Shown here: positions 1 to 33,782 of the stretch, piece by piece
Layout: every line of letters begins with the position of its first letter
How positions within the stretch are numbered: the first letter of the stretch is position 1
From: Verrucomicrobiota bacterium
GTDB taxonomy: Bacteria; Verrucomicrobiota; Verrucomicrobiia; Chthoniobacterales; UBA10450
Length of the DNA: 33,782 nucleotides
Assembly: GCA_003220155.1 (NCBI GenBank)
Contig: QHRO01000241.1
Location: 1-33,782, forward strand
Direction of reading: 5' to 3'
Notes under the pieces: model-generated
Seen by the model: only the letters and a program-made list of their open reading frames with translations
Databases searched by the model: none
What the model was told of the DNA's origin: nothing
Translations under genes and position numbers: made by a program

Positions 1-1090
1 TTCAGCCACGAATTCTTCCGGCTGCAAATCGACATGAAGACGGAAATCTTTTACCCGTTGCGCCGTGGCTGGTCCGATAGCCGCAATTTTCGCCGCGCCA
101 ATCTCGCGCGCGTCATCGTAAAGTTTGAAAAACATCTCGAAAAAGGAATCGACACCGTTCGGGCTGGTGAAAACGATCCAGTCATAAGAATGCGCGTCCT
201 GCACCAATTCGGCGAATTCGCGAAGATCGCTGGGCGGCTCGATCCGGATGGTTGGCAACTGGATGACATCCGCTCCCAGCGCACGCAATTGTGAGCTCAA
301 CCCGCTCGCCTGTTTGCGCGTGCGCGTGACCACGATTCGCTTACCGAAAAGGGGACGTTTTTCGAACCAGTTTAAATCCTTTCGCAAGAAAACGACATCA
401 CCGAAAATTGCGACGGCTGGCGCTCCGAAGCCCCCTGCACTCGCTCGCTCTGCGATATTTTCGAGAGTACCAACAATGGTTTTTTGATGTCCCAGCGTGC
501 CGAGACGGACGAGGGCCACCGGCAGGTCCTTTCGGCTGCCGTGCGCCAGCATTTCGCGGGTGATCGCCGCCAACCGGTCCACCCCCATTAACATCACTTG
601 CGTGCCCCCCAACTTCGCCAGTGCATCGAAGTCAATTGTGCTTTCGCTCTTCGCCGGATCCTCATGGCCAGTGAAAAAAGTGACGTGCGAATTCTGATGA
701 CGATGAGTTACCGGAATTCCGGCATATGCGGGCACGGCGATAGCGGATGTGATTCCCGGGACAATTTCGAAATCAATTCCACCAGCCGCCAGCGCTTCAG
801 CTTCTTCGCCCCCGCGTCCGAAAACAAACGGATCCCCTCCCTTCAATCGGACTACATTCTTTCCGCTACGCGATTTTTCGATTAGGAGCGCGTTGATTTC
901 ATCCTGAGAAAGCGTCTTCTCGCCGGCGCGCTTTCCGGCGAAAATGATTTCGGCGTCAACCCGCGCCCAGCCCAGCATTTCCGGATTGGCAAGCGCGTCG
1001 TAAACAATAACGTCGGCGCGCTCCAGCAACTCTTTCGCACGCAGCGTCACCAGTCCGAGATCGCCCGGCCCCCCTCCGACCAGAAAACAT
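1..1090 (-). CDS. Fused uroporphyrinogen-III C-methyltransferase / uroporphyrinogen-III synthase (3' end outside window)
   Basis: The reading frame is open from the ATG at 1088-1090 to the left edge, so about 363 codons are visible and the C-terminus is missing. Residues 1 to about 240 are a SUMT/CobA methyltransferase: N-terminal FLVGGGPGDLGLVTLRA, then VRLKGGDPFVFGRGGEE and PGITSAIAVPAYAGIPVTHR, the SAM-binding and active-site segments. From about residue 250 a HemD domain begins (GKRIVVTRTRKQASGLSSQL, then YDWIVFTSPNGVDSFF). HemD cyclises hydroxymethylbilane to uroporphyrinogen III, and SUMT methylates that product towards sirohaem or cobalamin. The start lies 9 nt after the hemC stop and in the same frame, with GAGGG just upstream. 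It is the last visible gene of the hem operon. The fusion is known in several phyla. By family length about 130-150 residues of HemD should lie outside the window. Confidence 0.93.
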
Positions 1091-1099
1091 TTTCCCTCG

Positions 1100-2119
1100 T
1101 TACTCCTGCTCCTGCTCATGCTCGAGCTTTCTAAAAACCCTTCTCGCTAATTTCTCCGGATCGTTTCCTCGCCTACTCGCCATTTTCGGCGCAGGCGCAT
1201 CGCCAAAAACCTGTGCATGCAATTCCATTTCGCCGTTCATAAATCGAGCGTGCACCCCCACCGGCAAATCGCAATCACCTTGCAGTAATCGCAAAAATTC
1301 GCGCTCCGCTCGTAAACAAAGATGCGTTTCCTGATCATCAATCGACGACACAATTTCGCACGCGACCAAATCGGCTGCGCGTATTTGCAAGGCGATGACC
1401 CCCTGACCGCCAGCCGATACGAAATTTTCTTGCGGCAGTATTTCGGCAAAAAGCTTCTGGCCTTGAAATTCAAACTCCGGCGGCATGAATCCGAGCCGCT
1501 CCAGGCCGGCGCGCGCCAGAATAATCGCGTCCCAATCGCTTTCGATAAATTTGCGCAGACGGGTTGGCACATTTCCGCGCAACCCTACGACTTGCGCGCC
1601 GGGGTTACTCCAACGCGCTTGCCTTTGTCGCCGCACACTTCCCGTCGCGATTGTTGCGACCGGTATGTGCGCTGCACTTTTCCTGAGCAACAAATCTTCC
1701 ACTGCGCCACGGGGCAACACTGCTGCGATTATAAGTGCGCCCTCAATTTCGCTGGGCAAATCCTTCGCGCTGTGCACCGCGACGTCAATGCGCTTTTCCA
1801 TCAGCGCCCGCTCAAGCTCGGTCGTGAAAATTCCTTTGCGCCCCTTTGCCCGGTCATCCCGAGCGAAGCCGAGGGATCCCGTGGAGGTTATGGTAAAGCT
1901 TTCGCGGCTGGATCCACCGGCTCTGCTTGGCACGACTGTTTCGTCGCCTCTCGTGCGAATGATTTTGGTCCCTACCTTGAGCGAAGGCCGAGTCCGAGCC
2001 AGCGCTTCCTTAACCATTCGGGTTTGCGCTAACGCCAATTCACTCCCGCGAGTGCCGAGAACTATGTCCGGTCGCGGCGTTTCATAAACACCGCTCCTCG
2101 ATGACTCTTCGACGCTCAC
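1100..2119 (-). CDS. hemC: Hydroxymethylbilane synthase (porphobilinogen deaminase) with a repeat-derived insertion
   Basis: Condenses four porphobilinogen molecules into hydroxymethylbilane, the substrate of the HemD domain encoded next. Family segments are clear: VLGTRGSELALAQT (residues 20-33), IIRTRGD (53-59), KGIFTTELERALMEKRIDVA, VHSAKDLPSE, and the cofactor-attachment region near LRLLQGDCDLPVGVHA, whose Cys would bind dipyrromethane. At 339 residues it is longer than the usual 305-315. The excess is mostly residues 62-89, which are exactly an 84-bp copy of palindromic repeat family A (1853-1936) read in phase. They fall between TRGD and KGIFTTEL, the region that forms a flexible active-site lid in characterised enzymes. 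The start is GTG at 2117-2119, 9 nt after the hemA stop, and no in-frame ATG lies before the conserved domain. The order hemA-hemC-hemD supports the call. Whether the inserted protein is fully active cannot be judged from sequence. Confidence 0.95.
   Translation of the reverse strand: MSVEESSRSGVYETPRPDIVLGTRGSELALAQTRMVKEALARTRPSLKVGTKIIRTRGDETVVPSRAGGSSRESFTITSTGSLGFARDDRAKGRKGIFTTELERALMEKRIDVAVHSAKDLPSEIEGALIIAAVLPRGAVEDLLLRKSAAHIPVATIATGSVRRQRQARWSNPGAQVVGLRGNVPTRLRKFIESDWDAIILARAGLERLGFMPPEFEFQGQKLFAEILPQENFVSAGGQGVIALQIRAADLVACEIVSSIDDQETHLCLRAEREFLRLLQGDCDLPVGVHARFMNGEMELHAQVFGDAPAPKMASRRGNDPEKLARRVFRKLEHEQEQE
1853..1936. repeat. Palindromic repeat family A, full copy inside hemC (A1)
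   Basis: This 84-bp element starts GTCATCCCGAGCGAAGCCGA, has the central AAGCTTTCGCGG and ends GCTTGGCACGAC. It aligns end to end with the 84-bp copy at 4606-4689. It equals 28 codons and sits exactly on hemC codon boundaries (residues 62-89), adding VVPSRAGG...GFARDD. Confidence 0.88.
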
Positions 2120-2128
2120 GAAGCGTCG
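2110..2128 (-). promoter_or_regulatory. Hairpin containing the hemC GTG start
   Basis: On the minus strand CGACGCT-tcgtg-AGCGTCG forms a perfect 7-bp stem with a 5-nt loop. It begins directly after the hemA TAG stop, and the loop contains the hemC GTG start. It may make hemC translation depend on ribosomes finishing hemA, or it may simply be another dispersed repeat (GTAGCGACGC recurs at 9041-9050). The structure is seen; the function is inferred. Confidence 0.4.
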
Positions 2129-3199
2129 CTACAGTTCGGATGTCCGCAATTCTCCGCTCACGCGGGCCGGGCATTCCTTTGTTGGTCGCGTTCCGGACTT
2201 AGACAACCCCAAATGTTTTTGAAAATCCGCGACGTGCTCGTCGATGATCGCTTCGGCGGCGGCCAGTTGCTGCCGGCGAAGCTCGTGTGATTCGCTGGCA
2301 ATCTGTTGCAAGGAATCAATGTCGTAGAGATAAACGCCGTCGAATTCGTTCACTTCCGGGGCAACGTCCCGTGGTACCGCAATATCGATGATAAAAAGTG
2401 GACGATCGGCTCGGTCGCGCAAAATCGGAACAAGCAACGGCGGAGTCAGCAGATGCGTTTCCGCCGCAGTCGATGAAATCAGAATATCGATTTCGCGACA
2501 CTGCTCGAGCCAGGTCCCAAACGGCACCGCAAGTCCTTCCAACTCGCTTGCCAGCTCTTCCGCGCGTGCCGGCGTCCGGTTACTTACGCGCAGATCTGAA
2601 ACCCCGCGAGAAGCGAGCGCACGCAAAGTTTTTGCGCTCGTTTCCCCAGCTCCCAACACCAGGACTTTTCGCCCTCGTAAATCACCAAAAATCTTCTCCG
2701 CCAAATCCACCGCTACCGAACCAACCGAAACCGGCCCGCGCGTAATCTGCGTCTTTGAGCGCACCTGTTTTGCCGCCCGAAAAGCACGCTGACACAGCCG
2801 ATGCAGTAACGGACCGGCATTTCCGTTCGCAAGCGCTTCTGCATAAGCGCGCTTGGCCTGGCCGAGGATTTCGGTTTCGCCCACCACCATCGAATCAAGT
2901 CCTGCCGCGACGCGAAAAAGATGCCGCGCGCATTCCGCGTTTTCCTTGCGATAGAATGCTTCCAAATCGTTTTTCGCGCTCGATCCGCCTTCGATGCGCA
3001 GGGATTGCGCAATTTCTTCGTTCGCAATATTTGTATCCGCTGCGGCATAAATTTCCACCCGATTACAAGTCGTGAGCAACAACACTTCGCTGCAGCCGAG
3101 ATCACGCAACAGTGCGGGCGATCGGGCGTGGCCAGCGAAGCGTTCGCGTGCTTCAATCGGCGCGGTGCGCTGGTTGAGACCAAAGCAAAAAAAGTTCAT
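2129..3199 (-). CDS. hemA: Glutamyl-tRNA reductase
   Basis: Reduces glutamyl-tRNA(Glu) to glutamate-1-semialdehyde with NADPH, the first committed step of C5-pathway tetrapyrrole synthesis. The N-terminus is FFCFGLNQRTAPIEARERFA. The catalytic Cys is residue 45 in LLTTCNRVEIY, followed by GLDSMVVGETEILGQAK (101-117). The NADPH-binding domain shows VLVLGAGETSAKTLRALA and VSNRTPARAEELA. The start is the ATG at 3197-3199, which shares ATGA with the stop of the upstream membrane-protein gene. A 32-residue upstream extension of the frame has no family similarity and was left out. At 356 residues it is shorter than the roughly 410-450 of many HemA proteins: little remains of the C-terminal dimerisation domain after DEHVADFQKHLGL. 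Catalytic parts are intact. Confidence 0.95.
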   Translation of the reverse strand: MNFFCFGLNQRTAPIEARERFAGHARSPALLRDLGCSEVLLLTTCNRVEIYAAADTNIANEEIAQSLRIEGGSSAKNDLEAFYRKENAECARHLFRVAAGLDSMVVGETEILGQAKRAYAEALANGNAGPLLHRLCQRAFRAAKQVRSKTQITRGPVSVGSVAVDLAEKIFGDLRGRKVLVLGAGETSAKTLRALASRGVSDLRVSNRTPARAEELASELEGLAVPFGTWLEQCREIDILISSTAAETHLLTPPLLVPILRDRADRPLFIIDIAVPRDVAPEVNEFDGVYLYDIDSLQQIASESHELRRQQLAAAEAIIDEHVADFQKHLGLSKSGTRPTKECPARVSGELRTSEL

Positions 3200-3981
3200 G
3201 CGCGATGACCGACAAATTCGATGCTCCACAAAAGCGGCAGGGCAACGGCGAACGCAAACATGCAGAGTGCGGCAATCCGCCGCGGCGCCATCCATCGCAA
3301 ATACCGGCCCTGCAAAATCGCGCCGTACAAAATCCAGATCGCGAACGCCAAGACAATCTTGGTCCAGGGCATTGGTTCGTTCACAAAAAATCCGCTGATC
3401 ATCCCCGCGCTATAGAGAATAAAACCGAACCAAAGCAGCCTTGTCATCGCGGAAAAGAGATTGGGCAGCGGTGGCAAATGATAAAAAATTGAGCGCAACT
3501 GGTGGGTCTTGAGCTGCCGTTCCTGCACCAGATACATGGCGCCGGCCACGCATGCGAGCGCGAACGCCCCGTAGGCGATTATCGAAATAGAGGCGTGAAA
3601 CTCCAACCACGGATTTGGAGCAATCGGGGAAGCGCGCGGTATATCGATCGGCGCGAGCAAGGCAGCGACTTGCAGCAAAAAAACGAGCGGCGCCGTAAAC
3701 GCGCCCATGAGCGAGAGGCGGTAGGCCGGCCCAATCAACAGGTAAATAAGGGCGATCGACCAGGCCAGAAAAACGAGCACTTCAAATAAATTCGTAATCG
3801 GACAACTCCCCAGAGTGTGTCCGCGAACGGTGAGAAATGCAGTCTGCAAAACGAAACCAAGCGCGATTGTTAGGAAGACAAATCGGCTCCGGCGAAAGAT
3901 GCGCGCCCGGAACGAAACAACAGTTCTGATCACCGCTGCCAGATAACAAATCGTCGCGAAAATCAGGAATTGCCGATCCAT
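3196..3981 (-). CDS. ccsA: CcsA/HemX-like integral membrane protein
   Basis: This is a multi-pass membrane protein of 261 residues with about eight hydrophobic segments, resembling the CcsA/HemX/CcmC family. Family-like stretches are GHTLGSCPITNLFEVLVFLAW and EFHASISIIAYGAFALACVAG followed by YLVQERQLK. Genes of this type commonly precede hemA, as hemX does. CcsA proper helps deliver haem for cytochrome c assembly, while HemX is linked to control of HemA level. The tryptophan-rich WWD haem-handling motif is not recognisable; the matching loop reads FFVNEPMPWTKIV. The HemX-like side of the family is therefore as likely as a true CcsA. The start at 3979-3981 (MDRQFLIF) begins right at the first membrane segment; a 23-residue upstream extension is rejected. 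It overlaps hemA by 4 bp (ATGA). Confidence 0.82.
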   Translation of the reverse strand: MDRQFLIFATICYLAAVIRTVVSFRARIFRRSRFVFLTIALGFVLQTAFLTVRGHTLGSCPITNLFEVLVFLAWSIALIYLLIGPAYRLSLMGAFTAPLVFLLQVAALLAPIDIPRASPIAPNPWLEFHASISIIAYGAFALACVAGAMYLVQERQLKTHQLRSIFYHLPPLPNLFSAMTRLLWFGFILYSAGMISGFFVNEPMPWTKIVLAFAIWILYGAILQGRYLRWMAPRRIAALCMFAFAVALPLLWSIEFVGHRA

Positions 3982-3989
3982 CGTGCACC

Positions 3990-4018
3990 AGAGTAAAAGC
4001 ACGCCCCCTGCTTCGCAA
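3990..4018 (-). promoter_or_regulatory. Possible promoter for the ccsA-hemA-hemC operon
   Basis: On the minus strand TTGCGA (4018-4013), a 17-bp spacer and TACTCT (3995-3990) end 8 nt before the ATG at 3981. It lies in the divergent gap facing apt. The match is weak and the leader would be almost absent. Confidence 0.3.
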
Positions 4019-4033
4019 CCAAGTCGCCAGCGT

Positions 4034-4061
4034 TTGACCTTTCCGTGCAAGAAGCTAGCAT
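4034..4061 (+). promoter_or_regulatory. Possible promoter for apt
   Basis: TTGACC (4034-4039), a 16-bp spacer and TAGCAT (4056-4061) end 10 nt before the apt ATG. A start site about 7 nt after the -10 box would leave a leader of a few nucleotides, and no Shine-Dalgarno sequence is visible. Confidence 0.4.
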
Positions 4062-4071
4062 CGGCCCCGCG

Positions 4072-4602
4072 ATGGCTCAGGACACGCTTTCGAAACTACG
4101 CGCAGCCGTACGGGATGTGCCCGATTTTCCCAAAGCCGGCATTATTTTTAAGGACATCACTCCGATTTTGAAAGACGGCGCGCTATTCCGCTCCTCGGTC
4201 GATATTTTTCTGCATCAATTGCGCAACAAACGAATCGATAAAATCGTCGGCATCGATGCACGTGGGTTTCTTTTTGGTTCTGCCGTTGCCTACGAGCTTG
4301 GCATCGGCTTCGTGCCGTTGCGCAAAAAGGGACGGCTTCCATATCGGACGGAAAGCGCGAGATATTCACTCGAGTACGGCGAAGCCGAAATGGAGTTGCA
4401 CATCGATGCGATCGAGCGTGGCGAAAAAATTGTATTAATTGACGATCTGCTCGCAACCGGTGGCACCAGCGCCTCGGCCGCAACCCTGATCGAAAAAGTC
4501 GGCGGCGATTTGATCGAGGCGATCTTTTTAATCGAGCTCGAGTTTCTGCACGGGCGCGAAAAGCTCAAGCCAACGCCAGTGACTTCGTTTTTAAAGTATT
4601 GA
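4072..4602 (+). CDS. apt: Adenine phosphoribosyltransferase
   Basis: Salvages adenine to AMP using PRPP in the cytoplasm. The 176-residue length is typical. Diagnostic segments are RDVPDFPKAGIIFKDITPIL (14-33), GIDARGFLFGSAVAYELG (60-77), PLRKKGRLPY (82-91) and the PRPP loop VLIDDLLATGGTS (121-133). The ATG at 4072 gives the usual N-terminus. A GTG at 4045 would add nine residues and lies upstream of the possible -10 box. It is divergent from the hem operon, and its stop lies just before hairpin A2, towards the convergent DUF6572 gene. Confidence 0.95.
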   Translation: MAQDTLSKLRAAVRDVPDFPKAGIIFKDITPILKDGALFRSSVDIFLHQLRNKRIDKIVGIDARGFLFGSAVAYELGIGFVPLRKKGRLPYRTESARYSLEYGEAEMELHIDAIERGEKIVLIDDLLATGGTSASAATLIEKVGGDLIEAIFLIELEFLHGREKLKPTPVTSFLKY

Positions 4603-4605
4603 CTC

Positions 4606-4689
4606 GTCATCCCGAGCGATAGTCGAGGGATCCGATTTGGTACCTCAAAGCTTTCGCGGGGGAATCCCGCGACTATCGCTTGGGATGAC
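4606..4689. repeat. Palindromic repeat family A, full copy (A2), also a terminator candidate
   Basis: The arms GTCATCCCGAGCGATAGTCG (4606-4625) and the complement of 4670-4689 pair over 20 bp with one mismatch, around a centre containing AAAGCTTTCGCGGG. It starts 3 nt after the apt stop. Its right arm supplies the last six codons and the stop of the convergent gene at 4673. It could fold in either transcript and act as a bidirectional terminator, although no T-run follows. Confidence 0.88.
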
Positions 4690-5050
4690 AGCTACATTGC
4701 TCCCCGCAATTAGGATCAGCCACCACCACTTCCACTTTGATCGCTTGCAATTCGAGCTGGTCGTGGATCGCCCGCAATAACCCCCGCGCCTCTTCGTTCG
4801 GCATGTGTTGGCAGCGCAATTCGATCCGCGCTTTGCGACCGACAAGTTCGGGATGCGCTTCCGTCATTTCGCCATCCAGAATAAATGACGCGTAAGCATT
4901 GAATTTTTCCTGCATTTCGTGCAGCTGCTCATGCCCGCCATCCCAGGGCCGGGACTCGTTCATCACCAGCAACACTTCGCCGGTTTTCTGATCGACGCCG
5001 AACAAATCGATAACCGCGGGATTGGCGATGCCGGTTGGTGTTTCTGTCAT
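4673..5050 (-). CDS. DUF6572-like conserved hypothetical protein
   Basis: A 125-residue acidic cytoplasmic protein starting MTETPTGIANPAVIDLFGVD, with KTGEVLLVMNESRPWDGG and a C-terminal part rich in helix-forming residues (EEARGLLRAIHDQLELQAIK). The pattern of a short strand, a conserved W, then HEQLHEMQEKFNAYASFILDG fits my memory of DUF6572, whose function is unknown. The start ATG at 5048-5050 is preceded by a plausible promoter; a frame extension of 120 residues upstream is repeat sequence and is rejected. The protein ends NCGEQCSCHPKR. The final CHPKR plus stop is read from the right arm of repeat A2, so the native C-terminus was probably altered. The three nearby cysteines (CGEQCSC) might bind metal, but one of them is repeat-derived. 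Confidence 0.72.
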   Translation of the reverse strand: MTETPTGIANPAVIDLFGVDQKTGEVLLVMNESRPWDGGHEQLHEMQEKFNAYASFILDGEMTEAHPELVGRKARIELRCQHMPNEEARGLLRAIHDQLELQAIKVEVVVADPNCGEQCSCHPKR

Positions 5051-5060
5051 GGGCTCGTCG

Positions 5061-5088
5061 ATTCTATTAAATAATGGCGATGGAGCAA
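5061..5088 (-). promoter_or_regulatory. Possible promoter for the DUF6572-like gene
   Basis: On the minus strand TTGCTC (5088-5083), 16 bp and TAGAAT (5066-5061) end 10 nt before the ATG at 5050. Spacing to the start is the same as for apt, implying a very short leader. Confidence 0.4.
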
Positions 5089-5144
5089 CGGTGCCGTGTT
5101 GGAATGAGCCGATTCCAAGATTGCTGCTGGATCGCCATGCTGCA

Positions 5145-5259
5145 GGAACACAGACTTCGAAAGTCTGTGCGCCCAGCGGAGTTCTACTTCGCTGAAACTG
5201 CGCTGCAGGAACAGCGGGGAGAATCCCCGCTGGGCGCAGAGGCCACAGGCCGGTGTTCC
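5145..5259. repeat. Palindromic repeat family C, copy C1
   Basis: This lies in the 328-bp gap 5051-5378. The element begins GGAACACAGACTTCGAAAGT, continues CTGTGCGCCCAGCGGAGTTC, and ends CTGGGCGCAGAGGCCACAGG then CCGGTGTTCC, giving long imperfect inverted arms with inner hairpins. It matches C2 at 21744-21852. Apart from this element, the promoter above and the hairpin at 5292-5314, I see nothing else in the gap. Confidence 0.85.
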
Positions 5260-5291
5260 CTCTACCTCCTTGGCGAGGTTTGAACGCCACT

Positions 5292-5314
5292 GATTTCGCA
5301 CGATAAGCGAAATC
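5292..5314. repeat. Perfect hairpin upstream of queF
   Basis: GATTTCGC-acgataa-GCGAAATC is an 8-bp stem with a 7-nt loop. The loop holds the TAA at 5304-5306, which interrupts the queF frame. It may be a small inserted palindrome or a leader structure. It does not match the preQ1 riboswitch consensus as I know it. Confidence 0.5.
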
Positions 5315-5378
5315 GGCACGCCTAACCCTGCTCGGGCGGAGCGAGGCACATGTTCCCGCTTCGCCCGCGGAAGCGACA

Positions 5379-5780
5379 TTGGAAACCTTTCCAAATCCAG
5401 CCCGACGCAACTACAGGATTCATTTTGAAACGTCGGATTTCACTTCGCTTTGTCCGGTAACCGGACAGGCAGATTTCGCCAAAATCGAGATCGATTACAC
5501 CCCGGGCAAGCTTTGTATCGAAAGCAAATCTCTAAAATTTTATCTGGCCTCATTTCGCACCGAGCGCGGGTTCAACGAAGCGATCACGAACCGCATACTC
5601 GATGATTTCGTTCGCGCCTGCGAACCACGTGAAGCAAACATCACCGCCTCCTTTTCCGCGCGCGGTGGAATTGCGCTGACGGTCCGAGCGAGTTTTCCGG
5701 ATCGCTCGGTAGGGCGAGACTCTGTCGAGCCGGCGAAGATCGACGGCTCCGCAGAGCGTCATCCTCCCGCCGGGAGATGA
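5379..5780 (+). CDS. queF: NADPH-dependent 7-cyano-7-deazaguanine reductase (QueF), start uncertain
   Basis: Reduces preQ0 to preQ1 in queuosine synthesis. The core is unmistakable: [13 protein letters not shown] has the thioimide-forming Cys (residue 25) and the Asp seven residues later. [15 protein letters not shown] carries the ESKS substrate-binding motif, and [13 protein letters not shown] ends the fold. The nearest canonical start is TTG at 5379 (METFPNP). However, the same frame reads on upstream from 5307 as [20 protein letters not shown], which looks like the family N-terminus, and it has no ATG, GTG or TTG before a TAA at 5304. The true start may be a rare codon such as CTG at 5328, or the gene may be damaged there. 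The C-terminal tail [19 protein letters not shown] appears to be repeat-derived. The stop overlaps the queC start (ATGA), supporting coupled expression. Confidence 0.85.
5708..5772. repeat. Repeat-like palindrome forming the queF 3' end
   Basis: GGTAGGGCGAGACTCTGTCG and AGCC form the left arm; GGCTCCGCAGAGCGTCATCC and TCCCGCC form the imperfectly complementary right arm. It encodes the non-conserved tail of QueF. No second copy is present in this window; I recognise this arm from related genomes only by memory. Confidence 0.5.
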
Positions 5781-6499
5781 AACGTGCCGTTGTTTTGCTG
5801 AGCGGCGGTCTCGACTCGGCAACGAGCCTGGCGATCGCGAAGGAGGAGGGCTATGAAGTTTTCGCGCTCTCCTTTCGTTACGGGCAGCGCCACGAGATTG
5901 AGCTCGGCTCCGCTGAACGAGTCGCCAAATCTCTTGGCGTCAGCGAGCACCGGGTGATCGAGATAGATTTGCGCGGGTTTGGCGGTTCGGCCTTAACCGA
6001 TGCGATCGAAGTTCCAAAAAATCGTGGCGCAGACGAGATGGCGAGCGGAATTCCCGTTACCTACGTCCCGGCGCGGAACACAATCTTCCTGAGCTACGCT
6101 TTGGCCTGGGCCGAAGTGATCGGGGCGCACGATATTTTCATCGGAGTGAACGCGCTGGACTACAGCGGATACCCTGATTGCCGGCCGGAATTCATCACTC
6201 AATTCGAAAAACTGGCGCGCCTGGCCACGAAAGCCGGCGTGGAGGGAACGCGTTACCAGATTCATGCACCGCTAATTGAAATGACAAAGGCCCAAATCAT
6301 TCGCAAAGGGGCAAAGCTCGGCGTCCAATTCTCGTTAACAACGAGTTGTTATGATCCGACGCCAGACGGCCGGGCGTGTGGCGAGTGCGATTCGTGTTTG
6401 TTGCGACGGAAAGGTTTTCGTGAGGCGGGCGTCGAAGACCCGACTCGCTATGCCCGTCATCCCGAGCTTAAGCGAAGGATCCCGCTGCGGAAACTCTAA
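5777..6499 (+). CDS. queC: 7-cyano-7-deazaguanine synthase
   Basis: Converts 7-carboxy-7-deazaguanine to preQ0 using ATP and ammonia, the step just before QueF. The PP-loop ATPase motif is SGGLDS (residues 9-14). [33 protein letters not shown] and [18 protein letters not shown] are family blocks. The zinc site is C191, C201, C204 and C207 in [17 protein letters not shown]. Length is 240 residues. The last 14 ([14 protein letters not shown]) are read from a family A repeat arm at 6456-6490 and replace the usual short C-terminus. The start overlaps the queF stop by 4 bp. The other preQ0 genes (queD, queE, folE) are not in this window. Confidence 0.96.
6456..6490. repeat. Family A repeat arm forming the queC C-terminus (A3)
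   Basis: GTCATCCCGAGCTTAAGCGA then AGGATCCCGCTGCGG matches the left arm of A1, A2 and A4. No matching right arm follows directly, so this looks like a half element. The queC stop lies 7 nt beyond it. Confidence 0.8.
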
Positions 6500-6575
6500 G
6501 CTAATTTCAACGAGGTGCCGCGACGGACCGCGCACGTTCTTGGATTATTTCCGAAACTCCACAAAAGCAACGCCC

Positions 6576-6690
6576 GTCATCCCGAGCGCAAGCGAGGGAC
6601 CTCCCACAAGCTCCACTGGTCACCCAAGCTTTCCTGTGTGATCCAATCCACAATACGGAGGCCCCTCGGGTCTGCGCGACTCGGGATGAC
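6576..6690. repeat. Palindromic repeat family A, full copy (A4)
   Basis: It begins GTCATCCCGAGCGCAAGCGA and ends GCGCGACTCGGGATGAC, with the family centre CCCAAGCTTTCC. It lies between the convergent queC and NlpC/P60 genes, where a hairpin could terminate both. Confidence 0.85.
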
Positions 6691-6713
6691 GGAATGGGCA
6701 CATCGGAGCCCGA

Positions 6714-7697
6714 TTAATCCCGCAGTCCCGGAATGTGCGCGTAGCCAACGAATCGCGGATGCACCTTGCCATCCTCGATCTCACCCTTGTCCGCGCGCGG
6801 CATCTTGAAATCGAACACGCTCACTCCGAATCGCTGCTGACTTTGATAAGTCCGGCCGTCGCTCGCACCCACCATCACGCGGGCACCGGTTTTCTTCTCG
6901 CGTCCAAGATAGATCATGGCATGCGTAATCGGCGGATCGCGCGCAATCGCATAAGTACCGGTCCAGAAGAGCAAGTCGCCCGGTTTTAGATTATCAAATT
7001 CAAAGGAATCATCTTTCTGACTCACCACCGGCTCGAATTTCCCAGCTCGTCGCAGCCAGATGTATTGCTCGCTGGAATCGCGCGGCACATCCTCCACCCC
7101 GTTTTGTTTGAGCACGAAATAGACAAAGCCGGAGCAATCCATTCCGCCGTTACCTGGGTCGGCTGAGCCGTATTTGTAATCAAGATTGCGGGTCGTGAGT
7201 TCGAGTGCCGAACTAAGAAGTTGCTGCACTTTCGGCGAATAATTCTCGAAACCACTGATCGCTTCCGGTAACAAAGTCGCGTTCGGCGCACCGCGTTTTC
7301 CGCTTTCCGGCGCTGCCGTTGCGGTTGGTGAAAGAGAAGGCGTCGGTGTTGGCGATGGCGTTTCGCTCGGCTCCGGCGTAGGCGAAGACTTCTTTTTTGC
7401 CTTCGCCGTTGGAGACACAGCCGGTGATGGGGAGACGGATTTCTTTTTTCTCGACAGGGTCGGCGAAGGCGACGCCGATTCTTTTTTTGTTGTCGCCGAT
7501 TTTTTCTTTTTGTGCGGAGTTGGAGTTGGCGTCGGAGTAGAAAATATCTTTTTGATTTTTTCGCCGACGGATTCTTCCGCGGCTAGCGACGGTGAGCACG
7601 CGGCCGATAGGATTAGAACTGAAGCAACAAACGTCGAGAGCTTAAAGATACCGCGGCGGGATTCCTCGACTCCACTGCGCTCCGTTCGGGATAACAT
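6714..7697 (-). CDS. Secreted NlpC/P60 family cell-wall peptidase
   Basis: The 327-residue protein has a hydrophobic export signal (FKLSTFVASVLILSAACSPS, residues 18-37; the Cys at 34 raises the possibility of a lipoprotein). A long linker of TPTPTP, KKKK and SPSP runs (about 53-130) leads to a C-terminal NlpC/P60 domain. The catalytic Cys is 178 in GGMDCSGFVYFVLKQ and the His is 259 in ITHAMIYLGR. Such enzymes cut gamma-D-Glu-diaminopimelate bonds in peptidoglycan peptides. The only in-frame start is the ATG at 7695-7697, directly after the TGA of the M20 gene (TGAATG). The first 16 residues (MLSRTERSGVEESRRG) are translated family A repeat, so the repeat appears to have supplied the start. 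The linker could span the cell wall or periplasm. Confidence 0.88.
   Translation of the reverse strand: MLSRTERSGVEESRRGIFKLSTFVASVLILSAACSPSLAAEESVGEKIKKIFSTPTPTPTPHKKKKSATTKKESASPSPTLSRKKKSVSPSPAVSPTAKAKKKSSPTPEPSETPSPTPTPSLSPTATAAPESGKRGAPNATLLPEAISGFENYSPKVQQLLSSALELTTRNLDYKYGSADPGNGGMDCSGFVYFVLKQNGVEDVPRDSSEQYIWLRRAGKFEPVVSQKDDSFEFDNLKPGDLLFWTGTYAIARDPPITHAMIYLGREKKTGARVMVGASDGRTYQSQQRFGVSVFDFKMPRADKGEIEDGKVHPRFVGYAHIPGLRD
7651..7695. repeat. Family A repeat arm at the NlpC/P60 gene start (A5)
   Basis: On the minus strand it reads GTTATCCCGAACGGAGCGCA, GTGGAGTCGAGGAATCCCGC, CGCGG. It contains bases of the start codon context and encodes the first 16 residues of the downstream protein. 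Confidence 0.75.
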
Positions 7698-9032
7698 TCA
7701 AGCCGCGATTTCCTGCAGCACTGCTTTGTTAATCCGAATTCCGGCGTCGAGGTTTTCCAGGGGGAAATTCTCGTTCGGCGAGTGCGCGCGACAGTCAGGA
7801 AGAGCGAGTCCAAGCAGCAGAGTTTCCGCACCAAGAATGTCACGGAAATCCGACACGATCGGAATGCTGCCGCCCTCACGAATCAACACCGGATCACGTT
7901 CGAAAGCTTTCTTGAGCGCGCGCTGAGCTGCCTCACCATACTGCGAATGCGGGTCGGTCAAATACCAGGGACCGGCATGCCCAGCGGCCATGTCGAGTTT
8001 TACTCCGGGGGGGCAATTTTTTTGCAAATATTCCTGCACCAAGGCGATGATTTTGTCGCCATTTTGGTTCGGAACGAGACGGAACGTGAGTTTCGCCATC
8101 GCCTCGCGTCCAATCACCGTCTTGGTCCCCTGCCCTTGGTAACCGCCGCCAAATCCATTGATCTCCGCCGTCGGTCGCGCCCAAATCCTCTCCAACGTTG
8201 AAAAACCTTTCTCGCCAAACAATTCCGGGACGCCGGTCTCCTTCACAATTTCTTCATCGACGTTCACTGGAATTTTGCGCCACATTTCACGCTCCCAATC
8301 TTCCAACGGCAATACTTCGTCATAGAAACCGGGGATGGTGATGTGCCCGTTCGCGTCATGCAAAGTGGCGAGCAAGCGAGCCATGGCGGTGAGCGGATTC
8401 GCGACCGCGCCGCCGTAAATTCCGGAGTGCAAATCCATTTTGGGGCCGGTGATCTTCAATTCCAGCGCTGCCACACCGCGCAATCCGTAGCTCATCGTCG
8501 GAACACCGCGCGAAATCATTCCGGTATCGGAAACGACAACGATCTCCGGTTTCAACGCCTTCCGATTTTGGGAAAGAAAATTGCCGAGATTGGCGCTGCC
8601 AATCTCTTCTTCGCCTTCGATGACGAAATGCAGATTCACCGGGAGATCGCCGGCGGCCTCGATTTGCTCCTGCACTCCGAGAATGTGTGAGAGGATCTGA
8701 CCTTTGTTGTCGGTCGCGCCGCGAGCGAAGACGTAACCGTTTTTCAAAACCGGCTCGAATGGCGGAGAATCCCAGAGCCGGACGGGATCGGGCGGCTGGA
8801 CGTCGTAGTGACCATAAATCAAAACCGTGTGGCGGCCCGGCTGTTGCTTGTTGTGCGCCCAAACCACGGGATGGCCAGGTGTGGGGCAAAGTTTGGCGGA
8901 CAAACCGATCTTAGTCAGCTTTTCCACCAGCCAATGGCCACACTCGGTTACTTTTTCCGTGTAATGATCGTCGGTCGAGACGCTGGGAAAGCGGAGGAAC
9001 TGATAAAAATCTTCGAGATGACTTGCGCGCAT
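7698..9032 (-). CDS. M20 family metallopeptidase (dipeptidase-like)
   Basis: A 444-residue cytosolic zinc peptidase of the M20 (ArgE/DapE/carnosinase-like) family. Metal and catalytic motifs are LIYGHYDVQPPDP (His 75, Asp 77), RGATDNKGQ (Asp 108) and IEGEEEIGSANL (the Glu pair near 141). Near the C-terminus, HSPNENFPLENLDAGI carries the last metal-binding His. The RLWDSPPFEPVLKNGYVFARG block is typical of dipeptidases annotated as M20/M25/M40. The start ATG at 9030-9032 (MRASHLEDFY) matches the family. The frame stays open 44 residues upstream, but that part is repeat sequence. It is followed without a gap by the NlpC/P60 gene, so a role in recycling cell-wall or other peptides is plausible but inferred. 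Confidence 0.92.
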   Translation of the reverse strand: MRASHLEDFYQFLRFPSVSTDDHYTEKVTECGHWLVEKLTKIGLSAKLCPTPGHPVVWAHNKQQPGRHTVLIYGHYDVQPPDPVRLWDSPPFEPVLKNGYVFARGATDNKGQILSHILGVQEQIEAAGDLPVNLHFVIEGEEEIGSANLGNFLSQNRKALKPEIVVVSDTGMISRGVPTMSYGLRGVAALELKITGPKMDLHSGIYGGAVANPLTAMARLLATLHDANGHITIPGFYDEVLPLEDWEREMWRKIPVNVDEEIVKETGVPELFGEKGFSTLERIWARPTAEINGFGGGYQGQGTKTVIGREAMAKLTFRLVPNQNGDKIIALVQEYLQKNCPPGVKLDMAAGHAGPWYLTDPHSQYGEAAQRALKKAFERDPVLIREGGSIPIVSDFRDILGAETLLLGLALPDCRAHSPNENFPLENLDAGIRINKAVLQEIAA

Positions 9033-9060
9033 GGTTGACGGTAGCGACGCAAAAGCGTTT

Positions 9061-9147
9061 GTCATCCCGAGCGAAAGTCGCCTGCCCGCCGTAGCTTTAT
9101 GCGAAGGCGGGAGGGATCTCGTGGCGAAACCTTTGAGATAACGCGAC
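9061..9147. repeat. Family A repeat arm with a second hairpin inserted in it (A6)
   Basis: GTCATCCCGAGCGAAAGTCG and AGGGATCTCGTGGCG are family A sequence. Between them 9081-9111 is a separate hairpin with stem CCCGCC/GGCGGG around GTAGCTTTATGCGAA. One small palindrome seems to have inserted into another. Confidence 0.7.
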
Positions 9148-9257
9148 GTCATCCCGATCCGCAAAGACGGCGAGGGACCTCACAGTTAGTCACACTCTAT
9201 CCAAGCTTGTGTCAGCAAGACCCAACTGAGAGGTCCCTCGCATTCGCTCGGGATGAC
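9148..9257. repeat. Palindromic repeat family A, full copy (A7)
   Basis: The left arm GTCATCCCGATCCGCAAAGA and CGGCGAGGGACCTCACAGTT pair with the right arm CTGAGAGGTCCCTCGCATTC and GCTCGGGATGAC. The centre holds TCCAAGCTTGTG. It is directly behind A6 and ends 20 bp before ggt. Confidence 0.88.
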
Positions 9258-9271
9258 AGCAGTGCTAGCCT
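9243..9271 (+). promoter_or_regulatory. Weak promoter candidate for ggt
   Basis: TTCGCT (9243-9248, in the right arm of A7), 17 bp and TAGCCT (9266-9271) end 6 nt before the ATG. If real, the mRNA would be leaderless and the repeat would supply the -35 box. Confidence 0.25.
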
Positions 9272-9277
9272 AAACAC

Positions 9278-11086
9278 ATGGCCCTATCGCGCCGTTTCGC
9301 TGTCCTTTGTCTCCTCGTGGTTGGGTGCTTTGGGATTTCGCTGGCCCAAATCGATCGCATCACCGGAAAACCTTTCGCCACGCGATCGGAAGTCCTGGCA
9401 CGGCACGGAATGGTTTGCACGAGCGTGCCAGCGGCCACACAAGTCGGGCTCGATATCTTGAAGCGCGGCGGTAGTGCGGTCGATGCCGCGATCGCGGCCA
9501 ACGCCACCCTTGGATTAATGGAACCGGTTTCGAACGGAATCGGCGGCGATCTTTTTGCCATCGTTTACCGCGCGAAAGAAAACAAGCTTTACGGGATCAA
9601 CGGCAGCGGCCGTTCTCCGCTCGGCCTGAGCTACGAACAAATGAAAGTGGAGCTCGACAAGTTGCACCGCAAAACGATTCCGCCGCGCGGCATGCTCCCA
9701 ATCAGTGTGCCTGGAACGGTGGATGCATGGAGCGAATTGCATAAGAAATTCGGCAAACTCAAGCTCAGTGACGACCTGGCGCCGGCCGCGAAATATGCCG
9801 ACGAAGGTTTTCCGGTGACCGAGCTAATCGCCTTTTACTGGCACTTTGGGCCGGAGCTCTACAAAGATCTACCGGGCGCGTTTCTCGAAACTTATACCCT
9901 CGATGGCAAGGGCCGGACGCCGGCAAAAGGAGATATTTTCAAAAATCCAGCGTTGGCGAAGACCCTGCGAGTCATCGGAGAAAAAGGTCGGGATGCTTTT
10001 TACAAGGGCGAAATTGCAGACAAGATCGACAACTTCATGCAGGAGAACGGCGGTTTTCTACGCAAAGCCGATTTCGAGCAGCACACTTCGACGTGGATCG
10101 ATCCAGTCTCGACGAACTATCGCGGCTACGATGTCTTCGAGCTGCCGCCAAACGGACAGGGTATTGCCACGCTCCAGATCTTAAACATTCTCGAAGGTTT
10201 CGATCTCAGGTCGATGGGTCGCAATTCAGCGGAAACACTGCACGTCATGATCGAAGCGAAGAAGATTGCGTGGGCGGATCGCGCCAAATTTTACGCCGAC
10301 TCGGAGTTCGTGAAAATTCCGCTCGCCGGTTTGCTTTCGAAGGACTACGCGACGGAACGGCGGAAGCTGATCGATCCGAATCGCGCGGCGAAGGCTGTAG
10401 AGGCAGGCGCGCCGCCGGCAAACGCTCAATTATCGCAGCCGACACGGCTGTCGCTACCGGATCCAGCCGCGACGCCAAAACGTTCCCCAGTCGATGACGG
10501 CGACACTATTTACATGTGCACGGCGGACAATGAGGGCAATATGGTCTCGCTCATTCAGAGTAATTACCGCGGCATGGGCAGCGGGATCGTTGTGCCGGGA
10601 CTCGGCTTCATGTTTCAAGATCGTGGCGAGCTTTTCTCGATGGAACCTGATCACGCCAACGTTTACGCGCCGGGCAAACGTCCCTTCCACACCATCATTC
10701 CGGGTTTTGTGATGAAAGATGGAAAACCGTGGGAAGCCTTCGGCGTGATGGGCGGTGGAATGCAACCGCAAGGGCACGTCCAGGTTCTGACGAACGAGAT
10801 CGATTTTGGTTTGAACGTGCAGGAAGCAGGTGACGCTTCGCGCTGGCAGCACGAGGGCGATAACGAACCGACGGGAGAAAAAATGACGAGCGGCGGTTAC
10901 GTTGATGTCGAGAGTGGAATTCCATACGAAATCGTCCGCGACCTGAAAAAACGCGGTCACGATGTGCGTTTTGACGTTGGTGGCTACGGTGGCTACCAAG
11001 CCATTAAAGTAGAGATGCACGATGGCCAGCGCGTTTACGTTGCTGCGAGCGAATCGCGTAAAGATGGTCAGGCCGCAGGTTACTGA
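9278..11086 (+). CDS. ggt: Gamma-glutamyltransferase
   Basis: Cleaves or transfers the gamma-glutamyl group of glutathione and related peptides outside the cytoplasm. It has an export signal (RRFAVLCLLVVGCFGISLAQ, about residues 5-24). The large-subunit start is typical: GMVCTSVPAATQVGLDILKR, then GGSAVDAAIAANATLGLMEP and SNGIGGDLFAIVY. The self-processing nucleophile is expected at Thr 410 in DDGDTIYMCTADNEGNMVSL, which aligns with the TTHYSVVD region of characterised enzymes. GSGIVVPGLGFMFQDRGELF and the late GVMGGGMQPQGHVQVLTN block also fit. Length is 602 residues, within the family range. The gene stands alone after the repeats at 9061-9257, and the big sensor kinase follows 80 bp later. 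Confidence 0.95.
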   Translation: MALSRRFAVLCLLVVGCFGISLAQIDRITGKPFATRSEVLARHGMVCTSVPAATQVGLDILKRGGSAVDAAIAANATLGLMEPVSNGIGGDLFAIVYRAKENKLYGINGSGRSPLGLSYEQMKVELDKLHRKTIPPRGMLPISVPGTVDAWSELHKKFGKLKLSDDLAPAAKYADEGFPVTELIAFYWHFGPELYKDLPGAFLETYTLDGKGRTPAKGDIFKNPALAKTLRVIGEKGRDAFYKGEIADKIDNFMQENGGFLRKADFEQHTSTWIDPVSTNYRGYDVFELPPNGQGIATLQILNILEGFDLRSMGRNSAETLHVMIEAKKIAWADRAKFYADSEFVKIPLAGLLSKDYATERRKLIDPNRAAKAVEAGAPPANAQLSQPTRLSLPDPAATPKRSPVDDGDTIYMCTADNEGNMVSLIQSNYRGMGSGIVVPGLGFMFQDRGELFSMEPDHANVYAPGKRPFHTIIPGFVMKDGKPWEAFGVMGGGMQPQGHVQVLTNEIDFGLNVQEAGDASRWQHEGDNEPTGEKMTSGGYVDVESGIPYEIVRDLKKRGHDVRFDVGGYGGYQAIKVEMHDGQRVYVAASESRKDGQAAGY

Positions 11087-11166
11087 TTTGGAGGGGAATT
11101 GAGGCTGGATTTTAAACCGATGAAAAGCTTCGCCGTGTGGCATATCTCCTGCGCGCACATGATTCG

Positions 11167-14100
11167 ATGGCTCCCGGTCGCATCACAGAGCAATCTCATA
11201 GCGGACCCGCGCCCCCCAAACGGTTTTCCACTATCCGATGGCTCGGCGGCATCGCCGCTACGGCGGCGATCTACTTCGTAGCAGGCAGGTTAGCGCTTCT
11301 CCTGGCAATTCCCCCCGGCTATGCAACGGCGGTCTGGCCGGCGGCTGGTCTCGCACTCGGCTGCATCCTTCTATTCGGCAATCGTGCCTGGCCGGGCGTG
11401 ATCATCGGATCTTTTCTTGTCAATTTTTGGACGTCGCTCGATACGGCCACCTTTGGCGGGATCGTAAAATCGGTCACGGTCCCGGCCTTAATCGCCGGGG
11501 CCGCAGCTTTACAGGCCCTAGCAGGAGCGTTCTTGGTGCGCCATTACGTCGGGATACGAACAGCGTTGGCCACTGAGAAGGAGGTTGCCCACTTTTCTCT
11601 GGTTGCATTGGCGAGCTGCCTCATCACGTCCACCTGCGCCGTAACAACCCTTTGGTTCGCCCGCATTGTTTCTTCCGCCGATTTCTTAACGAACTGGGTT
11701 ACCTGGTACGTGGGCGATTCAATCGGCACCCTGATCTTCGCCCCGCTCGTCCTGATCTGGACCTTCCGGACCGCGGATTGGCGCCGTAAGCTTTCCGTTA
11801 CGCTACCGATGACCTTCACCTTTGCCGTGGTAGTGGCTCTCTTTTTCCAGACCAATCGATGGGAACAAGCGCGAATCAAGATGGAGTTTGAGCAGCGGAC
11901 CCAGAATCTCAGCCAAAAACTCCAGAGCGACTTTGATAGTTATCTCGACGTCCTGCGCTCAATACAGAACTTTTTTGCAAGCTCACCCGCAGTGAGCCAA
12001 GGCAGTTTTCGCTCGTTTGTGGCGAGAGACATCTCCGATCACCCCGGAATCCAATCGCTGTCGTGGAATGCACGAGTCCCCCAGGCTAAAGTGTCGGCTT
12101 TTGTCGAAGCGGCCCGCCGCGATGGGCTTGGAACTTTTCAGCCGACCGAGCGCGATGCGCAGCAAAAACTGATTCCGGCGGCTCAGCGTGAGGAGTACAT
12201 TGTCATCCGCTACATCGAGCCCCTGTTTGGGAATGAAAGGGCGCTCGGATTTGATATCGCTTGCGATCCGATCCGGCGCCAGGCGTTCGAGTGGGCCAGA
12301 GATAAGGGAGAAGCCCGCGCTACCAAACAAACCGAACTCATTCAGGAGAAGGGCACAGCGCCTGGCTTCGTGGTCTACTTGCCAATCTACACCAACGGCC
12401 TTTCTCACGATACAGTCGAAGAGCGGCAAAAGCGATTGGAAGGCTACGTCGCCGCAATTTTTCGAATCGGGGACGTGATAGCTCAATCGCTTAAGGGAGT
12501 CGATCAAAACGGCCTCCGATTGCGATTTCTCGATCAGAACGCAGCCTCGACAAAGCAGATTCTTTTCCAGAATTCGACCGAGCGCGCGAAGCCCGCAGTT
12601 TTGCATATGGAAACAAGCATTGAAATGGCTGGCCGAAAATGGTCGTTGGAATCCGGCCTCTCGCCTGAGTATTTGCTCACCCACCGCGCCTGGCAGTCGT
12701 GGAGCGTGCCTGCTGTCGCTTTGCTCTTTACCGGATTACTTGGTGCATTTCTCCTTGTCGTCACCGGACATCGCCAACGCGACGAAATTTTGGTCGCGGA
12801 ACGGACGCACGAACTGGTTGCGGCCAACGCAATGCTACATCGCGAGATCGCTGAACGCTCAGTCGCAGAGAATGGGCTGCGCGTTTCGGAGGCGAAACTG
12901 CGCTCTGTCACCCACTCCATCGGCGACGCGATTGTCTCAGCGGATGACAGTGGAAACATCGTTTTTTGGAATCCCGGAGCCGAAGCAATTTTTGGCTATA
13001 ACGAAAAGGAGGCAATCGGGAAATCACTCAACACCATTATTCCTCAGCGGTACCACGCCATGCACCGCGAGACTATCTCGCGCCTCAAAGCCGGAGGGGA
13101 AACACGCGTCGTCGCTAAAACGATCGAGCTCGAGGGCTTGAGAAAAGATGGCGCGGAATTTCCGATCGAGCTCACCCTCTCCTCATGGAAAACAAACCAG
13201 GGCCAGTTTTACACGGGAATTCTGCGGGACATTACCAGACGCAAACAAGCTGAAGACGCCCTCAAGTTTAGCGAGTCGCGTTTGGCGGAAGCACAAAGAG
13301 TCGCTCATGTCGGAAGCTGGGAATGGGATGTGGCCACCAGGCTGGTGTTCTGGTCGGAGGAGCAGTACCGGCTATTTGGGTTCGCGCCGGACGAATTCCC
13401 GGCCAGCTACGATCGTTTTATGGCCTCCGTTCATCCGGACGACCGGAAGCGAGTGCGCAAGTGGTTAAAGAAATTAGTGGTGGGCCATGAATCCACCGGG
13501 ATCGAGTGCCGGATTATTTTGCCAAACGGCGAGACCCGGCTCCTGCATACCCTGGCCCGTACGGTCTTAAGCATTACCGGCAAGGTCGTCCGAATCGTTG
13601 GAACGTCGCAGGACATTACCGAGCGCAGCAAGGCCGATCAAAAATTCAAATCGCTGCTCGAATCCGCTCCCGATGCCATTGTGATCGTCAACGGCGAGGG
13701 AACGATCGTGTTGGTGAATTCGCAGGCAGAAAAAATCTTCGGCTACCAGCGCGAGGAACTGCTAGGAAAAGAAATCGAAGTCCTGGTCCCGAAACGTTTT
13801 CATGGCAAGGATCCCGGCAATCGACGCGACTTTTTCAAAAATCCCCGCAGCCGTGAAATGGGCGCCGGGCTCGACCTGTTTGGCGCTCGCAAGGATGGGA
13901 AGGAGTTTCCGATCGAGATTAGCCTCAGCCCACTCGAGACCAACGAGGGCATCCTGGCGATAGCCGCAATCCGCGACACCACTGATCGCAAACGCGTCGA
14001 ACGCGAGTTACATACCGCCAAGGAGGAGGCGGAGGGAGCGAACCGAGCCAAGAGCGAGTTTCTTTCCCGCATGAGCCACGAATTGCGCACGCCGCTAAAC

Positions 14101-15225
14101 GCAATTCTTGGATTTGGCCAGCTCATTGAAAAACAGAGTCCAGCCGGGGCCCTTCGCATCCGTGCCGGCCATATCACTGGTGCCGGTCGTCATCTCCTTA
14201 ACTTGATCAACGAAATCCTGGATATCAGCCGGATCGAAGCTGGCGCGATGCAGTTGTCCTTGGAGCCGGTTAATCTCGCTGACGTTTTGGATGAAGCGCT
14301 TGATATAATGCGGCCACTCGCGGCCGAGCGCGGGATTGAGTTTAGCGCCCCCGTCCGTATCGATCCGCCGGTCCATGTTTTGGCCGACCTTCAGCGTTTC
14401 AAGCAGGTCTTGCTTAACCTGTTCTCGAACGCCGTAAAGTACAGTCCAAAGAAGAGCAAAGTTTCAATCTCGTATCGATCCGCCGGCGAAGGCACCATGC
14501 GGATCGTGATTAGCGACATGGGTGCGGGCATTGCCAGTGAAAAATTGTCGCGACTGTTTACGCCGTTTGATCGCCTGGGGGCGGAGCAGTCGGCAGTGGA
14601 GGGAACTGGCCTCGGCCTTGCTCTCTCTGCCCGTATCATGCATGCCATGGGGGGCGGTATCGGGGCCAGCAGCGCGATTGGACGCGGCAGCACTTTTTGG
14701 GTTGATCTTCCCCGGGCCGAGCCGCCAGCAATCACGCAGCCGGAAGACAATGAGGATGAACCCCTGCCGGCCCGGGACCCCGCTGCCGGCAAGCGCACCA
14801 TCCTTTATATTGAGGACAACCTTTCCAATCTCAATCTCGTCCAGGAAATTCTTCGCCAGCAACCGCAGGTCGAACTGCTGAGCGCGATGCAGGGCCGGCT
14901 TGGCCTCGACTTAGCGCGCAAACATTCACCCGATCTCATCTTACTCGATATCCATCTGCCCGACTTGAACGGATGGGAGGTCTTTTCGCAATTGCGGGGT
15001 GAGGAAACAACGCGAAACATCCCGGTCATTGTCATTAGTGCCGATGCGACCGCGCGACAGGTTCAACAGTTCATGACTGCCGGCGCCCGCGATTACCTGA
15101 CCAAACCACTCGACGTCACAAAATTTTCCCGAGTGATCGAGGAATCGGCTTGGCCATCGACCGATTCAAAGACGCTGATTCAAAAAGCGAATGGAAAAGA
15201 GAATGTAACAGCCAGGAAAATATGA
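11167..15225 (+). CDS. Membrane hybrid sensor histidine kinase (MASE1-CHASE-3xPAS-HisKA-HATPase-REC)
   Basis: A 1352-residue kinase, numbered from the ATG at 11167; a GTG at 11137 would add ten residues. Residues 25-230 are a MASE1-like membrane sensor ([20 protein letters not shown]...). About 240-505 is a CHASE-like extracytoplasmic domain ending at a membrane segment (510-533). Three PAS domains follow: 577-690 ([14 protein letters not shown]), 705-820 ([20 protein letters not shown]) and 825-940 ([14 protein letters not shown]), the first and third with FPIEL/FPIEI. The phospho-accepting His is 971 in [19 protein letters not shown]. The ATPase has [17 protein letters not shown] and GTGLGLAL. 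A receiver domain occupies 1208-1325 with Asp 1261 in [15 protein letters not shown]. All catalytic residues are present. It is probably the sensor for the response regulator at 15373. The ligand is unknown. Confidence 0.93.
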
Positions 15226-15350
15226 AGGAAACCGAGCAATTGCATGGCGCGGCCTCGCCTTTTTGCGTCATTCTCGCAGTTGAAAAAGAATCGGTGGAGC
15301 GCGATCAGTTAACCAAAGGAACAGACGCTGTGAAAAGCGAATCAAGTTAG
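15222..15350 (+). CDS. Possible 42-residue peptide coupled to the sensor kinase
   Basis: The ATG overlaps the kinase TGA (ATGA), with AGGA four bases upstream, and the frame runs 42 codons to TAG at 15348. It starts [20 protein letters not shown] and then becomes charged ([20 protein letters not shown]). It fills most of the 147 bp between kinase and response regulator. I recognise no family. It could be a real coupled small protein, a remnant of a phosphotransfer or linker segment, or chance. Confidence 0.35.
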
Positions 15351-15372
15351 AAAGAAAGCTGACTCGCCGCGC

Positions 15373-15906
15373 ATGAACACTGCCAACTGGAAAAGCGAAC
15401 TCGCCGCCTATGCGAAAATGAGGATCCTCATCGTTGACGACGAGCCCGCCAACGTTGCCCTCCTGGAAGACATGCTGGGCGAGCAAGGTTACACCCAACT
15501 TAAGTCAACGACTGATTCCCGCCGGGTCCTCGAACTTTGCGACGAGTTCGACCCGGACTTGATTCTGCTCGATTTGTTCATGCCACATCTTGATGGATTC
15601 GCGGTTCTCGAATCCTTGCGTGCCGATCGGAGCGAGGTTTACTTGCCAATTATTGTCCTCACGGCCGACGTCAACGAGGAAACCAAACGCCGGGCCCTGC
15701 ATTGTGGTGCAACCGATTTTCTGAACAAACCTTTGGATCACATCGAAGTGCTCCTGCGCATTCGGAATCTGCTCGAGACCCGCCGTATTCATCAGTTGCT
15801 CGATAACCGGCGCGCCGCTCTCGAAGACGCAGTGCATGCGCGCACTTCAGAACTTCACGCCGCGCAAGCCGCGTTGGAGAAAGTGCAATCCGAGATCAGC
15901 GGCTGA
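15373..15906 (+). CDS. Response regulator with receiver domain and C-terminal coiled coil
   Basis: A 177-residue protein. Residues 16-135 are a receiver domain: acidic pocket ILIVDDEP (18-25), phospho-accepting Asp 67 in LILLDLFMPHLDG, Thr in IIVLTADV, and Lys in FLNKPLDH. The last 40 residues (LLDNRRAALEDAVHARTSEL) are a coiled coil like the linker ahead of output domains in RpfG-type regulators. No HD-GYP, GGDEF or DNA-binding domain follows before the stop. It is therefore either a stand-alone receiver that acts by protein contact or a version that has lost its output domain. It lies 147 bp after the hybrid kinase in the same direction. Confidence 0.9.
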   Translation: MNTANWKSELAAYAKMRILIVDDEPANVALLEDMLGEQGYTQLKSTTDSRRVLELCDEFDPDLILLDLFMPHLDGFAVLESLRADRSEVYLPIIVLTADVNEETKRRALHCGATDFLNKPLDHIEVLLRIRNLLETRRIHQLLDNRRAALEDAVHARTSELHAAQAALEKVQSEISG

Positions 15907-15979
15907 ATTGGAGCGCGGCCATCCTGGCTGTGAGGCCGGTGGGCATCTTGCCCGCCGATCTGGAAGCCTATGCACCTGA

Positions 15980-15999
15980 GCGCGAGCCTTGTCTCGCGC
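15980..15999. terminator. Hairpin after the response regulator
   Basis: GCGCGAG-ccttgt-CTCGCGC is a perfect 7-bp GC-rich stem, placed between the response regulator and the permease. A T-run is absent, so terminator function is only suggested. Just upstream (15930-15965) is another GC-rich repeat-like stretch. Confidence 0.3.
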
Positions 16000-16024
16000 G
16001 CTTAAATGACGCACCATCCGCGGC

Positions 16025-17362
16025 ATGGCTGATGAGACAGTGTCGATCCAACAAGCGGAACAGGTCGATGATCAACTTGTCCGTGGCATCGGAATTCCCG
16101 CGCTCACTGCCAACATTGTCAGCTCGACCATCGGCGCAGGAATTTTCGTGATTCCCGCGACGGTCGCGGCAGGACTCGGGCCGGCTGCGCCGCTAGCATT
16201 TATTTGCTGCGCAATCGCGATGGTTTTGTTCGTCACCTGTTTCGCCATCGCGGGTAGCCGTGTCTCGCTCACGGGCGGACTCTACGCGTATGTCGAGGTC
16301 GCGTTCGGCAAATACGTCGGGTTTCTCGCAGGCATGCTTTACTTTCTGACCGCGCTTGGCGCGGTTGCGGGCGTGGTGAATGTGCTCGCGAATTCAATCG
16401 CACTGGTCATTCCATTTCTCGGCGGACCAGTGATGCGCATCGTTGTGATGCTTGCGGTCTACGGCGTGCTCGTGTTCATCAACATTCGCGGTGTACGCGA
16501 AGGCGCGGCCGCAGTCACGACGATCACGATTGCGAAACTTCTCCCGTTACTTCTGTTCGTTTGCGCCGGAATCTTTTTCATTCACCCGGCGAATTTGACT
16601 TGGATCGCGTTGCCGGGCAGCAAGGCGTTAGGCGATAGTGTCATCCTGTTGATCTTCGCTTTCGTTGGAATCGAAGTGGCGTTGATCCCGAGCGGCGAAG
16701 TGAAAAATCCGTCGCGCACCGTTCCGCGCGCTGCGTATCTCGCGCTCGTCATTACCACCATCATTTACATTCTCATCCAGCTCGTGGCGCAAGGAACGCT
16801 CGGTGTCGATCTTGCCAATCACAAAGACGCGCCGCTCGCTGAAGCAGCCGCGCTATTTCTCGGCAACATCGGCCGCACCATTCTTCTCGCGGGCGCGACC
16901 ATCTCCGCATTCGGATTTGTCACCAGCGACATTCTAAGTTCGCCGCGCATGATCTTTGCCTTCGGCCGCGACGGCGCGTTGCCGGCGTGGTTCGCGCACG
17001 TGCATCCGCGGTATCGCTCGCCTGACGTCGCCATCATGACATATGCCGTCCTCGCCTTTGCCTTGTCCGTCACCGGCACGTTCGAAAAACTAGCGGTCCT
17101 TTCCAACGTCGCCGTCCTCCTGATGTATTTGCTCTGCTGCGCCGCCTGCTGGTTTTTGGTGCAGCGCGACGTGCGGACCGACGGTCAACCTTTCAATTTT
17201 CCCGGGATGAAAATCGTCCCCGCGCTCGCCATTCTCGCCATCATCTGGATTCTCGCTCATGCGACGCTGTTTGAATTTGCAGTCAATGGAATCGTGCTCG
17301 CAATTGCGTCGATCTTGTATTTCTTGCGCGAGAAATTTCGTTCAAGCCCACACAAAGCGTAA
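16025..17362 (+). CDS. APC family amino acid permease
   Basis: A 445-residue inner-membrane transporter with about twelve hydrophobic segments. The first carries the APC signature STIGAGIFVIPATVAAGLGP, where GAGIF forms the unwound substrate-contact site. The second and third have VSLTGGLYAYVEVAFGKYVG. The sixth region reads FAFVGIEVALIPSGEVKNPS RTVPRA (written as two parts), also typical of the family. DILSSPRMIFAFGRDGALPA and FAHVHPRYRSPDVAIM match the loop after helix 8. It most likely imports or exchanges an amino acid by proton symport or antiport. The substrate cannot be read from sequence. It follows the two-component genes but carries its own upstream spacer with a hairpin. Confidence 0.92.
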   Translation: MADETVSIQQAEQVDDQLVRGIGIPALTANIVSSTIGAGIFVIPATVAAGLGPAAPLAFICCAIAMVLFVTCFAIAGSRVSLTGGLYAYVEVAFGKYVGFLAGMLYFLTALGAVAGVVNVLANSIALVIPFLGGPVMRIVVMLAVYGVLVFINIRGVREGAAAVTTITIAKLLPLLLFVCAGIFFIHPANLTWIALPGSKALGDSVILLIFAFVGIEVALIPSGEVKNPSRTVPRAAYLALVITTIIYILIQLVAQGTLGVDLANHKDAPLAEAAALFLGNIGRTILLAGATISAFGFVTSDILSSPRMIFAFGRDGALPAWFAHVHPRYRSPDVAIMTYAVLAFALSVTGTFEKLAVLSNVAVLLMYLLCCAACWFLVQRDVRTDGQPFNFPGMKIVPALAILAIIWILAHATLFEFAVNGIVLAIASILYFLREKFRSSPHKA

Positions 17363-17378
17363 GCACGGGTGAGTCTCT

Positions 17379-17510
17379 GGGGAGCGCAGGCTGCCAGCCT
17401 GCAAGTCTCGGCAGCTTGCCGAGACTATCTGGGAAACATAACTTGATACATGCGGGTCGGATGTTGTCGGCAGGCTGCCAGCAACTGCGGGCTAGCAGCC
17501 CACGCTCCCC
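17379..17510. repeat. Palindromic repeat family D, copy D1
   Basis: Begins GGGGAGCGCAGGCTGCCAGC and ends GCCCACGCTCCCC. Inner hairpins include GCAGGCTGCCAGCCTGC (17386-17402) and AGTCTCGGCA-gct-TGCCGAGACT (17404-17426). It lies in the 460-bp gene-free stretch 17363-17822. Confidence 0.75.
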
Positions 17511-17517
17511 GGAGCGG

Positions 17518-17577
17518 AAGCAAAGATTGTTTTGGCGAGACACCAAAACCAACACGCGAGGCGCATGTGCTCCCCGG
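17518..17577. repeat. Family B-related repeat fragment (B1)
   Basis: AAGCAAAGATTGTTTTGGCG and AGACACCAAAACCAACACGC match the right half of B3 (25415-25473). It ends GTGCTCCCC rather than GTGCGCTACCC. It follows D1 directly, so two families are joined here. Confidence 0.65.
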
Positions 17578-17647
17578 AGTTTGGGGCAACGCGGTGCCCG
17601 TGGCGATGATCGTAAATCCCTTTTTCGGTTGGCAGGCTGGTGAAGGA

Positions 17648-17669
17648 AAGCGGCAGAAGGCTGCCGCTT
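17648..17669. repeat. Strong hairpin upstream of smc
   Basis: AAGCGGCAG-aagg-CTGCCGCTT is a perfect 9-bp stem with a 4-nt loop. A second short palindrome, GGCGCC-ttg-GGCGCC, lies at 17795-17809, just before the smc start. Apart from these and D1/B1 I see no gene in 17363-17822. Confidence 0.6.
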
Positions 17670-17822
17670 CGGCAACCAGGGTGCTGCTATCTCACCTTCA
17701 CCCCCAAATATGGTAGTGGAGCAGGCGCCGCCCACGCCGAATTGTATAGATTTGCCTTGCGGGCCCATCCTTGCGATTATATTCACCACAACAAGGCGCC
17801 TTGGGCGCCCCCGGCCTTTTCA

Positions 17823-20800
17823 ATGCATCTTCAATCGCTCGAGCTCTTCGGCTTTAAGTCTTTCGCCGACAAAACAATCTTTAATTTCCACGAAGGCGTG
17901 ACCGCCATTGTTGGTCCCAATGGCTGCGGGAAGTCCAACGTCTGCGACGCCGTCCGCTGGGTTTTGGGTGAACAATCTGCCAAATCGCTCCGCGGCGGCG
18001 AGATGGCTGATGTCATTTTCAACGGCGCCGAGTCCCGCAAGCCGCTCGGTTTCGCCGAAGTTTCGCTGAATTTCACCGAGTGCTCGGAGGAGCTCGGGGT
18101 CGCCTGGCATGAGGTGCGGGTAACGCGACGCATTTACCGTGATGGCAATTCCGAATATTTCCTGAACAAAACCGGTTGCCGCTTGAAGGACATCCACAGT
18201 TTGTTCGCCGACACTGGAGTGGGTCGCGCCGCTTACTCCATCATGGAGCAAGGCAAGATCGACCTGATCCTGAGTTCGCGTCCGGAAGATCGGCGCAGCG
18301 TTTTTGAGGAAGCGGCCGGAATCACTAAATACAAAACGCAAAAAAAAGAAGCGCTCCGCAAACTGGAAGCGACAGAAGCGAATCTGTTGCGCATCGGTGA
18401 CATCATTAAGGAAGTGAAGCGGCAGATTGGGTCGCTGCAACGACAGGCGGGCAAGGCGCGGCGATATCAGGCGCTGCATGCGGACCTGCAAGTGCTCGAC
18501 ACTCATTTTTCACATCGCAAATTGCAGAGCCTCGAGCAGGAACTCAACGAATGCACCGCCGAGATCGCGCGCGTATCGGACACGGAACAGGCAACACGCA
18601 ACGAGATTAACGAGGGCGAAGCGAAGGTGGCGGCGGCGCGTCGCGAACTCGACGCCGCAGACGAAAAGATCACTCACGCGCGGGCCAAGGTGCAGCAGCT
18701 CGAAAATGAGATCGCATCGCATCGTCACCGAATCGAGTTCAACGAAAAACATGGCGCGGAGTTGCGGCAATGGATCGAACGCAGCCAGCGCGAGATCGAA
18801 TCGGCGGAAACGAAATTGCGCGAACAGAACGCGGAAATCGAATCGGCCAATGTGCTGGTGGAAGAGACCACACGATTGCTCGAGCAAAAGAACCAAGAAC
18901 TCGAGCACCTGACTGAGGACGCCAGCAAGCGCCGCGAAGGTTTTCGGGCCTGCGATCAGAAACTTCGCGATGTGCAAATGAGTTTGTCGAGAGATGAACT
19001 GCGGTTATCCGCGATTGCGGAAGATTTGCGCGAATTGCGCGAACGGCGTGATGCGACCAATCGGGATGCGGACACGCGGCGCGCCAGAATCGCGTCCGCT
19101 GGCGCCGGCCACAAGCAATTACATGTCAAAATGACAGAGGCACGTGCTGCAACCGAAGCGGAGCGGCAAACGGTTGAGCAACTTTTTGCGAGTGTCCGCT
19201 CGCAGGAGGAAACCCTGCGCCAGAACCAAAGGGCACTGGCCGAAGTCGAGAAAAAATTGTCCGCAATCGATCGGACCATCGCCGAGAAAGAATCGCGTCA
19301 CGAAGTTTTGTGTCAGCTCAACGAAGAAGGCGAAGGACTGGCGCAAGGCTCGCAAGCATTATTAAAGAGTAAAGAGTTTGAATTTGCTGGTGCGCTGGCG
19401 GCCCAGCTCGATGTTTCGCATGAATTTGTCCCCGCAATCGAAGCGGCATTGGGCCGCAATCTTCATGCGCTTATTTTGCGCGATCGTGCCCGTGCGGCAG
19501 AAATCATTTCCCATTTGAATCAACAACAGTTGGGTCAGGCCGCACTTGTTCTCGAGCGAATCGCACATCGCGATCGGCCGGCTTCTAATGATTTGCCGCA
19601 AAGTGCGATCGGCTGGGCAGCTGATAACGTGCGAACCCCCGCTCCACTCGAGGCTTTAGTGAAGGGTTTGCTCCATAACGTCGCGTTGTTTGAAAATTTG
19701 GAGGAGGCACTAAACGCAGTCGTAAAGAATCCCGAGCTCGCGGCCGCCACTTTACGCGGCGAATACATCTCGCATGAGGGAATTCTCTTCGGCGGCAATG
19801 GAAGAGGGCGGACGGACTCGTTACTTGAGCGCAAGGCGCGGATCGATGCGATCGCGATCGAGCTCGGGCAGTTGAAACGCGAACAGGCGATGGTCGAGCA
19901 ACAGCGGGTTGCGCTGGAATCGCAGATCGCCACGATTCTGAGGGCACTGGAAAAGGCCGTCGCCTTATATCAGGAGGCACAGCTCGCACAAACCGCATCG
20001 GCGTCGAAAATTTCCCAACTCGAACGCGAACAGCACTCGGCAGAGCGCGAACTGGAGTCGCTCGAATTTGAGCGCTCGACTCTCGAGCGCCAGATCGCAG
20101 CGGCAGACGCACAGATTCAGCAGCTCGAGGTGCAAGGCGCGGAACTTGAAGAAAAGATCGCTCGCGATCGAAAGGAGGCCGCCCTCCTTCAAACGCAACG
20201 GGACGAGGCGTTGCGCGAGGAAGAAGAGGCGAATGTGCGGTTGGCAGAGCTGCGCATCGCGGCCGCAACCCACGAGCAGAAACACCAGAATTTGCTAGCG
20301 CAGCGGGCACCAATGCTGGCGCGCCAGACTGAACTTTCGGACGTGATGGCAACGCGGCGGGCCGACATTGAAAATTACGAAGCCCGATTGGTTACGCAGG
20401 CAGCGGAAGACGACTCAGCGAGGAATGCGATCGAACAGCAAAGACAGGAATGCACGCGGCGCGAAGCGGAGATTTGGAAATTGGTGGCTGAGCGCACTAG
20501 CCAGTTGGAAACGATCAACTCCAATGAAAGCCGACTACGAGCCGTGCGTGACCGCTTGAGCGAATTACAAGAGAAACGCGGGACCCATTCCGTGCGGCAA
20601 ACGCAACTGCAACTTCAGATCGAACATTTGGCCGAACATATGATGGAACGTTATCGGATTGATTTGCGTCAGTTCGAGCCCGACACGCAAGCGCACGAAA
20701 AAGTCCTTCATGCTCAGCTCAAGCGCGCGAAGGAAAAGATGGAGGGCGGAGCTCCTGCGACGCCGCCGGGGATCGAGGCCATAGCGGGCTCGCCGGAGCT

Positions 20801-21560
20801 CGCCCCTCCAGAAATCGAGAAATTCATGGCCGAGCTCGCGCGCCAGCTGGAAAATATGGGCCCGATTAATCTTGAGGCGGTCCAGGAATATGATGAGCTG
20901 GAAGAGCGTTATCGTTTTCTGGAAACGCAGAACACCGATCTGACGAATTCGCGTCGCGAACTGCTTGATGTCATTGCTCGGATTAATTCCACCACGCAGG
21001 AACTTTTCGCCGAAACATTTGCGCAGGTGCGAGTGAATTTCCGAGAGATGTTCGCCGAGCTTTTCGGCGGCGGCCGCGCCGACCTGCAGTTAATGGATGA
21101 GAACGACGCGCTGAATTGCGGAATCGAAATCATCGCCAAGCCGCCGGGCAAACAGTTGCAAAGCATCTCGCTTTTGAGCGGAGGCGAACGGACGATGACG
21201 GCGGTGGCGCTTTTGTTTGCCATCTACATGGTGCGCCCGAGCCCGTTTTGTGTGCTCGATGAAATGGATGCGCCGCTCGATGAATCCAACATCAATCGCT
21301 TTATCAAAGTGCTGGAGCGATTCGTCTCGCAAAGCCAGTTCATCATCATCACCCATAACAAGCGCACCATTGCCAAGGCCGATATTCTTTACGGCGTGAC
21401 CATGGAAGAACGCGGGGTGAGCAAGCTGGTAGGAATGAAGATGACCCCGCCACGAAAGGCGGAAGCGAACGGAGCGAGCGTGCTGACGGAAGACGCAACG
21501 CAGCAAGATTTTTCGATGGCGGAGGAATCATCGCGCGTCAGTTCGCTCGCCGCAAGGTAG
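17823..21560 (+). CDS. smc: Chromosome segregation protein SMC
   Basis: The 1245-residue SMC ATPase organises and helps segregate the chromosome together with ScpA and ScpB, which are not in this window. The N-terminal Walker A is GPNGCGKSN (31-39) after LFGFKSFADKTIFNFHEGVT. The Q-loop region VRWVLGEQSAKSLRGGEMAD follows. Long coiled coils flank a hinge at about 499-661, which includes FAGALAAQLDVSHEFVPAIE and ISHEGILFGGNGRG. The C-terminal head has the ABC signature LLSGGERTMTAVALLFAIY (near 1117-1135) and Walker B FCVLDEMDAPLDESN. The start ATG at 17823 gives the family N-terminus MHLQSLELFGFKSF. The open frame extends 61 codons upstream through repeat sequence and is rejected. A poorly conserved tail of about 45 residues ends the protein. 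Confidence 0.97.
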   Translation: MHLQSLELFGFKSFADKTIFNFHEGVTAIVGPNGCGKSNVCDAVRWVLGEQSAKSLRGGEMADVIFNGAESRKPLGFAEVSLNFTECSEELGVAWHEVRVTRRIYRDGNSEYFLNKTGCRLKDIHSLFADTGVGRAAYSIMEQGKIDLILSSRPEDRRSVFEEAAGITKYKTQKKEALRKLEATEANLLRIGDIIKEVKRQIGSLQRQAGKARRYQALHADLQVLDTHFSHRKLQSLEQELNECTAEIARVSDTEQATRNEINEGEAKVAAARRELDAADEKITHARAKVQQLENEIASHRHRIEFNEKHGAELRQWIERSQREIESAETKLREQNAEIESANVLVEETTRLLEQKNQELEHLTEDASKRREGFRACDQKLRDVQMSLSRDELRLSAIAEDLRELRERRDATNRDADTRRARIASAGAGHKQLHVKMTEARAATEAERQTVEQLFASVRSQEETLRQNQRALAEVEKKLSAIDRTIAEKESRHEVLCQLNEEGEGLAQGSQALLKSKEFEFAGALAAQLDVSHEFVPAIEAALGRNLHALILRDRARAAEIISHLNQQQLGQAALVLERIAHRDRPASNDLPQSAIGWAADNVRTPAPLEALVKGLLHNVALFENLEEALNAVVKNPELAAATLRGEYISHEGILFGGNGRGRTDSLLERKARIDAIAIELGQLKREQAMVEQQRVALESQIATILRALEKAVALYQEAQLAQTASASKISQLEREQHSAERELESLEFERSTLERQIAAADAQIQQLEVQGAELEEKIARDRKEAALLQTQRDEALREEEEANVRLAELRIAAATHEQKHQNLLAQRAPMLARQTELSDVMATRRADIENYEARLVTQAAEDDSARNAIEQQRQECTRREAEIWKLVAERTSQLETINSNESRLRAVRDRLSELQEKRGTHSVRQTQLQLQIEHLAEHMMERYRIDLRQFEPDTQAHEKVLHAQLKRAKEKMEGGAPATPPGIEAIAGSPELAPPEIEKFMAELARQLENMGPINLEAVQEYDELEERYRFLETQNTDLTNSRRELLDVIARINSTTQELFAETFAQVRVNFREMFAELFGGGRADLQLMDENDALNCGIEIIAKPPGKQLQSISLLSGGERTMTAVALLFAIYMVRPSPFCVLDEMDAPLDESNINRFIKVLERFVSQSQFIIITHNKRTIAKADILYGVTMEERGVSKLVGMKMTPPRKAEANGASVLTEDATQQDFSMAEESSRVSSLAAR

Positions 21561-21564
21561 TTCC

Positions 21565-21695
21565 GGGTAGCGCACGCGTCCCGCGTGTACCGCCGGTCCG
21601 GCTCGGACTTTCGGCGTCTCGCCGAAACGATCTTTCGAGAAAAGTCCGCGATCGCGAGGAGGCGATCGCCAACACGCGAGACGCGTGCGCTACCC
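21565..21695. repeat. Palindromic repeat family B, full copy (B2)
   Basis: The left arm GGGTAGCGCACGCGTCCCGC and the right arm GCGAGACGCGTGCGCTACCC pair at the ends. An inner pair is CGGACTTTCGGCG / GAAAAGTCCGCG. It opens the 472-bp gene-free stretch 21561-22032. The bases after it (ending AAATTTGCGC) resemble those after B3, so the element may extend about 35 bp further. Confidence 0.85.
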
Positions 21696-21743
21696 AAAGC
21701 AACGTGCGCCGCACATATCAAATTTGCGCGATACACGAGGTTC

Positions 21744-21852
21744 GGAACATAGACCACTAGGTCTGTGCGCCCAGCGGAGTTGCACTCCGCTGCCGCAGAT
21801 CCGAAAGCGGACAGAATGTCCGCTTGGCGCACAGGCCGCAGGCCTTTGTTCC
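21744..21852. repeat. Palindromic repeat family C, copy C2
   Basis: Begins GGAACATAGACCACTAGGTC, then TGTGCGCCCAGCGGAGTTGC, and ends TTGGCGCACAGGCCGCAGGC plus CTTTGTTCC. It matches C1 at 5145-5259 along its length. Confidence 0.85.
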
Positions 21853-21904
21853 GTGCCGCTGGCCGAAAAGCTTCCGAAACCAGGTCGGTTAGACTAATCA
21901 TTGC

Positions 21905-21949
21905 GCCGGCACGCTGCCGGCGACGGCAGGCTGGCGGCCTGCGCTCCCC
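21905..21949. repeat. Family D half element (D2)
   Basis: GGCAGGCTGGCGGCCTGCGC and TCCCC repeat the terminal part of D1. It is preceded by a GCCGGC-rich hairpin. Together with B2, C2 and the promoter candidate, this accounts for most of 21561-22032, and I see no gene there. Confidence 0.6.
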
Positions 21950-21996
21950 AGATCAGCTTCGGGGTCCCCGTCCCATGAGCCGGCCACGAAAATTTT

Positions 21997-22026
21997 TTGC
22001 GCAGCCGCCCTGATGTTGGCTACAAT
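21997..22026 (+). promoter_or_regulatory. Possible promoter for the pyruvate dehydrogenase-type operon
   Basis: TTGCGC (21997-22002), 18 bp and TACAAT (22021-22026) end 6 nt before the ATG at 22033, where transcription itself would be expected to begin. No Shine-Dalgarno sequence precedes the ATG. Confidence 0.4.
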
Positions 22027-22032
22027 CGTCCG

Positions 22033-23061
22033 ATGCTGCAAACGGCGCGCCCAAGGAAGAAATCCCAACCGAAAGCGCCGGTCCACGAAAAATATCTCGA
22101 GGCGTTTCGCTGGATGCTGTTGACGCGGACATTCGAAGAGAAACTCGCCAGCATGTATCGCGGTGGCCGGATCACCGGTGGTGTTTACGTCGGCAAAGGC
22201 CAGGAAGCAATCAGCGTCGCTTGCGGAATTTTTTTGCAGAAAGGGGACATCTTCGCGCCCCTCATTCGCGACCAGGCCGGCCGCTCGGCCTTTGGCGAAC
22301 CGCTGGTTGATGTTGCGCGCACATATCTTGGTTCGCGAACCGGACCGATGCGAGGACGCGACGGCAACATTCACCGGGGTAGCCCGCGCGACGGCCAGCT
22401 GGCCATGATCAGTCACCTGGGCGCGATGGTTTCCGTGGTGGTCGGCTCGCTCATGGCAAAACGTGGCCGGGGCGAGAAAAATTTTATCGGGCTAACGGCA
22501 ATTGGGGAAGGTGGAATGCAAACCGGCGCCACCCATGAGGGAATGAACATCGCCGCGGTCGAGCATGTGCCACTGGTCGTCGTCGCGACCAATAATCATT
22601 ATGCCTATTCCACACCGAACGATCGCGAGTTCGCCTGCGCCAATCTAGTCGATCGCGCCCGCGGTTATGGCTTCGAAGGTTATGAATTGGATGGAACCGA
22701 TCTGGCGCAATGCCTCGACGTGATCGGCACGGCGGTGAAACGCGCCCGCGCCGGTCGCCCACCGCAGCTGGTCGTCGCATCCATCCTGAGGCTGGCCGGT
22801 CATGGCGAACACGATGACTTCAGCTACGTCACCGACGACATTCGCAAAGAACCATTCGCGATTGATTGTCTGCAACGTACGGAAGCATTTATCAAGGAGC
22901 GCGAATTAGCCGACGCTGCAACGTTGCAACGCTGGCGCGAAGAGGCGGCAGAGGAGGTCGAAAACGCCTTCAGCGCCGCGCAAAAAGAACCCGTTCCTAA
23001 CGGCGAGGAAGAGGATTGGTGCGCGATCTCAACTCGCGATTTGGTGGACGAGATTGAATGA
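22033..23061 (+). CDS. pdhA: 2-oxoacid (pyruvate-type) dehydrogenase E1 alpha subunit
   Basis: The thiamine-diphosphate-binding alpha subunit of a 2-oxoacid dehydrogenase decarboxylates the 2-oxoacid. Family blocks are LLTRTFEEKLASMYRGGRIT, YVGKGQEAISVACG, PLIRDQAGRSAFGEP and PMRGRDGNIHRG. The ThDP motif spans GEGGMQTGATHEGMN (158-172) and VVVATNNHYAYSTP (NN at 187-188). The usual magnesium-binding GDG reads GEG here. With 342 residues it has normal length. The start ATG at 22033 is chosen over a TTG at 21997. It is followed by the beta subunit and E2. Branched-chain oxoacid or acetoin dehydrogenase remain possible, because substrate specificity cannot be fixed from the sequence. Confidence 0.87.
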   Translation: MLQTARPRKKSQPKAPVHEKYLEAFRWMLLTRTFEEKLASMYRGGRITGGVYVGKGQEAISVACGIFLQKGDIFAPLIRDQAGRSAFGEPLVDVARTYLGSRTGPMRGRDGNIHRGSPRDGQLAMISHLGAMVSVVVGSLMAKRGRGEKNFIGLTAIGEGGMQTGATHEGMNIAAVEHVPLVVVATNNHYAYSTPNDREFACANLVDRARGYGFEGYELDGTDLAQCLDVIGTAVKRARAGRPPQLVVASILRLAGHGEHDDFSYVTDDIRKEPFAIDCLQRTEAFIKERELADAATLQRWREEAAEEVENAFSAAQKEPVPNGEEEDWCAISTRDLVDEIE

Positions 23062-23078
23062 CGATGAAAAACAGATGT

Positions 23079-23148
23079 GATTCGTTAACTCGTTACAACG
23101 TTACAACGGCTCGCCGGTTCAACGCTTCAACGCTTCAACGATTTAACG
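23079..23148. repeat. Short-unit inverted array (family J, J1) between E1 alpha and E1 beta
   Basis: GATTCGTTAACTCGTTACAA and CGTTACAACGG on the left mirror CCGGTTCAACGCTTCAACGC and TTCAACGATTTAACG on the right. Each side is built of 7-8-base units of CGTTNNA type. A related array follows dnaB at 28421-28459. Confidence 0.7.
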
Positions 23149-23158
23149 TGGCGAAGCC

Positions 23159-24127
23159 ATGAGCATCACTTACCTCGAAGCCATCCGCGAAGCGCAGGCG
23201 AAACTTTTGCGCGACGACAAACGCGTTTTCATTTACGGACAGGATGTTGGCGGAAGCTTCGGTGGCGCGTTCAAGGCTACCAAAGGATTGGCGAAAGAAT
23301 TCCCGGGACGCGTCTTAAACACGCCAATTAGCGAAGACGCCATGGTCGGCACGGCCATCGGCGCCGCGCTCGAAGGTATGCGCCCAATTGTGGAAATGCA
23401 GTTCGCCGATTTTTCCAGCATCGCTCTGAATCAAATTCTCAACAACGCCGGCACGCATTACTGGCGGACCAATGTTCCAATTCCAATTACGGTGCGGTTG
23501 CCCTCGGGCGGCACGAAGGGGAGCGGGCCGTTTCACTCGCAATCGATGGAATCCCTTTACGCGCATTATCCGGGATTGATCGTGATGACGCCGGCAACGG
23601 TGGAAGACGCTTATACCATGCTGATCGACGCGGTCGCGATTGATGATCCGGTGATTTACTGCGAGCACAAGTACCTTTACTACCATCTCAAGGCCGACAG
23701 TTTGCCGAACGATAGAATGCCAGTTGGAAAGGCTCGGATCGCGCGGACCGGCCGCGATCTAACAATCGTTAGCTACAGCGCGATGTTACACGAATCTTTA
23801 AGCGCGGCCGAGGAGATTGCGAAAGAGGGATTCGAAATCGAAGTGGTCGATCTGCGGACAGTGAAACCATTGGACACCGCCGCGGTGCTGGCCTCCGTCG
23901 CCAGAACCGGCCGGCTTTTGGCGGTGGGCGAATCGTTCCCCTGGGGCGGCGTGACCGCGGAAGTCATTGCGCGCGTGGCTACGGAGGGTTTCCATTTGCT
24001 CGATGCCGCGCCCGCACGGGTTAACGCCAAGGATACTCCCATTCCCTACCATCCAAATCTTTGGTCGACGCACCGACCGAGCAGCAAAGTGATTGCCGCG
24101 AAAGCGCGAAAAATACTTCGCGAATAA
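23159..24127 (+). CDS. pdhB: 2-oxoacid (pyruvate-type) dehydrogenase E1 beta subunit
   Basis: The 322-residue partner of the E1 alpha subunit completes the thiamine-dependent active site. Typical blocks are SITYLEAIREAQAKLLRDDK, VFIYGQDVGGSFGGAFKATK, TPISEDAMVGTAIGAALEGM and RPIVEMQFADFSSIALNQI. Later come PSGGTKGSGPFHSQSMES and the C-terminal EVVDLRTVKPLDTAAVLASV with GRLLAVGESFPWGGVTAEVI. Start is ATG at 23159. It is separated from E1 alpha by 97 bp holding array J1 and from E2 by 4 bp, so E1 beta and E2 are tightly coupled. Confidence 0.92.
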   Translation: MSITYLEAIREAQAKLLRDDKRVFIYGQDVGGSFGGAFKATKGLAKEFPGRVLNTPISEDAMVGTAIGAALEGMRPIVEMQFADFSSIALNQILNNAGTHYWRTNVPIPITVRLPSGGTKGSGPFHSQSMESLYAHYPGLIVMTPATVEDAYTMLIDAVAIDDPVIYCEHKYLYYHLKADSLPNDRMPVGKARIARTGRDLTIVSYSAMLHESLSAAEEIAKEGFEIEVVDLRTVKPLDTAAVLASVARTGRLLAVGESFPWGGVTAEVIARVATEGFHLLDAAPARVNAKDTPIPYHPNLWSTHRPSSKVIAAKARKILRE

Positions 24128-24131
24128 ATTT

Positions 24132-25352
24132 ATGCCACAAGTTCCAATCATCATGCCACAGCTCGGCGAATCGATCGCGGAGGCGACGATTGTCTCGATC
24201 AACGTGAAGCCGGGCGAAAAAGTCGCAGCCGATCAGGAAATCATCGAAGTCGAAACTAATAAAGCAGTGATGGGTGTCACGACACCATGTGCGGGTGAGA
24301 TCGCGAAAATCGATGCCCAGGTCAAGGAAACCTATCCGATCGGCGCCGTGCTCGGTTACATCGAAGCGAGCGAAAAAGACGCCGAGCGATTCGCCAAGCA
24401 AACCCCGCCGCCCGAAGCGCAACGCGAAATGACCGAAGAAATTCCAGGGCGAAACGAAGAAACAGCAAAGGCCGAAAAAACGAAAAGCAACGGCGCCAGA
24501 GTAAAAGTTCCGACCGACGGCTTGCCGGTTCCCGCTGCCGCAAAAGGGGCAGGATTTTTGTCGCCGCGCGTCCGTGTACGAATGGCGGAGTTGCAATTAA
24601 CGAACGCGGATCTCGCTGGAATCGCAGGAACAGGCAGCGGCAATCGCGTCACGATCAAAGATCTGGAAAATTATTTGCACCAGATGGAATCGCAGACAAC
24701 GAGCGATGCCTCGGCCATTAGGGCGGGAGTCGCAGATGCGATGCGTCGCAGCTGGTCCCGGCCGCTGGCGACGATTGGGTCGTCGGTGAATCTCGATCCT
24801 GTTCTAACGGATCGTAAACAGCGCGATCCGAAGCCCGGTCCGGCACTTTATGCGTTGCGCGCGCTCGCCCTTGCCCTTGCAGAAAATCCGGCCGCGGCCG
24901 CGAAACTGATCGGCGCTCGCGTCCTGCAATCGAGTACCATTGACATCGGCCTCGCGATTGAAGCACAGGACGGAATCATCGTGCCGATCCTTCGCGGCGC
25001 AGACAAAACTTCGCTAGCGGATCTGACGACAAAGTACGAAGAGTTAGTTTCCCTCGGGCGCGCTCGTCGCATTTCCCCGGAAATGCAAAGCGGCGGAATC
25101 GCAGCGGTTTCAAACTTCGGCACTTTCGGGGTGGAATGGGGCACGCCGATTCCCCTGCCCGATCAGACCATGATTCTCGGTCTCGGTGCCGGCAAAAAAA
25201 CACCACGCTGGGACGAATCGAAATCGGATTTCGTTCCGATAACGGAGGCGCAAATCACGCTCAGCTTCGATCATCGCAGTCTCGATGGCGGCGGTGCCGG
25301 GCGATTGCTAAAGCGCGTGATCGAATTGCTGGAAGATCCCGCGCGGCTCTGA
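24132..25352 (+). CDS. pdhC: Dihydrolipoamide acyltransferase (E2) of the 2-oxoacid dehydrogenase complex
   Basis: The 406-residue E2 core moves the acyl group to coenzyme A on a swinging lipoyl arm. Residues 1-78 are a lipoyl domain with the attachment Lys 44 in EVETNKAVMGV. A charged linker rich in E, K and A leads to an E3-binding domain at about 137-178 (LSPRVRVRMAELQLTNADLA, VTIKDLENYL). The catalytic domain ends with the active-site SFDHRSLDGGGAGRLLKRV (His 381, Asp 385), and the IDIGLAIEAQDGIIVPILRG block is also typical. A single lipoyl domain is present. The start ATG at 24132 follows the E1 beta stop by 4 bp; an upstream in-frame start inside E1 beta is rejected. No E3 gene is visible here. 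Confidence 0.92.
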   Translation: MPQVPIIMPQLGESIAEATIVSINVKPGEKVAADQEIIEVETNKAVMGVTTPCAGEIAKIDAQVKETYPIGAVLGYIEASEKDAERFAKQTPPPEAQREMTEEIPGRNEETAKAEKTKSNGARVKVPTDGLPVPAAAKGAGFLSPRVRVRMAELQLTNADLAGIAGTGSGNRVTIKDLENYLHQMESQTTSDASAIRAGVADAMRRSWSRPLATIGSSVNLDPVLTDRKQRDPKPGPALYALRALALALAENPAAAAKLIGARVLQSSTIDIGLAIEAQDGIIVPILRGADKTSLADLTTKYEELVSLGRARRISPEMQSGGIAAVSNFGTFGVEWGTPIPLPDQTMILGLGAGKKTPRWDESKSDFVPITEAQITLSFDHRSLDGGGAGRLLKRVIELLEDPARL

Positions 25353-25360
25353 TTCCCCCC

Positions 25361-25473
25361 GGGTAGCGCGCGCGTCTCGCGTGCTGGCGATGATGTCTCG
25401 TCATCGCGGACTTTCCTGCAAAGATTGTTTCGGCGAGACGCCCAAACCAACACGCGGGACGCGTGCGCTACCC
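25361..25473. repeat. Palindromic repeat family B, full copy (B3)
   Basis: The arms GGGTAGCGCGCGCGTCTCGC (25361-25380) and GCGGGACGCGTGCGCTACCC (25454-25473) pair with few mismatches. The centre includes AAAGATTGTTTCGGCGAGAC. It lies between E2 and sufT, so a hairpin would form inside a shared transcript or end the operon. Confidence 0.87.
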
Positions 25474-25553
25474 AGATTCATTTGCGACGCATCGCGGTAA
25501 AATTTGCGCCAGCGGCAAAGCCGACCACAATTATAGGAGATTTACAGGCCAAT

Positions 25554-26108
25554 ATGTACGAGAACACCGAATTCAGCACCAGTCGCGACATTGAAGCGAT
25601 TCAAATCCCGGCGGGGACGAAGATAACGATTCCGGCGGGAACCCCCGGCGTGATCACGCAATCACTGGGCGGTAGTTACACTATCGCGACGAACTTCGGT
25701 TTGTCCCGCATCGCGGAAAAGGATGGAGACGCTCTCGGATTGGAGAAGAGGGAATCGCAGCCTATCTCGTCCGGGAATGGAGCGAAAGATGGCGAGGTTT
25801 CCGAGGAAGATGTTTGGAATCAGTTGCGCCAATGTTATGACCCGGAAATTCCGGTAAACATTGTCGATCTAGGATTGGTTTACGATTGCAAGCTTACGAA
25901 GAAAGAAGATGGCGGCACCCGCGTCGACGTGAAGATGACATTAACCGCGCCGGGCTGTGGCATGGGACCCGCCATCGCGCACGACGCGCAGAGCAAAATC
26001 TTGACGATCGACGGCGTCGATGAGGCCGATGTCCAGCTCGTCTGGGATCCGCCGTGGAACCAGAACATGATTAGCGATGCGGGACGGATGAAGCTGGGGA
26101 TGATTTGA
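25554..26108 (+). CDS. sufT: Iron-sulfur cluster assembly factor SufT (DUF59/MIP18 family)
   Basis: The 184-residue protein has the SufT-specific N-terminal domain (IQIPAGTKITIPAGTPGVIT, GGSYTIATNFGLSRIAEKD) and a C-terminal DUF59 domain at about 83-184. There it shows QLRQCYDPEIPVNIVDLGLV, the reactive Cys 135 in TAPGCGMGPAI, and VQLVWDPPWNQNMISDAGRM. SufT helps mature Fe-S proteins; in Staphylococcus aureus it matters under high Fe-S demand, including for lipoate synthesis. Its position after the E2 lipoyl protein fits that link, though the suf genes themselves are absent here. The start ATG at 25554 lies about 13 nt after AGGAGA. The upstream frame extension is repeat B3 and is rejected. 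Confidence 0.92.
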   Translation: MYENTEFSTSRDIEAIQIPAGTKITIPAGTPGVITQSLGGSYTIATNFGLSRIAEKDGDALGLEKRESQPISSGNGAKDGEVSEEDVWNQLRQCYDPEIPVNIVDLGLVYDCKLTKKEDGGTRVDVKMTLTAPGCGMGPAIAHDAQSKILTIDGVDEADVQLVWDPPWNQNMISDAGRMKLGMI

Positions 26109-26139
26109 CGTAGAAATCTACGTACCCCATCGCAACCTT

Positions 26140-26253
26140 GGGGGAACGCAGACTGCCAGCCTGTTAATTGCCGTCCGGATCGGACTTTCGCCAAGTAACG
26201 TAACATAGACCTCCAGGTCTGTGTTCCGAATGGCATTCGGGATTCGGGATGAC
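26140..26253. repeat. Degenerate repeat fragments after sufT
   Basis: This stretch contains a decayed family D piece (GGGGGAACGCAGACTGCCAG, from 26140), a family C piece with its own hairpin (CATAGACCTCCAGGTCTGTG then TTCC, about 26205-26228) and a family A end (TCGGGATGAC, near 26244-26253). The rest of 26109-26393 holds only the rplI promoter. Confidence 0.5.
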
Positions 26254-26325
26254 ACCGCACGGAGCATTACGTTGAACGCGGGTCCTCGATTACGTCTCGC
26301 ACGTGCAAGAAATTTTCTGAATCAA

Positions 26326-26353
26326 TTGACACTGACTCTACCGATTCTATAAT
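26326..26353 (+). promoter_or_regulatory. Consensus sigma-70 promoter for rplI-dnaB
   Basis: Perfect TTGACA (26326-26331), a 16-bp spacer and perfect TATAAT (26348-26353). Transcription would begin near 26360, leaving about 34 nt before the rplI ATG. This is by far the best promoter match in the window and fits the high demand for a ribosomal protein. Confidence 0.85.
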
Positions 26354-26393
26354 CCTGCTCCCCGCGCCCGAAAAAATTTCACGAGATCATCCG

Positions 26394-26930
26394 ATGCCTT
26401 CTACTGAAATCATTTTGACAGACAATGTCCCGGGCCTCGGCGCGGAGGCGGACATCGTGAAAGTGCGTCGCGGTTATGCTCGAAATTATCTTTTGCCGCG
26501 CGGCAAAGCGCATGAGGTAACGCCGGCGAGCCTGCGTCAGCTGGAGAATTTAAAAACGAAACGGGCCGAGCGTGAAGCCCGCGAGTTGAATGAAGCGGAG
26601 GAACTGGCCCGGCGAATCAATAAATTGCGCGTGATCTTTAAACTCGAAACCGGCGAGACTGGCAAAGCGTTCGGTTCGATCACGGCGCAAGATATCGTGA
26701 CGCGATTGAAGAATGAGATCGGAGATGAAATTGATCGTCATAAGATTCATCTCGAACATCCGATCAAGACAACCGGTGAACACGAAGTGGCGATCAAGTT
26801 GCACCACGACGTAACCGTGAATTTCAAATTTGAAGTAAAATCAGCGCATGAGGAACCGGCTAAAGCGGTGGAACCGGCCGAATCGGCCGAGCCTGCTCCG
26901 AAACGAGGATTATTCCGAAGACGCAAATAA
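26394..26930 (+). CDS. rplI: Large ribosomal subunit protein bL9 with C-terminal extension
   Basis: Binds 23S rRNA and stabilises the large subunit near the L1 stalk. The N-terminal RNA-binding domain is typical: IILTDNVPGLGAEADIVKVR, RGYARNYLLPRGKAHEVTPA. A long central helix follows (ENLKTKRAEREARELNEAEE) and then the C-terminal domain (GKAFGSITAQDIVTRL, HDVTVNFKFEV). At 178 residues it is about 30 longer than usual bL9. The extra tail is rich in A, E and P (AKAVEPAESAEPAPKR) and ends in a basic GLFRRRK. It is translated from its own strong promoter and abuts dnaB (TAAATG). The usual rpsF, ssb and rpsR neighbours are absent upstream. Confidence 0.96.
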   Translation: MPSTEIILTDNVPGLGAEADIVKVRRGYARNYLLPRGKAHEVTPASLRQLENLKTKRAEREARELNEAEELARRINKLRVIFKLETGETGKAFGSITAQDIVTRLKNEIGDEIDRHKIHLEHPIKTTGEHEVAIKLHHDVTVNFKFEVKSAHEEPAKAVEPAESAEPAPKRGLFRRRK

Positions 26931-28421
26931 ATGCCGAGCTCTCAGGGAAGCGGTCCTGAGAAGCCTCGTAAGACAGCGGGAAATGGCGCTGACCGAGGCT
27001 TGGCGCAGCAGAGTGGCGGAAGAGTTTTTCAGGGCTCGCCAACAGGTTCGGCACAGGATATTCACCGCGCGCCGCCTCATAGCCTCGAAGCCGAGCAGGG
27101 CGTGCTCGGTTCGATGTTGATCGCGCCGCAGGACGTCATCCCGGAATGCGTCGAAAAAATCAAAGAGGAATACTTTTACGTTCCGGCGCATCAAACGGTC
27201 TTTCGCGTTCTGGTCGAACAATGGAGCGCGGGCCAGGCGATTGATCTCATTACCTTCACCCAAACATTGCGTGACCAAAATGTGCTCGAAACAATCGGCG
27301 GCGCTTCGTTCGTGACGAGTCTGTTCACCTTTGTCCCGACGGCCGCGAATGTTGAATACTACCTCGAGATCGTTCGGGACAAATACGTCCTCCGCCAGAT
27401 CATCATCACTTGCACCGAAGGAGTGCGTCGCGCTTACGAGGAACAGGGCGAAGTGGGGCCGCTGCTTGACGAAGTCGAACACAATATTTTTAAGGTCGGC
27501 GACGACCGTTTCAAGAGCCAGCTCCTGACCATGAAAGAGCAGGTGATGGGCGCGCTCGAATCCATCGAGAAACTTTACGAGCGACGTGGTGGGATCACAG
27601 GACTATCGACCGGATTCATTGAGCTGGATCGCCTTACCAGCGGATTACATCCGGCCGAGATGGTTGTCATTGCGGGACGACCGAGCATGGGCAAAACCGC
27701 CCTCGCGATGAACATGGCCGAACACGTGGCTGTAAATCAAAGGAAACCGGTCGCAGTGTTCAGTCTGGAAATGAGCAGCCAGCAACTTGTCCAACGCATG
27801 CTTTGTTCTCGCGCCCGCGTTAACTTGCAGCGGGTGCGCGATGGCTTTCTCGGTGAACGCGATTTTCCAAGCCTGACTGCAGCTGCCTCAAAACTGGCGG
27901 ACGCGAAAATTTTCATTGATGACAGTCCATCGCTTGAAATTCTGGAGTTGCGGGCCAAGGCGCGCCGGCTGAAAGCGCAGCAAAACGTGGAGTTGGTTCT
28001 GATTGATTATTTGCAATTATTGCGATCGGCTACGCGTCGGGCCAAGGAAAACCGGCAGCTCGAGATTTCCGAAATTTCCGCGGGCTTGAAGGCGCTGGCG
28101 AAGGAACTCAACATTCCCGTAATTGTCGTCGCGCAATTAAATCGACAGCCGGAAGCGCGTTCCGGAGGGAAACCGCGGCTAAGCGATCTGCGAGAGTCTG
28201 GATCCATCGAGCAGGACGCCGATTTGGTGGGCTTGCTCGTGCGGCCTGAGATTTATGAGGAAGATGAGGAGGCGCGCGCGGAGAAGGAAGGCGAAGCGGA
28301 ACTGATCATTGCCAAACAACGCAACGGACCGGTTGGCGAAATTCCCCTGACCTTTTTGAAGGAGTTCACCCGTTTCGAAGATCGCGCGCGCAACGTCCGG
28401 GAACCGGGGGAAGCGTTTTAG
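26931..28421 (+). CDS. dnaB: Replicative DNA helicase DnaB
   Basis: A 496-residue hexameric helicase that unwinds DNA at the replication fork. After a Gly/Ser/Pro-rich extension of about 45 residues comes the N-terminal domain (PPHSLEAEQGVLGSMLIAPQ). The RecA-like domain starts with GITGLSTGFIELDRLTSGLH and has Walker A GRPSMGKTALAMN (249 onward), VAVFSLEMSSQQLVQRMLCS, Walker B LVLIDYLQLL and the C-terminal block ADLVGLLVRPEIYEED. AKQRNGPVGEIPLTF near the end is typical. The ATG immediately follows the rplI stop, so translation is coupled. Array J2 and the convergent tkt gene lie downstream. Confidence 0.97.
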   Translation: MPSSQGSGPEKPRKTAGNGADRGLAQQSGGRVFQGSPTGSAQDIHRAPPHSLEAEQGVLGSMLIAPQDVIPECVEKIKEEYFYVPAHQTVFRVLVEQWSAGQAIDLITFTQTLRDQNVLETIGGASFVTSLFTFVPTAANVEYYLEIVRDKYVLRQIIITCTEGVRRAYEEQGEVGPLLDEVEHNIFKVGDDRFKSQLLTMKEQVMGALESIEKLYERRGGITGLSTGFIELDRLTSGLHPAEMVVIAGRPSMGKTALAMNMAEHVAVNQRKPVAVFSLEMSSQQLVQRMLCSRARVNLQRVRDGFLGERDFPSLTAAASKLADAKIFIDDSPSLEILELRAKARRLKAQQNVELVLIDYLQLLRSATRRAKENRQLEISEISAGLKALAKELNIPVIVVAQLNRQPEARSGGKPRLSDLRESGSIEQDADLVGLLVRPEIYEEDEEARAEKEGEAELIIAKQRNGPVGEIPLTFLKEFTRFEDRARNVREPGEAF

Positions 28422-28459
28422 ATTCGTTGAATCGTTAAAAAGTTAAATTGTTAAATCGG
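28421..28459. repeat. Short-unit inverted array (family J, J2) after dnaB
   Basis: GATTCGTTGAATCGTTAAAA and AGTTAAATTGTTAAATCGG contain three GTTAAA units and a GATTC-gtt-GAATC hairpin. It resembles J1 at 23079-23148 and sits between convergent dnaB and tkt, where it could help end transcription. Confidence 0.55.
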
Positions 28460-28480
28460 AATTGATCCGTATTTAGCGAA

Positions 28481-30469
28481 TCACGATAATGATCGCGCGG
28501 CCTCGATCACATGCGGCGCGTCGATTCCAAATTCCTTCATCACTTCCGCGCCAGGCGCGCTCAGACCGAAGCGGTGCAGCCCGATTACTTTTCCATCGAG
28601 ACCGACATATTGATACCAGGTATCCGGAACGCCAGCCTCAATCGAAATGCGTTTGCGACATGATTTGGGCAGAACTTCGTCGCGATACTTTTCCGGTTGC
28701 CGATTGAAGCGCTCGAAGCACGGCATCGAAACAACGCGCACGCCGTCGCCGAGTTCTTTGGCAGCGGCGAGAGCATGCTGCAATTCGCTTCCACACGACA
28801 TGATAATCAAATCGAGTTTGCCTTTTTCCTTTTTTGCGATGTAACCACCGCGCAGAACACCTTCGCGGCGCGCCTGAACATCGATATCGTTCAAAATCGG
28901 AACGACCTGTCGAGTCAGCGCAATTAGTGTGGGACCGTCAGTTCGTTCCATTGCGGCAACAAATGCTCCGGCCGTCTCCTCCGGATCAGCCGGGCGAATC
29001 ACATCGATGTTCGGCATCACCCGAACGGAGCTGATCGTCTCGACCGGTTGATGAGTCGGGCCGTCTTCGCCGACTCCGATAGAGTCGTGCGTGAAAATGT
29101 AGGTATTGGGCAGTTTCGCCAGTGCTGCTAACCGAATCGACGCGCGGCAATAATCCGTGAAAACGGTAAAGGTTGCACCCGAGGCGCGAAATAAGCCGTG
29201 ATAAGAAATTCCGTTTAGAATTGCGCACATGCCGTGTTCGCGAATTCCGAACCGGATGTTGCGGCCTTTGGGATTGTCGCGTGTGAAATCTTCGCCGCCC
29301 TTGATGTAGTTCAAGGTCGAGCCGTGAAGATCGGCGCTGCCGCTCATGAGCAGCGGCATCGCCTGTGCAATCGGCTGCAAGGCTTCACTGCCAGCTTTGC
29401 GGGTTGCCAGCTTCGCATCCTTCGGAAATTCAGGAATTTTCGCTAAGAGATCGCCCGGCACGTTTCGCGCGATCCCGTTGTCGAGCATTTTTGCCAGCTC
29501 AGGATTTTTTTTACGCCACTCGTTGTAAATTTTTTCCCACCGCTCGTAATCCGCGAGCAGCTTCTTCTTGTGCTCGGCAAAGTAGGCGTAAGTCTCCTTC
29601 GAAACGAAATAATGTTCGTCCGGGAGGCCAAGTCCTTTGCGGCCGGCGTCGACGAATTTCGCACCGGCTTCTCCATGCGCTTTATAGGTCCCCGCAACTT
29701 CGGGAATTCCTTTCCCGATCAAGCTGTGCGAGATGATGAACTTCGGCCGGCCGTTGTTGTTCTCTTTCGCATTGTTGAGGGCGTCGAGAAACGCCTGCAT
29801 GTCTTCGCCGTTGATTTCCTGAACGTCGAAGCCGTAAGCCTTAAAACGCGCGCCCGTGTCTTCGCTCTGGGTTGCGGTTGCCGGCGCGTCGAGCGTCACC
29901 GCGTTGCTGTCGTAAATCAGAATCAGATTATCGAGACCGAAGTGCCCCGCGAAGGCACTTGCCTCCGAAGACACGCCTTCTTGCATGCAACCGTCACCGG
30001 CCAGACAAATCACATGCTGATCGAAAATCCGGTGCTCGGCGGTGTTGAAACGCGCCACCGCCATTTTGCACGCGACTGCGATGCCGACCGCGTTACCGAC
30101 ACCTTGGCCGAGTGGACCCGTCGTGCATTCGACGCCCGGCGTGTCTCCAAATTCCGGATGGCCCGGCGTCCTGGAATGCAATTGCCGGAACCGTTTGATC
30201 TCCGACATTGGCAAATCGTAACCGCTCATGTGTAGCCACGCATAAAGAAACATCGACCCGTGACCGGCCGAGAGAACGAAATAGTCGCGCCCGATCCAGC
30301 GCGGCTTTTCGGGATTATGTTTGAGTGCGTAACCGTAAAGGACCGCGCCTATTTCTGCGCAACCGAGCGGCAGACCAAGATGACCGGATTGCGACGCCTG
30401 GACTGCGTCCATGCAAAGACCGCGGGCTTCGGTCGCCGCACGCGAGAGGGCTTCAAAATTCATTTGCAT
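28481..30469 (-). CDS. tkt: Transketolase
   Basis: Transfers two-carbon ketol units in the pentose phosphate pathway, using thiamine diphosphate. Length 662 is standard. N-terminal blocks are [40 protein letters not shown] and [16 protein letters not shown]. The ThDP motif is [20 protein letters not shown] with [15 protein letters not shown]. The middle domain has [40 protein letters not shown] and [17 protein letters not shown]. The C-terminal domain starts near [20 protein letters not shown] second ATG two codons downstream (30463) is an equally possible start, and no Shine-Dalgarno sequence precedes either. It is convergent with dnaB and divergent from the DUF697 gene. Confidence 0.97.
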
Positions 30470-30517
30470 AGCGTCTTATAATCGCAGCGCGCCTCCCGAC
30501 AAAACGTTTTTGCCACC

Positions 30518-31693
30518 TTGCAATCGCGCCCAAATCGCCGGTCATTGCCGCAGGTGAATCGGACGGCATTGCTCCACATCGTCGAGCGTCTTGAGGGGTT
30601 GCTCGGAAAATTACCAACGGCGATCCAAAAACCGGTGTTGCACGAATTAACGCCGTTGAAGGAACTTTTTTTGCAGCAACGCCCGCCGCGTCTCCTCCTC
30701 GCCGGAGCGGGGCGCTGGCCCATGCCGCAAGTTGTGAATCTTCTTTTTAACGGAGTCGCGGTTGAAGAATCCAGCCAAGTCGTGTTCGAGATCTTTCGCT
30801 GGCAAGACATTGAGATCAAAGATCGAGGCGCCATTTCCGTACTCGATGCCCGTGGCGCCGATGACAAAGCGGAAAAAACGATTCGCCGAGAACTCGAACG
30901 CGCGTCAGCAGACGCGATCATCATTTTGAGCGACGCCTCCGAAGGCCGCAGCAAGGTAAAACGAAGCGCGGAAAATGGCAGCGAGTGTGTGCACTGGAAT
31001 GATGCCGTGCGCAAAGACGCCGGCATTGTAGCGATCCACCTCGAACCGACTCCAACCGCTCGCCACAATGGGGAACCGGCCAGGATGGATTGGTCGGAAA
31101 AAATCCAGCCGCAATTGCACGGTCGCGTCTGGGGCGGGTTCGAATTTTCCGGCGAATCAGGACACGCCTTGGCCGACCGGGCGGCGTCACATCAATTCGT
31201 TTCCGTTCTTGCGAAAAAGTTACCGAACGAGTGCCGGGTCGAAATCGTGCACATATCGGGCGACCGCGACGCCCAACGCGAAATCGCAAACATTCTCATC
31301 AAATCGACCAGCGCGATCTGCACGGCAGTCGGCGCGCAGCCAATTCCGCTGGCGGACCTTCCCGTTCTCACCACCTTGCAGTTGGTGATGGTCTCCGGGA
31401 TCATGTATCTGAGCGGACGCGAGCGGAGCCTGCGCGCCGCCACGGAATTTGTCGGCGCGCTCGGGGCCAACGTCGGGGCCGGAATGCTACTGCGCGAGGG
31501 CGCTCGCGCGCTCCTGAAATTCTTTCCGGGTTGGGGAAATGTCGTCTGTGGCATGGTGGCAGGCGCGGGCACCTACGCTATCGGGCATGCAGCATCCGCT
31601 TATTTCCTGGAGGGGGTGACGCTAGGTGAGGCGCGTCGCACCTATTTGAAAGGACGAAAACGCCGGAAGTCAGCCATGCTCCAGCTGAAATGA
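30518..31693 (+). CDS. DUF697 membrane-associated protein with a degenerate GTPase domain
   Basis: The C-terminal part (about residues 255-380) is a DUF697 domain: ILIKSTSAICTAVGAQPIPL, ADLPVLTTLQLVMVSGIMYL, ATEFVGALGANVGAGMLLRE and FFPGWGNVVCGMVAGAGTYA. Hydrophobic stretches there suggest membrane contact. In relatives this domain follows a GTPase domain. Here residues 55-200 keep the layout (PPRLLLAGAG..., then ISVLDARG, then AIIILSDAS), but the P-loop reads AGAGRWPMPQ without the GK(S/T) core, and no NKxD is seen. DARG keeps only the DxxG pattern. It is probably unable to bind or hydrolyse GTP normally. The start is uncertain: TTG at 30518, TTG at 30545 or GTG at 30554; there is no ATG. 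It is divergent from tkt, 48 bp away. Confidence 0.8.
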   Translation: MQSRPNRRSLPQVNRTALLHIVERLEGLLGKLPTAIQKPVLHELTPLKELFLQQRPPRLLLAGAGRWPMPQVVNLLFNGVAVEESSQVVFEIFRWQDIEIKDRGAISVLDARGADDKAEKTIRRELERASADAIIILSDASEGRSKVKRSAENGSECVHWNDAVRKDAGIVAIHLEPTPTARHNGEPARMDWSEKIQPQLHGRVWGGFEFSGESGHALADRAASHQFVSVLAKKLPNECRVEIVHISGDRDAQREIANILIKSTSAICTAVGAQPIPLADLPVLTTLQLVMVSGIMYLSGRERSLRAATEFVGALGANVGAGMLLREGARALLKFFPGWGNVVCGMVAGAGTYAIGHAASAYFLEGVTLGEARRTYLKGRKRRKSAMLQLK

Positions 31694-31743
31694 AATGACG
31701 ATCGGGGACGCGAGAAGCTAGTATGCGGCGCGTGCTTTAGGCA

Positions 31744-31806
31744 ATGGAGGCGGAGTTCCTGCGACGCTTACGACAACCGCGGGCTCGCAGGAGCCCGCTT
31801 CTCCAT
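31744..31806. repeat. Palindromic repeat family F
   Basis: ATGGAGGCGGAGTTCCTGCG at the left pairs with CGCAGGAGCCCGCTTCTCCA (plus T) at the right over most of its length. It lies in the 244-bp gap before rsmA. A promoter-like GCTAGTAT is at 31717-31724 but has no clear -35. Confidence 0.65.
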
Positions 31807-31880
31807 CTATTTATGACATGGGGGTTGGATTCGAGGCGGTGAATAACTTGTGTACAAACCCGCGGTCCGCTCCACATTTT

Positions 31881-31900
31881 GTTCACAGCTTTTTGTGAAC
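31881..31900. promoter_or_regulatory. Operator-like inverted repeat upstream of rsmA
   Basis: GTTCACA-gctttt-TGTGAAC is a perfect 7-bp inverted repeat with a 6-bp spacer, 37 bp before the ATG. The spacing suits a dimeric DNA-binding protein. It is AT-richer than the GC-rich palindromes elsewhere and occurs once in the window. The binding protein is unknown. Confidence 0.4.
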
Positions 31901-31937
31901 AGCAGGCGCGTTTCCCTGCCTTCCGGCTGATCAGCGG

Positions 31938-33275
31938 ATGAATCTTTCGCAGATTCGCGCAGCGCTCGACAGCGCCGGCGTGCGACCGGCGAAAAAACTG
32001 GGACAGAATTTCCTGCACGATCAAAACCTGGCGCGCTGGATTGTCCAGCAGGCCCAGATCAGCCCGGAAGATTTTGTTCTGGAAATTGGTCCCGGGCTTG
32101 GCGCCCTCACCAGTGAGATTCTGAAGCGCGGCGCGCGTCTGCTGGCGTTGGAAAAAGATGCGCGGCTGGCGAATTTTTTGCGCGAAAAATTTCACCATCC
32201 GCGATTCGAACTTCGCTATTGCGATGCGCTCGATTTCGACACGCGGATTCTTTTCGCCGAACGCAACGTCAAAGTGATCGGGAACCTTCCGTATTACATT
32301 GCGAGCCAGCTGCTCTTCCGCTTCGTGGATTTTCCGAATTGTACCTCATTGGCATTGTTTATGTTACAGGAAGAGATGGCGCGGCGCCTCTCGGCGAAAC
32401 CAGGAAACGCCGATTACGGCGCCCTCACGGTGCGGCTGCAACTTCATCATCACGTCGAGTACCTGCGAAAAATCCCGCGCACCGTTTTTATTCCGCAGCC
32501 CGAAGTCGCTTCGGCAATTGTTCGGTTTACCCCGCGCGACGAAAAACGGATTGGAATTTTCGATTACGAAGTATTTGGCGACATCGTGAAGCACGGGTTT
32601 TCGCAGCGGCGAAAGCAATTGCGAAAACTACTCGCCGGTCAGATTGACAACTGGGAAAGCATTTCCAAAAAAATTTCGGTTCCACTGACGGCGCGCGCAG
32701 AAGAGCTGTCGTTTGAGCAATGGATCGCGCTGACCAATCTCATCGCTCCGCGCGATGAAAAAATTGCGTCACAGGCGTCAGCTGAGCGCTTTCCAGTAGT
32801 GGACAAAAATGATCGGCAAATTGGCACCGCCAGTCGCTTGGAAGTCCATGAGAATAACTTCCGTCATCGCGCTGTCCACATCCTCATTTTCAATCATGCC
32901 GGGGAGGTACTTTTGCAAAAGCGTTCTCCCTGGAAAGACCGGCATCCCCTGCTCTGGGATTCAAGCGCAGCGGGTCACGTGGAAGCTAACGAAGACTATG
33001 ACGAGGCCGCCGGGCGCGAACTCATGGAAGAACTTGGAGCAAGCGTGAGTCTGGATTGCATTGGAAAGCTGCCGGCGTCGGCAAAAACCGGTCAGGAATT
33101 CATTATGATCTATCGGGGAGAACACGATGGGCCATTTGCCTTTCCATGCGAAGAAATTAGCGCAGTCGAGTTCTTTCCGATCGAAATCGTGGAGCGATGG
33201 GTGGCAAATAAGCCCGAGGATTTTGCGCCAGGATTTCTCGAATGCTGGCGTTTATTCAACGCCATTTCGTCTTAG
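31938..33275 (+). CDS. rsmA: 16S rRNA dimethyladenosine transferase RsmA (KsgA) fused to a Nudix hydrolase
   Basis: Residues 1-270 are RsmA, which dimethylates two adjacent adenines near the 3' end of 16S rRNA. Motifs are KKLGQNFLHDQNLARWIV, the SAM site VLEIGPGLGALTSEIL (47-62), LEKDARLANFL, the catalytic NLPYYIASQLLF (116-127), and FIPQPEVASAIVRF with FSQRRKQLRKLL. After a short linker a second domain (about 284-445) begins FPVVDKNDRQIGTASRLEVH and continues HRAVHILIFNHAGEVLLQKR. It has a complete Nudix box, G346 to A368 (GHVEANEDYDEAAGRELMEE then LGA), with all G, E, REL and EE positions kept. The domain resembles the isopentenyl-diphosphate isomerase/YfcD type of Nudix protein. The frame is continuous with no stop or restart signal between the parts. 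The Nudix substrate cannot be read from sequence. Confidence 0.93.
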   Translation: MNLSQIRAALDSAGVRPAKKLGQNFLHDQNLARWIVQQAQISPEDFVLEIGPGLGALTSEILKRGARLLALEKDARLANFLREKFHHPRFELRYCDALDFDTRILFAERNVKVIGNLPYYIASQLLFRFVDFPNCTSLALFMLQEEMARRLSAKPGNADYGALTVRLQLHHHVEYLRKIPRTVFIPQPEVASAIVRFTPRDEKRIGIFDYEVFGDIVKHGFSQRRKQLRKLLAGQIDNWESISKKISVPLTARAEELSFEQWIALTNLIAPRDEKIASQASAERFPVVDKNDRQIGTASRLEVHENNFRHRAVHILIFNHAGEVLLQKRSPWKDRHPLLWDSSAAGHVEANEDYDEAAGRELMEELGASVSLDCIGKLPASAKTGQEFIMIYRGEHDGPFAFPCEEISAVEFFPIEIVERWVANKPEDFAPGFLECWRLFNAISS

Positions 33276-33287
33276 CAGCCGATTCGT

Positions 33288-33352
33288 TGTAGCTGGCGCT
33301 GTCTCAGCGGCAGAAATTAGAGGCTCTGCCGTCGGCGACGGCGGCAGCTACA
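33288..33352. repeat. Palindromic repeat family E
   Basis: TGTAGCTGGCGCTGTCTCAG at the left mirrors GTCGGCGACGGCGGCAGCTA (plus CA) at the right, around AGAAATTAGAGGCTCTGCC. It is located between the convergent rsmA fusion and the L,D-transpeptidase gene, so it may end both transcripts. Confidence 0.7.
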
Positions 33353-33378
33353 GCTTGGCACGCGCCACTGATCGAAAA

Positions 33379-33782
33379 TCATTTCAACCCAACCAATTCC
33401 GGCAGAGGTAAATTCCAGCTTTTCCACCTCGCCGAATAATCCGCCTTCGTGAGTAACGCGTAGCAAGGATGCTTGGGCGCGCGCAACCACGCGACTAGCC
33501 GAACCAGGTCCAGTTCGGCCATTGTCGTGCAACCAGTCGTAGGCCGATTTACGCCGCGGCGAATGTGAAAGAAGATGGCACTGCCATCACCGGGCACGGG
33601 CGGGTCGGAATTATGTCGAATCTCGACCAGCCAGCGATAGGCGAAATCGCCGCCGCGCATTTTTTCGTGGCTATAATTATCGGACGGATTACGCGGATCG
33701 ATTACCACGTGCCGGTTATAATTAGGCGAACGCGGATCGTCGCTCCAGACATCGGCTTCGGTCACCTGATGAAATGGATAAT
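33379..33782 (-). CDS. L,D-transpeptidase (YkuD-like) family protein, 5' end outside window
   Basis: The frame is open to the right edge. The visible part starts YPFHQVTEADVWSDDPRSPN and YNRHV. A GTG at 33765 lies inside this conserved stretch and is not taken as the start. The conserved core is AIFFHIRRGVNRPTTGCTTM, with a His and the nucleophile Cys (codon at 33529-33531) in the order expected of YkuD-fold transpeptidases. A final MAELDLVRLVAWLRAPKHPC follows. Such enzymes form or exchange L,D-peptide bonds in peptidoglycan. About 134 residues are visible and the export signal should lie outside. The exact subfamily is uncertain; relatives with this VWSDDP...YN pattern are usually annotated only as L,D-transpeptidase. 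Confidence 0.8.
   Translation of the reverse strand, partial: YPFHQVTEADVWSDDPRSPNYNRHVVIDPRNPSDNYSHEKMRGGDFAYRWLVEIRHNSDPPVPGDGSAIFFHIRRGVNRPTTGCTTMAELDLVRLVAWLRAPKHPCYALLTKADYSARWKSWNLPLPELVGLK

Follow-up and report, generated by a model that had tools for sequence, protein, structure and literature searches.

A single open frame in a Verrucomicrobiota genome encodes a complete RsmA (KsgA) 16S rRNA dimethyltransferase joined to a complete Nudix domain, and this union is held throughout the order to which the genome belongs. RsmA/KsgA, one of the most conserved enzymes of rRNA modification, normally occurs as a protein by itself. We put the probability at about 0.55 that the fusion is a bifunctional enzyme, the only RsmA/KsgA of the cell combined with a diphosphohydrolase, the two having been kept together because their activities are used jointly. 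Two orders share this fixed Nudix partner and show signs that it was joined repeatedly, a pattern which suggests that selection tied late maturation of the 30S subunit to the hydrolysis of a diphosphate. A literature search for KsgA or RsmA with Nudix returned no relevant paper, although protein databases may list the architecture, and the main text of a transposon paper on V. spinosum names neither an rsmA nor a nudix gene.

The fused frame

The window analysed here is the whole stretch of 33,782 nucleotides of contig QHRO01000241.1, from a 3.35-Mb draft genome. The rsmA–nudix fusion gene (445 codons plus stop) occupies positions 31938–33275 of the forward strand, on which all features of the window described below also lie, and its translation has a stop codon only at the end. 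Residues 1–270 (31938–32747) form the RsmA/KsgA 16S rRNA (adenine1518/1519-N6)-dimethyltransferase domain, with Pfam RrnaAD (PF00398) matching residues 19–269 above its cut-off (E = 1.2e-57) and the NCBIfam equivalog TIGR00755 (ksgA) scoring 248.8 bits, above its cut-off of 171. In the SAM-binding motif I, EIGPGLG (residues 49–55; 32082–32102), E49, G51, G53 and G55 are invariant among 35 fused proteins, as are N116, P118 and Y119 in the catalytic motif IV, NLPYY (residues 116–120; 32283–32297), where L117 is nearly so. Further RsmA motifs are GQNFLHD (22–28) and GFSQRRK (220–226). No second RsmA was found in the source genome.

The Nudix domain, of the YfcD/IDI-like branch (IDI being type-1 IPP isomerase), spans residues 284–445 (32787–33272). 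The sequence and fold hallmarks of a Nudix hydrolase are present: the Nudix fold, a PF00293 (NUDIX) match above cut-off at residues 309–418 (E = 3.8e-18) and a canonical box, GHVEANEDYDEAAGRELMEELGA (residues 346–368; 32973–33041), that fits GX5EX7REUXEEXGU exactly. Both active sites are complete, which bears out the preliminary description of this DNA as a 445-codon frame containing a full rRNA dimethyltransferase and a Nudix domain with every box residue in place.

AlphaFold2, with 34 fused relatives in the input, returned one confident two-domain protein (mean pLDDT of 93.1, pTM of 0.90). Disorder is confined to residues 276–279, the only low-confidence part of an interdomain linker (residues 271–283; 32748–32786) that varies in length and sequence in the alignment. 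The best Foldseek matches of the full model were all KsgA, Dim1 or TFB1M proteins (for example, 6ift, 3tqs and 7o5h). Modelled alone, the Nudix half (pLDDT of 95.0) matched YfcD, DR_0079 and IPP isomerases, the nearest solved structures being 2fkb (YfcD), 2o5f and 1q27 (DR_0079) and IDI.

Two ways in which the union might have been only apparent had been raised earlier: an internal start near position 32780 that yields a separate Nudix protein, and a stop between the domains. No ATG lies near 32780, and around the domain border just two in-frame codons could serve as starts: GTG 32799, which falls within the first Nudix strand and is not preceded by a Shine–Dalgarno sequence, and TTG 32838; a start at TTG 32913 would cut into the Nudix fold. 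With no credible start codon at the border, we rejected a separate product. The frame is open in 51 of the 58 genomes of the order and in all of the 80 best named loci, and therefore reflects neither chance nor sequencing error; joining by an artefact or frameshift is ruled out.

Distribution and conservation

The search for the RsmA–Nudix architecture covered genomes of the phylum and the best 80 named GTDB loci. Named relatives with the fusion come from Chthoniobacterales and other Verrucomicrobiota and include Chthoniobacter, Candidatus Udaeobacter, Akkermansia, Prosthecobacter, Rubritalea and Verrucomicrobium. The 51 fusions of the order include one on a contig that ends within the Nudix half (G003) and one frame that is shown as two pieces (G056); a separate RsmA was seen in none of these 51 genomes, and the remaining 7 contain no convincing RsmA of any kind. 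In the class sample, the fusion was found in 51 of 141 genomes. Outside the class, among the matches listed for the phylum sample, none covers both halves. Two reduced genomes of 0.9 Mb retain the fusion. This lineage-wide spread goes beyond what the preliminary description contained.

Two observations concern individual assemblies. Four genomes of the order that are 90–96% complete (G037 and G047 of family f2, and G049 and G055) lack a convincing RsmA match, owing either to assembly gaps or to real loss. Another assembly (G005) carries two full-length RsmA–Nudix genes, 98% and 59% identical to that of the window (on C26 and C236, respectively); its 7% contamination makes a mixed assembly the likely source of the pair.

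Both halves are under strong purifying selection. For pairs with usable dS, among them the two 0.9-Mb genomes, NG86 dN/dS is approximately 0.10–0.19 in either half; individual values are rough, since some pairs have a saturated or zero dS. Mean identity to the window is 56.2% for the Nudix half compared with 50.8% for the RsmA half, and in 113 of 128 fused loci the Nudix half is the better conserved of the two. Conservation of this kind is not what a passive appendage would show.

History of the joining

With a profile built from the Nudix-half alignment, 63 of 66 class genomes gave a match at E ≤ 1e-20 and 62 of these reached at least 196 bits, compared with at most 165 bits elsewhere in the phylum. 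As nearly every class genome has one strong match, the Nudix gene belongs to the core gene set of the class and was not acquired recently. When unfused, it directly follows rsmA in the same orientation at 17 loci and otherwise lies elsewhere in the genome. Spacing in the 17 adjacent loci ranges from long overlaps to a separation of 109 nt, with the longest apparent overlaps (−502 and −250) arising partly from the mechanical choice of the longest frame. Seven of the pairs overlap by 4–56 nt, and three 4-nt overlaps are typical of translational coupling. The two genes are unlinked in many class lineages, families f20 and f23 among them, and coupling on the chromosome is thus dispensable in parts of the class. 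One locus, L057 of genome G122 (positions 5292–6583), has separate rsmA and nudix frames that overlap by 31 nt and belongs to the same family as a genome with a fused gene (G148, locus L052); it is a good example of a pre-fusion step.

In the RsmA tree, fused Chthoniobacterales and Verrucomicrobiales form one supported clade, in which no genome was seen with the halves split. Fused family f14 and the fused gene of G148 sit among unfused rows, and the tree requires three changes of the fused state. The Nudix tree agrees with it in outline, both being quick trees. An AU test on the RsmA tree rejected a single clade of all fused rows (p = 0.00024), in a set-up that left out the long-branch fused row L039 and some near-copies and in which the fused group was known beforehand. 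It is therefore probable that the genes were joined repeatedly, which is the simplest account; a single fusion followed by several splits would be a less simple alternative.

This history bears on the strongest alternative to a bifunctional enzyme, which is that unrelated operon neighbours were merely co-expressed, fused through loss of a stop codon and were then tolerated without any joint function. Closely spaced genes can become fused by chance and the product can then persist under neutrality, the adjacent and overlapping genes look like forerunners of the fusion, many other lineages of the class have unlinked copies and a shared pathway is not evident. Against this, the gene order has been kept in many families, the fused state is held throughout the order and was probably reached more than once, and the main fused clade is free of split genomes. 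We regard co-expression alone as a possible explanation, clearly less probable than a functional union.

As functional clues, the neighbouring genes reveal no shared pathway, and only the Nudix gene itself is informative. Upstream of the fusion, a gene for a 391-amino-acid protein (30518–31693) has a weak match to DUF697 and, by eye, a segment that resembles a degenerate GTPase P-loop. Members of its family precede the fusion at 29 loci, in most cases by 24–250 nt where the distance was computed. The window also encodes a large hybrid histidine kinase of an ordinary type, with MASE1, CHASE, several PAS domains and one receiver domain (11137–15225).

Affinities and active site of the Nudix half

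The preliminary description had suggested a role in RNA-end metabolism, such as decapping, and we consider such a role unlikely. The Nudix half would then act at the ribosome on RNA 5′ ends, stripping them of pyrophosphate or of a nucleotide cap, an idea in keeping with its partner, an RNA-binding ribosome assembly factor, and with the action of some Nudix enzymes on RNA ends. In E. coli, apaH lies in the ksgA operon; ApaH was found above cut-off in none of 74 class genomes. Lineages with and without the fusion lack it equally, so that its absence is not specific to the fusion, and replacement of ApaH by the fusion was set aside as uninformative. Sequence and fold group the Nudix half with YfcD, DR_0079 and IDI rather than with RppH or NudC, and no RppH model appears among the best 25 of the 32 NCBIfam matches of the fusion. 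The Nudix complement of the 0.9-Mb genomes is limited to the fusion and one further protein, for which RppH models top the NCBIfam matches, below their cut-offs. Both the position in the YfcD/IDI branch and the retention of this separate RppH-like protein disfavour an RNA-end role.

Across 167 Nudix domains (131 fused and 36 separate), H304, H310, R311, R329, K333, G346, H347, R360, E361, E364, E365, E387 and E406 are invariant, and H314 is kept in 165. H304 and H310, which with R311 and H314 lie at 32847–32879, align, together with H347 and E387, with the metal ligands H25, H32, H69 and E116 of IDI; R329 and K333 align with the Arg/Lys pair R51 and K55 of IDI. At the position of the catalytic Cys67 of IDI the fusion has A345 (32970–32972), and each of the 167 domains has Ala, Ser or Gly there; the E114 position is nearly always Gly or Asp, with Glu in 3. 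The box has the hydrolase form, RExxEE, in place of RRxxxE in IDI. With most of the IDI metal ligands kept and the Cys absent, we predict diphosphate hydrolysis rather than IPP isomerization, by a hydrolase with an IDI-like metal site.

A domain that binds a metabolite without turnover and thereby regulates RsmA is, on this evidence, very improbable. Non-catalytic Nudix domains typically sit in multidomain proteins, regulatory examples being described in PMC5389931, and the pTM of the model suggests a fixed arrangement of the two domains. Pure sensors usually lose the key metal-binding and catalytic residues of the box, which are invariant here.

Least probable of all, and hardly tenable, is an unusual type-1 IPP isomerase, for although NCBIfam models of IDI match below their cut-offs and the counterparts of H25, H32, H69 and E116 are all kept, the equivalog TIGR02150 scores 54.5 bits, short of its cut-off of 105.8, only four of the five metal ligands are found, Cys67 is never present, the E114 position is altered, a canonical hydrolase box replaces the IDI motif, and ispE of the MEP pathway, which yields DMAPP directly, occurs in 11 of 11 genomes tested. 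The isomerase-type domain proposed in the preliminary description thus holds for ancestry and metal ligands and fails for activity.

Proposed function

In the bifunctional enzyme that we favour, the N-terminal half would dimethylate A1518 and A1519 of 16S rRNA late in 30S assembly, as predicted from its sequence. The C-terminal half is predicted to be a metal-dependent Nudix diphosphohydrolase that cleaves a small-molecule diphosphate, and would be neither an IPP isomerase nor the RNA pyrophosphohydrolase of the cell. The two genes were probably neighbouring and often overlapping in the class ancestor, and would have been joined at least once and probably two or three times. The join may have been retained because both activities are used together, through equal dosage and delivery to the maturing 30S subunit. 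Four lines of evidence give good support to a Nudix half that is complete, catalytic-looking and, as suggested earlier from this frame, functionally linked to RsmA: conservation, joining that probably happened repeatedly, adjacency in operons and purifying selection. We infer that both halves are active and that their link is functional.

Clearing of a small inhibitory or otherwise unwanted diphosphate is the most likely general kind of activity for the Nudix half. As a guess at its substrate, our first choice would be a short prenyl diphosphate (of the IPP/DMAPP class) or a nucleotide di- or triphosphate; prenyl diphosphates should be available, as ispE is present. A bolder version, which we consider doubtful, is that the Nudix half acts at the maturing 30S subunit by destroying an alarmone, damaged nucleotide or prenyl diphosphate that blocks or reports late assembly, which would make RsmA a metabolic checkpoint in Verrucomicrobiota.

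A connection between ribosome finishing and hydrolysis of small phosphate compounds would be an unexpected one, in a large branch of Verrucomicrobiota that includes relatives of Akkermansia. The group includes culturable bacteria, Verrucomicrobium and Akkermansia among them, in which the fusion can be tested, and the Nudix partner could open a way into the substrates of the YfcD-type Nudix family.

Comparison with known systems

The RsmA half is the same full-length domain, with the same SAM-binding and catalytic motifs, as RsmA/KsgA of the E. coli and B. subtilis type; known KsgA proteins stand alone, whereas the fusion adds a C-terminal Nudix domain of about 165 residues. A Nudix domain is also part of a larger protein in Arabidopsis AtNUDX3, which is eukaryotic and in which the partner is dipeptidyl peptidase III, not a methyltransferase. 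The AtNUDX3 Nudix sequence is 32% identical (E = 3e-20) and has the same His and box residues, a likeness that we treat as a lead only. AtNUDX3 is reported to convert prenyl diphosphates to monophosphates (PMC6779861, PMC11062433). A bacterial Nudix–M49 fusion that might tie the two together was sought; M49 matches occurred in only four genomes, and two M49 frames inspected whole by eye (L216 and L217) showed no sign of a Nudix domain.

E. coli YfcD (PDB 2fkb) is the closest solved relative of the Nudix half (profile E = 9e-31, TM-score of 0.85–0.90). It lacks counterparts of H304 and H347 in the alignment, and the fusion scores 76.7 bits against the YfcD equivalog NF011922, below the cut-off of 152. 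Second closest by both profile and fold is DR_0079 of Deinococcus (PDB 1q27 and 2o5f), a Nudix box hydrolase that stands alone, lacks the IDI-like His ligands and has Asn in place of the last Gly of the box; its substrates are cytosine nucleotide di- and triphosphates, as cited in PMC5389931. Type-1 IPP isomerase has its fold in common with the Nudix half, as well as the Arg/Lys pair and four of five metal ligands, but the fusion lacks the catalytic Cys and carries a canonical hydrolase box. The novelty lies not in the halves, each a member of a known family, but in their stable union, the evolutionary pattern of that union and an IDI-like hydrolase site without the Cys.
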